Below are positions 1 to 64,000 of a stretch of DNA of 64,000 nt, piece after piece. The stretch covers positions 1 to 64,000 of the forward strand of contig MPMR01000008.1 in assembly GCA_002238605.1 (NCBI GenBank), in the 5' to 3' direction. This stretch comes from BD2-11 clade cluster bacterium bin43 (lineage in GTDB: Bacteria; Gemmatimonadota; Gemmatimonadetes; Longimicrobiales; Gaopeijiaceae). A program made the position numbers and the translations under genes. The notes beneath the pieces were generated by a model. The model made no database searches, was not told where the DNA came from, and was given only the letters and a program-made list of their open reading frames with translations. Each line of letters starts with the position of its first letter. Position 1 is the stretch's first letter.

Positions 1-586
1 CGGCGTCCAACGCGAGCGGAAGGCCGAGGTGAAAGTGGCGGCGGATGTTCCCGGCGGCACCCCGGTAGGTCCGCTGGGGCAGGACCCGGCGCTCGATTCC
101 GAGCGCCTCGAACGCGGCGACCTTCTCGGCCTCGGTCGGGAGCCACGGCAAGCGGGTACGGTCGAGGACGTAGTCGAGCGCCAGCAGCCGACGCATGAGC
201 ACGGCCCTGGACGTGATCCGGCGCCGCCGAAAGAACTCCTCGGCTCCGAGCGACCGGTAGACCCTGCGGGCGCGGATCCGGCACACGCGGCCGATTCCGT
301 CGATGCCGGCCGCCGGGGCCTCCTCGACGGCCAGGCCCTGCGCGACGAGGGCGAGGACGGCGCGTCGCACCTTCTCAGGGTGGCAACCCAGGAAACTCGT
401 CCACTGCGCGCGGGTGAAGACGCCGCCGTGCAGGCAGGCCAGGGCGATCCACTCGGCCCGGCGTCCGGTCCAGCCGAAGGCCTCCAGTGTCCTCTCGCGT
501 CCCCTGAGATGGGCGATCAGCGCGGTCGCCCGTGGTTGAAGAACTGGCTGCGCATGTAGGCTCCCGTTGTCCAAGCGGCTTGTCAC
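1..586 (-). CDS. Conserved hypothetical protein, C-terminus off the window, probable frameshift near start
   Basis: A long open frame reads leftward off the window edge. The product is basic and helix-rich, with segments such as RTLEAFGWTGRRAEW, LHGGVFTRAQW and LPWLPTEAEKVAAFEALGIE, and resembles a winged-helix-like replication or mobilisation-associated protein. I recall similar proteins in metagenomic Gemmatimonadota but cannot name a function. The start is unclear. The in-frame GTG at 586 has no spaced Shine-Dalgarno. An ATG at 555 preceded by GGGAG encodes MRSQFFNHGRPR and then stops at 517-519, one base out of frame with the body. The gene may therefore be frameshifted, or the sequence may contain an error. 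Only about 190 codons are visible. Confidence 0.55.
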   Translation of the reverse strand, partial: MTSRLDNGSLHAQPVLQPRATALIAHLRGRERTLEAFGWTGRRAEWIALACLHGGVFTRAQWTSFLGCHPEKVRRAVLALVAQGLAVEEAPAAGIDGIGRVCRIRARRVYRSLGAEEFFRRRRITSRAVLMRRLLALDYVLDRTRLPWLPTEAEKVAAFEALGIERRVLPQRTYRGAAGNIRRHFHLGLPLALDA

Positions 587-857
587 TCCGGTTGAAATCG
601 GGAGAACGTCCTTCGCGGCGTCAAGCGGGTTCCGCGAGCGGATGTCCCGAGCGATCCAGCAGAGTTCCAGACGCGGATCAACTCTCGCCAGCGGCCCCTC
701 CACCGTTCCGCATCCCCTGCCACAGCAGCGTGGCTCTTGGTGCTGGACAAGGCGGCACTGGTCAGGCAGCCCTTTGGACGCGAAGTTCCGCTGCCCAGCC
801 GGAACCGGGTGAGGATGGTCTCCGGCACTCCGATTACTGATGCACAACGCGCATTGA

Positions 858-1121
858 ATGAAGCGAACGCGGATTCAGGTGACCCGGGAGCCCCGGAACA
901 TCCTTGAGGGCATCCCGCATGGCACTACAGTCATCGTCCAGAGCACCGGGAAGGGGGACGTGTTCCTCTTGGAGGGGCCGGAGGCGGATCCAGCGAGCGA
1001 GGACGATGCCACCGTGCTGGCAGGATATCCGGTTTTTCGCATTGCAACCTGGATTGTCAGCACCCATCCCCTGTGGGCTTGGGGTCGCGACGTTTCCTCG
1101 GTCCTCACCGTGCGCTGGTGA
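858..1121 (+). CDS. Small hypothetical protein
   Basis: An 87-codon frame starting MKRTRIQVTREPRN, with a central beta-rich stretch (TTVIVQSTGKGDVFLLEG) and a tryptophan-rich end. It could be a small single-domain beta protein of the kind found in prophage or mobile regions. No good ribosome-binding site precedes it, there is no recognisable family motif, and an overlapping frame exists on the other strand. It is listed because it is the best candidate in about 1 kb of otherwise empty sequence. Its position beside the frameshifted gene and upstream of an integrase fits an accessory region, but it may not be a real gene. Confidence 0.33.
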   Translation: MKRTRIQVTREPRNILEGIPHGTTVIVQSTGKGDVFLLEGPEADPASEDDATVLAGYPVFRIATWIVSTHPLWAWGRDVSSVLTVRW

Positions 1122-1587
1122 CGTCACGAGTGGGATCTCCGCCTGACCTCCCGCGAGGCGAACGACGAATCACGGATCGTTTTCAACAACGCAGCGGAGG
1201 TTTCCACGCCGTTGACCCCCTTTATCCACGAATCGCCTTCGTGCCGGTCGCCTGACTCCCGCGCTGCCGGCCATCCGGTGGGAACGCGTCTTGGCTTGTC
1301 TCGCGGAACAAACATCTGGCGGTTGGGAGAGACCGGGAAGTGGGCAGCCTTCGCGTGGGCACATACCTGAGCGGCTCGCTCTCAACCGACCCATCCCGTT
1401 CACACACTCGGTGAGCCGCTGCCCCCGCCGAGCACTGCTCGCGCATCGTCCACCCCCCGGGGCCGTGCCTCCCGCCTGCCCTCTCCGCAGCCCGCCGGTC
1501 GGCCCGCGCGCCGCTTGCGCGACGCCATCGCGTCCCGGAGGTTGGACGGACGTGGCGCCTCCTCCGCCACGATAGGGAGGGCCGTCC
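1122..1587. other. Gene-poor stretch upstream of infA
   Basis: About 465 bases without a convincing gene. Frames here are GC-driven shadows lacking ribosome-binding sites. It must hold the infA promoter and leader, but I could not pick out a clear -35/-10 pair. No tRNA, repeat or attachment-site structure was seen. Confidence 0.5.
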
Positions 1588-1803
1588 GTGGCAAAACAGG
1601 CGATCGAAATCGAAGGGACGGTCGTCGAGGTCTTGCCCAACGCCACCTTCCGGGTCCGGCTGGAGAACGACCACGAGATCCACACGTATCTCTCCGGGAA
1701 GATGCGCCAGCACTACATCCGGGTGCTTGAGGGCGACCGGGTGAAATGCGAGATGTCTCCCTACGATCTGTCGAAGGACCGCATCACGTATCGGTACAAG
1801 TAG
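1588..1803 (+). CDS. infA: Translation initiation factor IF-1
   Basis: Encodes a 71-residue S1/OB-fold protein that binds the 30S A site and works with IF-2 and IF-3 in start-site selection. The whole chain matches IF-1: [19 protein letters not shown] at the N-terminus, the [18 protein letters not shown] core and a DRITYRYK-type C-terminus. It starts with GTG, preceded by AGGGAGG about eight bases upstream, which fixes the start. In this window infA stands alone on the plus strand, away from any ribosomal-protein operon, and is flanked by accessory-looking genes. The housekeeping assignment is secure. Confidence 0.97.
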
Positions 1804-1949
1804 TCGCAACTCGCGGGTCGTCTGCTTGGCCCGCGGTCGACGCGGACATCAGGCGTTGGAGCGCCACCGAACTCGACCCGAACCTGACGCCATCGCAATG
1901 CGGCCTTTCCTGGTCGATTGCAACACTCTCGGCGGAGTGTTGGTCCTTC

Positions 1950-2402
1950 CTACCGCCGGACTCGCACGAGGGTGAGTGGCAAGGGGCCGGGCTGTATCTC
2001 GACGGCAAACGGACGGCCGCTCTCCGGGTCAGTCCCGGCACCCTGGAAGGCGAACTCGCCCGCGATCCGGTCACCGAGCTGGGTGCCGCCGAAGGTGGCG
2101 CTGCCGACCATGTGTGCGTCTAGAACGAGTTCCACGAAGTCAGCGTCGTCAGCCCGCAACTCAATGCGTTGGCCAACCCGCGAACCCCGGACCGACCCGT
2201 TGCCCTCAACCTGGTTGACCACAACGAACTCTAGGCGGCCCGCGATCGTCCCGTCCGCCTCATTCAACGAATACCGCACGGTCATGGGTCCAGCGGAACC
2301 CGACCAGTCGCCGTTCGCGGTGCGATCGTGCCCCGGAGGCGTGATCTCGGATCCGTCGCTGCACGCGACCGCAAGCAGTAGTAGTGTCAACGCGGCTCTC
2401 AT
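1950..2402 (-). CDS. Putative lipoprotein, unknown function
   Basis: A 150-residue protein with a short hydrophobic leader ending in a lipobox (LLLLAVAC), so Cys14 should be lipidated and the protein anchored to a membrane facing the periplasm. The mature part is rich in beta-strand-like segments and small polar residues (GDWSGSAGPMTVRYSLNEAD, IAGRLEFVV, RIAGEFAFQG), suggesting a small beta-barrel or jelly-roll fold. It lies 14 bases downstream of the double-HTH gene and is probably cotranscribed with it. It converges on infA. No enzyme motif is visible. Confidence 0.68.
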   Translation of the reverse strand: MRAALTLLLLAVACSDGSEITPPGHDRTANGDWSGSAGPMTVRYSLNEADGTIAGRLEFVVVNQVEGNGSVRGSRVGQRIELRADDADFVELVLDAHMVGSATFGGTQLGDRIAGEFAFQGAGTDPESGRPFAVEIQPGPLPLTLVRVRR

Positions 2403-2416
2403 CAGGCCCGGTACCG

Positions 2417-2728
2417 CTACCGCCGCCTCGGCTTTCGCGTCCGGACGCCACGCGCGTGCAGCGTGTTCGAGACGGCCTGTTCCGAAAGCGCAAACCGCTT
2501 CGCAACCTCCGCCGTGCTGCCGCTATCCTCGTAGGCCGCGCAGATCGCATCGCGCTGCAACCGGATCAGTTCGGCTCTGTAGGGGAAGCCGCCCTCGCGC
2601 ATCGCGATCCTTCCCACCTGGTACGACGACACGCCGAGATCCCGAGCAATGTGCGCGAACGTCTCGCCGTCCCACGCGCGTGCGATGATCTCACCGCGTA
2701 CCGCGTCGGTGATCTTGCGCGGCTCCAT
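2417..2728 (-). CDS. Small DNA-binding protein with two helix-turn-helix units
   Basis: A 103-residue basic protein starting MEPRKITDAV. The start is set by GGGGAGG seven bases before the ATG; an upstream in-frame ATG would add 26 residues of unlikely sequence. Two homeodomain-like helix-turn-helix units are visible: residues about 10-36 (FAHIARDLGVSSYQVGRIA) and about 58-90 (STAEVAKRFALSEQAVSNTL). The C-terminus is a KPRRR basic patch. The fold suggests a transcriptional regulator or an excisionase-like or transposase-derived DNA-binding protein. It is transcribed divergently from the integrase, the usual place for a regulator of a mobile element, and sits upstream of a lipoprotein gene. Exact function unknown. 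Confidence 0.78.
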   Translation of the reverse strand: MEPRKITDAVRGEIIARAWDGETFAHIARDLGVSSYQVGRIAMREGGFPYRAELIRLQRDAICAAYEDSGSTAEVAKRFALSEQAVSNTLHARGVRTRKPRRR

Positions 2729-2850
2729 TGGGGGACCTCCCCGTGTTTCGATGCCGTTCGGGATTCCGCCACGATATTGGCGCGCGAGCCCCGACCTGTA
2801 AAGCATGTGTCCCGGCCTGCTCGGCCGTTCAGCGTCGAACGAAAGTGATC

Positions 2851-2873
2851 CCCCCGGTCTCGCTCGCCGGGGG
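2851..2873. other. Inverted repeat in the HTH/integrase divergent spacer
   Basis: CCCCCGG and CCGGGGG arms separated by nine bases lie between the divergent HTH gene and the integrase gene. It could be an operator, a hairpin in either leader, or part of an attachment region. There is no T-run, so it is not an intrinsic terminator. Only the symmetry is visible. Confidence 0.35.
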
Positions 2874-3001
2874 CCGTGACCAGCGCCTCCTCAACCGCGG
2901 TCTGGCCCGCGCGGGTGGCGACCGGCTGGCGGAGACGGGTTATCTCCGCGAAGTTCCTTTCGCGCAGATCGTGCAGTCCATCTTCGAGGAGGAATCGAAC
3001 G

Positions 3002-4162
3002 ATGGCACGCACGAAACGAAGCCGCCGGAGTTACGGCGCCGGCGAATGGGGCCGGAACCGGGTCCGGGTGTTCCCGGATCCGAAGACCGGCAATTTCCAG
3101 ATCGAGTGGCGCGAGAACGGGCGAAGGCTTGCGAGGTCGCTCAAGCACCGCGACTGGGTGAGGGCGAAGAAGCAGGCGGATGAGTTTGCCGCTGGCTTCA
3201 TCGACTTGGAACGCGGCGGCACGGCGGAGCCTGAACCCGAGCCGCTCACCCTGGAGAAGCTGTTTGACATTTACGGTGAAGAGGTAACGCCCACCAAGGG
3301 CGAGCGGTCCCAGATGTACGACGGGGCCGCGATGAGGATGTTCCTCGAGTGCTTCGGCAGGGACCGGAAGCCCGCAACGCTCTCCCAGCGCGACTGGGAC
3401 CGGTTCATCGCCGCGCGGCGGTCGGGGAGGATCGGCCCGAGCGGCGAGCCCGTGTCCGACCGGACGGTCGAACGCGACCTGAGGTTCCTGCTCGCGGTCC
3501 TGAACTGGGCCGCGCGGTCGAGAGACGAGGAGGGAAGACTCCTCCTCGAATCGAATCCCCTGAGAGGATTCAAGCCGCCCAGGGAGAAGAATCCGACCCG
3601 GATCGTGCTCTCCGACGAGGAATACCGGGCGCTTCTGAAGGTGTCCCGGCGGGTCGACTGGCGCTTCCGCGTCGCGCTCGTGCTCGCGCATGAGACGGGG
3701 CACCGCATCGGTGCCATCCGCCAGCTTCCATGGTCAGATGTCGACCTTGTGGGCGGAGTGGTGCGCTGGCGCGCCGAGCACGAGAAGACCGGTTACGAGC
3801 ACCGGACGCCGATAACGGCCGAGGCGGTCGCCGCACTCGAGGAAGCCCGGAAGCGGAACCCCGGGATCGGGAACACCCCGGTGCTGCCCGCGCCGACTGA
3901 TCCGTCGGTGTGTCTGAGCGGTATTCGGGCATACGTCTGGTGGAAGCGGGCCGAGAAGCTCGCGGGTCTGGAGCCGAAGCCCGGGAGGGGTTGGCACTCG
4001 TTGCGACGCAAGTTCGCGTCCGATCTCATGAACCAGCCTCTCAAGGTGCTCTGCGAACTGGGCGGCTGGAAGACGGCCCAGACGGTCCTCCGTTGCTACC
4101 AGCGGGCCGACGAGAACCGGCTCAGGAAGGCGCTCGAAGAGCGCCGGAGCATACACGCCTGA
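3002..4162 (+). CDS. Tyrosine recombinase / site-specific integrase
   Basis: A 386-residue phage-integrase-family enzyme that cuts and rejoins DNA at attachment sites through a 3'-phosphotyrosine intermediate. The start is the ATG after GAGGAGGAA. The N-terminal part (1-75) looks like an arm-binding domain, residues about 80-190 are the SAM-like core-binding domain, and the catalytic domain follows. The active-site set is complete: Arg235 in TGHRIGAI, a lysine near 262, His332 and Arg335 in WHSLRRKF, Trp356 in LGGWKT and Tyr366 in RCYQRAD. It looks intact and functional. It is divergent from a double-HTH gene. No tRNA or obvious attachment repeat was found beside it. Confidence 0.95.
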   Translation: MARTKRSRRSYGAGEWGRNRVRVFPDPKTGNFQIEWRENGRRLARSLKHRDWVRAKKQADEFAAGFIDLERGGTAEPEPEPLTLEKLFDIYGEEVTPTKGERSQMYDGAAMRMFLECFGRDRKPATLSQRDWDRFIAARRSGRIGPSGEPVSDRTVERDLRFLLAVLNWAARSRDEEGRLLLESNPLRGFKPPREKNPTRIVLSDEEYRALLKVSRRVDWRFRVALVLAHETGHRIGAIRQLPWSDVDLVGGVVRWRAEHEKTGYEHRTPITAEAVAALEEARKRNPGIGNTPVLPAPTDPSVCLSGIRAYVWWKRAEKLAGLEPKPGRGWHSLRRKFASDLMNQPLKVLCELGGWKTAQTVLRCYQRADENRLRKALEERRSIHA

Positions 4163-4472
4163 TCCAGTTGGCGGGAACAGAATAGCGGGAATCCAGCGCG
4201 CCAGGCTCCTAACCTCAAAGCCCGCAACAGGATCCTAATCCGCCACCACATGCCATTTTGGCAGACTTCGATGCCGAACCCCCGCTCCATCCACCCGCGC
4301 AGGGGCTCCCGGGGCATCCGTCGTCCCTGTGAAATTCAAGTTTCGGACCATCCCGCGAGGCCGCGGTGTAGCCAGTTCCAGCCGGCTCGGCGTCCGCCGC
4401 TCGCGCGCTTGACAAGCCGAGAAGACGCGATCCACGTTGCCCGGGTTCCGCGCAACCGTGGCTGGAGACAGA
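4163..4472. other. Non-coding stretch between integrase and OPT transporter
   Basis: About 310 bases with no supported gene. It contains a short dyad TGCCA-TTT-TGGCA near 4250 and a TTGACA at 4409-4414 that could be a -35 element for the transporter gene but lacks a good -10. If the integrase uses a nearby attachment site it may lie here; I could not identify its repeat partner. Confidence 0.4.
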
Positions 4473-6470
4473 ATGCCGACAGTCGACCCGGGGCCCCGCG
4501 GCGGGCTCCCTCCCCAGGCCTACGAGACCCTTCCGGGCGACCAGTACCGCCCGTACGTCGGCGCGCGCGAGCAAATCCTGGAGTTCACGCCCCGGGCGGT
4601 GCTGATCGGAGCCGTTCTGGGCATCGTGTTCGGGGCGGCCAACGCCTACCTGGGGCTGCGCGTAGGGCTCACGGTGAGCGCCTCGATTCCGGCCGCGGTC
4701 ATGGCGGTGGCCATCTTCCGCATCTGGGGCGGCACCATCCTCGAGTCCAACATGGTGCAGACGGTGGGGTCGGCGGGAGAATCCCTGGCCGCCGGAGTCA
4801 TCTTCACCCTCCCCGCGCTCTTCCTCTGGGCGCGCGAGGATCCGGCCATCCTGGTCAGCGTCACCCAGATCACGGTGATCGCGCTCTTCGGCGGCATGCT
4901 GGGCGTGCTGTTCATGATCCCCCTGCGCTCCTACCTCATTTCGCGCGAGCACGGCAAGCTGCCCTATCCCGAAGGCACCGCGTGCGCCGAGGTGCAGGTG
5001 GCGGGGGACGTGGGCGGCGGCAAGGCTCGCCTCCTCTTCGCCGGCCTCGGCGTCGGCGCCGTCTATCAGGCGCTCGCCAACCCCCGCGGGCTTTCGCTGT
5101 GGAACGAGTCGCCGTCCGCGCCTCTCCCGGCCAAGGCGCAGATCGGCGGAGACTTCACTCCCGAGCTGCTGGGCGTCGGGTTCATCATCGGACCGCGCAT
5201 CGCCACCATCATGTTCTCGGGAAGCGCGCTGGCCTGGCTGGTGCTGATCCCGGTGATCAACGCCTGGGGCGGGAACGACGTGGTGTACCCGGGCACGGTT
5301 CCCATGGCGGAGTTGGGATCCGCGGAGATCTGGAGCAACTACATTCGCTACGTCGGGGCCGGGGCCGTGGCCTTCGGGGGCATCGCGACCCTCCTCAAGT
5401 CGCTGCCCACCATGATCGAAAGCTTCAAGCTCGGGCTGGGCGGCATCGGCGGCGGTGGCGGGGCGACCTCGCGCACGCAGCGGGACCTGTCCATGCGCTT
5501 CGTCTTCACCCTCGCGCCGCTGCTGGCCGTGGCCCTCTGGCTCTGGCCGGGCGTCCCGGTGAACCTGCTGGGCGCGATCCTGATCGTGCTCTTCAGCTTC
5601 TTCTTCGTCACCGTCTCCTCCCGCATCGTGGGGCTCATCGGCTCCTCGTCCAACCCGGTGTCGGGGATGACCATCGCCGCCCTGCTGCTCACCTCGCTGA
5701 TCTGGGTGGGGCTGGGGCTGAACGACGGTACCGCCGCCTCCAAGGTCGCGGTGCTGGCGGTGGGCGCGGTGGTGTGCATCTCGGCGGCCATCGCGGGGGA
5801 CACCTCGCAGGATCTCAAGACCGGGTTCCTCCTGGGAGCCACCCCGCGCTCGCAGCAGATCGGCGAGCTGATCGGGGTGATCACCAGCGCGGCGGTGATG
5901 GGCGGAGTGCTGATCGTGCTCAATGAATCGTACGGCATCGGAGGCGCGGAGCTGGCGGCGCCCCAGGCAAACCTGATGAAGCTGGTGGTGGACGGCGTTC
6001 TGGCCGATACCCTGCCTTGGATGTTCGTCATCGTCGGCATGGCGCTGGCCGCCGTCGTCGAGTTCGGGCTCAGGCTGCCGTCGCTGGCGTTTGCCGTGGG
6101 CCTGTATCTGCCGGTTTCGCTGATGACCCCGATCTTCGTGGGAGGCATGATGCGGCGCGCGCTGACCCTTCGCTACGCGGGCCCGGACGGCGGCGGAGAG
6201 CGGCTGGCCGAGCAGCGCGAGCGGGGCGTCCTGTTCGGCTCCGGCCTGATCGCCGGGGCGGCGCTGGTGGGGGTGCTGATCGGAGGCGCGATCTACGTGG
6301 TCACGCAGGTGACCGGCGATCCCTCGCGCGCCAGCCAGTGGATCGTGGGCCACGAGTGGTACGCGGGCCTCTTCCCCGGATTCTCCGAGCTGGTCGGCAC
6401 GCTCATCTTCGTGGGGCTCTGCCTGCTCCTCTGGCGCGCGGCCAACAGCGGAAAGGCCAGCGAGGCATGA
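4473..6470 (+). CDS. OPT-family oligopeptide transporter
   Basis: A 665-residue integral inner-membrane protein of the OPT superfamily, which imports small peptides or metal-chelate complexes using the proton gradient. The chain has a short polar N-terminus with YRPYVGAREQILEFTPRAV followed by about 15 hydrophobic helices. Typical OPT stretches are visible: AANAYLGLRVGLTVSASIPA, SNMVQTVGSAGESLAAG and a ...PYPEGTACAEV segment. A glycine-rich cytoplasmic loop lies near residue 330. The start is the ATG after TGGAGA rather than the ATG twelve codons earlier. The stop overlaps the start of the following lipoprotein gene, so the two are translationally coupled. The substrate cannot be read from sequence. 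Confidence 0.93.
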   Translation: MPTVDPGPRGGLPPQAYETLPGDQYRPYVGAREQILEFTPRAVLIGAVLGIVFGAANAYLGLRVGLTVSASIPAAVMAVAIFRIWGGTILESNMVQTVGSAGESLAAGVIFTLPALFLWAREDPAILVSVTQITVIALFGGMLGVLFMIPLRSYLISREHGKLPYPEGTACAEVQVAGDVGGGKARLLFAGLGVGAVYQALANPRGLSLWNESPSAPLPAKAQIGGDFTPELLGVGFIIGPRIATIMFSGSALAWLVLIPVINAWGGNDVVYPGTVPMAELGSAEIWSNYIRYVGAGAVAFGGIATLLKSLPTMIESFKLGLGGIGGGGGATSRTQRDLSMRFVFTLAPLLAVALWLWPGVPVNLLGAILIVLFSFFFVTVSSRIVGLIGSSSNPVSGMTIAALLLTSLIWVGLGLNDGTAASKVAVLAVGAVVCISAAIAGDTSQDLKTGFLLGATPRSQQIGELIGVITSAAVMGGVLIVLNESYGIGGAELAAPQANLMKLVVDGVLADTLPWMFVIVGMALAAVVEFGLRLPSLAFAVGLYLPVSLMTPIFVGGMMRRALTLRYAGPDGGGERLAEQRERGVLFGSGLIAGAALVGVLIGGAIYVVTQVTGDPSRASQWIVGHEWYAGLFPGFSELVGTLIFVGLCLLLWRAANSGKASEA

Positions 6471-6817
6471 GACGGATGACGGCGCGCGGCGTGGGCAACC
6501 TTCTGGGAGGCGGCCTGCTGTGTCTCCTGCTCGCGTGCGGTGGCGAACAGGCGCCCGAGGTTGCGGGGACGATCTCCCGCGACGTCTTCGTAGGCACCTA
6601 TGTGGAGTTGCGCCTGGCGGCGCTCCATTCACCCGATGGCCGGGTCAGTCCGGAGGCGAAGGCGGAGATCCTGGAGGCGAAGGGGGTCACCGAGGCCGAC
6701 CTGCTCGAGTACGTCGACGCCCACGGGGCCCGGGTGCAGTTCATGGTCGAGGTGTGGGCCGAGATCGACGATACCCTCCGGTCCCTGCGCACGGAGGAGC
6801 CCGCTCCGGCGTCCTGA
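6467..6817 (+). CDS. Small putative lipoprotein coupled to the OPT transporter
   Basis: A 116-residue protein whose ATG overlaps the OPT stop codon (ATGA). The N-terminus has two arginines, a hydrophobic stretch and a lipobox (LLCLLLAC), so it should be exported and lipidated. The mature part is acidic and helical (SPEAKAEILEAKGVTEADLLEY), ending in VEVWAEIDDTLRSLR. This resembles small DUF4296-like lipoproteins, but I cannot assign a family with confidence. It converges with guaA, leaving about 29 bases between the stops. It may be an accessory to the transporter or simply cotranscribed. Confidence 0.7.
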   Translation: MRRMTARGVGNLLGGGLLCLLLACGGEQAPEVAGTISRDVFVGTYVELRLAALHSPDGRVSPEAKAEILEAKGVTEADLLEYVDAHGARVQFMVEVWAEIDDTLRSLRTEEPAPAS

Positions 6818-6846
6818 CTCCTGCGGGAGCGGGATGCGCGTCCTCC

Positions 6847-8403
6847 TCACTCCCACTCGATGGTGGCCGGGGGCTTGGAGCTGACGTCGTAGGCCACGCG
6901 GTTCACCCCCGCGACCTCGTTGATGATGCGGGTGGAGGCACGCGCGAGCACGTCCGGCGGAAACCGGTACCAGTCGGCTGTCATCCCGTCGCGCGAGGTC
7001 ACGGCGCGCAGCGTCACCGCACAGTCGTAGGTGCGCGCGTCGCCCATCACGCCGACCGAGCGCACAGGCAGCAGCACCGCGAACGCCTGCCATATCTCGT
7101 CATAGAGTCCGGCGGCACGGATCTCGTCCAGAAAGATCGCGTCCGCTTCGCGCAGCACCTCCAGCCGCTCCCACGTGACCTCGCCCAGGATGCGCACGGC
7201 AAGGCCCGGTCCCGGGAAGGGATGGCGCGCCACGAACGCCTCGGGGAGGCCCAGCTCCCGCCCCACCCTGCGGACCTCGTCCTTGAAGAGTTCCCTGAGC
7301 GGCTCGATCAGCTCGAACGGCATGTCGTCCGGGAGCCCGCCCACGTTGTGATGGGTCTTGATCGTCACGGACGGTCCCCGCACCGAGAGGGACTCGATGA
7401 CGTCCGGGTAGAGCGTGCCCTGCACGAGCAGAGACACCTCCTTGCCGGCCTCGCGCGCCGTGCGCTCGAATACGCGGATGAAGATCTCGCCGATGATCCG
7501 GCGCTTGCGTTCGGGATCGTCAACCCCCGCCAGCCCCGCCAGAAACTCCTCGCGCGCATCGGCGACCAGCAGTTCCATCCCCATGTGTCGGTGGAAGGTG
7601 CGCTCCACGCCCTCGCGTTCGCCTTTTCGGAGCAGTCCGTTGTCCACGAAGATGCACGTCAGGCGGTCGCCAAGCGCCCGATGCACCAAGGTCGCGGCGA
7701 CCGAGGAATCGACGCCCCCGGAAAGGCCACAGATGGCGGAGCGGCCTCCGGCCTGCTCGCGGATGGCGGCGATGCTCTCCTCGACGAACGCGCTCGCCGT
7801 CCAGCTGGGACGGCAGCCGGCGACGCGGAAGAGGAAGTTGGACAGCATCCGGTCCCCTTCCGGGGTGTGCGCGACTTCCGGATGAAACTGCACTCCGTAG
7901 ATGGACCGGTCCTCGGCCCGGAACGCCGCCACCGGAAGGCCCTCCGTCGAGGCAACGACGCGGTATCCCTCCGGAGGCCGGTCGACATGATCGCCGTGGG
8001 AACACCAGACCGTCACGGGATCTGCATGCGCGAATCCCGCGAACAGGCCATCGGCTTCCGCCAGGCGCAGTTCGGCTCGCCCGTATTCGCGCTTGCCGCG
8101 CTCCACCCGTCCACCCTCCAGCTCGGCGATCAGCTGCATGCCGTAGCAGATCCCCAGTACCGGAACATCCATGTGCAGCAGCTCGGGCTCCACCCCCGGG
8201 CCATCGTCCTCGTAGACCGATGACGGCCCGCCCGAGAGCACGATCGCGCTGGGCGCCCAGCTTCGTATCCACTCCAGCGACCGGGTCGGCGGGTGAATCT
8301 CGCAGAAGACCCGCTCCTCGCGGACGCGGCGCGCGATGAGCTGGGTGAACTGCGATCCGTAATCGAGGATCAGCACCCGGTCGCGCGGTTTGATGAAGGT
8401 CAT
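6847..8403 (-). CDS. guaA: GMP synthase (glutamine-hydrolysing)
   Basis: A 518-residue enzyme converting XMP to GMP with ATP and glutamine, the last step of guanine nucleotide synthesis. The N-terminal class I amidotransferase carries the triad Cys86 (LGICYGMQ), His174 and Glu176 (VQFHPEV). The ATP-pyrophosphatase domain has the P-loop GLSGGVDSS at about 226-234. The C-terminal dimerisation domain ends in the family's PPATIEWE. The start chosen is the ATG overlapping the lysA stop (ATGA) with GGAGAGG upstream. It is the last gene of the long mreB-to-guaA run and is probably translated by coupling from lysA. Confidence 0.97.
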
Positions 8404-9653
8404 GACGGGATCCTCTCCCCGCGAACCAGGTCGGCGAAAGTCTCCCGCTCGCGGATCAGATGCAGTCCGCCGTCGGCAACCAGCACTTCCGCTGGACGCA
8501 GGCGGCTGTTGTAGTTCGAGGCCATGGCAAAACCGTAGGCTCCGGCTGTCCTCACCACCATCAAGTCGCCTGCGGATGGTAGTTCGATAGCGCGGTCCCG
8601 CGCGAGAAAATCGCCGTCCTCGCACACGGGACCCACCACGTCGCTCACCACCACCGCAGCGCCCGGACGCGTGCGCACCGGCTCGATCTGGTGATAGCCG
8701 CCGTAGTGGCTGGGGCGCAGCAGCTCGGTCATGCCCCCGTCCGTGATTACGAAGGTCTTGTTCCCGGAGCGCTTCAGGTATAGCACGCGCACGATGAGCG
8801 TGCCGGCTTCACCGACGATGAAGCGACCCGGTTCCAGGATCAGCCGGAGCCGGCGCTCGATCACGGCAGGGAGCACCGCCGCGGCGAGACGGGCGAGATC
8901 GATCTCGGGTTCGTCTCCGTAGGCGACCCCGAATCCGCCACCCAGATCGACGTATTCCAGCGGGATGCCCTCATCGGAAAGCGCTCGCTCCAGGGCGAGA
9001 AGCCCGCGTGCGGCGCGCTGGTAGGGTTCGATGTCCACGATCTGCGACCCGATGTGAACTGCGATTCCCGCCACCTGGAGCGCCGCCCGCGAGGCCGCGC
9101 GGCGATAGAGGTCCATCACTTCGCCGACGGGAATGCCGAACTTGGTGCCGGCGTGCCCCGTGCGTGTGTACTCGTGAGGCGTGGGCGAGGCGATGTCGAG
9201 GTTCACGCGCAGCGCGATGCGGGCCCGGACACCCCGCCGGGCCGCGATTCGCTCAAGCAGGCGGAGCTCCTCCCGGCTCTCGACGTTGAAGCCGTAGATG
9301 CCCGCATCGAGCCCGGCGTCCAGCTCCTCCTCGCTCTTGCCCGCTCCGGCGAAGACGATCCGCTCCGCCGGAATCCCCGCCTCGAGAGCACGCGCCAGTT
9401 CGCCCCCGCTCACGATGTCGGCGCCGGAACCGAGTCGGGCCAGGCGGTTGAGGAGCGCCAGGCTTCCGTTGGCCTTGACCGAGTACGCGACAAGCAGGCG
9501 GGCGCCCGGGAAGGCGGCCTTGAAGGTGCGGAATCTCTGTTCGAGCAGAGCGCCATCGTAGAGGTAGAGCGGGGTCCCGAAGCGAGCAGCGATGTCGTCG
9601 AGGGCGAACGGTCCGCAGTGGAGCACGCCACCCGAGCGAGCCAGGGGGGTCAC
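8400..9653 (-). CDS. lysA: Diaminopimelate decarboxylase
   Basis: A 417-residue PLP enzyme that decarboxylates meso-diaminopimelate to L-lysine, the final step of lysine synthesis, drawing on the same pool used for peptidoglycan. Fold-III decarboxylase motifs are present: PLP-lysine Lys60 in [30 protein letters not shown], the catalytic-cysteine segment GPVCEDGDF and the closing [14 protein letters not shown]. It starts two bases after the proS stop and its own stop overlaps guaA. Placement in a run containing rod-shape and cell-wall genes is consistent with peptidoglycan supply. Confidence 0.96.
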
Positions 9654-9654
9654 C

Positions 9655-11115
9655 TCAGTATGCCCGCGCCCACGCCACCTCCATTGCAGCAGCGCCGCCG
9701 CCGATGCACCGCGACGGCCGGCTGGACGACGCGAACTCGTCGTCGGGGATTACCCGGATCGTGGCCTTCGTGGCCTGCTTGACCCTCTCCTCCACGTCGG
9801 GGTCGCCGCTCCATCCGGTGTACGCCAGGCCACCTCCGCCCTCCAGAATCTCCTTCAGCTCGCCGATATCCGAGATCCCCCGGTGGGAGTTGGCCTCGCG
9901 GCGCGCGCGGGCGCCCTCGAGCAGGTCTTCGTGGAATTCGTCGAGCAGAGCGGGAAGCGTGGCCAAGGCCTCCTCGCGCGCCAGGAAGCGCTTGCGCTTC
10001 CCGTCCGGGAACGGAAGTCGCCGGGCCAGCACTACCTGCCCCTTCGCCACGTCGCGAGGCCCGATCTCGGCCCGGAAAGGGACGCCCTTGCGTTCCCACT
10101 CGTAGAACTTGGCGCCCGGATTGAGGTGGTCGCGCGCATCAACCCGCACGCGCACCCCCGCGGAGATCAGCTGTTCGCGGAAGCGGTCGGCTTCCTCCAT
10201 CACCAGCGCGCGCTGCGCGTCCGTGCGCCAGATGGGCACTACCACGACCTGCGCCGGAGCGATGCGCGGCGGCACGACGATCCCGCTGTCGTCGCCGTGG
10301 GTCATCACCATGCCCCCGACCATGCGCGTCGAAACGCCCCAGGACGTATTCCAGGCGTACTCCTCGCGCCCCTCCTCGCTCTGGAAGGTGAGGCCGAACT
10401 GGCGCGAGAAGTTCTGCCCCAGAAAGTGGGAGGTGCCCGCCTGGAGCGCGCGATTGTCCTGCATCAGCGCTTCCACGGAATAGCTTCGCACCGCACCCGC
10501 GAACTTCTCCGAGTCGCTCTTGAGCCCGCTGACCGGGGGCATCGCGATCCAGTCCTCCTGGAACTTCCGGTACACCCCCAGCATGCGCCGGGCCTCCTCT
10601 TCGGCCTCCGCCTGCGTCGCATGGGCGGTGTGGCCCTCCTGCCAGAGGAATTCCGAAGTGCGCAGGAATAGCCGGGTGCGCAGCTCCCAGCGCATCACGT
10701 TGCACCACTGGTTCAGCAGGAGGGGCAGATCGCGGTAGCTCTGCACCCACTTGGCGTACATCGAGTAGATGATGGTCTCGGAGGTCGGGCGCACCACATA
10801 GGGCTCCTCCAGTTCCTTGCCGCCGGCGTGGCTCACCACCGCGAGCTCCGGCTTGAAGCCCTCGACATGCTCCTTCTCGCGCTCGATGAAGCTCATCGGA
10901 ATGAGCAGGGGGAAGTACGCGTTTTCGTGGCCGGTCTCCTTGAAGAGGCCGTCCAGTCCCTGCTGCATCAGCTCCCAGATCGCGTATCCCCAGGGTCGGA
11001 TGACCATGCATCCGCGTACCGGCGAATAGTCGGCGAGCTCCGCGCGCTGAACCACATCGTTGTACCAGGCCGAGAAGCTCTCGCTTCGGGGCGTCAGCCG
11101 CTTGTCATCAGCCAT
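9655..11115 (-). CDS. proS: Prolyl-tRNA synthetase, short (type 3) form
   Basis: A 486-residue class II synthetase that charges tRNA-Pro in the cytoplasm. Class II motifs are visible: PTSETIIYSMYAKWVQSYRD, LLLNQWCNVMRWE and FLRTSEFLWQEGHTAHAT. The insertion-editing domain of the long bacterial form is absent, and the length and C-terminal extension match the archaeal/eukaryotic-like type found in a subset of bacteria. The C-terminus carries the anticodon-binding domain and a tail ending EVAWARAY. The ATG overlaps the upstream membrane-protein gene by eight bases, and the stop is two bases from the lysA start. Confidence 0.96.
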   Translation of the reverse strand: MADDKRLTPRSESFSAWYNDVVQRAELADYSPVRGCMVIRPWGYAIWELMQQGLDGLFKETGHENAYFPLLIPMSFIEREKEHVEGFKPELAVVSHAGGKELEEPYVVRPTSETIIYSMYAKWVQSYRDLPLLLNQWCNVMRWELRTRLFLRTSEFLWQEGHTAHATQAEAEEEARRMLGVYRKFQEDWIAMPPVSGLKSDSEKFAGAVRSYSVEALMQDNRALQAGTSHFLGQNFSRQFGLTFQSEEGREEYAWNTSWGVSTRMVGGMVMTHGDDSGIVVPPRIAPAQVVVVPIWRTDAQRALVMEEADRFREQLISAGVRVRVDARDHLNPGAKFYEWERKGVPFRAEIGPRDVAKGQVVLARRLPFPDGKRKRFLAREEALATLPALLDEFHEDLLEGARARREANSHRGISDIGELKEILEGGGGLAYTGWSGDPDVEERVKQATKATIRVIPDDEFASSSRPSRCIGGGAAAMEVAWARAY

Positions 11116-11398
11116 TTGTCTGATCCTGGGGGTGGCCCGCGGTGCCGCGGGAAGGTTCGCGCCTGCTCTCTCGGCGGAATACGAAGAAGCCGGGAACGCT
11201 GAAGAGCAGGAGCGAGGAGACGAACCACGATATCCGGAACGGCGCGCCCGTCAACTCGTTCAGGAGCAGCGCCACCAGCGCCCCCCCGCCCAGCGACATT
11301 GCCGCGGCCGCGGCCAGAATGAAGTACTCGAGGATGTTGAGCCGGCGCACGGCGCGGGCCATGTCCCTGCGCACCCCCTTGTTGCCGTCGGCTACCAT
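11108..11398 (-). CDS. Small two-helix membrane protein
   Basis: A 96-residue protein beginning MVADGNKGVRRDMARAVRRL. Two hydrophobic helices follow, at about residues 24-46 (ILAAAAAMSLGGGALVALLL) and 52-72 (FRISWFVSSLLLFSVPGFFV), then a charged C-terminal tail. The arrangement resembles AtpZ/AtpI-like small membrane proteins, but there is no diagnostic motif. The chosen ATG overlaps the end of the upstream lipoprotein gene, and its stop overlaps the proS start, so it is embedded in a coupled chain. A longer upstream start exists but would run deep into the preceding gene. Confidence 0.65.
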   Translation of the reverse strand: MVADGNKGVRRDMARAVRRLNILEYFILAAAAAMSLGGGALVALLLNELTGAPFRISWFVSSLLLFSVPGFFVFRRESRREPSRGTAGHPQDQTNG

Positions 11399-11901
11399 TC
11401 CGGGGGCGCTCCATGGTAGAAGTATACCCGGTGGCCCGTTCCCCGCCCTGTCCCCACCTCGCCGTACCACCCTTCCAGCGGAATCCATTCACCCCAGGCC
11501 ACCGGCACCAGGTCCCCCTCGTTCGTTCCCGAGGGCACGGCCGCGTGGTAGACGATCGCGCGAATGGCCACGAGGGTGGAATCGCGAGCGGCCCGTTGGG
11601 GCAACAATTCCCGCAGGGTCCGGCTGAATTCCGCGCGCCCGCCGGGCTCCCGGGCGAGCAGGTGCAGGGTCAGCCGACGCTCGAGCACCGGATCCGGCAC
11701 CTCGTCGAAGAGCATGACGGAGACCGCCTCGGCGGCGTCGGCGCCAAAGGATGAACGGGCCGCGGAGGGCGCGGAAGCGGGTGCCGCGCCCTCTCGCGCC
11801 TCGGGTGGACGGTCGGGAGCACAGGCGCCGGCGCAAAGGCACGCCACAGACCCGGCAACGATCCTCCACGCCCGGTGCCGGCCCGCCCCGCGAGCGGTCA
11901 T
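11392..11901 (-). CDS. Putative lipoprotein, unknown function
   Basis: A 169-residue protein with an Arg-rich N-terminus, a hydrophobic leader and a lipobox (CLCAGAC), then an Ala/Pro-rich linker typical of exported lipoproteins. The folded part includes VSVMLFDEVPDPVLERRL and ends in aromatic residues (VYFYHGAPPEW). The ATG overlaps the hisS stop (ATGA) and the last codons overlap the next gene. I do not recognise a family. It sits between hisS and proS in the long run and may simply share its transcript. Confidence 0.68.
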   Translation of the reverse strand: MTARGAGRHRAWRIVAGSVACLCAGACAPDRPPEAREGAAPASAPSAARSSFGADAAEAVSVMLFDEVPDPVLERRLTLHLLAREPGGRAEFSRTLRELLPQRAARDSTLVAIRAIVYHAAVPSGTNEGDLVPVAWGEWIPLEGWYGEVGTGRGTGHRVYFYHGAPPEW

Positions 11902-13202
11902 GATGCCAGGCTGCCCAGACGCAGGTCGGCGAGGGAGACCTCGTGCTGTGTGCCGTGCGTCATGTCGCGGATCACCGCCACCCCCCTCGCCGTCTCTTCC
12001 GGGCCCAGCAGGATGACCTTGCGGGCTCCCTGCCTGGCGGCCATGGCGAGCTGCTTTCGCACCGGACGCTGCTCGAGCGCATAGGCGACGGTCGATCCCG
12101 CCTCCCGCAGGACATGGGCGATTTCCCGTCCCAGAAGGCGCTGGGCCGGAGATACGCTGGCGATGAACCAGTCCATCGACGGGGCGACGTCGGGGAGCAG
12201 TCCCCTGTCGCGCAGCAACTCGGTGAGCACCACGTCTCCCATTCCGAATCCCACTGCGGCAAGGGGTTCGCCGCCGACCCGCTGGAGCAGCTGGTCGTAG
12301 CGGCCTCCCCCGCAGATGGCGCGCAGCTTGCCCTTCCGGTCGAAGAGTTCGAACACGATGCCGGTGTAATACGCCAGGCCGCGCACGATGCGGAGGTCGA
12401 AGCGAAGGAAGGGCGCGAGGCCCATCGCCGTCAGGTCCGCCCGGTAGCGTTGCAGTTCGTCGAGGCTGGCGCCCACGGCCTCACGTTCGCCCAGCAGTTC
12501 CTCGACCACATCGAGCCCGGAACCGTCGAGGATTTCAAGAAGCGAATCCACGCGCCGGCCAGCCAGTCCGGCGGACGCCCGCAGCCGCTCGCGCGTCGCG
12601 TCGACGCCCACCCGTTCGTACTTGTCTATGTCGCTGAAGGTGGCGGCCATTCGGTCCGCCGGCACGCCCAGGGCGGCAAGAACCGCCGACAACAGGCGGC
12701 GATCCGAGACGCGAGCCACGAAGTCGTCCGGTCCCAGGCCCAACTCGCGAAGGGCGTCGACGGCAACCGCCAGGACTTCGGCGTCCGCGCCCGTCCGGGG
12801 TTCGCCGAGGATGTCGACGTTCAATTGGAAGTGCTCCCGCAGACGCCCCCGCTGCTGCCGCTCGTAGCGAAACAGCTGGGGAATCGAAAACCAGCGGATG
12901 GGCTTGGCCATGGCCCGGCTGCGCTCACCGAGCATGCGGGCGAGCGACGGCGTCATTTCGGGGCGCAGCGCCACCTCGCGCCCACCCTTGTCGACGAAGG
13001 CGTACAGCTGCCCGACGATCTCGTCGCCGCTCTTTTCCCGGTAGAGCTCCAGCGGTTCCAGCGGAGGCCCGTCGTATTCCTGGAAGCCGTAGCGGCGCGC
13101 CACTCGGCGCCAGCTTCTGAATACGTGCTCCCGCTCGGCCAGGGCCTCCGGTGCGAAGTCTCGAAAACCCGGAAGTCTGGGAAAACTCTTGTTTTTAGGC
13201 AT
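11898..13202 (-). CDS. hisS: Histidyl-tRNA synthetase
   Basis: A 434-residue class II enzyme charging tRNA-His. It starts MPKNKSFPRLPGFRDFAPE. Motif 1-3 elements are visible (VALRPEMTPSLARM, LFRYERQQRGRLREHFQL and a late GFGMGDVVLTELLRDR), followed by an anticodon-binding domain. The HisA-type motif reads RGLAYYTG rather than the usual RGLDYYTG, and motif 2 continues EHFQLNVDILGE, so this is a divergent subtype. The RGL-YYTG core argues for HisS rather than the paralogue HisZ, as does its being the only copy seen here. It starts 31 bases after folC and its stop overlaps the next lipoprotein gene. Confidence 0.93.
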   Translation of the reverse strand: MPKNKSFPRLPGFRDFAPEALAEREHVFRSWRRVARRYGFQEYDGPPLEPLELYREKSGDEIVGQLYAFVDKGGREVALRPEMTPSLARMLGERSRAMAKPIRWFSIPQLFRYERQQRGRLREHFQLNVDILGEPRTGADAEVLAVAVDALRELGLGPDDFVARVSDRRLLSAVLAALGVPADRMAATFSDIDKYERVGVDATRERLRASAGLAGRRVDSLLEILDGSGLDVVEELLGEREAVGASLDELQRYRADLTAMGLAPFLRFDLRIVRGLAYYTGIVFELFDRKGKLRAICGGGRYDQLLQRVGGEPLAAVGFGMGDVVLTELLRDRGLLPDVAPSMDWFIASVSPAQRLLGREIAHVLREAGSTVAYALEQRPVRKQLAMAARQGARKVILLGPEETARGVAVIRDMTHGTQHEVSLADLRLGSLAS

Positions 13203-13233
13203 GGCGGCGAATCTATGCGCTTCACCCGATGCG

Positions 13234-14544
13234 TCAAACCGGGAGAGGAGTCGGGAATGGCCGGATACCCAGCTCGCCGAGGGCGCTGCCGACCGTGTGG
13301 CAGGACCCCGTGACCACCGCCGTGCCGCCGTCCGCCCACTCGGCCACTCTGGCCAGGGCGAGGCCGAAGTCCGCTTCAACCTCGAGCGCGAACCGTGGTG
13401 CGAGCGCAGCCGCGACCTGCTCGGGCTTCCACCTCCGTTCCCGGGGTGCGGACGGAGGCTGGGTCAGGACAGCCGCGTCGGAGATCGAGAGGAGGCCCGG
13501 AAGCATGCCCCCCCAATCCTTGTCCCCCAGGATACCGGCAAGAACCACGATCGGCCGCGGCGGACCGATCGACCGCAGGGTGGTGGCAAGCGTTTCCATT
13601 CCGGCGACGTTGTGCGCCACGTCGAAAACCCAGGTTGTGCCGCCTTGCCTCACCAACTGCACCCGACCCGGCCAGCTCACCCGCGCCAGGCCCCGCACGA
13701 CCGCCTGCCGAGCGGGCCGCAACTCCTCCGGAAGCGACTCCAGCGCCCGCGCCGCGAGCGCCGCGTTGGTCGCCTGGTGCCCTCCCGCCAGGGGCACCGA
13801 CAGATCGAGCTCCCCCCAGGCGGCGGAAGACATGCGAAAGCTCGTGCCCGCCCCCGAGAGCTCCAGGCTTCGCACGTCCCTGACCGGATCGAGCACGTGG
13901 AAGGGAGCGCCGGCCCGCTTCGCCCCGTCCCTCAGAATGTCCAGGACGGGTCCGGCGGTCTCGCTGGTATGCACCGGGACACCCGGCTTGATGATCCCGG
14001 CCTTCTCCCGGGCAATGTCCTCCACGGTGGTGCCCAGGTAGTCCGCGTGGTCGAGTGACACGTTGGTGATGCAGGTCACTGCCGGGACGATCACGTTGGT
14101 CGCGTCGAGACGCCCACCCAGCCCTACCTCCACCACCCCGATGTCGATTTCCCGATCGGCGAATACACCGAACGCCAGAGCGGTGGTCGCCTCGAAGAAG
14201 GTGGGTCCGATCCGGTCGACGGCCGCGTGCAGCCCGGCCGCCACCCCCGTCATGGCATCCGGCGCGACCGGGCGGCCGTCGACCTGGATGCGCTCGCGAA
14301 AGTCGCACAAGTGGGGGGACGTGTAGAGCCCGGTGCGCAGGCCGGCCTCGCGCAATACCTCGGCGCACATCGCCGCAACCGACCCCTTGCCGTTGGTCCC
14401 GCCGATGTGGATCGACGGATAGGCGCATTGTGGCTCGCCCAGGGCCGCAAGCAGGGCCCGGGTGCGCTCGAGACCCCATTTGACCCCATGCCCAAGCCGC
14501 GGGAACAGCTCGTGCGTCGCGGGAGCCCCGGCCTTCAACGCCAC
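13234..14544 (-). CDS. folC: Folylpolyglutamate / dihydrofolate synthase
   Basis: A 436-residue Mur-ligase-family enzyme that adds glutamate to folates (and probably also dihydropteroate) using ATP, keeping folates inside the cell. The P-loop GGTNGKGSVAAM is at about 48-59, with downstream TGLYTSPHL, EVGLGGRLDATN and NVSLDHADYLG signatures, and the C-terminal domain contains WVFDVAHN. The length is normal. It lies between accD and hisS in the long minus-strand run with short gaps. The accD-folC order is common in bacteria. Confidence 0.96.
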   Translation of the reverse strand: MALKAGAPATHELFPRLGHGVKWGLERTRALLAALGEPQCAYPSIHIGGTNGKGSVAAMCAEVLREAGLRTGLYTSPHLCDFRERIQVDGRPVAPDAMTGVAAGLHAAVDRIGPTFFEATTALAFGVFADREIDIGVVEVGLGGRLDATNVIVPAVTCITNVSLDHADYLGTTVEDIAREKAGIIKPGVPVHTSETAGPVLDILRDGAKRAGAPFHVLDPVRDVRSLELSGAGTSFRMSSAAWGELDLSVPLAGGHQATNAALAARALESLPEELRPARQAVVRGLARVSWPGRVQLVRQGGTTWVFDVAHNVAGMETLATTLRSIGPPRPIVVLAGILGDKDWGGMLPGLLSISDAAVLTQPPSAPRERRWKPEQVAAALAPRFALEVEADFGLALARVAEWADGGTAVVTGSCHTVGSALGELGIRPFPTPLPV

Positions 14545-14581
14545 ATTCTCCGGAGGGTGTGGGGCCGCGCGCCGGCTGGCC

Positions 14582-15439
14582 TCAGCCCTGGGGCTTCCAC
14601 CCCGCCCACATGTGCCGCAGCAGAAGTGCCACCGTGGCTTTCAACTCCTTGCGCGGTACGACGCAGTCGAGCATGCCGTGTTCGAGCAGAAACTCGGATC
14701 TCTGGAACCCGTCCGGCAGCTCCTGCCGGATCGTCTCCTCGATCACGCGAGGCCCCGCGAACCCGATGAAGGCGTCGGGTTCCGCGAGGTTGACGTCGCC
14801 CAGCATGGCGTAGGAGGCGGTCACCCCGCCCGCCGTCGGATTGGTGAGGATGGATATGTGGGGCAGACCGGCCTCGTGAAGCCTCGCCAGCAACGTTGCC
14901 GTCTTCGCCATCTGCATCAGCGACAGGATTCCTTCCTGCATTCGGGCTCCGCCGGAGGCGCTCACGACGACCAGGGGGACCTGTTCGCGCAGTGACCTGG
15001 CGATGATGCGGGCCAGCTTCTCCCCCACCACCGATCCCATCGATCCTCCGATGAAGGAAAAATCCATCACCGCCAGCGACACCGGGATGCCATCCAGCTT
15101 GCCCGAACCGACCACCATGGCCTCCGGTCGTCCCGCACGCTGTTCGGCCATCTGCACCCGGGCGGTGTAGGGCTTCGAGTCGACGAAACCCAGGGGGTCG
15201 GCGCTGGCCAGCCCCGCGTGCTCCTCGCTGAAGGCGCCTTCGTCCAGCAGCAGTCGCAGGTAGTCCGAGGCCCCGAACCTGAAGTGGAATTCGCACTCCG
15301 GGCACACGGAGAGGTTCTGGGTGAGCTTCTCGCGATAGACGATCGCGCGGCAGCCCGGACACTTCTTGAAGACGTCGCTCGGAACATCCCGCCGGTCCTG
15401 CGCGCGTAACGGCTTCTTGGGCTTGTTGAACCAGGCCAT
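14582..15439 (-). CDS. accD: Acetyl-CoA carboxylase carboxyltransferase subunit beta
   Basis: A 285-residue subunit that, with AccA, transfers the carboxyl group from carboxybiotin to acetyl-CoA to make malonyl-CoA for fatty-acid synthesis. The N-terminus (MAWFNKPKKPLRAQDRRDVP) is followed by the family zinc ribbon CPGC-x15-CPEC at about residues 27-49. The crotonase-like core contains ASGGARMQEGILSLMQMAK and NPTAGGVTASYAMLGD. It is immediately downstream of rodA and upstream of folC. accA is not in this window. Confidence 0.97.
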   Translation of the reverse strand: MAWFNKPKKPLRAQDRRDVPSDVFKKCPGCRAIVYREKLTQNLSVCPECEFHFRFGASDYLRLLLDEGAFSEEHAGLASADPLGFVDSKPYTARVQMAEQRAGRPEAMVVGSGKLDGIPVSLAVMDFSFIGGSMGSVVGEKLARIIARSLREQVPLVVVSASGGARMQEGILSLMQMAKTATLLARLHEAGLPHISILTNPTAGGVTASYAMLGDVNLAEPDAFIGFAGPRVIEETIRQELPDGFQRSEFLLEHGMLDCVVPRKELKATVALLLRHMWAGWKPQG

Positions 15440-15493
15440 GGCTTGCTTTCGTCGGCGTTGCTCTCGAGTTGGCCGCGCGGATGGCGCGACCCC

Positions 15494-16750
15494 TCAGTCC
15501 CGCCGGGCGACGCGCACGGCGAGCGCCGCGGCCACCCAGCACATCAGCAGAAAGGAACCCCCATAGCTGATGAACGGAAGGGGAATGCCGGTGACCGGGA
15601 CCAGCCCGACGGTCATTCCGGTGTTCACGAAGACGTGCGTAATCCAGGCGCCGAAGATACCGAAGAGGACGAAGCTTGCAAAGTGACTGCCGGCTCCGGT
15701 CGCCATGCGGATGAGTCGGAGCAGGACGTAGGCGAAGCCGGACAGGACCAGCAGCGTGCCCACGAAGCCGAACTCCTCCCCGATCACCGCGAAGATGAAA
15801 TCGGTATGCTGCTCGGGCAAGAAGTTGAACCGCTTCTGGGTGCCCAGCGTAAACCCCTTGCCGGTCAGCCCTCCGCTGCCAATGGCGACCTTCGACTGGA
15901 CCAGGTGGTAGCCCGCCTGCCGTGGATCGAGACCGGGATCCAGAAACACGAGCACCCGGTTCTGCTGGTAGGGGGCCAGCGAGTCCCAGAGGAGCCGCGC
16001 GACCGTGCCCACGGCCAGATTGAACACGAGCACCGCCACGTACTCGAAAGTGTAGAGGCGCGAGCGCCGCAGATAGAGCAGCCCGATGAGCGCCACCATG
16101 TACGCCGAGAACAGCCAGGTGTTGAAGGAGAGGATCAGCGCGATGGCCGGGCTCACCAGCAGGAACAGGTAGGTCAGCGGGATGCCGGACCAGAACAGCA
16201 CCGCAATCAGTATGCCCACGAAGGCCATCGCGGTCCCCAGATCCGGCTGGAGGAGCACCAGGAGCAGAGGGAGCCCGACCAGCGCGCAGGGCGCGATCAC
16301 GTCGGCCAGCTGCCATGATCTCCGGGAACCATGTCCGGGCGCTTCCACGCGCGACGCCATGAGGCGCGCAACGGCGAGGATGGTGGCAATCTTGGCGACC
16401 TCGGCCGGCTGGAACTGAAAGCCCCCGAACTGCAGAAAGCTCGTTACTCCGGTCGCGGTGCCGCGGCCGGTGCCCACGACCAGCGTGACGGCCAACAGAA
16501 CTACCGCCAGAACATAGGCGGGCACCGCAACCCACTCGATCCAGTTGGTGGAGATGCGGGTAATGACGGTGAAGGCCGTCAGCCCGAACACGAACCAGAC
16601 CAGCTGACGGATCCAGGCACCCTCGACGACGGGGCTGGGCACGTTGAGCTGGCCCGTCGAATAGATCATCGCCACGCCGAAGAGGGAGAGCGCGAGCAAG
16701 GCGAGAATGAGGCGGCTGTCGAGGGCCCAGCGCGAGAACAGGGTCTTCAA
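15494..16750 (-). CDS. rodA: Rod-shape-determining glycosyltransferase RodA
   Basis: A 418-residue SEDS-family peptidoglycan glycosyltransferase with about ten membrane helices, working with PBP2 in the elongasome. Characteristic stretches include QPAEVAKIATILAVARL, LLQPDLGTAMAFVGI, LPEQHTDFIFAVIGEEFGFVG and the C-terminal TGIPLPFISYGGSFLLM. It follows mrdA by 28 bases, the standard mreBCD-mrdA-rodA order, which separates it from FtsW or SpoVE. The start is MKTLFSRWALDSRL, cytoplasmic before helix 1. Confidence 0.96.
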   Translation of the reverse strand: MKTLFSRWALDSRLILALLALSLFGVAMIYSTGQLNVPSPVVEGAWIRQLVWFVFGLTAFTVITRISTNWIEWVAVPAYVLAVVLLAVTLVVGTGRGTATGVTSFLQFGGFQFQPAEVAKIATILAVARLMASRVEAPGHGSRRSWQLADVIAPCALVGLPLLLVLLQPDLGTAMAFVGILIAVLFWSGIPLTYLFLLVSPAIALILSFNTWLFSAYMVALIGLLYLRRSRLYTFEYVAVLVFNLAVGTVARLLWDSLAPYQQNRVLVFLDPGLDPRQAGYHLVQSKVAIGSGGLTGKGFTLGTQKRFNFLPEQHTDFIFAVIGEEFGFVGTLLVLSGFAYVLLRLIRMATGAGSHFASFVLFGIFGAWITHVFVNTGMTVGLVPVTGIPLPFISYGGSFLLMCWVAAALAVRVARRD

Positions 16751-16778
16751 GGGATGAGTTCCGGCGGGGTGCGCAGGG

Positions 16779-18623
16779 TCACCAGTTCGCCCAGCGAGCA
16801 GGCGTGCCGGTCATCAGGTGTTCGCGCAGCGTCTGGATGGTATCGGTCGGGATGCCGTAGCGCTTGCGCAGGAAGTAGTCCGCTGACTTGGCGGCGAGCG
16901 GGGCCGCCACGATGGATCCGCTTTCCCCGAGCTCCACCAGCACGACCACGACGATCTCCGGCTGCTCCTCCCGGGGGCCCGCCATTGCCGCGAACCACGC
17001 GTGGCTGCGCTGCGGGTCCTGTGCGTTCTGGGCGGTGCCCGACTTGCCCAGCAGCTCCCAGTGCTCGACCGAGGACAGATGCGCCGTGCCTCCCGGCATG
17101 AAGACCCGCCTGAGCCCCTCCATCAGAACCTCGCCCTGCTCCGTTGAAATCCCGATGTCCCAGGTGTCGCCCGCTTCCTCCCCGTGCAGGATCCGTGGCG
17201 CGGGAGCCTGACCGCCCCGGGCCATGGCGAGGTAGAACTGAGCGATCCCCAGGGGGGTCTGGTCGTTGGGTCCCTGCCCGATCGCCAGGGACAATACCTC
17301 CGTTTCCACCGCGCGATACCCGAACCGCTCCTCCCAGAAGCCCAGATCGCTCGGAAACACCCCCGGAGACTCGCGGGGCAGGTCGATGCCGCACTGGCGC
17401 GCAAAGCCCATTTCGTTCGCGTTGGCCAGAAGACGCTCCAGCCCGATCCTGAGGCCCAGCTGGTAGAAGTAGACGTTGCAGGAGTGCTGGATGGCCTGCA
17501 CGAGATTGAGCGCTCCGTGGCCGGACTCTTCCCAGCAACGGAACCTGGCGCTGCCGACGAACATCGCTCCGCTGCACCCCCGCGGCATGTATTCGTTCGC
17601 TTCCACAAGGCCGAGCTTCAGCCCGATCGCTGCGACCGCGAGCTTCCACGTGGACCCCGGGGCGTAGCGTCCCACAACCGCGCGATTGAAGAGGGGCTGT
17701 TCGGGGTCGCTGTTGAGAGATGCCCACTGGTCGGGTTCGATCCCACCCACGAAGCTGTTGGGGTCGAAGGTCGGAGCCGAGTAGAGCGCGAGGACGCCGC
17801 CATCCTCGACATCCAGCGCCACTACGGCGCCGCGCATGGAATCGGGGAAGATGTGGTGGATCCACTCCATCAGATCCAGGTCGAGATTGAGGTGGATATC
17901 CACCCCGGGCTCGGGTGCCTCCACGACCTGACCGAAAGGAGAGCTGACGACCCGGCCCAGCGCGTCGACTTCCGAATAGCGCAGGCCGCGCTTCCCCTGA
18001 AGCCGGGCTTCGTACTGCCGCTCCACCCCCTCCTTGCCCACCGTCATGCCCTGCGAGTACTCGGAGTATTGTTCCTGCTCCAATTCATCTGCGGTGACTT
18101 CGCCCACATACCCCATCAGGTGGGAGACCGCCCGCGCAGCCTGGTACCGGCGCTTCGGATCCATCCGGACCACGACGTTCGGCAACTCCGCGCGGTGCTC
18201 CTCGAGCGTGGAGACAAGATCGAAATCGGCATCGCCCTCCACCAGAAGCGGCTGATAGGGTTCGCGTCGGGCACGCTCGAGCAGCAGCTCGATCCTCGCA
18301 TCGTCCAGATCGAGGTACGATTGCAGGCGTTCGAGCGTGGTCTCCATGACGCCGGAAGTCGCCGAAGGGAACACGTGCAGCGAATAGCCGGGAACGCTGC
18401 TCGCAACGACCCGGCCGGTCCGGTCGAAGACGGCCCCGCGGGGAGCCGCAATGGGGAACGGCCGGAGCCGGTTCGAGTCCGAGCGAAGTTCGTAGGTGTT
18501 GGACTCGAGCACCTGGAGCCGGAAGAAGGCGACGGTGAGAACTCCGAAGAGCGTCATGAGTCCGATGATGGCGATGCGGGTGCGCCGCGACGCCCCTGGG
18601 TTGGGCACCTGGAACTGATTCAT
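16779..18623 (-). CDS. mrdA: Penicillin-binding protein 2 (elongation transpeptidase)
   Basis: A 614-residue class B PBP that crosslinks peptidoglycan during cell elongation. A cytoplasmic N-terminus and one membrane helix (about 15-37) are followed by the pedestal domain and the transpeptidase. Catalytic motifs are SxxK at Ser324-Thr-Trp-Lys327, SxN at Ser381-Cys-Asn383 and KSGT at 527-530. The ATG overlaps the mreD stop (ATGA), and rodA follows. The order mreB-mreC-mreD-mrdA-rodA makes the elongasome assignment secure. Confidence 0.97.
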   Translation of the reverse strand: MNQFQVPNPGASRRTRIAIIGLMTLFGVLTVAFFRLQVLESNTYELRSDSNRLRPFPIAAPRGAVFDRTGRVVASSVPGYSLHVFPSATSGVMETTLERLQSYLDLDDARIELLLERARREPYQPLLVEGDADFDLVSTLEEHRAELPNVVVRMDPKRRYQAARAVSHLMGYVGEVTADELEQEQYSEYSQGMTVGKEGVERQYEARLQGKRGLRYSEVDALGRVVSSPFGQVVEAPEPGVDIHLNLDLDLMEWIHHIFPDSMRGAVVALDVEDGGVLALYSAPTFDPNSFVGGIEPDQWASLNSDPEQPLFNRAVVGRYAPGSTWKLAVAAIGLKLGLVEANEYMPRGCSGAMFVGSARFRCWEESGHGALNLVQAIQHSCNVYFYQLGLRIGLERLLANANEMGFARQCGIDLPRESPGVFPSDLGFWEERFGYRAVETEVLSLAIGQGPNDQTPLGIAQFYLAMARGGQAPAPRILHGEEAGDTWDIGISTEQGEVLMEGLRRVFMPGGTAHLSSVEHWELLGKSGTAQNAQDPQRSHAWFAAMAGPREEQPEIVVVVLVELGESGSIVAAPLAAKSADYFLRKRYGIPTDTIQTLREHLMTGTPARWANW

Positions 18624-19144
18624 GACTCGCTCTCGCTGAAAGGACCGACAAGCCTCACGATGAGCACGCCCACCAGGGCGGCATAGAGCGCCGCCGGCAC
18701 CGCGGCGAAAACCATCGGTTCGATGAACCCGCTCCTGACCCCGGCCGCGTGCTGCAGGATCCAGTGGATGAAGTCGCGCAGCCACTTGCCGGCGACAAAG
18801 TAGACAATGTGGAAGGAAAGCGACGTGGTGGAAACGAAGAACGCCCGGGTCTGCACGCCCAGAATGCCCACCAGGGTCATCGCTACGGTGTTCGCGCCGA
18901 AGGCCACGAGCGTGAACGCGTCCTCCAGCATGCCAAGGGTGAAGCCGACACATGCAGCAGTGCCGGATCGGACCCTGCGAACGTGGAGCAGGAGTGCGAC
19001 GGTCAACAGATCAGGCGCTCCGGCGCCCACCCCCAGGCCGAGCCGCAGAACGAAATGGAAGAAGACCAGAATCAGCGTGAGGGCCACGGCCGCGCCCGAC
19101 CCGATGCCGAGCCGCGGAGTGCCGCTAAGCGGACGCTCAGCCAC
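18620..19144 (-). CDS. mreD: Rod-shape-determining membrane protein MreD
   Basis: A 174-residue hydrophobic protein with five to six predicted helices (VALTLILVFFHFVLRLG, LLTVALLLHVRRVRSGT, GMLEDAFTLVAFGANTVAMT and so on), matching MreD in size and topology. It has little conserved sequence, so the call rests largely on its position between mreC and mrdA. The most likely start is GTG (VAERPLSGTPRL), which overlaps the end of mreC by eight bases; no ATG is available at the right place. Its stop overlaps the mrdA start. Confidence 0.9.
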   Translation of the reverse strand: MAERPLSGTPRLGIGSGAAVALTLILVFFHFVLRLGLGVGAGAPDLLTVALLLHVRRVRSGTAACVGFTLGMLEDAFTLVAFGANTVAMTLVGILGVQTRAFFVSTTSLSFHIVYFVAGKWLRDFIHWILQHAAGVRSGFIEPMVFAAVPAALYAALVGVLIVRLVGPFSESES

Positions 19145-20078
19145 TGCCGTCGGTAGCAGGCGCGCTGCCCGGCCCGCCCTCGCTGGCGGAGTCCGGGATC
19201 GGTGACGTTCCTGCCGGAAACAGGCTGGACAGGTCCGCTTCGCCCTCCGGTCCGGGTCCGTGGGAAACGCCGACCAGCGCGTGCGTGACCGAGGCGGGAT
19301 GTACCGTCGGGTACACCCAGTAACTCCGGTGCCATCCCTCTTCGACCTCGGCCAGACCTCCGACCCGGCCCACGGGCACGCCGCGCGGATAGACACCCCC
19401 GCGTCCGCTGGTAACCACCAGCGTGCCGTCCGCAAGGACGTCGAAATAGGGAATGCCGGTCAGGATGAGTCGCTCGGCTCCCCCGAAGGTGGCCGGTTCC
19501 GGTGCGACGATGCCGTACAGCTCGCCGTCCTCCGACATGACCGAGGCCCGGAAGTCCGGGTGCGACCAGTCCATGCCGATTGAAAGCGAAGGGTGGGCTT
19601 CGAGAACCCGGCCAGCGAGCCCCTCGGCGGTGATGACGGGGGACAGGGCATGGACGCCCTGTTCGGAGCCGAGGTCGAGCACGATCGTGCTCTGGGAACC
19701 CAGGTTCCCCGGGCGGTGCACGCTCACCGCGCGATAAGACCGCTCCACCAGCGGCGCCAGTCCGATCAGGACGCGCAGACGCCGGTTCTCCTCTATCGCC
19801 GGCGCGTTGTTTGCAACCCAGGCGCGCAGGGAGTCCACTTCTGCCCGCAGCATGTCCGCCTCGCGCCCTATCGAGCGGGCCGCGGTCAGCGCGCTCCGGA
19901 TGTCCACGAACGGGCGCAGGAGGGTGAGGCGAATCCCGGACGCGATGCTCTGCTGGGGCCCCGTGGGAATCAGGTAGAAGAACAAGCCGACCAGCAGGCA
20001 GGCGACCGCCAGGAGGAACTGTCTCCGCAGTCCGTTACCGCTGGCACCGCCGTATTCCCGCATCAACCCCACCCGCAC
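19137..20078 (-). CDS. mreC: Rod-shape-determining protein MreC
   Basis: A 313-residue periplasmic scaffold protein with an N-terminal anchor (LLAVACLLVGLFFYLIP), a coiled coil at about 70-105 (READMLRAEVDSLRAWV) and the MreC beta domains (IVLDLGSEQGVHALSPVI, GLAGRVLEAHPSLS, VVTSGRGGVYPRGVPVG). The C-terminal 30 residues are a Gly/Ser/Pro-rich tail. It links MreB to PBP2 and RodA. It lies 58 bases after mreB and overlaps mreD. Confidence 0.95.
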   Translation of the reverse strand: MRVGLMREYGGASGNGLRRQFLLAVACLLVGLFFYLIPTGPQQSIASGIRLTLLRPFVDIRSALTAARSIGREADMLRAEVDSLRAWVANNAPAIEENRRLRVLIGLAPLVERSYRAVSVHRPGNLGSQSTIVLDLGSEQGVHALSPVITAEGLAGRVLEAHPSLSIGMDWSHPDFRASVMSEDGELYGIVAPEPATFGGAERLILTGIPYFDVLADGTLVVTSGRGGVYPRGVPVGRVGGLAEVEEGWHRSYWVYPTVHPASVTHALVGVSHGPGPEGEADLSSLFPAGTSPIPDSASEGGPGSAPATDGSG

Positions 20079-20136
20079 GGGCTCAGGGCCTGCGCTGCTG
20101 CCTCGACCACTCCGGAAACCGGTGGCCGATCAACGG

Positions 20137-21180
20137 TCAAGCCGTCAGGATCTTACGAAACGTGTGCAGATCCTCCAGTATCCGGCCCGCGCCCCGCACG
20201 ACGCAGGTCAGAGGGTCTTCGTCAACATGCACGGCCAGGTTGGTCTCGAACGTGATCAGCTGGTCGAGGCCCTGGATCATCGCGCCGCCACCGGTCATCA
20301 GCAGACCTCTGTCCACGATGTCCGCCGAGAGCTCCGGGGGCGTCGACTCGAGCGCGCGGCGCACGGCGTCCACGATGGCTCTGATCGGCTCCTGGATCCA
20401 CTCGCGTACTTCGGATGAGCCGATGCGGATCATCTTGGGCATCCCGCTGACCAGATCCCGACCCTTGACGTCCATCTCCTGCTCCTCGCCGGTATCGAAG
20501 GCGGAGCCGATCTGGATCTTGATCATTTCGGCGGTGGATTCTCCGATGAGCAGCTTGTAATGCCTGCGCATGGAGTCTTCGATCGCGTGATCGATCTTGT
20601 CGCCGCCCACGCGGATCGAGGAGTTGGCGACAACGCCGGAAAGGCAGATCACGGCGATCTCCGTGGTGCCGCCCCCGATGTCGATCACCATGTTGCCGGT
20701 CGGCGACTCGATGGGAAGGCCCATGCCCACAGCGGCGGCGACCGGCTCCACCACCATGTACACCGACTTCGCGCCCGCCATCAGCGCCGACGAGCGGACC
20801 GCGCGCCGCTCGAGCTCGGTGATGCCCGAAGGGACGCCCACCACCACACGCGGCTTCATCCGGAACATGCGCCGGGACGTGACTCGTTTCAGGAAGTGAC
20901 GCAACATCATCTCGGTGATGTCGACATCCGCGATCACGCCGTCCTTAAGGGGTCGAATCGCCTCGATGTCCCCCGGGGTGCGTCCGAGCATGCGTTTGGC
21001 GTCGAGACCGATCCCCAGGATCTTGCGCGAGTTCGTTTCCACGGCGACCACGCAGGGCTCGTTCACCACAACCCCCTCGCCCCGGACGTATACGAGCGTA
21101 TTGGCGGTTCCCAGGTCCACTGCAATGTCATGGACCGGAACGAGGCTTCGGCGTGGCTTGAACCAACTTGAAAAAAGCAC
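20137..21180 (-). CDS. mreB: Rod-shape-determining actin homologue MreB
   Basis: A 347-residue bacterial actin that forms membrane-associated filaments directing lateral wall synthesis. Actin-fold motifs are present: phosphate-1 VDLGTANTLVYV, phosphate-2 DIGGGTTEIAVI and adenosine motif LLMTGGGAMIQGLD. The N-terminus MLFSSWFKPRRS is amphipathic and could bind membrane. The start is GTG at 21180, preceded by a weak AAAGAG. A sigma-70-like promoter lies directly upstream, making mreB the first gene of the 14 kb run that ends at guaA. Confidence 0.98.
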   Translation of the reverse strand: MLFSSWFKPRRSLVPVHDIAVDLGTANTLVYVRGEGVVVNEPCVVAVETNSRKILGIGLDAKRMLGRTPGDIEAIRPLKDGVIADVDITEMMLRHFLKRVTSRRMFRMKPRVVVGVPSGITELERRAVRSSALMAGAKSVYMVVEPVAAAVGMGLPIESPTGNMVIDIGGGTTEIAVICLSGVVANSSIRVGGDKIDHAIEDSMRRHYKLLIGESTAEMIKIQIGSAFDTGEEQEMDVKGRDLVSGMPKMIRIGSSEVREWIQEPIRAIVDAVRRALESTPPELSADIVDRGLLMTGGGAMIQGLDQLITFETNLAVHVDEDPLTCVVRGAGRILEDLHTFRKILTA

Positions 21181-21196
21181 TCTAACTCTTTGTTTT

Positions 21197-21225
21197 ACGA
21201 TAGTTTAGGGTAGATGTGCGTCCAA
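21197..21225 (-). promoter_or_regulatory. Sigma-70-like promoter for the mreB-guaA run
   Basis: On the minus strand TTGGAC, a 17-base spacer and TATCGT lie about 17 bases upstream of the mreB GTG. The surrounding sequence is a local AT-rich pocket in GC-rich DNA. A predicted start near 21190 gives a very short leader. Spacing is ideal; the hexamers are near-consensus only. Confidence 0.55.
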
Positions 21226-21350
21226 GAGGCAAACGGACTCCGGCCAACCCCCGGAAAGCCCCCGCATCTTAAGTTGCGGCGTGATCAGGAGCAAGATTCG
21301 GGGTCTGCTTCCGGGGGAGTAGTCGATGGGCCTCCGTCTCCCGACACGGG

Positions 21351-22463
21351 TCAGAAACAGCTTTCGAGCGACGTGTATTGCATGCCAAAGGCATCCGCCA
21401 CCGCGGCGTGAACAACCTCCCCTCGGACCACGTTCAGACCACGGGCAAGGGCAGGATTGCGGCGACAGGCATCCTGCCAGCCCCGGTCCGCCAGCTCCAG
21501 GACACAGGGCAGCGTGGCGTTCGTCAGAGCCAGCGTGCTCGTTCGGGGCACGCTGCCCGGAATGTTGGTGACACCGTAGTGGATCACGCCGTTGAGCACG
21601 TAGGTGGGGGCTTCATGGGTGGTTGGCCGAATGGTCTCCACGCATCCGCCCTGATCCACGGATACGTCCACGATGACCGACCCGGGACGCATGGTTGCCA
21701 GGTCCTCCTCAAACACCAGGAACGGGGTCCGGGCGCCGGGCAGGAGCACCGCCCCGATGATCAGGTCCGAATCGCGCAACTGTTTGCGCACCGCGTAGCG
21801 CGTCGAATAGAGGGGATGGACGCCCGCAGGCATCACGTCCGCCAGATACCGGAGCCTGGAAAGTGACGTGTCCAGAACGGAAACACGCGCTCCCAGCCCT
21901 GCGGCCACCCTGGCCGCCTGGGTACCCACGACGCCGCCACCCAGAATCAGCACCTTGCCCGGCATGACCCCCGGCACACCCCCGATGAGGATTCCGCTGC
22001 CGCCCGACGGGCGCGTCAGGTGCCGCACGCCCTCCTGCACCGCCATTCTGCCGGCAACCTCGCTCATCGGCGTAAGCAGGGGCAGCGCGCCCTTTTCCGT
22101 GGCCACCGTCTCGTACGCGATAGCCACCGTGCCGGACGCCCTGACCGCCCGGGTGAGGGCCTCCGACGCCGCAAAGTGAAAATAGGTGAAGACGATCTGC
22201 CCCTCGCGCATTTCGGCCCACTCTTCCGGGAGAGGTTCCTTCACCTTCACGATCATCGTGGCGCGCGCCCACAGCTCACGCGCGCTGTCCACCACCTGCG
22301 CGCCCGCCCGCTGGTAGAAGTCGTCGGTAAAGCCGCTGGCCAGACCGGCGCCCTTCTCGATCAGCACCTGATGGCCCGCCTGGGCGAGGGCTTCCACACC
22401 CGCCGGAACCATAGCGACCCGGTACTCATGCGTCTTGCGCTCGGCGGGAACGCCGATCAGCAT
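21351..22463 (-). CDS. ald: Alanine dehydrogenase
   Basis: A 370-residue NAD-dependent enzyme interconverting L-alanine and pyruvate plus ammonia. N-terminal family signature MLIGVPAERKTHEYRVAMVP, substrate-binding KVKEPLPEEW and YFHFAAS, the Rossmann segment LGGGVVGTQAARVAAGLGA, and DVSVDQGGCVET near 270 are all present. The length is standard. It follows the M16 peptidase gene by 40 bases and ends the rpsO-pnp-M16-ald group. A role in alanine catabolism or in supplying alanine for the cell wall is possible. Confidence 0.96.
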   Translation of the reverse strand: MLIGVPAERKTHEYRVAMVPAGVEALAQAGHQVLIEKGAGLASGFTDDFYQRAGAQVVDSARELWARATMIVKVKEPLPEEWAEMREGQIVFTYFHFAASEALTRAVRASGTVAIAYETVATEKGALPLLTPMSEVAGRMAVQEGVRHLTRPSGGSGILIGGVPGVMPGKVLILGGGVVGTQAARVAAGLGARVSVLDTSLSRLRYLADVMPAGVHPLYSTRYAVRKQLRDSDLIIGAVLLPGARTPFLVFEEDLATMRPGSVIVDVSVDQGGCVETIRPTTHEAPTYVLNGVIHYGVTNIPGSVPRTSTLALTNATLPCVLELADRGWQDACRRNPALARGLNVVRGEVVHAAVADAFGMQYTSLESCF

Positions 22464-22503
22464 GGCTCCGGCAGTCCGCGGGCTGCGAGCATGCGGTGCG
22501 GCT

Positions 22504-23814
22504 TCAGGGTCCCAGGCGAAGCAGGCACTGACGGTCGGGATGAAAGAACTCGGCCGCGGTTTCGGCGACTTCCGCTTCCGTCACGCGGTCGATGCGCGAC
22601 AGGAGTTCGTCCAGCGTGGTGAAGGGTTCCTGGTGCAGGGCGAACCCCGCCAGCCGGTACAGGCGCGCGCCCGGGCTCTCCAGGGAGAGCATGATCTGCC
22701 CCTTGACCTGACTCTTGATCTGGTCGAGATCGTCGCGCGAAAGGCCGTCACGGGCGACGGTGGCCAGCTCTTCCCTGATGGCGCCGGTGACCTCGCAGGC
22801 CGCGTCGTGACGGGTGCCCGCATAGATCCCGGATATCCCCGCGCGCGAGTAGAAGGACTGGAAGGTGTACACCGAGTAGGCCAGCCCCAGCTCCTCGCGA
22901 ATGCGCCGAAACAGCCGGGAGCTCATGCCGCCGCCCATCGCCGCCGCGAGCAGCACCAGCGGGTATCGCCTTGCGTCGGCTCTGGGAGGGGTTACGGTGC
23001 CGGCCACGATGTGGGTCTGGGCCGTCTCCCGCCGGACATGCACCTCCCTTCCCTCCATCGATCGCGGCTCGGCGACCGGGGCCGCGGGAGCACCGTGGGC
23101 CGCGCTGCCGAAGTAGTGCGCCGCCAGCTCAACGACCTCGTCATGCGCCACGTTGCCGGTGGCGGCAACGACCATGCCCGCGGCGCCGTAGCGCCCCCGG
23201 TGCAGATCCCGCAGGGTATCTCCCTCGATCGCCGACACGGTTTCACGGGTGCCGAGAATGGACGCCCCGTACGGATGCCCGTCCCACAGGTGCCGGCCGT
23301 GCAACTCGAAGGCGAAGTCCTCGGGGGCATCTTCGATCGTGGATATCTCTTCGAGCACGACGTGCCGCTCGAGCTCCAGGTCCTCGTCGAGGAGCCTGGG
23401 GAAGAGCACCAGGTCCGCGAGCACATCGAGCGCCTGGGGCAGATGTTCATCCAGCACGCGGGCCTGGAAGCTCGTGTGTTCCCGGCTCGTGAAGGCGTCG
23501 AGGGAACCGCCCAGACTCTCCAGCGCGAGCGCGATCTGCTCGCGTGAACGGTGTTGCGTTCCCCGGAAGACCATGTGCTCCAGAAGATGGCTTGCCCCCA
23601 GAACCTCCTCTCGGTCGTGCGCGGCGCCCCGTGGAACCCAGACGCCGACGGCCGCGGAGCGAACCCCCGGAATCGACTCGCTCAGGACCTGGATGCCGGA
23701 CGCGAGCGTGGTGACCGCCATGCGGTCCCGGTTCAGGGTCGTGGGCGGGGCTGCCGGAGCCGAAGCGACCGGTCCGGCGGACCGCAGGGATCGGCGGTGG
23801 CGGGCAGGTGTCAC
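22504..23814 (-). CDS. M16-family zinc metallopeptidase
   Basis: A 436-residue pitrilysin/insulinase-type peptidase resembling the mitochondrial processing peptidase beta subunit. The inverted zinc motif HLLEH is at 76-80 and the distal glutamate is in VVLEEIST near 155. The second half contains the usual catalytically silent homologous domain (GGGMSSRLFRRIREELGLAYSVY). The ATG overlaps the pnp stop (ATGA); a start at Met32 (MAVTTLASG) would drop a basic Ala/Pro-rich extension. The pnp-M16 neighbourhood is also seen in Bacillus (pnpA with mlpA nearby). Substrate unknown. Confidence 0.93.
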   Translation of the reverse strand: MTPARHRRSLRSAGPVASAPAAPPTTLNRDRMAVTTLASGIQVLSESIPGVRSAAVGVWVPRGAAHDREEVLGASHLLEHMVFRGTQHRSREQIALALESLGGSLDAFTSREHTSFQARVLDEHLPQALDVLADLVLFPRLLDEDLELERHVVLEEISTIEDAPEDFAFELHGRHLWDGHPYGASILGTRETVSAIEGDTLRDLHRGRYGAAGMVVAATGNVAHDEVVELAAHYFGSAAHGAPAAPVAEPRSMEGREVHVRRETAQTHIVAGTVTPPRADARRYPLVLLAAAMGGGMSSRLFRRIREELGLAYSVYTFQSFYSRAGISGIYAGTRHDAACEVTGAIREELATVARDGLSRDDLDQIKSQVKGQIMLSLESPGARLYRLAGFALHQEPFTTLDELLSRIDRVTEAEVAETAAEFFHPDRQCLLRLGP

Positions 23815-25937
23815 CGGCGCGCCTGAGACGACGTTCCGCCCCGGGTGTTGTCGTCAAGCGCCGCGCGTCTGGAGAGACGCAGCCGGCCCTTCTCGTCGAT
23901 GGCGAGCAGCTTGACCCGCGTCATCTCCCCGACCTTGAGAACGTCTTCGGTCTTGCCCACACGGCCCTCGGCCAGTTCGGAGATATGGCAAAGCCCCTCG
24001 GTGCCCGGGAAGATCTCGATGAAGGCCCCGAAGGTGGTGGTGTTCTTGACCGGACCCTCGTAGATGCGTCCGACCTCGGGCTCCTGAGCGATGGCCTCGA
24101 TCATCTCGCGGGCGCGTACGCCGGCTTCGCCCGAGACGGCGGCGATCTTCACCACCCCGGAGTCTTCGATGTCGATCTTGGCTCCGGTTTCATCTTGTAT
24201 CGCCCTGATAGTCTTTCCTTTAGGACCGATGATCTCACCAATCTTCTCAGGGTTGATCGAGACGGAGATGATGCGGGGAGCGTACTGGGACAGGTCGGTG
24301 CGCGCCGAGGGAAGCGCCTGATCCATGGCGTCGAGGATGCGGTGCCGCGCCGTGCGCGCCCTTCCCAGCGCCTGCTGCATGATGTCCAGATCAAGCCCCT
24401 CGATCTTGATGTCCATCTGGATTGCGGTGACGCCCTTGCGCGTCCCGGCCACCTTGAAGTCCATGTCGCCCAGTGCGTCCTCGAGCCCCAGGATGTCGGT
24501 GAGGACCGCAAAGCGTTCTCCCTCCTTCACCAGCCCCATCGCGACCCCGGCACACGAGGCACGAAGCGGAACCCCTGCATCCATCAGCGACAGCGAAGCC
24601 GCGCAGACGGAGGCCATGGACGAAGAACCGTTCGACTCCAGGACATCGGAGACCACGCGGATGGTATACGGGAAATCGTCGTAGTCGGGAAGAAGGGGTT
24701 GAACGGCGCGTTCGGCCAGGTTTCCATGCCCCACTTCACGCCGCGAGGTCCCGCGGATGGGCCTCGCTTCGCCCACCGAGAAGGGCGGGAAGTTGTAGTG
24801 GAGCATGAACGACTTCGTGGTCTCTTCGAGCGTATCGATCGAATCGATGCGCTGTTCGTCCCGCGAGGTGCCGAGGGTCACCACGCCCAGAGCCTGGGTC
24901 TGCCCGCGCGTAAAGAGGGCCGATCCGTGCGGTCGGGGCAGAACCCCCACCTCGCACCCGAGTTCGCGGAGTTCGTCCACTCCTCGCCCGTCGGCGCGTT
25001 TGCCCTCACCGAGGATGCGCGCACGCACGTGGTGCTTCTCCAGCTTGCGCAGGACTCCGGTCACGGCGGCGCGGGCCTCGTCGCTCTCGGTCCCGTCGCT
25101 CTGCAGCTGGCCGGCCACCTCGTCTCCGAGCTCGGCCAGCGCCGTCGCACGCGCCTGTTTTTCCTCCATCTCGAGCGCAGCCGCAACCCTCTTCCCGGCG
25201 AGCGCTTCGACCTGGTCGACCAGTTCACGGGCCGGCTCCACGCTGGTCCAAGTCATTTCCTCCTCGCAGGCGTCCGCGAACAGATCACGCTGCATGGCCA
25301 CCAACTCGCGGATCGCTCCGTGGGCCGCGGCGAGCCCCTCGAGGAGATCCTCTTCGGGCACCTCCACCGCAGCACCCTCGACCATGGTGATCGCCTCCGC
25401 GGATCCCGCCACCACCAGGTCGACATCGGAGTAGTCGAGCTGCTGGAAGGTGGGATTCACGATCCAGGCGCCCTGAATTCGGCCCATGCGCACCGACGCC
25501 ACCGGGATGTGGAACGGGATCTTCGACATGTTGAGCGCGACCGAGGCGCCCATCAGACCGAGGACGTCCGCGTCGTTCTCCTGGTCCGCGCTCAGGATGT
25601 AGCAGATGATCTGGGTCTCGTTCATGTACCCTTTCGGGAACAGCGGGCGGATGGGGCGATCGATGGAGCGCGCAGCCAGGATCTCCTTCTCGCCCGGGCG
25701 GCCTTCCCGCTTGAAGAAGCCCCCGGGGATCTTGCCGCCGGCGTAGGTCTTCTCGCGGTACTCGACCGTAAGGGGAAAGAAGGGAAGATGGGTGGGCCTG
25801 GTCTGCGCCGTCGCGGTGCACAGAACCATGGTGTCGCCAAAACGAACGAGGCAGGACCCGTGGGCCTGCCTCGCCATGCGCCCGGTCTCCAGGACCAGGG
25901 TGCGTCCTGCAAACTGTCGCTCGATTCTTTTCAGCAT
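23811..25937 (-). CDS. pnp: Polyribonucleotide nucleotidyltransferase
   Basis: A 708-residue 3'-5' phosphorolytic exoribonuclease of the RNA degradosome. Two RNase PH-like domains are visible (N-terminal [13 protein letters not shown]...[16 protein letters not shown]; second [20 protein letters not shown]), followed by a KH domain ([16 protein letters not shown]) and an S1 domain ([20 protein letters not shown]). It lies eight bases after rpsO, the near-universal order, and its stop overlaps the M16 gene. Expression may be set through the rpsO transcript. Confidence 0.98.
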
Positions 25938-25945
25938 GCTCTGAC

Positions 25946-26206
25946 CTAGTGGCGGAGACCGAGGTCCGCGATGAGTTCGCGGTACTTCTCGTGGTCGGTC
26001 CGCTTCATGTACTCGAGGAGCCGCCTTCGCCTGCCCACCATCTTGAGCAGACCCTGGCGGCTGTGATGGTCCTTCTTGTGTTCGCGGAAGTGACCCTGGA
26101 GATGATTGATTCGGTGGGTCAGGATCGCGATCTGAACGGGGGCGCTGCCCCGGTCACCATCATGAACCTGGTACTTTCGGATGACTTCTTCCTTTACGAA
26201 TCCCAT
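25946..26206 (-). CDS. rpsO: Ribosomal protein S15
   Basis: An 86-residue small-subunit protein that binds 16S rRNA helices 20-22 and nucleates platform assembly. The match is end to end: [40 protein letters not shown] and [11 protein letters not shown]. The start is preceded by GAGGAGG. It heads the rpsO-pnp group. A hairpin in its leader may be the autoregulatory site, as S15 represses its own translation in several phyla. Confidence 0.98.
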
Positions 26207-26238
26207 CGCGGGAACGCCTCCTCAAGAGTCTGAACGCT

Positions 26239-26273
26239 ACAAGGGAAGCCCGGGCGCGAACCCACTGACTTGT
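26239..26273 (-). promoter_or_regulatory. Stem-loop in rpsO leader, candidate S15 autoregulatory element
   Basis: The minus-strand leader, about 30-65 bases upstream of rpsO, can fold with outer arms ACAAG/CTTGT and an inner stem GGG-TTCGCG-CCC. The known biology is that S15 binds structured leaders of its own mRNA, and these differ between phyla. That this is such a site is inference from position and symmetry. Confidence 0.33.
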
Positions 26274-26343
26274 AAACGGCGACCAAAGCTAGCGATAAGG
26301 GGTGGGGGCTACAAGGCGCGCGCCCCGGACCGGGCCGGCCGGC

Positions 26344-26688
26344 TCAGCCTTCACCGAAAACCGCGTCGGTCCTGGCGGCCATGACGAAGTCGTTCACATG
26401 GAGGTTGCGGATCTTGTGGGTCCACCAGGAAACAGTGACGCGTCCCCATTCCGTCAGGAGGGCCGGGTGGTGTCCCTGCTCCTCGGCGAGCGCGCCCACA
26501 CGGTTGGTGAACGAGAGGGCCTGGACGAAGTCCGGGAAGGAGAAGACGCGCTCGAGACGGGGAATGCCCTCGCGCTCGACGATCTCCCAGTCGGGAATCT
26601 GTGGACGCCACGCCGCAATTTCGGTGTCGCTGGCGGGGGGCGCTCCCGCCCTGCAGGGTTCGCAGGTCTGCCAGGTCAGTTCGGTCAT
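26344..26688 (-). CDS. Pterin-4a-carbinolamine dehydratase
   Basis: A 114-residue PCD/DCoH-family protein that dehydrates 4a-hydroxytetrahydropterin. The family active-site pattern is present: [23 protein letters not shown] followed by [12 protein letters not shown]. No aromatic amino acid hydroxylase is in the window, so its role could instead be in molybdopterin or folate-related pterin recycling. It is the last gene of the nusA group, and its ATG overlaps the ribF stop (ATGA). Confidence 0.92.
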
Positions 26689-27692
26689 GGTGCCATCCGG
26701 GATCTGGTCTGGGGAGAAGAATCGCGGTTTCGGTATTCTGCCAGGATGCGGCGCGCACGCCGAACATCCTCGTTCATGTGGCCGATCAGCTCCGCCACGC
26801 TGGCAAAGGGCCGCACCTCACGGAGCCGTTCGATGAGGTCCAGCTGGAGTTCGGCTCCGTAGAGATCGGCATTGTAGTCGAGAAGATGGACTTCTATCGT
26901 GGCTCGCGCACCGGGGAAGGTAGGGCGCGGTCCGATGTGCAGGGCTCCGTCCCGCGTCCCTGAAGGCAGCCTCGCGCGCACTGCATAGATTCCCTCGCCG
27001 GGAATCAGCTTCCGGGAATCCCGGATCTCGAGATTCGCGGTGGGGAAACCCAGGCGCCGCCCGCGGCCGTCACCCCGCACCACCACGCCGCGCAGCGAGT
27101 ACGGACGTCCCAGCCCCGTGTGCGCCGCGCGCACGTCGCCCGCCAGCAGGGCCCTGCGAATCCGGCTCGAGGACACGGGGCCGCCTCCGGCCACGACGGG
27201 CGGTACGACCTGGACGCCGAACCCCAGCTCCGCTCCCATCGCATCCAGAGTGTCCGCGTCTCCCGACCGCCCCCGGCCGAAGCCGTGGTCGTAGCCGATC
27301 ACGAGCTCCTTCACCGCCATGCGCGCGACCAGGACCTCCTCGACGAAGCGCCTGGGCGTATATCGGGCGAGCGCTCGCGTGAACGGCAGGAACACGGCGT
27401 AGTCGAGGCCGGTTTGCGCAAGAATCTCCTTCTTCTCGCTCGACGTGGTCAGGAGCCGTGGCGCGTCCTGCGGCCTCAGGACCTGAAGCGGATGCGGACG
27501 GAAGGTCACCAGGACGCTGGGTCTGCTCGTGCGGCGGCCTCGCCGGCTCATCTCCCGCAGCACTTCCCGGTGGCCCGGGTGGACGCCGTCGAACGTCCCC
27601 ACCGTGACGACGCTCCCCCGCTCACAGCGCGGAACGAGCGCGGGAAGGGCCGATCCCGCGGAGCGACCTTCCGGGCGGCCGGTTGCCGTCAC
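26685..27692 (-). CDS. ribF: Bifunctional riboflavin kinase / FAD synthetase
   Basis: A 335-residue enzyme making FMN and then FAD. The N-terminal nucleotidyltransferase has [18 protein letters not shown] and [14 protein letters not shown], and the C-terminal flavokinase has [17 protein letters not shown] and [12 protein letters not shown]. The start is a GTG overlapping the truB stop (GTGA); the frame stays open upstream, inside truB, but that is not a plausible start. The truB-ribF order is common. Its stop overlaps the following pterin dehydratase gene. Confidence 0.95.
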
Positions 27693-28567
27693 CGGAAAAC
27701 CTTGCGCGGTCTCAGCACCCCGCCCCGACCGACCCCGATGGCGACCACGGCGCCCCGTTCCAGCGCCACCACCGGATCGGCATCGGGCACCGGCTCGAGG
27801 GTCGGCTCGACGGCCTGACCGCACGCCAGTCGGGCGGCATCCTCCTCGCCCACGCGCACGGCTGGCAGGTGCGCCAGCGCTCTCGCGGCGGACAGGTGCG
27901 CGGACCGGGGCACCTCTTCGCCCAACTCGCCTGCAGGCACGGCGTCGCGGACGCTCATCGCGCCCACCCGGGTCCGCCTGAGCGCGGTGAGGTGAGCTCC
28001 GGTCCCCAACGCCATCCCGAGATCGCGCGCGAGCGCCCGAACGTAGGTCCCTGAAGAACAGCGAACCTCAAAAGTCACGAGCGGAAAGGCGCAGTCGATT
28101 TCTCCGACCTCGTGCACCTCGACCGGAACCGGCTCGAGCTCCACCATCTCGCCCTGACGAGAGCGGCGGTGGGCGGCGGTGCCCCGCACCTTCTTGGCGG
28201 AATAGCGCGGAGGAACCTGGAGGACCGGTCCCTGGAGCGCCTCGATGGCGTCCCGGACGGTGCCATCGTCCAGTTCACGCCAACGGGGGCTGTCGTCCAC
28301 GACGTCCCCGTCCAGATCGTGTGTGCTGGTCGACACGCCAAGCCGCGCGGTCGCCAGGTAGCTCTTGTCCAACGCCGACAGGTACTGGGAAATGCGGGTT
28401 GACGGGCCGAGGCAGAGCAGGAGCAATCCGGAGGCGAACGGGTCCAGGGTCCCGGCATGGCCGACACGCCGGAGGCCCAGGCGCGCGCGCGCTCCCCGGA
28501 CAATGTCGTGGGAAGTGGGGCCGACGGGTTTGTCCACCAGCAGCACGCCGTCGCGAGGGCGGCTCAC
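27689..28567 (-). CDS. truB: tRNA pseudouridine-55 synthase
   Basis: A 292-residue enzyme making the T-loop pseudouridine 55 in tRNAs. The catalytic region reads VDKPVGPTSHDIVRGARA ... GHAGTLDPFASGLLLLCLG, with the catalytic Asp in GTLDP. KSYLATARLG, VPPRYSAKKVRG and FEVRCSSGTYVRALARDLG follow, with a PUA-like C-terminus. The start is a GTG overlapping the rbfA stop (GTGA). It belongs to the nusA-infB-rbfA-truB-ribF group. Confidence 0.96.
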   Translation of the reverse strand: MSRPRDGVLLVDKPVGPTSHDIVRGARARLGLRRVGHAGTLDPFASGLLLLCLGPSTRISQYLSALDKSYLATARLGVSTSTHDLDGDVVDDSPRWRELDDGTVRDAIEALQGPVLQVPPRYSAKKVRGTAAHRRSRQGEMVELEPVPVEVHEVGEIDCAFPLVTFEVRCSSGTYVRALARDLGMALGTGAHLTALRRTRVGAMSVRDAVPAGELGEEVPRSAHLSAARALAHLPAVRVGEEDAARLACGQAVEPTLEPVPDADPVVALERGAVVAIGVGRGGVLRPRKVFR

Positions 28568-28935
28568 GTCTCCTCCCCTTTCCCGGCGTCGCCGTCGCGG
28601 GGAAGCACTTCCTTGAGGATCTGTTCGATACGCGCCGCGTGCTCCAGCGACGTGTCTTCGACGAAACGCAGTTCGGGTACGCGCCGGATGTGCAGCTCCG
28701 CGCCCAGCGATCCCCTGATGAACGCCGCCGAAGCCGCGAGCCCCTTCATGGCCTGATCTCGTTCCCGGTCGCTGCCGGCCAGCCTTACGAAGACCCGCGC
28801 GAACGAGAGATCGGAGGTCACCCGGACTTCGGTAACCACCGGCGTGCCCACGCGCGGATCGCGCACCTGGCTGCGGAGGATGCGCGTGATCTCCCGCTGC
28901 AACTGGCTGTTCACCCGCGCAAGCCGTCGAGCCAT
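28564..28935 (-). CDS. rbfA: Ribosome-binding factor A
   Basis: A 123-residue KH-like protein that helps mature the 5' end of 16S rRNA in 30S assembly. Family features are visible: RLARVNSQLQREITRILR at the N-terminus, VTEVRVTSDLSFARVFV, and LRFVEDTSLEHAARIEQILK near the end. The stop overlaps truB, and it follows ylxP by about 70 bases. Confidence 0.95.
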   Translation of the reverse strand: MARRLARVNSQLQREITRILRSQVRDPRVGTPVVTEVRVTSDLSFARVFVRLAGSDRERDQAMKGLAASAAFIRGSLGAELHIRRVPELRFVEDTSLEHAARIEQILKEVLPRDGDAGKGEET

Positions 28936-29003
28936 GTGCGTTCAGAAGCCCGGGCCGAGGAACCAGACGCCTACGCCGACCTCCATGCGAACCCGGGCGA
29001 GCT

Positions 29004-29285
29004 TCAGGCCAGGGGGTCGCGGACCGCCAGTACGACGACGCGCCCATCGGCTTCCACGAAGCCGGCGAGGTGGCCGCGAATCGATTCGGCATGACGCCCT
29101 TCCGTGGACACGAAGGCCGCCGTCAGACCCGCTCGCGCGTGCAGCTCCCGCATATGGGTCTCCGAGACCGCGACGTTGAAGCGGTGGCGCATGCGGTCCT
29201 TCAGGGAACGGACGACGCGGCGCTTGTCCTTGAGGGACACGCAGCCCGGAAGCAGCAGGTCCCAGGAGATCGCCCCGATCACCAC
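29004..29285 (-). CDS. ylxP: DUF503 family protein YlxP
   Basis: A 93-residue protein of the DUF503/YlxP family, with the typical IGAISWDLLLPGCVSLKDKR N-terminus, RSLKDRMRHRFNVAVSE and the conserved C-terminal half. It starts with GTG. It sits between infB and rbfA, exactly where ylxP occurs in Firmicutes and other phyla. Its molecular function is not established; the location suggests ribosome assembly or translation. Confidence 0.9.
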   Translation of the reverse strand: MVIGAISWDLLLPGCVSLKDKRRVVRSLKDRMRHRFNVAVSETHMRELHARAGLTAAFVSTEGRHAESIRGHLAGFVEADGRVVVLAVRDPLA

Positions 29286-29315
29286 GGCCGGCGAGCCGCC
29301 GGACCGCCCGCAGCT

Positions 29316-32300
29316 TCATCGCGCGTGGGCGCTTCCGGCCAGGGTGCGTGCGACCTCTTCGACCACGAAGCACTCAATGACATCACCCACTTTGACATCG
29401 TTGAAGTTGGCGATTCCGATCCCGCACTCAAGCCCGTTGCGGACCAGCTTCACGTCGTCCTTGAACCGCTTGAGCGAACCGATTTCCCCCGTGTACGCGA
29501 CGATGCCGTCCCGGATCAGACGCACCGTCGACTGGCGTTCCACGACCCCTTCGCTCACATAGCAGCCGGCGATGGTGCCCACCTTCGTAACCCTGAAGAT
29601 TTCCCGCACCTCCGCGCTTCCCACGACCGTTTCACGGCGCTCGGGGGCGAGCATGCCCTCGAGAGCGGCGCGCACATCGTTCTCGGCGTCGTAGATGACG
29701 TCGTAGATCTGGATGTCTACGCCTTCACGCTCGGCCAGCTGCCGGGCATTGACGTTGGGACGCACTCGGAAGCCGATGATCACGCCGCCGGCGGTACGCG
29801 CCAGCAGGACGTCCTCCTCGTTGATGGCCCCGACGGCCCGGTGGACGATCTCCACCTGCACTTCCGCGGTGCTGAGTCGCTGGAGCGTGTCCGACACCGC
29901 CTGTACGGAGCCGTCCACGTCGCCCTTGATGATCAGCGGAAGCGTGCTCACTTCGCCCGCGGACAGGATCTGGGAGAAGTCGCCGAGCCTGATCCCGCGA
30001 TCCTTGATGCGCAGAAGCTTCTCGCGCTCCAGACGCTGCCGCGTGCCGGCGATCTCAGACGCGCGCACGGCTTCCATGACCTGCAGCGTATCTCCCGCCT
30101 GGGGCACGCCCTTGACGCCCAGAATCTGTACGGGAATCCCGGGGCCAGCCTCTTCCACCACTCCCCCGCGCTCGTCCAGCAACGCCCGTACCCGGCCGTC
30201 GAACTTGCCGCAGATGAAGTCGTCGCCCACCCGCAGGGTGCCGCGCTGAACCAGCACGGAAACGACGGGGCCCTTCCCGATATCCAGCCTGGCCTCGATC
30301 ACGGCTCCCGTCGCGTCGCGGTTCGGATTGGCCTTCAGCTCGAGCAACTCGGCCTGGAGCAGCACCTTTTCCAGCAGCTCGTCGATTCCGGTTCCGTCGC
30401 GCGCGGAGATCGGCGCCACCAGTACGTCGCCTCCGAAGTCCTCCACGGTGACGTCGTGGTTGAGGAGCTGCTGCTTGACGCGGTCGGCGTTCGCCGCCGG
30501 AAGGTCCATCTTGTTGATGGCCACCACGATGGGGACGCCGGCGTTTCGAGCGTGCGAGATCGCCTCGATGGTCTGCGGCATGACGGAGTCGTCCGCCGCC
30601 ACCACCAGGATCACGATATCGGTGACGTCGGCGCCCCGCGCGCGCATTGCGGTGAAGGCGGCGTGGCCCGGCGTATCCAGGAAGGTGAGAGAGCGCTCGC
30701 CGTCCACTTCCACGTGATGGGCGCCGATATGCTGTGTGATGCCACCGGACTCGCCCGCGACGACGTTGGTGTTTCGGATCGAGTCGAGCAGCTTCGTCTT
30801 GCCGTGGTCCACGTGACCCATGACCGTGACCACCGGCGGGCGCGGCATCACATCCGCGAGATCGTCCTCGTCCTCGAGGTCGTCTTCTTCGGCGGCGCCG
30901 TACTCCTGCTCCCGCACCGCGGTGAAATTGAACTCCTCGAGCAGCATTTCGATCTGGTCGAAATCCAGCCTCTGGTTGATCGTGACCATGAGGCCCAGGC
31001 TCTTGAACGCCGAGCCGATGAGTTCGGTCGAAGAGATATTGATGAGTTCTCCGAGCTCGGCTACGGTCAGAAACTCGTTGACGCGCACGGTGGTGGCCTT
31101 GCGCTCCTCCTCCCTTCGGGCCTCCTCCTTGCGCGCCTCCTTTTCCTCCACCGTGGGACGGGGGTCACGGCTCTTGCGCCGGCGCCGGCCCCCGCCCTTC
31201 AGTTCGGCCATCACTCGCTGGATGTTTTGCTGAACCGCGCCCTGGTCGACCCGCTGGCGCTTCCTGCCCTTCTTCCTTTTCTTGCGTCTTCCGTCCGGCC
31301 CGTAGCCCTCGGCCTGGATGCGCACCTGTCCTCCGGGACCGGCGCTGGCCGCGGGAGCCAGGCGGGGCGACTTGCGCACCACACGAACGGGACCCTCGGG
31401 GCCCTGGCTGCGTGCCGACTTCAGCTTCGGCCGGGCCGGAGCCGGGAACGTTTCCGTCGGAGCTACGTCCGCTTCGCCGGCCGCGGCCCCACGGCCGGCG
31501 TCGGAGGAAGCCGCCGCCTCGGGCTGCGCGTCGGTTGGGTCGGGAAGCGCGTCTGGGGAAGCTCCGGCGTCGCCGGCCGAGGCGTCGGCCTGGCTCCCGG
31601 ACGGTGAGGCGGAGACCGTGTCCCGATGGTCGGCCGGGGATGAAGGGGAGGCGGATCCGCCCTCGTCCTGCCGTGCCGCCGGCTCGCCGCCAACGTCCGC
31701 AGCCTGCGACGGTTCGGGGACAACTACGGCCGCGGGATCTTCTCCATCGGTGGCTCCACTCTCGCCGCCGAGGTCGTCAGGGCCATCCGGGAGCGACTCC
31801 GCTCCGGCCTCGGAAACGTCCGGACGCGATGCCGCGGAGTCGTCGGGCAACGCTTCACCGTTGGATGCGTGCCTCGCTCCGGGACCGACGCCCTGGGCGA
31901 GCTCCTCCGCCCCGGTGCCCGAGGACGCCACTGCGGCGACCGCTCCGGGCAGGAACTCCGGCGGACCGCTCGACCCGTCCACCTCCCCACCGGGCGCCGG
32001 CGCCGCATCCGCTGCTTCCGTCGTCGCGCCCGCGCTCTCCTGTACCGCAACCGCAGACGCTACGGACGCAACCTCGGCCCCGCCGGACGCCGTGCGCCTG
32101 ATCCGCCTGCGGCTGCGCCTCCGCCGGACATGGGTCGCGCGGACATCCTCCAACGCGGCCTGCACCGCTTCACGGGTCCCGAAGCCGCTCTGTCGCCGCT
32201 CGCGCTCGATGCGCGCAAGCAGACGCGAGACGTCGTCGGCGGGCACGAGATCCCTGTCCCCGTGCAGCGCTACGCCCATCTTCCGCAGCAGCATCAACAG

Positions 32301-32348
32301 CATCCGCGACGAGACCCGCAAGTCTCTCGCTAGCTCGAACACCCGCAT
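29316..32348 (-). CDS. infB: Translation initiation factor IF-2
   Basis: A 1010-residue GTPase that brings initiator tRNA to the 30S subunit and promotes subunit joining. The first 55 residues are an IF2N-type domain (MRVFELARDLRVSSRMLL). Then comes a very long low-complexity Ala/Pro/Glu/Ser region with a basic block (RRRRSRRRIRR) to about residue 330, a Lys/Arg stretch, a second IF2N segment and the G domain with GHVDHGKTKLLDSI, DTPGHAAFTA and NKMD. C-terminal domains are complete. It lies 63 bases after nusA with no ylxR between. Confidence 0.98.
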   Translation of the reverse strand: MRVFELARDLRVSSRMLLMLLRKMGVALHGDRDLVPADDVSRLLARIERERRQSGFGTREAVQAALEDVRATHVRRRRSRRRIRRTASGGAEVASVASAVAVQESAGATTEAADAAPAPGGEVDGSSGPPEFLPGAVAAVASSGTGAEELAQGVGPGARHASNGEALPDDSAASRPDVSEAGAESLPDGPDDLGGESGATDGEDPAAVVVPEPSQAADVGGEPAARQDEGGSASPSSPADHRDTVSASPSGSQADASAGDAGASPDALPDPTDAQPEAAASSDAGRGAAAGEADVAPTETFPAPARPKLKSARSQGPEGPVRVVRKSPRLAPAASAGPGGQVRIQAEGYGPDGRRKKRKKGRKRQRVDQGAVQQNIQRVMAELKGGGRRRRKSRDPRPTVEEKEARKEEARREEERKATTVRVNEFLTVAELGELINISSTELIGSAFKSLGLMVTINQRLDFDQIEMLLEEFNFTAVREQEYGAAEEDDLEDEDDLADVMPRPPVVTVMGHVDHGKTKLLDSIRNTNVVAGESGGITQHIGAHHVEVDGERSLTFLDTPGHAAFTAMRARGADVTDIVILVVAADDSVMPQTIEAISHARNAGVPIVVAINKMDLPAANADRVKQQLLNHDVTVEDFGGDVLVAPISARDGTGIDELLEKVLLQAELLELKANPNRDATGAVIEARLDIGKGPVVSVLVQRGTLRVGDDFICGKFDGRVRALLDERGGVVEEAGPGIPVQILGVKGVPQAGDTLQVMEAVRASEIAGTRQRLEREKLLRIKDRGIRLGDFSQILSAGEVSTLPLIIKGDVDGSVQAVSDTLQRLSTAEVQVEIVHRAVGAINEEDVLLARTAGGVIIGFRVRPNVNARQLAEREGVDIQIYDVIYDAENDVRAALEGMLAPERRETVVGSAEVREIFRVTKVGTIAGCYVSEGVVERQSTVRLIRDGIVAYTGEIGSLKRFKDDVKLVRNGLECGIGIANFNDVKVGDVIECFVVEEVARTLAGSAHAR

Positions 32349-32411
32349 GCTCCTGGACTTCCTCCCTGGTTGGCCTTCCTGGCCCGGCGACCGAAACCCG
32401 TCTCTGCCGGG

Positions 32412-33770
32412 CTACCTGACTCCCTGATCTTCTGTGTGCTCTTCGTCCGGAAAAGCTTCGGGTTGCGCGTCTTCCTCGCCCTCGATCACGGTCAACTCGT
32501 CGATCAGAGCGACGATCTGGTCTACGGCATCGATCGAGAGTCCCGGTATCGCCAGGAACTCTCCCCTCTCAAGGTTAATGATCTGGAGGAACGTGGTGTA
32601 TCCCGCCGCTCCCAGCGCTTCCAGCGCATCGCCGGGCAGCTCCAGCTCCGAGAGCGGAAAATCGGACGTCTCGTAGTTCTCCTCGGCATCCGGGAAGATG
32701 GCGTTGTCCGCTCCCCGCTCAAGCCACTCGCGAGAGCCGTAGAGATCGATCTGCCACCCGATCAGCTGCGATGCCAGGCGAACGTTCTGTCCGTTGCGGC
32801 CGATCGCCAGCGACAACTGATCCTCGTCCACGATGGCGGTGATCACCTGGTTGTCGTAGTTGCTGATGACCTTGGCCACTCGCGCCGGCGCGAGTGCTCT
32901 GCGCGCGAACACCTCGGGATCGGGATGCCATGGCACGATGTCGATCCGCTCGCCCCCCAGCTCGGAAACCACGGCCTGGACGCGGGACCCCTTCAGCCCG
33001 ACGCACGCGCCCACCGGATCGATGGATTCGTCGCGCGACGAGACCGCGATCTTGGTTCTGCCGCCGACCTCCCTGGCCTTTTCCCGGATGTCGACGATGC
33101 CCTGGTAGATCTCCGGCACCTCGAGCCTGAAGAGGGATTCCACGAAGACGGGATCCGCGCGCGACAGAATGAGCCGAGGCCCCTTGGGGGACTCCTCGAT
33201 CTTCTTCAACACCGCGCGAATCGGGTCGCCCTGGCGGAAACGCTCCCGGGGGTTCTGCTCCTTCCAGGGGATGATGGCGTCCGCATCCTTGGCGAGGTTC
33301 AGCATCACCACCACCTTGCCCCGCTCGATCTGCTGCACGTCACCCGAGAGCAGCTCGCCCACGCGGTCCGCGAACTCCTCCCGAATCCGGTCGCGCTCGT
33401 TCTCGCGGATACGCTGGACGATGCGCTGCTTGGTCGCCATCACCGCATTGCGCCCGAACTCGGTGAAGTCCATGGGGATCTCCATGAGGTCCCCGACTTC
33501 GAAGGCGTCGTCATCCCAGCGGGCTTCCTCCAGGGAAATCTCCGCGGAACCGTCCTCGACCTCCTCCACAACCCGCTTGAGAACGACGATGTCGATCTCC
33601 CCGCTCATATCATCCACGTCGATCTCCGCGCGCACGTTGGGCCCGTGGATGCGTGCGAGGCCGGCCATGATGCCGTCCTGGATCAACTCATTGAGTTCAT
33701 CCACGGACAGGTTCTTGGTGGCGGCCATGTCCCGGAATGCCGCGATTATCTGGCCCGAGTTCGCTATCAT
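32412..33770 (-). CDS. nusA: Transcription termination/antitermination factor NusA
   Basis: A 452-residue RNA polymerase-associated factor controlling pausing, termination and antitermination. Domains in order are the NusA N-terminal domain (about 1-130), S1 (about 135-200), two KH domains (GACVGLKGSRVQAVVSELGGE and AIGRNGQNVRLASQLIGW) and a C-terminal helix-hairpin-helix region (AIPGLSIDAVDQIVALI) with an acidic tail. It heads the nusA-infB-ylxP-rbfA-truB-ribF group. rimP, usually just upstream, is absent. A promoter and then an intrinsic terminator lie in its leader. Confidence 0.98.
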   Translation of the reverse strand: MIANSGQIIAAFRDMAATKNLSVDELNELIQDGIMAGLARIHGPNVRAEIDVDDMSGEIDIVVLKRVVEEVEDGSAEISLEEARWDDDAFEVGDLMEIPMDFTEFGRNAVMATKQRIVQRIRENERDRIREEFADRVGELLSGDVQQIERGKVVVMLNLAKDADAIIPWKEQNPRERFRQGDPIRAVLKKIEESPKGPRLILSRADPVFVESLFRLEVPEIYQGIVDIREKAREVGGRTKIAVSSRDESIDPVGACVGLKGSRVQAVVSELGGERIDIVPWHPDPEVFARRALAPARVAKVISNYDNQVITAIVDEDQLSLAIGRNGQNVRLASQLIGWQIDLYGSREWLERGADNAIFPDAEENYETSDFPLSELELPGDALEALGAAGYTTFLQIINLERGEFLAIPGLSIDAVDQIVALIDELTVIEGEEDAQPEAFPDEEHTEDQGVR

Positions 33771-33875
33771 CGACTCCGTTTCCCCTGCCGAAACACGCGG
33801 CTCGTCCGCCCGTCCCGTGCAATCGGGATCATGTCACGGGTGGCCCGCTCATGCGGCGCCCCCGGTTTGCCGGGT

Positions 33876-33905
33876 AAAAAAAAGCGGGGGCCACTGGCTC
33901 CCCAC
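33876..33905 (-). terminator. Intrinsic terminator inside the nusA leader
   Basis: On the minus strand GUGGGG-A-GCC and GGCCCCCGC form a stem of about nine pairs with one bulged A and an AGU loop, followed at once by eight U. The U-run ends 106 bases before the nusA ATG and lies downstream of the predicted nusA promoter. It would end transcripts from murA and its neighbour, and may also attenuate nusA. Confidence 0.85.
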
Positions 33906-33911
33906 TCCCAA

Positions 33912-33929
33912 GGTCGTCGGCCGACGACC
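33912..33929. other. Perfect 18-bp palindrome in nusA leader
   Basis: GGTCGTCGG/CCGACGACC, nine bases per arm with no spacer, lies between the nusA promoter and the terminator. In DNA it could be an operator for a dimeric regulator. In RNA it gives a hairpin, with a few central bases left as loop, close to the terminator. Confidence 0.5.
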
Positions 33930-33943
33930 CGCCCGGACCCTGA

Positions 33944-33972
33944 ACAATAAGGGTTTGTCCACCCCCTTTCAA
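33944..33972 (-). promoter_or_regulatory. Sigma-70-like promoter for the nusA-infB group
   Basis: Minus strand TTGAAA, 17-base spacer, TATTGT, located between the stop of the coiled-coil gene and the terminator. The predicted start near 33937 gives a leader of about 165 bases containing the palindrome and the terminator hairpin. Confidence 0.65.
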
Positions 33973-34017
33973 GGCTTCGGAGTCGCCCGCGCGGCTTCTC
34001 AGCCGGCCCGTGTCCGG

Positions 34018-34338
34018 TCACTCGGTCGGGTCTCTCCGCTCCAGGCGTTCGATCCTGGCAGCGAGGCGCTCTACCGCCTCCCGCATCTGGTCCATTTCGC
34101 GACGGGTCACGAAATCCAGACGGTCCCGGGCGGTCTCGGCTGCGGCCTGCGCCCGGGACAACGCACCCTTCACCGCATCGCGCGCCGCTTCGGCGTTCGG
34201 CCCGCTCTGCTCGCGGGTGTCGGCCAGAGTTTCCTCGATGGCGTCCTTGAGCGCCGAGAGGAATCCGAGCCCCTGGCTCAGCCCCTCGCGAATCCCCTTT
34301 CTCCTGCGACGGTCTCCGTCGTCTCCCTCTTTGCTCAC
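34018..34338 (-). CDS. Small coiled-coil protein, BMFP/UbiK-like C-terminus
   Basis: A 106-residue highly charged protein starting with GTG after GGGAGGG. The N-terminus is Asp/Arg/Lys-rich, followed by an amphipathic helical middle (GFLSALKDAIEETLADTRE, AARDAVKGALSRAQAAAETA). The C-terminus LDFVTRREMDQMREAVERLAARIERLE has the heptad pattern seen in BMFP/UbiK (YqiC)-type proteins and phasin-like proteins. No enzyme motif is present. It lies 130 bases downstream of murA on the same strand and is followed by the nusA promoter and terminator. Function is inferred only weakly; it may be an assembly or membrane-associated accessory factor. Confidence 0.75.
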   Translation of the reverse strand: MSKEGDDGDRRRRKGIREGLSQGLGFLSALKDAIEETLADTREQSGPNAEAARDAVKGALSRAQAAAETARDRLDFVTRREMDQMREAVERLAARIERLERRDPTE

Positions 34339-34468
34339 TGTGTCCCTCCCTGCGCGTGATGTCGTCTGCCAGCCTGGTCCCGCGTCCCTGCGCCCAACAC
34401 CGCTGACGGCTGGTCGCCAGCAGCCCGCGACGAATCCTCCCGGCCTTCGCGGAGTCGTCCGCGGACCG

Positions 34469-35746
34469 TCAGCCCACCCGCTCGATGTGCGCTCCGAGTC
34501 GGCGCAGGCGTTCGTCGATCTGCTCATAGCCGCGTTCGATCTGGGCGATGTTGCGGATCTCGCTGGTTCCTCGGGCAGCCAGGGCGGCCAGCAGGATCGC
34601 CATGCCCGCGCGAATGTCGGGGCTCTCAAGGCGTCCACCCCGCAGCTGCGCGGGGCCGACCACGACCGCTCGATGCGGGTCGCAGAGGATGATCTGCGCC
34701 CCCATGGAAACCAGCTTGTCGGTGAAGAACATGCGAGACTCGAACATCTTCTCGTACACCAGCACGGTGCCGTGGCATTGCGTGGCCGTGACCAGCGCGA
34801 TCGAGGTGAGATCCGCGGGAAACGCCGGCCAGGGCCCGTCGTCGATCTTGGGCACGTGGCCGAAGGCGTCCGATCGGATGCGTGGCTCGCGATCGCCTCG
34901 GACGACCAGCGACCCGCCATCGGGCTCGCACTCGACGCCGAGACGCCGGAACCCCAGCAAGGTCGAATCCAGATGCTCGATCGGGACATCCTCGATGACC
35001 AGGTTGCTTCGCGTCACCGCCGCGAGGCCGATGAACGAACCGATTTCGATGTGGTCGGCGCCGATTCCGTATCGGGCTCCGCCCAGTTCCCCGACGCCCT
35101 CGATATCGAGAACATGGGTGCCGATCCCGCGGATGCGCGCACCCATCGCATTCAGCAGGTGGCATAAGTCCTGGACGTGCGGCTCGGCCGCCGCGTTTCG
35201 AATCCGGGTGCGGCCAACGGCGAGCGTGGCCGCCATCACGGCGTTCTCGGTGCCGGTCACCGAAGGCTCGTCCAGGAACATCGAAGCGCCTTCCAGCCTG
35301 GACGCGTGGATCTCGAATTCGCTGCCAAGACGGGTCTTCCCTCCCAACGCCGCGAGCGCCATGAAGTGAGTGTCCAGCCGACGCCGGCCAATCACGTCAC
35401 CCCCGGGAGGAGGAAGCAGCACACGTCCGAAGCGCGCAAGCAACGGGCCCGCAAGCAGAATCGAGGCGCGGATGCGCTCCGCGAGCGCGCCCGGGGGACG
35501 GACGTCGCTGACCTGTCCGGCATCCACGGTGACCACGTTCGGCCCCTCCCAGGACACTTCCGCGCCCAGGGCCTGCAGGATCGCGGCCAACGCCTCCACA
35601 TCCTTGATGCGGGGGACGTTTTCCAGGGTGACGGGCTCTGTCGCCAGAAGCGTCGCCGCCAGCGCGGGAAGAGCGGCGTTCTTGTTTCCTGCCGGCCGTA
35701 TGGTCCCGCTGAGGGAGTGGCCGCCCTCGACAAGGAAGTGTGCCAT
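34469..35746 (-). CDS. murA: UDP-N-acetylglucosamine 1-carboxyvinyltransferase with Asp at the fosfomycin position
   Basis: A 425-residue EPSP-synthase-fold enzyme making enolpyruvyl-UDP-GlcNAc, the first committed step of peptidoglycan synthesis. Conserved features include the substrate lysine in GNKNAALP (Lys22), IRASILLAGPLLARFG, EPSVTGTENAVMAA and FPADLTSIALV. The catalytic loop reads PGGDVIGRRRLDTH. The residue equivalent to E. coli Cys115 is Asp117 (codon at 35396-35398), the substitution known from Mycobacterium and Chlamydia to abolish fosfomycin alkylation. The start chosen is MAHFLVEGG; a longer frame upstream is not MurA-like. Confidence 0.96.
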   Translation of the reverse strand: MAHFLVEGGHSLSGTIRPAGNKNAALPALAATLLATEPVTLENVPRIKDVEALAAILQALGAEVSWEGPNVVTVDAGQVSDVRPPGALAERIRASILLAGPLLARFGRVLLPPPGGDVIGRRRLDTHFMALAALGGKTRLGSEFEIHASRLEGASMFLDEPSVTGTENAVMAATLAVGRTRIRNAAAEPHVQDLCHLLNAMGARIRGIGTHVLDIEGVGELGGARYGIGADHIEIGSFIGLAAVTRSNLVIEDVPIEHLDSTLLGFRRLGVECEPDGGSLVVRGDREPRIRSDAFGHVPKIDDGPWPAFPADLTSIALVTATQCHGTVLVYEKMFESRMFFTDKLVSMGAQIILCDPHRAVVVGPAQLRGGRLESPDIRAGMAILLAALAARGTSEIRNIAQIERGYEQIDERLRRLGAHIERVG

Positions 35747-36017
35747 GAGGTGGGGTTGGAAGGGTAGATTGAGGGGACCGGCGGCTGTCAGGCCCCAGGT
35801 CGCATCGCCGCGCCAACATACCACGTCGCCGACGCCCCGGCCAGCGGGATCAGGACGTGCATGGAGGTTCTTGCAGCACTGGCCGCGCACGCGCTAAGTT
35901 ACTGGAACACATGATTCTACAAGCTATTGCAAATACGTTGGATGCACGCTTCGGTGCAGCGTTCCCCGACGAAACCCGGCAGATTCTCGAGCCTTCATTG
36001 CCGCTCCCGATCATACG
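35747..36017. promoter_or_regulatory. Divergent spacer between murA and the 36.0 kb gene, with AT-rich pocket
   Basis: About 270 bases between divergent genes. Positions about 35896-35946 are distinctly AT-rich against the GC-rich background and contain several TTG- and TA-type hexamers on both strands, such as TTGCAA, TAACTT and TTACTG, but no pair with clean 17-base spacing. It probably holds promoters in both directions; exact elements were not resolved. Confidence 0.4.
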
Positions 36018-36728
36018 ATGATTGCAGCCGTTTGGACGACATCCGCCATGCCGCCCGCCGGCGTGCCGGGGCAGGAACCGGCGCGCGACACGGTTCTGGT
36101 CATGGTCGCGCCCTCCGGGATCGCGAATGTCAGCGAATGGGGCCTCCTGGCCCTTGTGGTGCTGGCCGCCGTCGGCGCCGTGGCGCTGCTGGTGTTCCTC
36201 TGGCGCCTGGACGTGCACGGGCGCCGCCTCACCGCCATCGCGCGCCGGATGGAGAACCGGAGCCGGCCGGTGCTCGAACGGGCCGTCGTCGTCGTCGACA
36301 ATGTGGATGCCATCACCCGCTCCCTGCGCGACGAAACCCGCCATCTGACAGGTTCCGTGCGGACGCTTTCCGACCGGCTGCGGCAGGCTTCGACGCACAT
36401 GGAGACCCGCATCGACGAGTTCAACGCGTTGCTGGAAGTGGTGCAGGCCGAAGCCGAAGAGACGTTTCTGACGACGGCTGCGGCCATCCGCGGGGTGGGT
36501 GCGGGCGCGCGCGCCTTCGAGAACAGGCGGGAAGCCCAACCTTCCGCGCTCCCGCCGGACGGAGAAGAGCCGGCGGATGCGGCAGACGGCGAGCCCCGCC
36601 CCCCCCCCCTCCCCCGCCCCCGGCGGACGAAGAAGACCGGGGGGAGGCGGCAGACGGCGAGCCCCGCCCCCCCCTCGGCGCCCCCGGCCCGGACGACGGA
36701 CCCGAGCCGCCCGCGGAGGAACGGGTAG
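36018..36728 (+). CDS. Single-pass membrane coiled-coil protein with slippage-prone C-terminus
   Basis: A 236-residue protein with an N-terminal stretch, one strong membrane helix (about 42-62, LLALVVLAAVGAVALLVFLW) and a long helical region (about 65-165) with spaced charged residues, like DUF948-type membrane proteins. After residue 190 the sequence enters a C-run of 11 bases. As read, the tail is basic and Pro/Arg/Thr-rich (ending RPRRNG). With one extra C it becomes acidic (ADEEDRGEAADGEPRPP ... ADDKDR) and ends at 36748. The second reading keeps a repeated AADGEPRPP unit in register. The true C-terminus is uncertain. Function unknown; it diverges from murA. Confidence 0.75.
   Translation: MIAAVWTTSAMPPAGVPGQEPARDTVLVMVAPSGIANVSEWGLLALVVLAAVGAVALLVFLWRLDVHGRRLTAIARRMENRSRPVLERAVVVVDNVDAITRSLRDETRHLTGSVRTLSDRLRQASTHMETRIDEFNALLEVVQAEAEETFLTTAAAIRGVGAGARAFENRREAQPSALPPDGEEPADAADGEPRPPPLPRPRRTKKTGGRRQTASPAPPSAPPARTTDPSRPRRNG
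36581..36680 (+). repeat. Tandem repeat with 11-C and 8-C runs at the 3' end of the 36.0 kb gene
   Basis: The unit beginning GGCAGACGGCGAGCCCCG occurs at 36581 and again at 36649, a period of 68 bases. Each copy runs into a C tract (36599-36609, 11 C; 36667-36674, 8 C). A 68-base period is not divisible by three, so the copies are read in different frames; 69 would keep them aligned. Confidence 0.85.
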
Positions 36729-36778
36729 CGGACGACAAGGATCGGTGACCGGAAGGAGCGGGCGGGATTCCGGTCGCT

Positions 36779-38218
36779 TCAGTCGGCATCGGCGTCCAGC
36801 GCGGCGCGCAGCAGCTGGTTCACGCGACGCGGGTCCGCCTTGCGTCCGGAGGCGCGCATGACCTGGCCGATCAGAAAGCCGAGGAGGCGCGTCTCCCCTC
36901 CGCGGTAGCGGGCGACTTCCCTCTGATGCGCCGCCACCGCGTCCGCCACCCATCCCTCCAGCACCTGGTCTTCGCGAACCTGGGTGAGCCCTTCCCGTTG
37001 CACGATGGCTGCGGGCGGGTCACCGGTGCGCGCCATGCCGGCGAGAACAGTCCTGGCGGCCGGCGCGGAGAGCGTCCCGCCGTCGACCAGTGCGATCAGC
37101 TCGGCGAGACGCGCGGGCGCCAGCCCCGGAGAGGCAAGGTGGCCGATTCCTCTCTTCACGATCTTGAGCACCGGTCCCATGACCCAGTTGGACACTGTCT
37201 TGGGCTGCCGCCCGCAAGCCGTCACCGCCTCGAAGTAGTCCGCGAGCGCACGGGACGAAGTAAGCACGCCGGCGTCGTAGGCGGGCAGGTCGTACTGACG
37301 GCGGAAGCGCTCGCGCTTCGCCCGCGGCAACTCTCCCAGACCCGCCCGGAGCCTTGCGACGCGCTGGGCCGGGAGGACGAGAGGCGGCAGGTCGGGATCG
37401 GGGAAGTAGCGGTAGTCCTGGCTGTCCTCCTTGTTCCGCATGACCCGCACGTCGCCCGCCGCGGCATCCCAGAGAAGCGTCTGGCGGATCACGGCGGCTC
37501 CCCCGGCGCGAATCCGGGTCTGGCGCTCGATTTCGACGCCGAGCGCCTTTTCCACGGCCGAGAAGCTGTTGAGGTTCTTGACCTCCGTGCTCGCTTCGAG
37601 GCGCTCGCTTCCCTTTTCGCGCAACGACACGTTCGCATCCACGCGCAGGCTGCCTTCCTCCATGTTGCAATCGGAGATCTCCAGGTACTCCATCAGCAGC
37701 TTGAGGAGCTGCAGGCAGGAGCGCGCTTCCCGGGGAGAACGCAGATCGGGCTCCGAAACGATCTCGATCAGCGGTGTGCCGGTACGGTTCAGATCGACGG
37801 CGGTCGCGGACGCGAAGCGGTCGTGAAGCGACTTTCCGGCGTCTTCCTCCATGTGCACCCGCCGGATCCGCACCCTCCTGCCACTGTCCAGCTCCACGAC
37901 TCCACCGGTGGCCAGGGGGCGTTCGAACTGGGAGATCTGGTATCCCTTGGGCAGGTCGGGATAGAAGTAGTTCTTGCGGGCGAAGATCGAGGTTCGGTGG
38001 ATGGTGCAGTCCAGCGCCAGTGCGGCCCGCAGCGCAAGATCGACCGCTCCCGGGTCGAGCACGGGCAGCGCACCCGGCAACCCGAGGCAGACCGGGCACA
38101 CCGAAGTGTTGGGAGGCGCCCCGAACGCCGTCGAGTCCGCGCAGAACAGCTTGCGCCCGGTGTCGAGCTGCACGTGGACCTCGAGGCCGATCACGGCCTC
38201 CAGCGGCGAACCGTTCAT
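36779..38218 (-). CDS. gatB: Asp/Glu-tRNA amidotransferase subunit B
   Basis: A 479-residue subunit of GatCAB that recognises misacylated Glu-tRNA-Gln or Asp-tRNA-Asn and activates its carboxyl with ATP. Family signatures are visible: [67 protein letters not shown] and [13 protein letters not shown]-terminal GatB/YqeY domain (about 330-479) ends in INQ-type helical sequence. The ATG overlaps the gatA stop (ATGA); it closes the gatC-gatA-gatB run. Confidence 0.97.
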
Positions 38219-39672
38219 ATGGCACGGCCGGCGGCCGGAACCGGTGGAGGTCCCACCGTCCCCAGTTCGGCCTCGATGGCCGCGGCCGCGGTCAGCAGCG
38301 TGTCCTCCCGCCAGTGCGCCGCCATGAGCTGCCCTCCCACGGGAAGCCCCTCCGCCAGCCCGATCGGCACGGACAGTGCGGGCACCCCGGCCAGGTTGGC
38401 GGGCACGGTGAAGATGTCGGACAGATACATCTGGTAGGGATCGTGGATGCGTTCTCCCAACCTGAAGGCCGGGGTCGGCGAGGTGGGCGTGAAAAGCACG
38501 TCCACGCCGTCACGGAACACCCGCTCGAAATCGTGGGCGATGACGGCCCGCGCCTCTTGCGCACGACCGTAATACGCGTCGTAGTAGCCCGCCGACAGCG
38601 CGTAGGTGCCGAGCAGGATGCGGCGCTTGACCTCGGTGCCGAATCCCTCGGAGCGGGACAGTTCATACAGTCGCTCGGTGGAATCCGCCTCCCCGCATCG
38701 GCGCCCGAAGCGGACACCGTCGTAGCGGGCGAGATTGGAGGAGGCTTCTGCGGGCGCAATGATGTAGTAGGCGGGAATCGCGTATCGGGTGTGAGGGAGG
38801 GACACGTCCCGCACCTCCGCGCCCGCCGCCTCCAGTGCGCTCAGGGCCCGCTCCGCCAGCCGGCGCACCACCGGGTCGAGGCGTGGGGGGAAGTACTCGC
38901 GCGGGACGCCGACCACCAGGCCTCGCACCCCCCGATCGCAGGCCGCCGCCAGAGGCGGCACGGGGCGGTTGACCGAGGTGGCGTCGCGCGGGTCGCGGCC
39001 GCTCACGACTTCGAGCAGCGCTGCGGCGTCGCGCACGGTGCGGCCGAGGGCGCCCACCTGGTCGAGAGAGGAGGCGAAGGCGACCAGACCGTAGCGGCTC
39101 ACCCGCCCGTAGGTCGGCTTGATCCCGACCACCCCGCAGAACGAAGCCGGCTGGCGAACCGAACCGCCCGTGTCCGAGCCCACCGCCACCGGTACGATGC
39201 CCGCGGCCACCGCCGCCGCCGACCCGCCCGAACTGCCCCCGGGAACCCGCTCCGGGTGCCAGGGATTGCGCGTGGGGCCGAAGGCCGAGTTCTCGGTCGA
39301 CGATCCCATGCCGAACTCGTCCATGTTGGTCTTGCCGAGCACGACCGCCCCCGCCCGGCGAAGCCGGCGCACGGCGGTGGCTTCGTAGGGGGAGCGAAAT
39401 CCCTGCAGGATCCGGGAGCCGCAGGTGGTGGGGAAATCGGCCGTGGCCAGGTTGTCCTTGACCGCAACCGGGATTCCCGCGAGCGCTCCGTCGCGCGGAC
39501 CACGTTCCCGACCCGCGCGCTGATCCAGGGCGATGAAGGCGTTCAGCGGAGATGCGCCGAACTCCCACGCCCCCAACGCCTCCAGCGCCTCCGCGACCAT
39601 CGAGTCCGGAGCAAGCTGCCCGTTCCGGACCTCCGCGGCCCGCGCCGCCACCCCGTTCGAGTTCTCCCTCAC
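38215..39672 (-). CDS. gatA: Asp/Glu-tRNA amidotransferase subunit A
   Basis: A 485-residue amidase-signature enzyme releasing ammonia from glutamine for tRNA amidation. The catalytic Ser-cisSer-Lys set is visible: Lys in [11 protein letters not shown], and the serines in [14 protein letters not shown] and [37 protein letters not shown] follows. The length is normal. The ATG overlaps the gatC stop and its own stop overlaps gatB (both ATGA), giving stoichiometric coupling. Confidence 0.97.
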
Positions 39673-40061
39673 GGCGAGTCCCGTTCGCCCGATGAACCCG
39701 CCACCCCCGGAAGCCGGGGGACGACGAAGAAGCCGTCCCGCCAGTCCGGCGCCATGTGCGAGAGCGGTCGCTCGAGCGGATCCGGCATGGTCTCATCCCC
39801 TTCGGCCGCAGAGCCCGTGCCGCCGGGGTCCTCGCTGCGGGGCCACGCGGCATCCTCGATCCGCGGAACGCCGGACGCCGGGGACGGCTCCAGCGCCGTG
39901 ACCTCACCCAGCACCGCCATGTGTTCCAGGATCGAGCTCATGTCGCGCGCCATGCGTTCCGCCTCCCCTGGCTCGAGACGGAGACGCGCGAGCGCCGCAA
40001 TCCGGTGAATCTCGCGAATGGATACGGTTACGCCCGGCTCCGGCACACGCGGCTCGCTCAC
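39669..40061 (-). CDS. gatC: Asp/Glu-tRNA amidotransferase subunit C
   Basis: A 130-residue small subunit that wraps around GatA and stabilises the complex. The N-terminal half is typical ([34 protein letters not shown]). The C-terminal half carries the usual acidic linker and a [24 protein letters not shown] end. It starts with GTG overlapping the pcrA stop (GTGA). It is slightly longer than most GatC, through an inserted Glu/Gly-rich stretch. Confidence 0.93.
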
Positions 40062-42328
40062 TCGAACGCCCTCTCCAGACCCGCGAAACGCACGACCATC
40101 TTCTTCTTCCCCACGTCGTCGAAATCCACAGTCACCCTGAGATCCGGACCGAAGCCCGACACCTCCAGGATCGATCCGCAGCCGAAGGTCCGGTGCACCA
40201 CGCGTTCCCCCTGCCGGTAGCGGGGGGCGTCCTGGTTCAGATCGTCGTATCCGGACGGATCCGGATCCGGATACACCTGACCCCGGTCCGCGGACCCGCG
40301 ACCATGCCCGCCTTCCCTGTACCTGCTTCTCCCGCGCCAGGGGCGGCGGTAGACCTGCAGTCGCGAGGAGCGCCGGTGTTCCACCAGTCGCTCGGGGATC
40401 GTGTCCAGGAACGACGATGGCCTGGAGGTCACTCCCTCGCCGGCCCGCCACCTTCGCGCCGCGTAGCTGAGATATAGTTTTTCCTCGGCCCGCGTGATCC
40501 CCACGTAGAAAAGCCGCCGTTCCTCCTCCAGCTCTTCGGGCAGCTCCAGTGCTCGCGAAAGCGGAAACAGTCCTTCCTCCATCCCGGCGAGAAAGACGCA
40601 GGGAAACTCGAGCCCCTTTGCGCTGTGCAGCGTCATGAGGGTGACCGCGTCGGCGCCGCTGTCGTGCGCGTCGATGCCGGTGACCAGGGCGGTGTGCTGA
40701 AGGAACAGGTCGAGTTCGCTGGCCCCCGCGGTCTCCTCCTCTTCTCCCAGGTCGTGCTCCGACGGGTCGAAGCGGAAGGCGGCGGCGATCAACTCGGTCA
40801 CGTTCGCAGCCCGGTCCTCACCCTCCGGGCCTTCCCTGCGCAACAGCTCCCGCATGTCCAGCTCGGTGACCACCGCCTCCGTGACCTCTCCCGCGTTGCG
40901 TTCCCGGGCAAGCGAGCGCCAGCGATCGATCATGCGCGCGAAGCGCCGCAGCATGCGTGCTGTGGACGGCCGGATGCCGTCGACCGCATGCGCTTCCGCC
41001 GCAGCCTCGAGCGGCGACACCCCGCGTTCCCGCGCCCATGCCCTCAGCCGGCCTCGGGTTATCGTGCCGATGCCGCGTTTCGGATAGTTGACGATGCGGT
41101 TGAAGGCCTCTTCGTCCCGGGGGTTGGAGATGAGCCGCAGGTAGGCCAGCGCGTCCCGGATCTCGCGTCTCTCATAGAAGCGCACGCCCCCGACGATCTG
41201 GTAGGGGATGAAGCGCCGCATCAATTCCTCCTCGAGCGCGCGCGACTGGGCGTTGGTGCGGTAGAGGACGGCGAAACTCCCGTACGGCCATCCGCACGCC
41301 TGCTTCAGCAACTCCGTCTCGTCGGCGATGCAGCGAGCCTCATCGATCTCGGTCGCGGTGTGCAGAACGCTCAACGGTTCCCCGTCCGCGCGGCGCGTAT
41401 GCAGCGTCTTCTCCTTGCGGGCAACGTTGTGGGAGATGGCGGCATTGGCCGCGTGGAGGACGTGCCCCGTGGACCGGTAGTTGCGCTCCAGCCGGACGAC
41501 GCGGGCGCCGGGGAAGACAGACTCGAACTGGAGGATGTTGCGGATGTCGGCCCCCCGCCATCCATAGATGCTCTGATCGTCGTCGCCCACCACCATGAGG
41601 TTGCCGTGGAGCCGGGCCAGCAGGTCCAGCAGCCGGAACTGCGCATGGTTGGTGTCCTGGTACTCGTCCACCAGCAGGAAGGCGAAGCGGTCCGCGTACC
41701 GGTGCAGGATGTCCGGACGGGACTCGAGCAGCTCAACCGGCTTCATCAGCAGGTCGTCGAAGTCGAAGGCGTTCTGGCGCGCCAGCGCGGCCTGATACTC
41801 GGGGTAGACCAGCGCCGCTGCCGCCGCCAGCGGATCGGCCCCGTCGGCGTTCTCGTCATGAAACCGCTGCGGCCCGATGAGCACGTTCTTGGCGGAACTT
41901 ATGACACCCTGCACCGATCGCGGATTCCATCGGTCCGGGTTGACGCGGACGGCCTTCTGGGCCCGCTTGACCTGGCTCAGGCTCTGCTCGGCATCGAAGA
42001 TGGTGAACGGGGCCGTCCGGCCGACCTCGGCCGTGTGGATGCGCAGAAGCCGGGCGCCGAGGGCATGGAAGGTGCCGAGCCACATGCCGCTGGGCTCCTC
42101 CCCCAGATAGTTGGCGACGCGCTCGCGCATCTCGCCCGCCGCCTTGTTCGTGAAGGTGACGGCGAGGATGCGATGCGGCGGCACCCCGTGCTCGCGCACC
42201 AGATGGGCGATCCGGCAGGTGAGCGCCCGCGTCTTCCCGGTGCCCGCGCCGGCGAGCACCAGGAGAGACCCCTCGAAATGGAGCACGGCGGCCCTCTGCT
42301 GGGGGTTCAGTCCCTCCAGATGATCCAC
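40058..42328 (-). CDS. pcrA: ATP-dependent DNA helicase of the PcrA/UvrD family
   Basis: A 756-residue superfamily 1A 3'-5' helicase for repair and replication-fork maintenance. Motifs: LNPQQRAAV (Q motif), Walker A AGAGTGKTRALT, TFTNKAAGEMRERV, Walker B VDEYQDTN, VGDDDQSIYGWRGAD, and VTLMTLHSAKGLEF with AGMEEGLFPLSRAL. The C-terminus ends in a Tudor-like segment (GERVVHRTFGCGSILEV) typical of PcrA. It starts four bases after the histidine-kinase stop and overlaps gatC. Confidence 0.95.
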   Translation of the reverse strand: MDHLEGLNPQQRAAVLHFEGSLLVLAGAGTGKTRALTCRIAHLVREHGVPPHRILAVTFTNKAAGEMRERVANYLGEEPSGMWLGTFHALGARLLRIHTAEVGRTAPFTIFDAEQSLSQVKRAQKAVRVNPDRWNPRSVQGVISSAKNVLIGPQRFHDENADGADPLAAAAALVYPEYQAALARQNAFDFDDLLMKPVELLESRPDILHRYADRFAFLLVDEYQDTNHAQFRLLDLLARLHGNLMVVGDDDQSIYGWRGADIRNILQFESVFPGARVVRLERNYRSTGHVLHAANAAISHNVARKEKTLHTRRADGEPLSVLHTATEIDEARCIADETELLKQACGWPYGSFAVLYRTNAQSRALEEELMRRFIPYQIVGGVRFYERREIRDALAYLRLISNPRDEEAFNRIVNYPKRGIGTITRGRLRAWARERGVSPLEAAAEAHAVDGIRPSTARMLRRFARMIDRWRSLARERNAGEVTEAVVTELDMRELLRREGPEGEDRAANVTELIAAAFRFDPSEHDLGEEEETAGASELDLFLQHTALVTGIDAHDSGADAVTLMTLHSAKGLEFPCVFLAGMEEGLFPLSRALELPEELEEERRLFYVGITRAEEKLYLSYAARRWRAGEGVTSRPSSFLDTIPERLVEHRRSSRLQVYRRPWRGRSRYREGGHGRGSADRGQVYPDPDPSGYDDLNQDAPRYRQGERVVHRTFGCGSILEVSGFGPDLRVTVDFDDVGKKKMVVRFAGLERAFE

Positions 42329-42332
42329 CGCA

Positions 42333-43511
42333 TCAGGCCTCGGACGGGAGACGTATGTTGAAGGTCGCGCCGGGCTCCCATTCGGACACCAGTTCGAGCT
42401 TCCCGCGGTGGACGCCCTGCACGATGCGGCGCGCCAGCGTGAGCCCCACGCCCCAGCCGCTCGACTTGGTGGTCACGCCGGGTTCGAAGATGTCGTCGCG
42501 GACGGCGGGATCGATTCCGGGGCCCGAATCGGCGATGCGCACGTCCACCCAACCCGTACCCGCCCCGGAGCATGTGATCGAGATCCTGCCTCCGCGCCCG
42601 GCCAGGGCGTCGAGGGAATTCTTGAGCACGTTCTCGAGAGCCCAGCTGAGCAGGACGTGGTGACCCCTGACCGCCGGCAGATCGGAGGGAACATCCACCA
42701 CCAGTTCCACCTCCGACGCCACGCTGGGAAGGCGGGAACGGAAGTAGCCTTCCAGTTCGGCCAGCACCCGGGTCAGGTCGACCTGGCCCAGGGCGGGCTC
42801 GCGGCCGATCAACTCGAAACGGCGCGTAACTCGTTCAAGCCGCTCCACGTCATCTTCGAGTTCGTGCAGGATCTCGCCCTCGGACAGCTTTCCCGGCCGC
42901 TCGGGCCCGGGCAACTTGAGTACTTCGACCCAGCCGTGCAGCGAAGAGATGGGGGTACCCAGCTGGTGCGCCAGTTCGCGCGCCATCACCGTCCAGGCGC
43001 GTTCTCCGGCCACCCTCCGCTGGTATCGCACCAGTCCCGCCAGCATGAGCACGACGAGCGCCAACCCCCCTGCCTGAAGCCATGGAATCCAGCGCAGGCG
43101 CGTCAGGATCGGGGGTGGGCCGTAGTGGATGTGCTGTACATCGGGAGTGCCGACCGGAGGATTTCGCTGGTCCAGCGTGGCGATGTAGCCCCGCACCTGC
43201 TCCTGTCCGGCGGGGGTGCCGAGATCCACTTCGAAGGGCAGGTTCTCGACTGCCAGCACCGTATCGCCGGGGCCGGTCATCACGAACGGCACGCCCGAAT
43301 CCGTGATCAGCAGCTGAAGCCGCCTGAGAGCCTGGATGGAACTGCCTTCCCCCGGGTCGGTCAGGCCTTCCATGACCTCGGCATAGATCCGCGTGAAGAT
43401 CTCGCTGTCGGCCCGCAGCGCGCGCACGATTTGCTGTGTGTAGAGCAGATACCAGCCGGCGAGGGCCACGAAGAGCGCCGCCAGTCCGACGTACCAGCGT
43501 TTCGGCGACAC
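42333..43511 (-). CDS. Membrane sensor histidine kinase (orphan)
   Basis: A 392-residue two-helix sensor kinase: TM1 at about 7-25, a periplasmic sensor region of about 115 residues, TM2 at about 143-162, then the kinase. The H box is MARELAHQLGTPISSLHGW with His182. The catalytic domain has N box ALENVLKNSLDA, G1 DSGPGID, and G2 GWGVGLTLARRI. No response regulator is adjacent; it lies between serS and pcrA, so its partner is elsewhere. The orphan NtrC-type regulator at 57.9 kb is one candidate. The signal sensed is unknown. Confidence 0.93.
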   Translation of the reverse strand: MSPKRWYVGLAALFVALAGWYLLYTQQIVRALRADSEIFTRIYAEVMEGLTDPGEGSSIQALRRLQLLITDSGVPFVMTGPGDTVLAVENLPFEVDLGTPAGQEQVRGYIATLDQRNPPVGTPDVQHIHYGPPPILTRLRWIPWLQAGGLALVVLMLAGLVRYQRRVAGERAWTVMARELAHQLGTPISSLHGWVEVLKLPGPERPGKLSEGEILHELEDDVERLERVTRRFELIGREPALGQVDLTRVLAELEGYFRSRLPSVASEVELVVDVPSDLPAVRGHHVLLSWALENVLKNSLDALAGRGGRISITCSGAGTGWVDVRIADSGPGIDPAVRDDIFEPGVTTKSSGWGVGLTLARRIVQGVHRGKLELVSEWEPGATFNIRLPSEA

Positions 43512-43527
43512 CCGCCCCGCCGCCTCG

Positions 43528-44805
43528 TCAGGGAAGCAGGCGACCGCCGCCGAGTCGCTCGGCCAGCGGCTCCGGCAGGGTCACGCTCCCGTCCTCTCCC
43601 TGGCCGTTCTCCAGCAGAGCGACCAGCAGCCTCGGCAGAGCGAGCGCCGAACCGTTCAGTGTGTGTACGAATTCCGGCTTCCGGCCGGGATGGGGCCGGT
43701 AACGCAGGCTCGCGCGCCGCGCCTGGTAGTCGGTGGTCGTACTGACGCTCGACACCTCCAGCCAACGGCGCACGCCCGGGGCCCAGACCTCCAGATCGTA
43801 GGTCATCGCCGACCAGAAGCCCAGATCGCCCGTGGCCAGGCTGAGTACGCGATAGCGGAGCCCCAGACGCTGGAGAATCACCTCGGCCTCCGCGGTCATC
43901 TCCTCGAGTGCCTCCCGGCTTCGCTCGGGAGTCTCATAGCGCACGAGCTCCACCTTGTCGAACTGGTGCACGCGCAGGAGGCCGCGGGTATCCGCGCCCG
44001 CCGCGCCGGCTTCGCGCCGGAAGCAGGGCGAGTAGGCGGTGTAGCGAAGAGGCAATTCGTCCGCGGAGAGGATCTCGCCCCTGTGCATGTTGGTGAGGGG
44101 CACCTCGGAAGTGGGAATCAGCCAGAGGTCGTCCAGCGTGGTAACGTATGCATCCTCCTCGAACTTCGGGAGATGGCCCGTGGCGGTAAGGCTCTCGCGG
44201 TTGACCATGTAGGGTACGCGCACCTCGGTGTAGCCGTGCTCCCGGACATGCAGATCGAGCATGTAGCCGATCAGTTCCCTCTGCATGCGCGCGCCGCGGC
44301 CCGTGAGAACCGGAAACCCGGAACCTGATATCCGGGCCCCGCGCGCAAGGTCGAGGAGCCCCAGCCGTTCCCCCAACTCCCAGTGTGGCTTCGGCTCAAA
44401 ATCGAAGCGCCGCTTCGTTCCCCATCTACGGACCAGCGCGTTGGCCTCCTCGCCGCCATCCGGCACTTCGGCGAGCGGCAGGTTGGGCAGCTCCAGAAGG
44501 GTGTTCCGGATGTGCGCCTCGGCATCCTCCACCACTTCGCCCAGCGCGTCGATGCGGCCGCCCACCCTGCGCATTTCGACGATCAGATCGTCCGCCGATT
44601 CACCCCTTCGCCTCAGTTCGCCGATGCGGCGGGAAACGGCGTTGCGGCGCGCCCGGAGCTCATCGGCCTCTCCGATCGCGGACCGGCGCCGCTCGTCGAG
44701 GGCGAGGAGGTGTTCGACGCGGGCTGCCCCGCCCGAGATGCCGCGCCGCGCCAGTCCGGCACGAACCAGATCCGGCTGCGCCCGAATCATCCGCAGGTCG
44801 AGCAT
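43528..44805 (-). CDS. serS: Seryl-tRNA synthetase
   Basis: A 425-residue class II synthetase charging tRNA-Ser. The N-terminal long antiparallel coiled coil (about 30-105) that grips the tRNA variable arm is visible. The core motifs are IPTSEVPLTN, SPCFRREAGAAGADTRGLLRVHQFDKVEL and HTLNGSALALPRLLVALLEN. The segment EVSSVSTTTDYQARR replaces the common EISSCSNC form, a conservative variation. It lies downstream of a lipoprotein gene (31 bases) and 16 bases before the histidine kinase. Confidence 0.97.
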   Translation of the reverse strand: MLDLRMIRAQPDLVRAGLARRGISGGAARVEHLLALDERRRSAIGEADELRARRNAVSRRIGELRRRGESADDLIVEMRRVGGRIDALGEVVEDAEAHIRNTLLELPNLPLAEVPDGGEEANALVRRWGTKRRFDFEPKPHWELGERLGLLDLARGARISGSGFPVLTGRGARMQRELIGYMLDLHVREHGYTEVRVPYMVNRESLTATGHLPKFEEDAYVTTLDDLWLIPTSEVPLTNMHRGEILSADELPLRYTAYSPCFRREAGAAGADTRGLLRVHQFDKVELVRYETPERSREALEEMTAEAEVILQRLGLRYRVLSLATGDLGFWSAMTYDLEVWAPGVRRWLEVSSVSTTTDYQARRASLRYRPHPGRKPEFVHTLNGSALALPRLLVALLENGQGEDGSVTLPEPLAERLGGGRLLP

Positions 44806-44836
44806 GGTCCAGAGGGGGTGTAAGGGATGAGAGGGC

Positions 44837-45397
44837 TCAGGGGAAGACGTCCGGCTGCATCTTGCGGCTGTTGCAGATCCCGTTGGTGTCGAACACGAAG
44901 ACCACGGTGCGTTCCACAGGGTCCACGTCCAGGGGAACCAGCTTCGCGTAGTGGTTGCATAACTGCCCGTAGTTGGAGCGCAAGCGCCGCGTGCGCACCA
45001 CGTACAGACTCTCGAGGTTCACGGGCACGGCCTCGTTCTCGATATACACGTCATCGTCCTCGGGGGCTTCCTCGATGTCGTCGAAGTTCTCGTCGGGCAG
45101 CTCCACAAGCGCCGCGTCCGAATCGACGCCGAAGAATCCAGGGGTCAGGAAGACGGCCCGGCCGCCTTCGACATCCACGGCCAGATCCCAGGACGAGGTG
45201 GTTGCGGGGGCTTCGATGCGCACCGACCGCCGGGAGCCGAAGTCGAAACCGGTTTCGACGTTCGGCTCGGGACGGGAGATCGCATACAGACGCACGGTGT
45301 CGGCAGACGCGATCCACTCGAGCGCGAAAGGATCTCTTCCGCACGCAGCGGTAGCAACCAGCGAAAGGACAAGGAGGATGATCCCGAGCGAACGCAT
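44837..45397 (-). CDS. Putative lipoprotein heading the serS group
   Basis: A 186-residue protein with a classic lipoprotein leader (MRSLGIILLVLSLVATAAC, lipidated Cys19). The mature part contains beta-rich segments (RSVRIEAPATTSSWDLAVDV), a very acidic stretch (PDENFDDIEEAPEDDD) and a C-terminal part with two cysteines (GQLCNHYAKL and TNGICNSRKMQPDVF) that could form a disulfide. No recognised family. It is directly downstream of a strong promoter and upstream of serS, so it probably shares that transcript. Confidence 0.75.
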   Translation of the reverse strand: MRSLGIILLVLSLVATAACGRDPFALEWIASADTVRLYAISRPEPNVETGFDFGSRRSVRIEAPATTSSWDLAVDVEGGRAVFLTPGFFGVDSDAALVELPDENFDDIEEAPEDDDVYIENEAVPVNLESLYVVRTRRLRSNYGQLCNHYAKLVPLDVDPVERTVVFVFDTNGICNSRKMQPDVFP

Positions 45398-45464
45398 AAC
45401 GACTTGTGACCAAGAAGAAGGGGCTGGGTCCGGCGAGCTGACAACCTGTTCACGGAGCGCGCCA

Positions 45465-45493
45465 AGACTACCCCGGCGGCTCCATGGGGTCAA
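45465..45493 (-). promoter_or_regulatory. Sigma-70-like promoter for the lipoprotein-serS-pcrA-gatCAB group
   Basis: Minus strand TTGACC, 17-base spacer, TAGTCT, about 70 bases upstream of the lipoprotein ATG. The spacing is ideal and both hexamers are close to consensus. No other equally good promoter was seen upstream of the following genes to gatB. Confidence 0.65.
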
Positions 45494-45577
45494 CCCCGGA
45501 GCGGCGAATTCCGTTGATTTTACACTGTGCCCCGGGTAAGTTTCCGTGTGCATCCTGACCCGCATCAGCGAGCGGCG

Positions 45578-46654
45578 GTGACCCCCAACGACCCCCACCT
45601 CCGGGTCGTCATCCTCGCGGGTGGCGCCGGTACCCGCTTCTGGCCCGCCAGCACCCCCGCTCGCCCCAAGCAGTTCCTGCCGCTGGTCTCCGACCGCCCC
45701 CTCGTGGCCGACACGGTCTCGCGCGCACTGGAACTGGTCCCGATTGCCCAGTTGCGGCTCGTTGCGGGACGGCATCTGGAGCCACATCTGACCTCTGCGC
45801 TCCCGGAGGTGCCTCCCGGTTCCTTCCTGTGGGAGCCGCAGCAACGCAGCACGGCCCCGGCGCTCACCTGGGCGACCTGGCGCGCGTGGCGAAGCGATCC
45901 CGACGCCGTGATCGTCTCACTGCATTCGGACCATGACATCCACCCCTCGACCGCGTTCCGGTCACTGGTCGCGCGCGCGGTGCGGATCGCGGCCGGCAGG
46001 AGTGTGCTCCTGACCATCGGGGCTCAGCCGGATCGCCCCGACACCGGGTACGGTTACCTGCAGCCCGGGGACGTCATGGACGGGCCCGCCCACGGCCGGG
46101 CGGGCGAGCTTCCCCGGCACGTGCTGCGTTTTCACGAGAAACCCGACGCTCGACGGGCCGCCGAGTATATTCGCCAGGGATTCCTCTGGAATACGGGCAT
46201 CTTCGTCTGGCGGGCATCGGTGTTCCTGAAGGAACTCGGGGCGCACGCTCCCGACATCGCCGCCCTGATTCCGCTACTCGAAGCCGGGGATGTGGACGGG
46301 TTCTTTCGCCAGGCGCCGGCGGTGAGCGTAGACGAGGCCGTGCTGGAACGCAGCCAGGCGTGCGCCATGCTTCCGGCGACCTTTCACTGGGACGATGTGG
46401 GCAGCTGGGAGGCGCTGGCACGGACCCGACGGCCTGATGCAAGCGGGAATATCGCCGCCGGAGATGTCGTCCTCGTCGACTGTGACGACAACATCGCGTA
46501 CAGCGAAGGCGGGCCCGTGGTGTTGTTCGGCGTGACGGACCTGGTGGTGGTCGCGGCGCGGGGCGCGACCATGGTCACGACCCGCGAGCATTCCCGCGAA
46601 CTCAAACGCCTCCTGGAACGCTTGCCGTCGTCGTCCGCCCCGGAAGGGACGTGA
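45578..46654 (+). CDS. manC: Mannose-1-phosphate guanylyltransferase
   Basis: A 358-residue nucleotidyltransferase making GDP-mannose from mannose-1-phosphate and GTP, for polysaccharide or glycolipid synthesis. Signature elements: VVILAGGAGTRFWPAS near the start, RPKQFLPLV, VSLHSDHDI, TIGAQPDRPDTGYGYLQPG, FHEKPD, LWNTGIFVWRAS and HWDDVGSWEAL. It lacks the C-terminal phosphomannose-isomerase domain of bifunctional forms. The start chosen is the GTG at 45578; a GTG at 45527 would add 17 residues, and a TACACT just before it might be a -10 element. Its stop overlaps the next gene (GTGA). Confidence 0.93.
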   Translation: MTPNDPHLRVVILAGGAGTRFWPASTPARPKQFLPLVSDRPLVADTVSRALELVPIAQLRLVAGRHLEPHLTSALPEVPPGSFLWEPQQRSTAPALTWATWRAWRSDPDAVIVSLHSDHDIHPSTAFRSLVARAVRIAAGRSVLLTIGAQPDRPDTGYGYLQPGDVMDGPAHGRAGELPRHVLRFHEKPDARRAAEYIRQGFLWNTGIFVWRASVFLKELGAHAPDIAALIPLLEAGDVDGFFRQAPAVSVDEAVLERSQACAMLPATFHWDDVGSWEALARTRRPDASGNIAAGDVVLVDCDDNIAYSEGGPVVLFGVTDLVVVAARGATMVTTREHSRELKRLLERLPSSSAPEGT

Positions 46655-47943
46655 CCACCCGGCTCTACCTGTTCGACGACGCCCGCGCCCGGCAGTGGGA
46701 ACCGTTTGCCCTGACCCGCCCGGTAGCCGAGCTGGTGCTCGGAGCGCTGCGTTTCTGGGAGCGGGCATCCCGTGCGTGGGACGTGGAGTACGGCGGCCAC
46801 CTCGCGGCTGCTCACCTCGCCGGTTTCCGGGAAGACGAAGGGCCCACCGCGCTCGCGCCGTCCGAGGTGAGTTCGCGCAACCACCGCATCCTGGTATCCA
46901 GCCGAGCCGTCGTGCGGGATCCCCCGCGGCAGCTGCCTCCGGTCCCGGCCGCGTTGTGCATCGACGGCACGAGGGTCGGATGGAGCCTCCCCGCCGGCGT
47001 CCCGCTTCCCCACGCGCGTCATCTCGCCGATCCCGCTGCGGCCCCTCGCACGGGAATCCGGGTTGAGCTGGACGGGTTCGTCCTGGAACAAGTCTGGGAG
47101 CTGGTGGCGCGGACAGCCCGGCAGCTTCGTGAAGACCTGGAAGGCGCGGCGCTCACGCCCCTGCCGGCCGCCCCTCCAGGCGGAACCGCCGAGCGGCACG
47201 CCGGGGCGCATCCGGACCATCCCGCGATCCCGCCATCGAGGTCCTCCCTCCCGCCCGGCACGCACCTCCTGGGAGATGGTCCCATCACGCTCGGCCCCGG
47301 TGCGGCGGTCGAACCGGGCGTGCTGCTGGACACGAGGCCGGGGCCGATCGTCCTCGGCGGGGACGTGCGCGTGTGCGGACCGGCCCGCCTGGAGGGCCCG
47401 CTGTATGTGGGACCGGGCACGACCATCCTCGGCGGACGGGTATGCGCCTCCTATGTAGGTCCGGCATGCAAGATCCGGGGCGACGTGGAAAAAAGCGTCC
47501 TGCTCGGCTACGACAACAAGGCCCACGACGGCTTTGTCGGCCGGTCCTACCTCGGCCGGTGGGTGAACCTGGGCGCGATGACCACCAACAGCGACCTTCG
47601 CAACGACTACCGCGAGGTTCAGGTCCGCACCGGCGAAGGCGCCGTGCCTTCCGGCCTCTTCAAGCTGGGCTGCCTTGTGGGCGACCATGTCAAGACGGGA
47701 ATCGGAACCCTCCTCAACACCGGGGCGGTGATCGGGGCGGGCTGCAACCTGTTCGGGGCCCGAACTCCGACGCGCCATCTCCCGCCCTTTCGATGGGGAA
47801 CGGCCCGCGACGCGCCACACTTTCGGCTGGACCGCTTTCTGGACACCGCGGCGCGCGTGATGAATCGCCGAGGGGTGCCGCTGACCCCGGAGATGCGGGC
47901 CGTTCTCGAGCGTGCCTGGCTCCGTGTGGCCGGATCCGACTAG
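46651..47943 (+). CDS. Alternate GlmU-type UDP-GlcNAc pyrophosphorylase / acetyltransferase
   Basis: A 430-residue protein of the alternate bacterial GlmU family (TIGR03991-type), found in Bacteroidetes and related lineages and lacking the standard LxxG-GTRM nucleotidyltransferase loop. The N-terminal domain has the family marker FALTRPVAELVLGALRFWER. A variable linker at about 165-200 follows. The left-handed beta helix (about 205-400) contains KIRGDVEKSVLLGYDNKAHD, GRSYLGRWVNLGAM and TNSDLRNDYREVQV. It probably makes UDP-GlcNAc for peptidoglycan; a different sugar nucleotide is possible. It starts with GTG overlapping the manC stop. Confidence 0.88.
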   Translation: MTTRLYLFDDARARQWEPFALTRPVAELVLGALRFWERASRAWDVEYGGHLAAAHLAGFREDEGPTALAPSEVSSRNHRILVSSRAVVRDPPRQLPPVPAALCIDGTRVGWSLPAGVPLPHARHLADPAAAPRTGIRVELDGFVLEQVWELVARTARQLREDLEGAALTPLPAAPPGGTAERHAGAHPDHPAIPPSRSSLPPGTHLLGDGPITLGPGAAVEPGVLLDTRPGPIVLGGDVRVCGPARLEGPLYVGPGTTILGGRVCASYVGPACKIRGDVEKSVLLGYDNKAHDGFVGRSYLGRWVNLGAMTTNSDLRNDYREVQVRTGEGAVPSGLFKLGCLVGDHVKTGIGTLLNTGAVIGAGCNLFGARTPTRHLPPFRWGTARDAPHFRLDRFLDTAARVMNRRGVPLTPEMRAVLERAWLRVAGSD

Positions 47944-47964
47944 GTCGGGGCGTCCGGGGCCGTC

Positions 47965-48786
47965 GTGCAGATCTGCGTGCTGGGCAGCGGAAGCAAGGGC
48001 AACTCGATTCTCGTCCGCTCCGGGCGCGCGACCGTGCTGGTCGACGCCGGCTTCAGTGCGCGCGAGACCGAGCGGCGCCTGAGGCTGGTCGGAGCGGAGG
48101 CGAGTGAGCTCTCGGCCATCATCCTCACGCACGAACACGGGGATCATACCCGGGGAAGCGGCGTGCTGGCGCGACGCCACGGCATGCCCGTCTGTCTCAC
48201 GGAAGCTACCCGCAGGGCGTGCGACCGTCTGTTCCGCGGATCGGAACGGGTTGTGGAGTATCGGCCCGGGCGCGCCTTCGGCGTCGAGGACCTGCGCGTG
48301 GAACCGTTCATGACCGTCCACGACGCCGCCGATCCCGTGGCCATCGCCCTGGTGGATGTCGGATCCGGTATCCGCGTCGGCGTCGCGACCGATCTCGGCC
48401 GCTCCACGGCGATCGTCCGACACGCACTCGCGGGCTGCGATTTCCTGGTCTTGGAGGCCAACCACGACGAGACGCTTCTCCACCGGAGCTCCTACCCCGC
48501 CGCGGTCAAGTCGCGCATCGCATCCAGTCACGGACACCTGTCCAACCGCGCGGCGGCCCGTCTTGCCCTGGATCTCCTCCACCCCCGTCTCGCCGGCATC
48601 CTGCTGGCCCACCTCTCCGCCGAGTGCAACACGCCCGAACTGGCGCGCGACACAGTCTCGCGGACGCTGGCGAAGGCGGGATACCAGGGCTTCCTGGACG
48701 TTGCCCGGCAGGATGAACCTACGGAGGTCCTTTGCGTCGATACCCTGCGCCGGGAACGCGGTCCCGAGCAGTTGTCGTTTCTCTGA
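47965..48786 (+). CDS. Metallo-beta-lactamase-fold hydrolase, WalJ/YycJ-like
   Basis: A 273-residue metallo-beta-lactamase superfamily protein resembling WalJ/YycJ. The N-terminus reads CVLGSGSKGNSILVRSG, followed by the metal site THEHGDH, later histidine HSSHGHLSNRAA-type and LAHLSAECNTPELA motifs. These proteins are proposed nucleases or phosphodiesterases linked to cell division and DNA repair; the substrate is not certain. It starts with GTG 21 bases after the glmU-like gene and is likely cotranscribed with it. Confidence 0.9.
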   Translation: MQICVLGSGSKGNSILVRSGRATVLVDAGFSARETERRLRLVGAEASELSAIILTHEHGDHTRGSGVLARRHGMPVCLTEATRRACDRLFRGSERVVEYRPGRAFGVEDLRVEPFMTVHDAADPVAIALVDVGSGIRVGVATDLGRSTAIVRHALAGCDFLVLEANHDETLLHRSSYPAAVKSRIASSHGHLSNRAAARLALDLLHPRLAGILLAHLSAECNTPELARDTVSRTLAKAGYQGFLDVARQDEPTEVLCVDTLRRERGPEQLSFL

Positions 48787-48825
48787 GGCTGCGGTTCCCC
48801 GCTCCGCCCCGAGAGCGGTTCGACG

Positions 48826-50184
48826 TCACAACCCCAGCACGCGCAGGATGTCGTTGGAAAGCGCCCAGACCATGATCCCCATGAGCACCAGGAAACCGAC
48901 CCGGCTCCAGCGCAGCCGCTGCTCCAGGCTGAGCGCCTTGCCCCTGACCGCCTCGATCCCCAGGAAGACGAGGTGCCCTCCGTCCAGTATCGGAATGGGA
49001 AGCAGGTTCAGGATCGCCAGGTTCACCGAGAACAGGGCCATGAAGCGCAGGAAAGTCTGGAGTCCCGCTTCCGCGGCCTGGCCCGACAGGGTTCCGATGG
49101 TGACGATGCTGCCGACGTTGCGCGGGGAGACGTTCCCGGTGACGAGATCGCCCAGAAAGCCGAGGATCATGCGGGTCGTGCCCACGGTTTCCCGGTATCC
49201 GATGACCACCGCCCGGGTCAGGGGAACGGGCACGTACACGGCGGCTGGCACCGGAGCCAGGATCCCAACCTGACCCACCGTCCTGATCTCGCCGTCGGGC
49301 CCTCTTTCCTCACGCGACACGAGGGGCACCGCGATCTCCATCAGGACGTCGTCGCGCGCCACCTGAAGATCGACCGTGCTACCCGGACGGCGCATGATCT
49401 CCCGCCGGAACAGCGCCCAGTTTTCCACGGCGATGCCGTCCACCGCGAGGACGCGATCTCCCCGCTGAAGCCCCGCGCGCGCCGCGGGCATCCCGGGCTC
49501 GACATCCAGCACCTCGGCCTCGATCCAGTAGTCGAGAGCCAATGCCAGGCGCTCGCGCGCCAAGGCGTCCCCGGGCGCCGGCACCGACACGGTCACGCGC
49601 GGAGCTTCGGTCTCGACCGTGATGGTCTCGCCCGGTGCGGACAGGAACCCGTCCCGTACATCGCCCCAATGGTTCACGTCACGCTCCCCCACGCGCGTGA
49701 TGCGCGCGCCCACCGGAAGCCCGGCCAGCGGTTCCGCGCCCGGAGGAAGAAGCTCCATGTCCACGTAGCCGAGCCGGGTCTCGTCGGCCTCGGCACGGCC
49801 CCATCCCGCGGCAATCGTCGTATACGCCGCGAAGGCGAAGATCATGTTCATGATCACGCCCGCCGACAGCACCAGCGCACGCGCCCACACCGGCTTGCCG
49901 TCGAAGTCGGTGGGATCGGCCCGGCGACGCACCTCCGCGCCGCCCCCTTCCACCTTGTCCATGACCTCGTCGGCCATGCCGCTCATCTTCACATAGCCGC
50001 CCAGCGGAATCGCCGAGATCACGTATTCCGTGTCGCCGCGCCGGAAGCCCAGGACACGCGGCCCAAGCCCGATCGAGAAGCGCAGGACCTTTACGCCCAC
50101 GGCCTTGGCCGCCCAGAAGTGACCCAGTTCGTGCACGAGGATCAGAACGCCCAGGACAACGATTGTCGCCAGCAACGCCATCAT
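48826..50184 (-). CDS. rseP: RseP-type site-2 membrane metalloprotease
   Basis: A 452-residue intramembrane zinc protease that cleaves anti-sigma factors and leftover signal peptides. The zinc site is HELGH at 18-22 in the first helix, and the second ligand motif is LLPIPILDGGHLVF near the C-terminus. One or two PDZ-like regions lie between (GARITRVGERDVNHWGDV; AARAGLQRGDRVLAVDGIAV). Four membrane helices are predicted. It is downstream of dxr, the common uppS-cdsA-dxr-rseP order. Confidence 0.95.
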   Translation of the reverse strand: MMALLATIVVLGVLILVHELGHFWAAKAVGVKVLRFSIGLGPRVLGFRRGDTEYVISAIPLGGYVKMSGMADEVMDKVEGGGAEVRRRADPTDFDGKPVWARALVLSAGVIMNMIFAFAAYTTIAAGWGRAEADETRLGYVDMELLPPGAEPLAGLPVGARITRVGERDVNHWGDVRDGFLSAPGETITVETEAPRVTVSVPAPGDALARERLALALDYWIEAEVLDVEPGMPAARAGLQRGDRVLAVDGIAVENWALFRREIMRRPGSTVDLQVARDDVLMEIAVPLVSREERGPDGEIRTVGQVGILAPVPAAVYVPVPLTRAVVIGYRETVGTTRMILGFLGDLVTGNVSPRNVGSIVTIGTLSGQAAEAGLQTFLRFMALFSVNLAILNLLPIPILDGGHLVFLGIEAVRGKALSLEQRLRWSRVGFLVLMGIMVWALSNDILRVLGL

Positions 50185-50223
50185 CCCTCTCCCTGTATGC
50201 GCCCGCTCGTCAGCCGCGCGGCC

Positions 50224-51372
50224 CTACGCGACCACCGCGGCGATGGATTCCCGGGTGACGTCCCGGGTCTCGGCGTCCACGCCGAGCACTTCCTCGACCG
50301 ACCTGATTTCTCCCGGGGGAGTCCGATCCATCGCCGCGCCCACCACCGCCGCCATCTCCCGGAAGGGCAGCGCGCCTTCCAGGAATGCGTGGACCGCCAC
50401 CTCGTTGGCCGCGTTGAAGACCGTCGGCGCCCAGCCACCGGCGCAACCCGCCTGCACACCCAGCTCGAACAGAGGGAACCGGGCCCGGTCGAGCGCCTCG
50501 AACGTGAGATCCGACAGGCTCGAAGGACTGAAGGTGCGCAGCCGGCCGTCGTCAATCCGCTCCGGGTGCGTCAGCGCGTACAGGATGGGCAGCTCCATGG
50601 TGGGAAGGCCGAGTTGCGCAACGACCGATCCGTCCGTGAACTCCACGAAGGAATGGATGATCGATTGCGGATGAACGACCACGTCGATGCGTTCATACTC
50701 CATCCGGTACAGGAAATGTGCCTCGATGACCTCCAGCGCCTTGTTCGCGAGGGTGGCCGAATCGATGGTGATCTTGGAACCCATGTTCCAGGTGGGGTGG
50801 CGCAGCGCGTCGGCCGGCGTGATGTCGTTCATTCGGGACGCGTTCCAGCAGCGAAAGGGACCGCCCGATGCGGTCAGCACGATACGGGCCACATGCCGGG
50901 GGTCGCTTCCGGCAAGGCACTGGAGAATGGCGCTGTGTTCCGAATCGACCGGGACCAGTTCACCGCCCCCCGACCGCGCGGTCTCGTCGACGAGTGCGCC
51001 TCCCGCCACGAGCGACTCCTTGTTGGCCAGTGCGAGGCGCTTGCCGGCCCGTAGCGCGGCGAGGGTGGGCTCGAGGCCCGAAACCCCCACCAGCGCATTG
51101 ATGACCACGTCCGCATCGCTGTACCCCGCCAGTTCGACCAGAGCCTCCCGGCCATAGGCGGAGGATACGCCGGGGAGGTCGAGCCTCTCCGCGCCGGGAT
51201 CGGCGATCACCACCCGGCGCGGGCGATGGAGCGCGGCCTGCTCGCGGAGCACGGAGACCGAGCGGTTGGCGGCCAGCGCAACCACGCTGAAGCGCTCCGG
51301 ATGCCGGCCCATTACCTCGAGCGCACTGCGCCCGACCGACCCCGTGGATCCCAGGATCGCAACCCGTATCAC
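50224..51372 (-). CDS. dxr: 1-deoxy-D-xylulose 5-phosphate reductoisomerase
   Basis: A 382-residue NADPH enzyme of the MEP isoprenoid pathway. The NADPH-binding start reads ILGSTGSVGRSALEV, with the active-site segment VPVDSEHSAILQCL, LTASGGPFRCW and NMGSKITIDSATLANKALEVIEAHFLY. The C-terminal domain (AANEVAVHAFLEGALPF) is complete. It supplies isoprenoids for the UppS product encoded two genes upstream. Confidence 0.97.
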   Translation of the reverse strand: MIRVAILGSTGSVGRSALEVMGRHPERFSVVALAANRSVSVLREQAALHRPRRVVIADPGAERLDLPGVSSAYGREALVELAGYSDADVVINALVGVSGLEPTLAALRAGKRLALANKESLVAGGALVDETARSGGGELVPVDSEHSAILQCLAGSDPRHVARIVLTASGGPFRCWNASRMNDITPADALRHPTWNMGSKITIDSATLANKALEVIEAHFLYRMEYERIDVVVHPQSIIHSFVEFTDGSVVAQLGLPTMELPILYALTHPERIDDGRLRTFSPSSLSDLTFEALDRARFPLFELGVQAGCAGGWAPTVFNAANEVAVHAFLEGALPFREMAAVVGAAMDRTPPGEIRSVEEVLGVDAETRDVTRESIAAVVA

Positions 51373-51409
51373 GTCCGGGGACCCTGCGCTGGAGGAATCA
51401 CCATCCGGC

Positions 51410-52294
51410 TCATGGCGACACCGAGCCGGCGAGCTGAAGCGCCGCGTAGGCGAGCGGGAGCGTCACCAGCACCCCGTCGAGACGATCGAGCACGCCGCCG
51501 TGGCCGGGCAGCAGCGATCCCGCGTCCTTGACGCCGGCCTCGCGCTTCAGGAGGGACACGGCCAGGTCGCCGGCCAGCGCCCCCGTACCGATCAGCAGCG
51601 CAATGCCGACGATCCAGTACGGTCCGACGCCCAGCAGGAGGAAGGGCTCGGCGGCCACGGTCGCGAAGACCAGGCCCGCCGTCCCCGCAGCCAGGATGCC
51701 CGCGACCGTGCCTTCCACCGTCTTGCCCGGACTGACGGTTGGAAAAGGATGGCGATGCCCCCAAAGGCTGCCCACGATGTAGGCGGCGACGTCGCCGACC
51801 CAGGTGACCGCCAGCGGGAAGAGAAGCAGCAACGGGCCCTCGAGCGGCGCCGCGGCCCTCACGGCCACACCCGTCTCCGGAAGGTGGCGCAGCAGCACGG
51901 CGAAACAAAGCCCGCCTCCCACGTACAGCGCCGCCGTGAGGGTGGCGCACACGGATGCGAGCGGTTTGTCCGCCACATCGCGCGCACGCACGGCGGCGAC
52001 AAAGAGCACGACGGTGGCCCCCATGAGGACCGTCAGCGCGAGCGGGGCGAAACCGGTGAAAAATGGTTCCGCCGTCGCCGCCAGGACGAGTGCCGCCGTG
52101 ACGGCCATGGCGGTTCCGGTGAAGGGCCGAACCCCCGTACGCCGTGCCAGCAGGCAGAACTCGCGGGCGCCCAGCATGGCCAGCGCCGCCGCAAGCGCGC
52201 CCATGAGCCACCCGCCCCGATAGATGACGGGAAGCACGAAGAGCAGGGCGACCACCGCCACCAGCGCGCGGCGAGAGAGATCGGCCATCCCCAT
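51410..52294 (-). CDS. cdsA: Phosphatidate cytidylyltransferase
   Basis: A 294-residue membrane enzyme making CDP-diacylglycerol for phospholipid synthesis, with about eight helices. The family signature near the C-terminus is clear: SLLKREAGVKDAGSLLPGHG followed by DRLDG. The start ATG overlaps the uppS stop as TGATG; a second Met two codons later is possible. It sits between uppS and dxr as in many bacteria. Confidence 0.95.
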   Translation of the reverse strand: MGMADLSRRALVAVVALLFVLPVIYRGGWLMGALAAALAMLGAREFCLLARRTGVRPFTGTAMAVTAALVLAATAEPFFTGFAPLALTVLMGATVVLFVAAVRARDVADKPLASVCATLTAALYVGGGLCFAVLLRHLPETGVAVRAAAPLEGPLLLLFPLAVTWVGDVAAYIVGSLWGHRHPFPTVSPGKTVEGTVAGILAAGTAGLVFATVAAEPFLLLGVGPYWIVGIALLIGTGALAGDLAVSLLKREAGVKDAGSLLPGHGGVLDRLDGVLVTLPLAYAALQLAGSVSP

Positions 52295-53037
52295 CAGGCT
52301 GAAGTGATCCGGCCGAAGCGGCGGTCACGGCGCTGGTAGTCCAGGACCGCCGCAAGGAAGTCGTCCCTGGAGAAGTCGGGCCACAGCACGGGGGTGATGT
52401 GGATCTCCGAGTAGGCAATCTGCCACAGCATGAAGTTGGAAATCCTGCATTCTCCGGAAGTCCGGATGAGGAGGTCGGGATCGGGGATGCCGCTCGTCAG
52501 CAGCGACCTCTCCAGGCACGCTTCGTCGATCTCGTCGGGTTCCAGCTCTCCGGCCCTGACGCGCGCCGCCAGCCGGCGGACCGCGGTCAGGATGTCTTCC
52601 CTTCCGCTGTACGAGATCATCAGGTTGAGTCTGAGCGTCCTTCCCCCCTCGGTCTCGCGCATGATGCGCTCCACGGCCCCGCGCGCGGAAGCCTGCATTC
52701 TGGCCAGGGTGCCGAGCACACGTACTTCGACGCCCTTCTCCACCAGCTCCGAGCGCTCCCGCTCGGCGTACGCCTTCAGGAGCGACATGAGGGCGGAAAC
52801 TTCCTCCGATGGACGATTCCAGTTGTCGGTGGAAAACGCGAAGAGAGTAAGGATTTCGACGCCGGCGTCGACCGAAGCCTCGATGGTCGTGCGTACTGCG
52901 CTCATCCCGGCCTCGTGCCCCGACTTGCGGGGCAGACCCTGCCGCCGGGCCCAGCGCCCGTTGCCGTCCATGATGACGGCGACGTGACGGGGTATGGGAC
53001 CACTCATGTCAATCCGGGCCGGCACGTTGGACTTCAT
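52294..53037 (-). CDS. uppS: Undecaprenyl diphosphate synthase
   Basis: A 247-residue cis-prenyltransferase making the C55 lipid carrier for peptidoglycan and other polymers. The catalytic Asp24 is in VIMDGNGRWA, followed by GHEAGMSAVRTTIEA, FAFSTDNWNRP, SYSGREDI and the closing DLLIRTSGECRISNFMLWQIAYSE. It starts just after the frr stop and overlaps cdsA by a base. Confidence 0.97.
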   Translation of the reverse strand: MKSNVPARIDMSGPIPRHVAVIMDGNGRWARRQGLPRKSGHEAGMSAVRTTIEASVDAGVEILTLFAFSTDNWNRPSEEVSALMSLLKAYAERERSELVEKGVEVRVLGTLARMQASARGAVERIMRETEGGRTLRLNLMISYSGREDILTAVRRLAARVRAGELEPDEIDEACLERSLLTSGIPDPDLLIRTSGECRISNFMLWQIAYSEIHITPVLWPDFSRDDFLAAVLDYQRRDRRFGRITSA

Positions 53038-53039
53038 GG

Positions 53040-53591
53040 CTAGATGGCCATGACCTCCCCCTCCTTGGCCTTCATGAGCTCGTCCAGAGAAGCCACGTAG
53101 CGGTCGGTGACCTTCTGGATCTCGCTCATCATCTGGTGACCCTGGTCGTCGCTGATCTCGTGCTCCCTCATGCGACGCTTCACCTCCCCGTTGCCCGCGC
53201 GCCGCGCATGGCGGATCGAGATCCGGGCATTCTCCGACATCTTGTGGATGATGCGCACGTATTCCCGGCGTCGTTCCTCGGTGAGCGGAGGAATCGGTAC
53301 GCGGATGAGGTTGCCGTTGTTGGATGGGTTGAGTCCGAGGTTCGCCGACATGATCGCCCTCTCCACGGAAGCGAGCTGCGACTTGTCATACGGCTGCACC
53401 ACCAGCAGGCTCGCGTCGGCCGCGACCACCGTCGCGAGCTGGTTCAGGGGCATGCTGGCCCCGTAGGCGTCGACCCGGACGCTGTCCAGCAGCGCGGGGG
53501 TCGCCTTGCCGGTTCGAACCGTCGCGAACTCGCGCCGGGCAGCATCGAGCGCGGCGTCCATGCGCTCCGTGAGTTCCTCCATGAGTCCCAT
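53040..53591 (-). CDS. frr: Ribosome recycling factor
   Basis: A 183-residue tRNA-shaped protein that with EF-G splits the post-termination ribosome. Typical segments: FATVRTGKATPALLDSVRVD, VQPYDKSQLASVERAIMSAN, LGLNPSNNGNLIRVPIPPLT and the helical C-terminus DQGHQMMSEIQKVTDRYVASLD. It follows pyrH in the rpsB-tsf-pyrH-frr order. Confidence 0.97.
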   Translation of the reverse strand: MGLMEELTERMDAALDAARREFATVRTGKATPALLDSVRVDAYGASMPLNQLATVVAADASLLVVQPYDKSQLASVERAIMSANLGLNPSNNGNLIRVPIPPLTEERRREYVRIIHKMSENARISIRHARRAGNGEVKRRMREHEISDDQGHQMMSEIQKVTDRYVASLDELMKAKEGEVMAI

Positions 53592-53639
53592 GACAGCCTC
53601 CCGTCCGCGTGTGGTGTTGATCGGAGAGCAAATACCCGG

Positions 53640-54362
53640 TCAGGAAACCAACGTGCCTATGCGCTCCCCCCTGATGGCGGCCCCGACCGCGCCTCTATCG
53701 CCGAGGTTGAGTACGATGATGGGCAGCTGGTTGTCCTTGCAGAGCGACACTGCCGGGGCATCCATGACCCCCAGCTCCCGGGCGATCACTTCCTGAAAGC
53801 TGATGCTCGGGATGAATCGCGCGTTCGGATCCAGGAGAGGATCGGCCGTAAAGATTCCGGCGACCTTGGTGGCCTTGATGATCACGTCGGCTTCCATCTC
53901 GATCGCTCGAAGGGCGGCCGCGGTGTCGGTGGAAAAATACGGGTTCCCCGTGCCTCCCGCGAAGATGACCACCCGGCCCTTCTCCAGGTGGCGAATCGCT
54001 CGGCGGCGAATGTAGGGCTCCGCCAGCTTTTCCATGCGAAAAGCCGTCAGCACGCGCGTCGTTACGTCCTTGCGCTCGAGCAGATCCTGCAGCGCCAGGG
54101 CGTTGATGACGGTGGCGAGCATGCCCATGTAGTCGGCGGTGACACGGTCCATGCCCTGCCGGCTGGCCAGCGCCCCGCGCACGATGTTGCCGCCTCCGAT
54201 GACGATGCCGAGGGCCACGCCCAGTTCGGCGAGCGTTCCGATCTCGTCGGTGAGGCGGTCCACGACCGGGGGCGAGATGCCGAATCCCTCCTCTCCCGCG
54301 AGAGCCTCGCCGGAGAGCTTCAGAAGAACCCGGGAGTATCGGAATTCCGGCGAGCCGCTCAT
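53640..54362 (-). CDS. pyrH: UMP kinase
   Basis: A 240-residue amino-acid-kinase-fold enzyme phosphorylating UMP to UDP. Signatures: RVLLKLSGEALAGEEGFGI, VIGGGNIVRGALAS, VTADYMGMLATVINALALQD, FAGGTGNPYFSTDTAAALRA and FQEVIARELGVMDA. It is 20 bases after tsf and upstream of frr in the usual order. Confidence 0.97.
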   Translation of the reverse strand: MSGSPEFRYSRVLLKLSGEALAGEEGFGISPPVVDRLTDEIGTLAELGVALGIVIGGGNIVRGALASRQGMDRVTADYMGMLATVINALALQDLLERKDVTTRVLTAFRMEKLAEPYIRRRAIRHLEKGRVVIFAGGTGNPYFSTDTAAALRAIEMEADVIIKATKVAGIFTADPLLDPNARFIPSISFQEVIARELGVMDAPAVSLCKDNQLPIIVLNLGDRGAVGAAIRGERIGTLVS

Positions 54363-54382
54363 CGTCCCGCAGGCGTTCGCCG

Positions 54383-54982
54383 TCAGCCGCGCTGCCCGAT
54401 CGCGAACCTCGAAAAGCGGGCGACTTCGATCTTCTCGCCCGTCTTCGCCGATACTTCGGTCACGAGTTCGCCGATGGTCCGGGCCGTATCCTTGATGAAG
54501 GGCTGTTCCAGCAGCACCTGATCCTTGTAGAAGGCCTTGAGCTTGCCCTCGACAATCATGTCCTGGATGCGTTCCGGCTTCCCTTGAGTGCGCACCTGCT
54601 CCCGGTAGATTGCCTGTTCACGCTCGACCACGTCCTGCGGAAGGTCCTCCGCGCGCACGGCAATCGGATCCTGGGAGGCGATGTGGAGGGCGACGTCCTT
54701 CGCCAGCGCCCGGAAGTCGTCCGTGTTGGCCACGAAATCCGTCTCGCAGTTGACCTCGACGATCACGCCCACCCTCCGGTCGAAATGGATGTAGCTGCCG
54801 ATGGTTCCCTGGTTGGTGTCCCTGCCCGCCCGCTTGGAAACCTTCGCCGCGCCTCTGGCACGGAGGAGGTCGACCGCGGCCTCGAGATCCCCACCGGTCT
54901 CTTCGAGCGCGCGCTTGCAATCCATCATGCCCCCGCCGGTACGGTCGCGCAGGGCCTTCACCATCTTTGCGGGAATCGTCAT
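54383..54982 (-). CDS. tsf: Elongation factor Ts, short form
   Basis: A 199-residue guanine nucleotide exchange factor for EF-Tu. The UBA-like N-terminus (MVKALRDRTGGGMMDCKRAL) and the core GSYIHFDRRVGVIVEVNCETDFVA are typical. The chain has only one core subdomain, as in Thermus and cyanobacteria, instead of the two of E. coli. It lies 113 bases after rpsB. Confidence 0.97.
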   Translation of the reverse strand: MTIPAKMVKALRDRTGGGMMDCKRALEETGGDLEAAVDLLRARGAAKVSKRAGRDTNQGTIGSYIHFDRRVGVIVEVNCETDFVANTDDFRALAKDVALHIASQDPIAVRAEDLPQDVVEREQAIYREQVRTQGKPERIQDMIVEGKLKAFYKDQVLLEQPFIKDTARTIGELVTEVSAKTGEKIEVARFSRFAIGQRG

Positions 54983-55095
54983 GTGCAGTATCCGCCTGGT
55001 GGTTGTTTCGGAGTTGCGGGGCGCGGGACCCGGTGATGACCCTTCCCCGCGACCCTGGACTGTACTTCGCTGTCCGGCATTGGCCGGAACGAGGG

Positions 55096-56118
55096 TCAGC
55101 TGGCCCGGGACGTAACCGGTTGGGGAGGCGCGCGCCTGACCCGGGACGGCGTCGGTTCGGCTTCCTTGGCGGTCGACGGCTTTGCGGGCGCTTCGGGCGA
55201 AGGCGATTCGGCCTCATCACGCTCCGGCTTTCTGACCAGCACACGGGCCTTCCTGACTCGCTTCGGCGAATCCCCGGCACCGCCGCCTTTCTGGCGTCCG
55301 ACGATGACGCCCGGACGGGGCCGCCGGCGCGCGCGCCGGCGCGGGTGCTCCTCCACCGCGGCCGCCTTCTCGCCTGTTTCCGTCGAATACGTCGTGGCCT
55401 CCAGGTCCTCCACCCGACGGCGTTCCTCCTCCGGCACCTCTTCCCTGGCCTGGATGATCGCCTCGGCGATGGCGCCGCTGATCAGGCTGACCGAGCGTAT
55501 GGCGTCGTCGTTCCCCGGAATCGGGTAGGTGATGAGGTCCGGATCGGCGTTGGTGTCGGCGATGGCGATGACCGGGATGCCGAGTCGGTGGGCTTCCCTG
55601 ACCGCAATCGCTTCCCGGCGCGCGTCGACCACGAAGACGGCACCCGGGAGCCGGGTCATGTCCTTCACCCCGGAAAAGTACTTCTCCAGCTTCACCCGCT
55701 CCCGCTCGAGCAGAAGGCGCTCCTTCTTGGTGTAGAACTCGAAGGCGTTTTCCTCCTGCCCCCGCTCCAGTTCCTTCAGGCGGCGGATCTGGCGCCTGAT
55801 GGTCTGGAAGTTGGTGAGCATGCCACCCAGCCAGCGCTCCGTCACGAACAGGCTTAGGGACCGGGCGGCGTCCTCTTCGATGATTCCGCGCAACTGCGGC
55901 TTGGTGCAGACGAACAGGAGGCGTTCGCCCGCAAGGACCAGTTGGCGTGCGACCTTCTGGGCCGCGATCAGCCGGTCGAAGGTCTTGCGCAGGTCGATGA
56001 TGTGGATCCCGTTCCGCTCCGTGAAGATGAAGCGGCGCATCTTGGGGTTCCATCGGCGAGTCTGGTGTCCGAAATGGACCCCGGCCTCAAGCATTTGGTT
56101 CAGAGAAACCTGCTCCAT
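55096..56118 (-). CDS. rpsB: Ribosomal protein S2 with long C-terminal extension
   Basis: A 340-residue small-subunit protein. The first 235 residues are standard S2: [54 protein letters not shown] and [26 protein letters not shown]. The last 100 residues are a low-complexity Arg/Pro/Ala/Lys/Glu tail ([32 protein letters not shown]) not found in E. coli S2. It lies between rpsI and tsf. Confidence 0.97.
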
Positions 56119-56141
56119 GCGTCTCCAGGCAGTCGTCGGGT

Positions 56142-56537
56142 TTATCGCTTGCTGAACTGGAAGCGCTTGCGGGCCTTGGGACGGCCGGGCTTCTTGCGCT
56201 CCACCTTGCGCGGATCACGTGAGAGGAACCCGCCCTGGCGAAGCGGGCCCAGGGCGTCTTCGTCCTCTTCCACCAGCGCGCGCGCCACGCCCAGGCGGAT
56301 GGCGTCGGCCTGACCGGTCACCCCGCCTCCGTGCACGCGAACAACAACGTCGAAGCGGGCGTCGGCGTCAACGACCTGCATCGGTTCGGTGGCGCGCTTG
56401 CGATGCACCAGCCGCGGAAAATAGTCGTCCAGTTCCCGGCCGTTGACCAGCCAGCTTCCGGTCCCCGGCCGCAGCATGATGCGCGCGACGCTGGTCTTGC
56501 GCCGGCCTACCGCCTGGATCTGCTGTACGTATGGCAA
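56142..56537 (-). CDS. rpsI: Ribosomal protein S9
   Basis: A 131-residue small-subunit protein whose C-terminal tail contacts P-site tRNA. Characteristic: [37 protein letters not shown] and [22 protein letters not shown] at the end (the conserved KR terminus). It follows rplM by 13 bases. Confidence 0.97.
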
Positions 56538-56550
56538 TGAACCCCTGACC

Positions 56551-56979
56551 TCAGAACGTTAGTGGGCGCGGACGCTGCCCATGATGGGGATGCTCGGCTC
56601 CCGCGTAGACGCGCAGCCGCCGCCGGAGCCGGCGACCCAGCCGCGCCTTCGGGAGCATGCCGCGAACGGCGCGCTCGATCACCCGCTCGGGATACCGCTC
56701 CAGCATCGTCTTGAAGGGAATATGGCGCTCGCCGCCCATATAGCCGGAGTGACGGAAGTACGTCTTCTGCGCGGCCTTGTTGCCGGTGAGCTTCACCCGG
56801 GCGGCGTTGATCACCACCACGTTGTCTCCCGTGTCCAGGTGGGGCGTGAAGATGGGCTTGTGCTTGCCGCGCAGCACGCGTGCGATCTGCGCCGCGAGGC
56901 GCCCCAATGGCTGTTCCGCCGCATCGACGACCCACCACTGGTGCTCGATGTCGCTCGCCTTGGGCGTATATGTCTTCAC
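56551..56979 (-). CDS. rplM: Ribosomal protein L13
   Basis: A 142-residue large-subunit protein important in early 50S assembly. Segments: WWVVDAAEQPLGRLAAQIAR, FTPHLDTGDNVVVINAARVK, TYFRHSGYMGGE and VRGMLPKARLGRRLRRRLRVYAG. It starts MKTYTPKASDIEH and is the first gene after a strong promoter, heading the rplM-rpsI-rpsB-tsf-pyrH-frr-uppS-cdsA-dxr-rseP group. Confidence 0.97.
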   Translation of the reverse strand: MKTYTPKASDIEHQWWVVDAAEQPLGRLAAQIARVLRGKHKPIFTPHLDTGDNVVVINAARVKLTGNKAAQKTYFRHSGYMGGERHIPFKTMLERYPERVIERAVRGMLPKARLGRRLRRRLRVYAGAEHPHHGQRPRPLTF

Positions 56980-57069
56980 GTACGGTTCACCCGCGATTTT
57001 CCGGGGAGACGTCCCTCCGCGGCCTCGCCCTCGCGTCGAGTTCCACGGAGTAGGGCAACAAAGCAGTCA

Positions 57070-57098
57070 AGGGTATCAGAGAGGCCGCATGGTGTCAA
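57070..57098 (-). promoter_or_regulatory. Strong sigma-70-like promoter for the rplM group
   Basis: Minus strand consensus TTGACA, 17-base spacer, TACCCT, about 90 bases upstream of the rplM ATG and within 20 bases of the lepB stop. It is the best promoter in the window. Confidence 0.78.
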
Positions 57099-57117
57099 CC
57101 AGCGATCTCCGCCGCGG

Positions 57118-57912
57118 CTAGCGGACGAGCCCGCCGATCCTGCCCCAGCGCACCTCCTTCAGCCACGCGGCCTCCTCATCGGATGACGGGTCGAAGGAAT
57201 AGTAGACGAACCAGGGCCGTCCGCGCACCGAATCCCGGTCGACAAACCCCCAGTAGCGTGAGTCCTCGCTGTTGTCCCGGTTGTCCCCGAGGACGAAGTA
57301 GCTGTCCTCCGGAACCCGGATCGGACCCCAGTTGTCCCGCGTCGGCCGGTAGGACGCCGGATCGCGGCCGTCGGTGAGGAAATCCGCCTGCCACCCCATG
57401 TCGGGGTGGAACTCGTCACGCCTCGGATCGACGTGCCGGACATACGGCTCGTCATGCGCGAGGTGGTTCAGGTAAAGCTTCTTGGCCCGCATCTCCAGCA
57501 CATCCCCCGGCGTCCCGACCACGCGCTTCACATAGTTCTTTCCGGAGTCGTGCGGAGGCGTGAACACGATGACGTCGCCCCGCTCGAGTGCCGCGAAAGC
57601 CGGAAAGTGCAGCGATGTCCCCGGAACCCCGGCGCCGTACACCGCCTTGTTGACCACCAGAAAGTCTCCCACCAGCAGGGTGTTTTCCATGGACGCGGTG
57701 GGAATCTTGAAGGCCTCCACCACAAACGCCCGGATGACCAGGAAGAGCGCGAATGCGATCAGAACCGACCGGCACCACTCCCACGCCGTCCGGGCCAGCG
57801 ACTTCACGGGTCCCCCCGCCGCGGGCCCGGCGTCGCGTCCGTCATCCTTCGCTCCGTCCCCGGTCCGCAACGGATCCCCGCCCCTTGCGGGCCCGTCCCC
57901 CGACCGTCTCAC
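57118..57912 (-). CDS. lepB: Signal peptidase I
   Basis: A 264-residue membrane protease that removes signal peptides from exported proteins. A 36-residue charged cytoplasmic N-terminus is followed by one helix (about 48-66) and the catalytic domain. The catalytic dyad is Ser74 (PTASMENTLLVGD) and Lys129 (KNYVKRVVGTPGD), with the late GDNRDNSEDSRYWGFV box. The start is a GTG overlapping the stop of the upstream regulator gene (GTGA). A shorter start is possible. Confidence 0.95.
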   Translation of the reverse strand: MRRSGDGPARGGDPLRTGDGAKDDGRDAGPAAGGPVKSLARTAWEWCRSVLIAFALFLVIRAFVVEAFKIPTASMENTLLVGDFLVVNKAVYGAGVPGTSLHFPAFAALERGDVIVFTPPHDSGKNYVKRVVGTPGDVLEMRAKKLYLNHLAHDEPYVRHVDPRRDEFHPDMGWQADFLTDGRDPASYRPTRDNWGPIRVPEDSYFVLGDNRDNSEDSRYWGFVDRDSVRGRPWFVYYSFDPSSDEEAAWLKEVRWGRIGGLVR

Positions 57913-59264
57913 GACTCCCGCTCCAGCCCGTACTTGTTGATCTTCTTGTAGAGGTTGGAGCGGGGCATGCCCACCGACCGGGCGGTCTCGGTGATGTTCC
58001 AGTCGTGCTCGCGCAGCTTGTGCTCGATGAACGTCCGCTCCGCACGGTCCTTGAAATCCGCGAAGGAGGGAGAGGCCAGCAGTTCTCGGACGACCGCGCC
58101 CGGGCTGCCTCCCGAGAGCACTCGAACGTCCTTCGTCCGGATCTCGTCGCCGTCCGACAGAATCAGGAAGCGCTCCACGGCGTTGCGCAACTGGCGTACG
58201 TTGCCCGGCCAGTCCATCCCCTTGAGCCGCCTCAGCGCACCTTCCGTCAAGTGTTTTCGGGATGCCCGTCCGGTCCGCACCATCAGCGTGGTGAAGTGCT
58301 TCACGAGCATGGGAATGTCGTCCCGTCGCTCGCGGAGCGGAGGAAGTTCGATGGGAACGACGTTGAGGCGATAGTAGAGATCCTCGCGGAACCGGTCGTT
58401 CCTGATTTCTTCCGCAAGGTCCTTGTTGGTGGCCGCGATGACGCGCACGTCCACCCGCAGGGGCCGGGAGCCTCCCACGCGGACCACGACGCCCTCCTCG
58501 AGGACGCGCAGCACTTTTGCCTGGGCCGCGAAGGACATGTCTCCGATCTCGTCCAGGAAGAGCGTGCCGCCGTCCGCCTGCTCGAACTTCCCGGCGCGAT
58601 CCGCCACCGCGCCGGTGAAGGACCCCTTCATGTGGCCGAAGAGTTCGGATTCGATGAGCTCGGAGGGGATCGCGGCGCAGTTCACTTCCACGAAAGGCCG
58701 GTCGCGCCGGTCCGAGAGCCTGTGCACCGCCCGGGCCACCAGCTCCTTCCCCGTGCCGTTTTCGCCGGTGATGAGCACGCGCGCCCGGGTCGGAGCCACC
58801 TTCTCGATGCGCATCAGCATCTGACGAATCTGGGGCGAGGAGCCGACGATTTCATATCGGCTCTCCACCTCGGTCTGAAGCGATTCGACGCTGCGCTTGA
58901 GCCCGTGCATGTCCAGTGCGTTGCGCAGGGTGACGAAGAGGCGTGCCGTGTCGAGGGGCTTCTCCAGGAAGTCGTAGGCGCCCCTGCGGGTGGCCTCCAC
59001 GGCGGTATCGATGTTCCCGTGGCCGCTGATCATGATCACGGGGGTACGGGAGTCCAGCTTCCGCATCCTCGTGAGGACTTCCAGGCCGTCCATTTCCGGC
59101 ATCTTGACGTCGAGAAAGACGACATCGGGGTTGTCCTCGACGAGTCGCTCGAGGCCGACGGGGCCGTTGGGCGCGACGATCACGCGGTGCGACTCGTATT
59201 CGAAGACCTGGCGCAGGGCGCCACTGACCGAGGCATCGTCGTCGACGATGAGGATGGTTGCCAT
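57909..59264 (-). CDS. NtrC-type sigma-54-dependent response regulator (orphan)
   Basis: A 451-residue activator: receiver domain (1-120, phosphoacceptor Asp52 in [11 protein letters not shown]), AAA+ domain (Walker A GENGTGKE at 167-174, Walker [12 protein letters not shown]) and a Fis-type HTH at the end ([20 protein letters not shown]). The sigma-54 contact loop reads [13 protein letters not shown], with GSFTGA instead of the canonical GAFTGA. No kinase gene is next to it. It couples translationally to lepB. Confidence 0.95.
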
Positions 59265-59311
59265 GGGGCCGTGTCAGGAGCGGAGCACCGGGAATCTCGC
59301 GGAGATCGTGG

Positions 59312-59899
59312 TCATCGGGCGCCGGACTGCGCCGATTCCGCCGGCTTGAGCGCCGCGGAGGACAGGACGCTGTAGCGCGGCCCCGCGCGGGAGAGGTGAC
59401 TGCGCATGAGCTCCACGGTGGTCACGTCGATGCGATGGCGGAAACCGAGATCGGCAACCAGCGCGTCCAGTCCCCTGAAGGCGCCGGCGCCGGTCTCCGG
59501 GCTGGCGCGGCCCACGGTGATGTGAGGATGGAAGGCGCTCGTTTCCCTGTTGAAGCCCAGGCTGGCCAGCCCCCACTCCACGTCCTGCTTGAGACAGCGA
59601 AGGGCGAGAACCGGTTCGACTCCCGCCCAAAGCACCCTTGGGCGGCGAATCGTGGGAAAGGCGCCGAAACCACGGATCTCCATCGAGAAAGGCCGGCTCT
59701 TGCCCCCGACCTCGTCGATCGCCGCCGACACGCGGGGCGTCAGGTCCGGGTGCGGGTTGCCCAGGAACTTCAGGGTCAGGTGGTACGTGGCGGGATCCAG
59801 CCAACGCACGGGCAGACCCGCTTCCCTGAGGGGTCGAGCCGCGTCGTAAACGCCTTCCTTCGCGCCATCGGACAGATTCAGCGCGATGAAAAGTCGCAT
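59312..59899 (-). CDS. thpR: RNA 2',3'-cyclic phosphodiesterase (2H family)
   Basis: A 195-residue 2H phosphoesterase (LigT/ThpR family) that opens 2',3'-cyclic phosphates on RNA. The two HxT motifs are His40-Leu-Thr42 ([10 protein letters not shown]) and His126-Ile-Thr128 (FHPHITVGR). The start MRLFIALNL is typical for the family; a longer upstream start adds 27 unlikely residues. It precedes the sigma-54 activator by 47 bases. Physiological role in bacteria is unclear. Confidence 0.93.
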
Positions 59900-60169
59900 G
59901 CGGGACTCGAAGGCGTGGGTGGCCGGAGATTGTTGCGGGAACGCGTCGCTACGCGGCGCTTGTCGCCAAGCGGCAATCAATGTACCGGCAACCGCAGGAC
60001 CGAATCAAGGAAATCACCGTCCCGCCACGGCTCACCATCAGTGCCTATTCCCAAATCACCCCGCCGGGGGGATCTTTCTGACGCACCCGCGCGGAACGCC
60101 GATGTTGTTGCGCGAGGAATCCCGCGGCGTCCCACGCCAGCGCCCCGAAACCATGGAATACTTCAACCG

Positions 60170-62068
<1,899 letters not shown>

Positions 62069-62124
62069 TACGGGGCACCGGAGATGCCGCAGGACCGGTT
62101 CCGCACAACATCGAGGAGACCACG

Positions 62125-63279
62125 ATGACGATGCACACAGCGAGAAGCGCCGGCGTCGAGACGGCTGCGCGCGGCAGCGTTCAGCGGGACCGGCGGCAGG
62201 CGAAGAGGACCGGGCGGTCGCGGTCGTGCGGGACGGCGCCCGTCGCCGTCCTTCTGGTGGCCATCGGTCTTCTCGCCACCTCCCTTGAAGCCCAGAATCC
62301 GCCGTTCAGGTCCTATGGCGGTTCCAGCGTTTCGTTTGATGCGCGGGTGCACGCGCAGTACGAGGCGCCGAGCGCCGAGGGCGCCGTCTCGTCGTTCTCC
62401 ATGCGGCGCGCCTGGATCACCCTGGACGGACGCTACAACGACTTCGTCGGCGGCCGCCTCCAGTTCGAAGCCCTCCGCGGGGGGACGGTGCTGGACGCAT
62501 GGCTCACGCTGAACTTCTCGGAAGCCTTCGTCCTCAACATGGGTCAGTTCAAGCGCGGAATCTCCTACTTCTGGCTGGTTCCGAACTCCGACCTGCCCCT
62601 CATCGAACGCGACGCCAGGGTGTCGGGCGTCGATGACTGCCCGGGAATCGGCGGGGTCTGTTCTTTCGGCAACCTGGCGTTCCGGCTCGGCCTGAACGGG
62701 TACGAGCCCGGGTTGCTGATGTCGGGCCGCCTCGGCAGCCGCGCGAGCTATCGCGTGACGCTCACCAACGGGGAGGGCATCGACAACCGGGATGTGAACA
62801 ACTGGAAGTCGACCACCACCCAGCTGTCCTTCGACCTCACCGACGCCAGCCGTTTCGCAGCCTACGCCTCATTCGACGAGACCCATTTCGACCACGGGTC
62901 GGCCTGGACCCCGGCGTACGGTCTGGAGTTCGAGGCAGGCACGTGGCGCGATGGAGGCCACCTGCTGCTGGGGGCCATCCGGGGGCGGAACTGGAAGGTG
63001 GGCCAGGATACCCCGTTCACGGCGCTTCAGGCGATGGGGCTCTGGTATGCTCAGCTGCCGGAGACCGCCCGATTCGAAGCCATCGAGCCCCTGCTGCGCC
63101 TGAGTTGGGCCACCACCGCGGATGCCGATGGCGAGGACTTTTCGGGCCTCACGATCACCCCGGGATTCATGCTGTACGCGTTCGGAAAGAACGGGATATC
63201 CACCAACCTGGACATCTACCGTTCATCGCGCGACCGCACCGAGTTGTCGCTCAAGGTCCAGGCGTTCACGTACTTCTAG
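62125..63279 (+). CDS. Phosphate-selective porin O/P family outer-membrane protein
   Basis: A 384-residue outer-membrane beta-barrel protein. The start follows GAGGAGAC. A long basic N-terminus and a hydrophobic stretch (APVAVLLVAIGLLATSLEA) form a signal peptide with likely cleavage before QNPP. The rest alternates strands and turns (SFDARVHAQYEAPS, SMRRAWITLDGRYNDFVGGR, FVLNMGQFKRGISYFWLVP) and ends in a C-terminal aromatic Phe (KVQAFTYF), the usual barrel signal. It is 56 bases downstream of fhs and may be cotranscribed. The substrate is not readable; phosphate is only the family name. Confidence 0.85.
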   Translation: MTMHTARSAGVETAARGSVQRDRRQAKRTGRSRSCGTAPVAVLLVAIGLLATSLEAQNPPFRSYGGSSVSFDARVHAQYEAPSAEGAVSSFSMRRAWITLDGRYNDFVGGRLQFEALRGGTVLDAWLTLNFSEAFVLNMGQFKRGISYFWLVPNSDLPLIERDARVSGVDDCPGIGGVCSFGNLAFRLGLNGYEPGLLMSGRLGSRASYRVTLTNGEGIDNRDVNNWKSTTTQLSFDLTDASRFAAYASFDETHFDHGSAWTPAYGLEFEAGTWRDGGHLLLGAIRGRNWKVGQDTPFTALQAMGLWYAQLPETARFEAIEPLLRLSWATTADADGEDFSGLTITPGFMLYAFGKNGISTNLDIYRSSRDRTELSLKVQAFTYF

Positions 63280-63441
63280 CCGGCACCGAAATCGAGAGAA
63301 CCGGGTGCCCGGCAACCGCCGCCGGAGCGAAGGAAAAGCGCGCGGGCTACGCGCCTGGATGGGGAAAGGGACCGGCCAGCAGGAAGCGCGTCGCGCCAGC
63401 AGGGACCGGTGGCTGCGTCGAGCCCCGGCTCCCGTAATCCT

Positions 63442-63774
63442 TCAGAAGCTCTCGATCGCCTGCTCGACGGTGTCGCGGACCGTCATGATTCGCGTAAACC
63501 CGCTGACCTCAAGAACCTCCCGGACGTGGTCCTGCACCTGGCACAGCGCGACTCCCCCACCCTGGGCACGGGTCTTCTTGAAGGCGAGAAGGAGAATGCG
63601 CAGGCCGGCGCTGCTGATGTACGACAGCTCGCCGCAATCCACGACCAGACGGCTGGAACCGCCCTCCATGGCCTTGCTCAACTCCTGTTCGAAGGAGGTC
63701 GCGTTTACCGAATCAACGCGGCCGCTTACGGCCGCGATCACGGCGTCCCCGGACTGACTGGCTGTGACTTTCAC
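63442..63774 (-). CDS. STAS-domain anti-sigma factor antagonist (RsbV/SpoIIAA-like)
   Basis: A 110-residue single-domain STAS protein. The phospho-Ser site is in CGELSYISSAGLRILLLAF (probably Ser54), with VSGRVDSVNATSFEQEL before it. These proteins bind RsbW-type kinases and release a sigma factor or other partner. The start is a GTG after a GGGGATCC-type region; a longer upstream start reads into the kinase gene. The RsbW-like kinase is immediately upstream, giving a kinase-antagonist pair. Confidence 0.9.
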   Translation of the reverse strand: MKVTASQSGDAVIAAVSGRVDSVNATSFEQELSKAMEGGSSRLVVDCGELSYISSAGLRILLLAFKKTRAQGGGVALCQVQDHVREVLEVSGFTRIMTVRDTVEQAIESF

Positions 63775-63796
63775 CGATTTGGATCCCCTGTCGCGC

Positions 63797-64000
63797 CTAC
63801 AGCGGCTGTGTGAGGGTAAGACAATTTCGATTTTTCTCGCGTCGATAGGATATGTCGTGAACGAGGTTCTTGGCAAGGTGGATTCCGAGCCCACCGATCG
63901 GTCGCTCGTCCACGGGCAGCGTGAAATCCGGGAGCGGTGCGTCGGCAAGCGGATTGAAGGAGCTGCCGTTGTCTTCGATGCGGATTACCAGGAGGTCGTC
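63797..64000 (-). CDS. RsbW-like anti-sigma serine kinase, N-terminus off the window
   Basis: The last 67 residues of a GHKL-fold kinase. Visible: LLVIRIEDNGSSFNPL (N/G1 box with Asp and Gly), PVDERPIGGLGIHLAKNLVHD (G2 lid) and the C-terminal NRNCLTLTQPL. These match RsbW/SpoIIAB-type or related ATP-binding proteins that phosphorylate STAS partners. It stops 22 bases before the STAS gene, so the two form a partner-switching module. The N-terminal part, and any extra domain, is outside the window. Confidence 0.88.
   Translation of the reverse strand, partial: DDLLVIRIEDNGSSFNPLADAPLPDFTLPVDERPIGGLGIHLAKNLVHDISYRREKNRNCLTLTQPL

Follow-up and report, generated by a model that had tools for sequence, protein, structure and literature searches.

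A 68-base tandem repeat joined through an 11-C run in a Gemmatimonadota genome assembly is probably an assembly artefact

The 11-C run and the 68-base repeat around it, near the 3' end of an open reading frame from BD2-11 clade cluster bacterium bin43, are most likely an assembly artefact, in which a spurious copy of the stretch was joined to the genuine one through poly-G. The window, meaning the whole stretch of DNA analysed here, comprises 64,000 nucleotides of contig MPMR01000008.1, from a genome assembly of 4.47 Mb in 65 contigs (GCA_002238605.1). We reach this verdict because relatives carry the stretch once, because the differences between the two copies bear the mark of lagging reads, and because both this mark and repeats of the same kind recur at other long C/G runs of the assembly. 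The reads were presumably produced on an Illumina instrument. At the GC-rich end of the gene, reads from one or both strands would have lost phase and run into poly-G, and the assembler would have overlapped this poly-G (poly-C on the + strand) with a genuine 8-base run. Traversing the stretch a second time would then have left 68 surplus bases and a broken frame. The true gene most likely contains the stretch once, ends in an acidic C-terminus as its relatives do, and has no switch.

The repeat and its two reading frames

The open reading frame and the features at its 3' end are as follows.

36018-36728, + strand: open reading frame as assembled, 236 aa, with a single hydrophobic (membrane) segment, then a region that looks helical by eye, and a basic tail
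36540-36598, + strand: copy 1, which extends to the C run; where the copies differ, orthologues agree with copy 1 on its left side but only in part further to the right
36599-36609, + strand: 11-C run, read as the join of a poly-G read tail to a true C-rich stretch; missing in the nine same-genus tails read
36610-36666, + strand: copy 2, C-rich beside the run; the lag rule described below holds at 7 of 8 mismatches to copy 1 in a local alignment
36667-36674, + strand: 8-C run, probably the true one if the artefact model is right
36676-36748, + strand: acidic C-terminus in frame 2, read as the natural one, ending DDGPEPPAEERVADDKDR; counterpart of DDGREPAGETR in relatives
36726-36728, + strand: TAG aligned with the orthologues' stop codon; out of frame in the one-copy form

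Tandem Repeats Finder reports the repeat at 36540-36674 with a period of 68, 2.0 copies, 86% matches, and a score of 207, the next score among the window's six rows being 56. The two 68-base units are identical at 58 of 68 bases, leaving 10 differing places. After the 11-C run, the longest C runs of the window have 8 bases (in the same repeat) and 7, and G runs have at most 6. Similarity of the flanks across the 11-C site scores 39, compared with a maximum of 20 at 1489 random places drawn from the window outside 36200-37000; an earlier control, with 400 random places from which the site was not excluded and with other gap costs, reached a maximum of 33. The repeat at the 11-C site exceeds chance.

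The basic tail of the open reading frame as assembled has a net charge of +5. The alternative frame gives an acidic tail with its stop at 36746-36748, and in the one-copy form this tail has a net charge of -10. These results confirm what a preliminary description of the sequence had reported: a 68-base period, C runs of 11 and 8, a basic tail that stops at 36728, a second, acidic reading that extends to 36748, and the restoration of the acidic frame by one extra C, which brings a repeated peptide into register in both copies. That description offered three explanations, namely phase variation, a recent frameshift, and sequencing error. The last is the best supported of these, with the qualification that the error is likely a spurious 68-base copy and not a missing C.

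The register of the repeated peptide is what speaks for a missing C, a reading in which the run has 12 bases in truth and an in-frame 69-base duplication is real. Adding one C and omitting 68 bases lead to the same downstream frame, however, because 68 = 69 - 1. A surplus of 68 bases therefore breaks the frame alone and a lost C is not needed. The missing C would require both a genuine duplication and an error, whereas a single surplus copy accounts for everything, and the evidence given below for an artefact and against a real duplication applies to it equally. We consider it very unlikely. As the sole cause, a missing C was rejected, a real duplication being needed as well.

On each side of the gene lies one open reading frame on the - strand; from their translations we take these neighbours to be murA and gatB. 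Matches of the window protein in the two domain libraries scanned are all below threshold, and none is to a surface, restriction, or glycosylation family. The protein appears to resemble DUF948 (PF06103) at a level below the curated score, with 14.7 and 16.3 bits (whole protein and core, respectively) against the Pfam gathering cut-off of 37.2. The same weak match occurs in all eight cores scanned (the window protein and seven orthologues), with E values of up to 0.5 and a best of 5.9e-05. On a plain reading of the sequence, the product would cross the membrane once and carry a coiled coil and a loose acidic tail.

Orthologous loci

A homologue is present in 52 of the 59 genomes searched, the window's own genome included. 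Loci were taken from the best 30 places only, and tails were read in 28 of them, leaving out the window's own genome and L011, which is masked at the tail. Ten orthologues belong to the same genus, nine with a readable tail and eight of these distinct; the loci of G003 and G010 are near-identical throughout. Over residues 1-193, the window protein is 76-80% identical to its counterparts in nine same-genus genomes. At the same level of protein identity are nine loci from named relatives, whose metagenome-assembled genomes are titled Gemmatimonadetes (5) or Gammaproteobacteria (4); most of these loci are identical in sequence to those of the same-genus genomes.

All nine same-genus tails read carry the stretch once and have a negative net charge; most of them end in DDGREPAGETR or a similar sequence. 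None of the nine contains a C or G run longer than 5, and no run longer than 7 occurs in any of the 28 orthologue tails. The net charge is negative in 27 of the 28 (from -1 to -16, the exception being L026 at +1), including 18 of the 19 tails from other genera. Tail sequence diverges widely between genera, with the sign of the charge mostly kept. Nothing like the basic tail occurs among the orthologue tails read. We rejected it as the natural form given the prevalence of negative tails, which points to the acidic frame as the natural one and answers the comparison of orthologue tails that the preliminary description had proposed: the basic tail is not common to orthologues.

The same loci bear on the proposal that gave the preliminary description its title, that slipped-strand mispairing in the 11-C run toggles the protein between a basic and an acidic tail. 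Both frames are indeed open to a nearby stop, and a run of 11 C falls within the sizes known for contingency tracts of poly-C or poly-G. Against this, the tract is found in 0 of the 28 orthologue tails and the repeat in 0 of the nine same-genus tails, and the gene, situated between the putative murA and gatB, matches no family of the surface, restriction, or glycosylation type. With no tract in the relatives read, we rejected phase variation and regard it as very improbable; marks at other runs, described in the next section, count against it as well.

In a multiple alignment with eight orthologues, the one-copy form of the window sequence needs no gap across the repeat and stays in the acidic frame as far as one base just ahead of the stop. 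It scores above the assembled form in 13 of 13 loci (several of which are one genome under two ids), and in pairwise comparison 3 of these 13 alignments of the one-copy form have a 3-base gap inside the repeat. A single copy at the window site is therefore well supported as the probable true state by these sequence comparisons. In the multiple alignment, at 36710-36728, a single extra base precedes the TAG that matches the orthologues' stop. The one-copy protein consequently runs 7 residues beyond that stop and ends at the TGA at 36746-36748. This extra base is either real divergence or another local error.

Orthologues do not side with one copy throughout. At the 10 differing places they share the base of copy 1 at 5-7 and that of copy 2 at 1-5, and in another count, with 8 differing places, they share the copy 2 base at 3-5. 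With L for a left-copy base and R for a right-copy base, the pattern at the window site is mixed, with LRRLLLRR in 3 of 7 relatives and variants in the others. Summed over seven orthologues, a mosaic of the two copies that breaks after the third differing base scores best on DNA (2830), ahead of copy 1 (2818.5), copy 2 (2789), and the assembled sequence (2628.5). On protein, copy 1 scores best (1313), ahead of the mosaic (1290), copy 2 (1188), and the assembled sequence (1054). These values are only suggestive of a true sequence that would be a mosaic of the far parts of each copy. A model in which copy 2 is simply copy 1 plus errors fits the orthologues poorly, since they share copy 2 bases at some places, and because of this poor fit we prefer a model in which reads from both strands failed.

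The main rival to an artefact is a real duplication with a frameshift. In this reading, a tandem duplication specific to the lineage, either 68 bases long or 69 bases long with the later loss of one C, arose near the 3' end, and the basic tail that replaced the acidic one was tolerated since the tail is weakly constrained. The orthologue comparison gives it some footing: bases are shared with both copies, as two independently drifting copies would have it, the tail sequence is poorly conserved between genera, and the further base beside the stop also departs from relatives. The nearly uniform negative charge of the orthologue tails stands against it, as does the position of the 11-C run, which adjoins the C-rich end of the repeat. 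Taken with the evidence from other runs given below, these observations leave a real duplication unlikely, though the most serious competitor to an artefact.

The lag mark and other long C/G runs

If a read falls out of phase, the base called may repeat the base read just before it. We formulated this as a lag rule, with the run oriented as G. At the window site, 7 of the 8 mismatches in the local alignment obey the rule, in the copy that precedes the poly-G. In ordinary divergence from relatives, 0.28-0.30 per mismatch do so, and 3 of 4691 stretches reach the value of the window. Applied alone, this one-strand rule places the errors in copy 2, over its whole extent. The two-strand version, which places errors in the left part of the right copy and in the right part of the left copy, also accounts for 7 of 8 mismatches at the window site, a value that 14 of 4690 baseline stretches reach. 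The two-strand model partly reconciles the lag mark with the orthologue bases at the window site.

Further tandem copies that look spurious and are joined by poly-C/G occur in the same assembly (G000):

L169, G000 C61:1-700
L087, G000 C37:146107
L074, G000 C7:104017
L084, G000 C28:4050

The two-strand rule accounts for 11 of 13 mismatches at L074 (baseline 0/4656), 12 of 15 at L084 (0/4644), and 9 of 10 at L087 (1/4678). At the 10-C run of L169, the lag rule explains 10 of 12 mismatches (baseline 0/3110), and at the 9-C run of L097 it explains 12 of 17 (4/3092). The mark is not clear at L073 (borderline), L076, L095, and L170.

Relatives were also compared at these sites. At the 10-C run of L169, the one-copy form gives the better score in 8 of the 8 relatives compared. 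Over roughly the first six differing places these relatives fit the left copy, and thereafter the right copy, with few exceptions; at the 13-C run of L169, they fit the left copy almost exclusively. L184-L191 entered the L169 comparison and L192-L194 were left out. One copy likewise scores better in 8 of the 8 relatives compared at L087, where the pattern is LLLLRRRRRR in six relatives and LLRLRRRRRR in two; the alignment of L115 lacks the upstream flank of L087, yet the pattern is present. For L074, seven loci were included and L132-L135 left out, and a similar left-to-right pattern is seen in 4 of the 7 relatives, those that align there. L084 is a member of a repeated gene family, and its comparison with seven loci gave no clear pattern. 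For L098, the comparison covers only L172 and L173 of ten relatives, with identical results. A left-to-right split is what would be left by two read paths that failed from opposite sides and were joined at poly-G.

The assembly contains 33 C/G runs of at least 10 bases and 56 of at least 9. By hand count, 8 of the 33 are within 200 bases of a contig end, where 0.19 would be expected. The ten other genomes of the genus have 5 to 73 runs of at least 9, so the abundance of such runs (1.1 to 18 per Mb, depending on the genome) does not follow lineage. Flanks are repeated across 18 of the 52 runs of at least 9 that were tested, which make up 12 places including a CRISPR array; the other 34 runs have no such repeat. 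Across runs of 6-8 bases none was found (0/22), nor at the random places (0/1489); the short control runs are few, and all controls are from the window, while the tested runs lie in very GC-rich stretches.

The CRISPR-like array (L083, G000 contig 27, ~1552) has a 36-base repeat, GTGAGAACCGCTTTGATGCCGGAAGGCGTTGAGCAC, with a 10-C run in spacer position, and it lacks the lag mark (4 of 32 mismatches). Elsewhere in the assembly, L076 (G000 C17 start) and L079 (G000 C20 end) are identical over the 70 bases leading up to a long C run (34 and 18 C, respectively) and differ beyond it. They are probably two ends of a single true stretch that failing reads interrupted.

Similar observations come from G007, a different genome of the genus, with 73 runs of at least 9. 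We tested 26 of these, in 20 stretches chosen by hand among the listed runs away from contig starts, while 9 more runs were too near a contig end; 8 of the 26 have a repeat across the run. Among these, the repeats in L140 (4) and L144 (1) carry the lag mark, and those in L154 (3) do not. At L137, L139, L142, L148, L152, L153, and L155 of the same genome, runs up to 36 long are found within ~60 bases of a contig end.

For a real duplication, the difficulty is that the lag mark is found at 7 of 8 mismatches, that, leaving the CRISPR array aside, 10 other long-run places have a like architecture while no control does, and that relatives show the pattern expected of an artefact at L087 and L169. 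For phase variation, it is that several long runs carry marks of read error, and that run abundance varies so widely within the genus and is raised at contig ends in the window's own assembly. Were the 11-C tract real and variable in length, it would constitute phase variation in Gemmatimonadota, with a widespread single-pass membrane protein switching C-termini, and the genome's other 32 runs of at least 10 would be candidates for contingency tracts. If it is instead an artefact, as we consider probable, a false lead is removed and others gain a test for GC-rich metagenome assemblies: where tandem copies are joined by poly-C or poly-G, the lag mark and the left/right-copy pattern should be checked before phase variation, duplication, or a pseudogene is claimed. 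All 33 runs of at least 10 in this genome would be suspect, as would findings from the assembly that rest on long C/G runs.

Comparison with known systems

Poly-C and poly-G tracts of type III methyltransferase genes are described as contingency loci (PMC3711429), and the window site resembles them in having a homopolymer tract in a coding region and alternative frames. Among the papers searched, only this survey of frame transitions was returned for phase variation at homopolymers in Gemmatimonads. Unlike contingency loci, the window site has a tract that is missing in relatives, no recognisable contingency gene class, and duplicated flanks with marks of read error. Relatives do not keep the tract (nine same-genus tails and 28 tails overall), and the two frames are not conserved alternatives, as the basic tail is without a counterpart.

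As a dephased-read artefact would have it, the wrong base is the neighbouring base in the direction of reading at the window site, L074, L084, L087, and L169, and relatives carry the locus once at the window site (13/13 loci), L087 (8/8), and L169 (8/8). The mosaic of the far part of each copy is clear at L087 and at the 10-C run of L169, partial at L074, no more than suggestive at the window site, and absent from the 13-C run of L169.

Two-colour Illumina instruments read lost signal as G, giving rise to poly-G tails. The G called on lost signal corresponds to C on the opposite strand, as at the window site, and the two may be linked. Context-specific Illumina errors, with dephasing after GGC motifs and inverted repeats, are described in PMC3622629. 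In that description they are like the differences at the window site in their GC-rich context, their onset at a particular place, and their dependence on read direction. There, the caller reads a neighbouring base, which at the window site would be the preceding one. That description concerns single-base miscalls and strand bias, whereas at the window site the error paths were apparently assembled into tandem copies joined by poly-G/poly-C.
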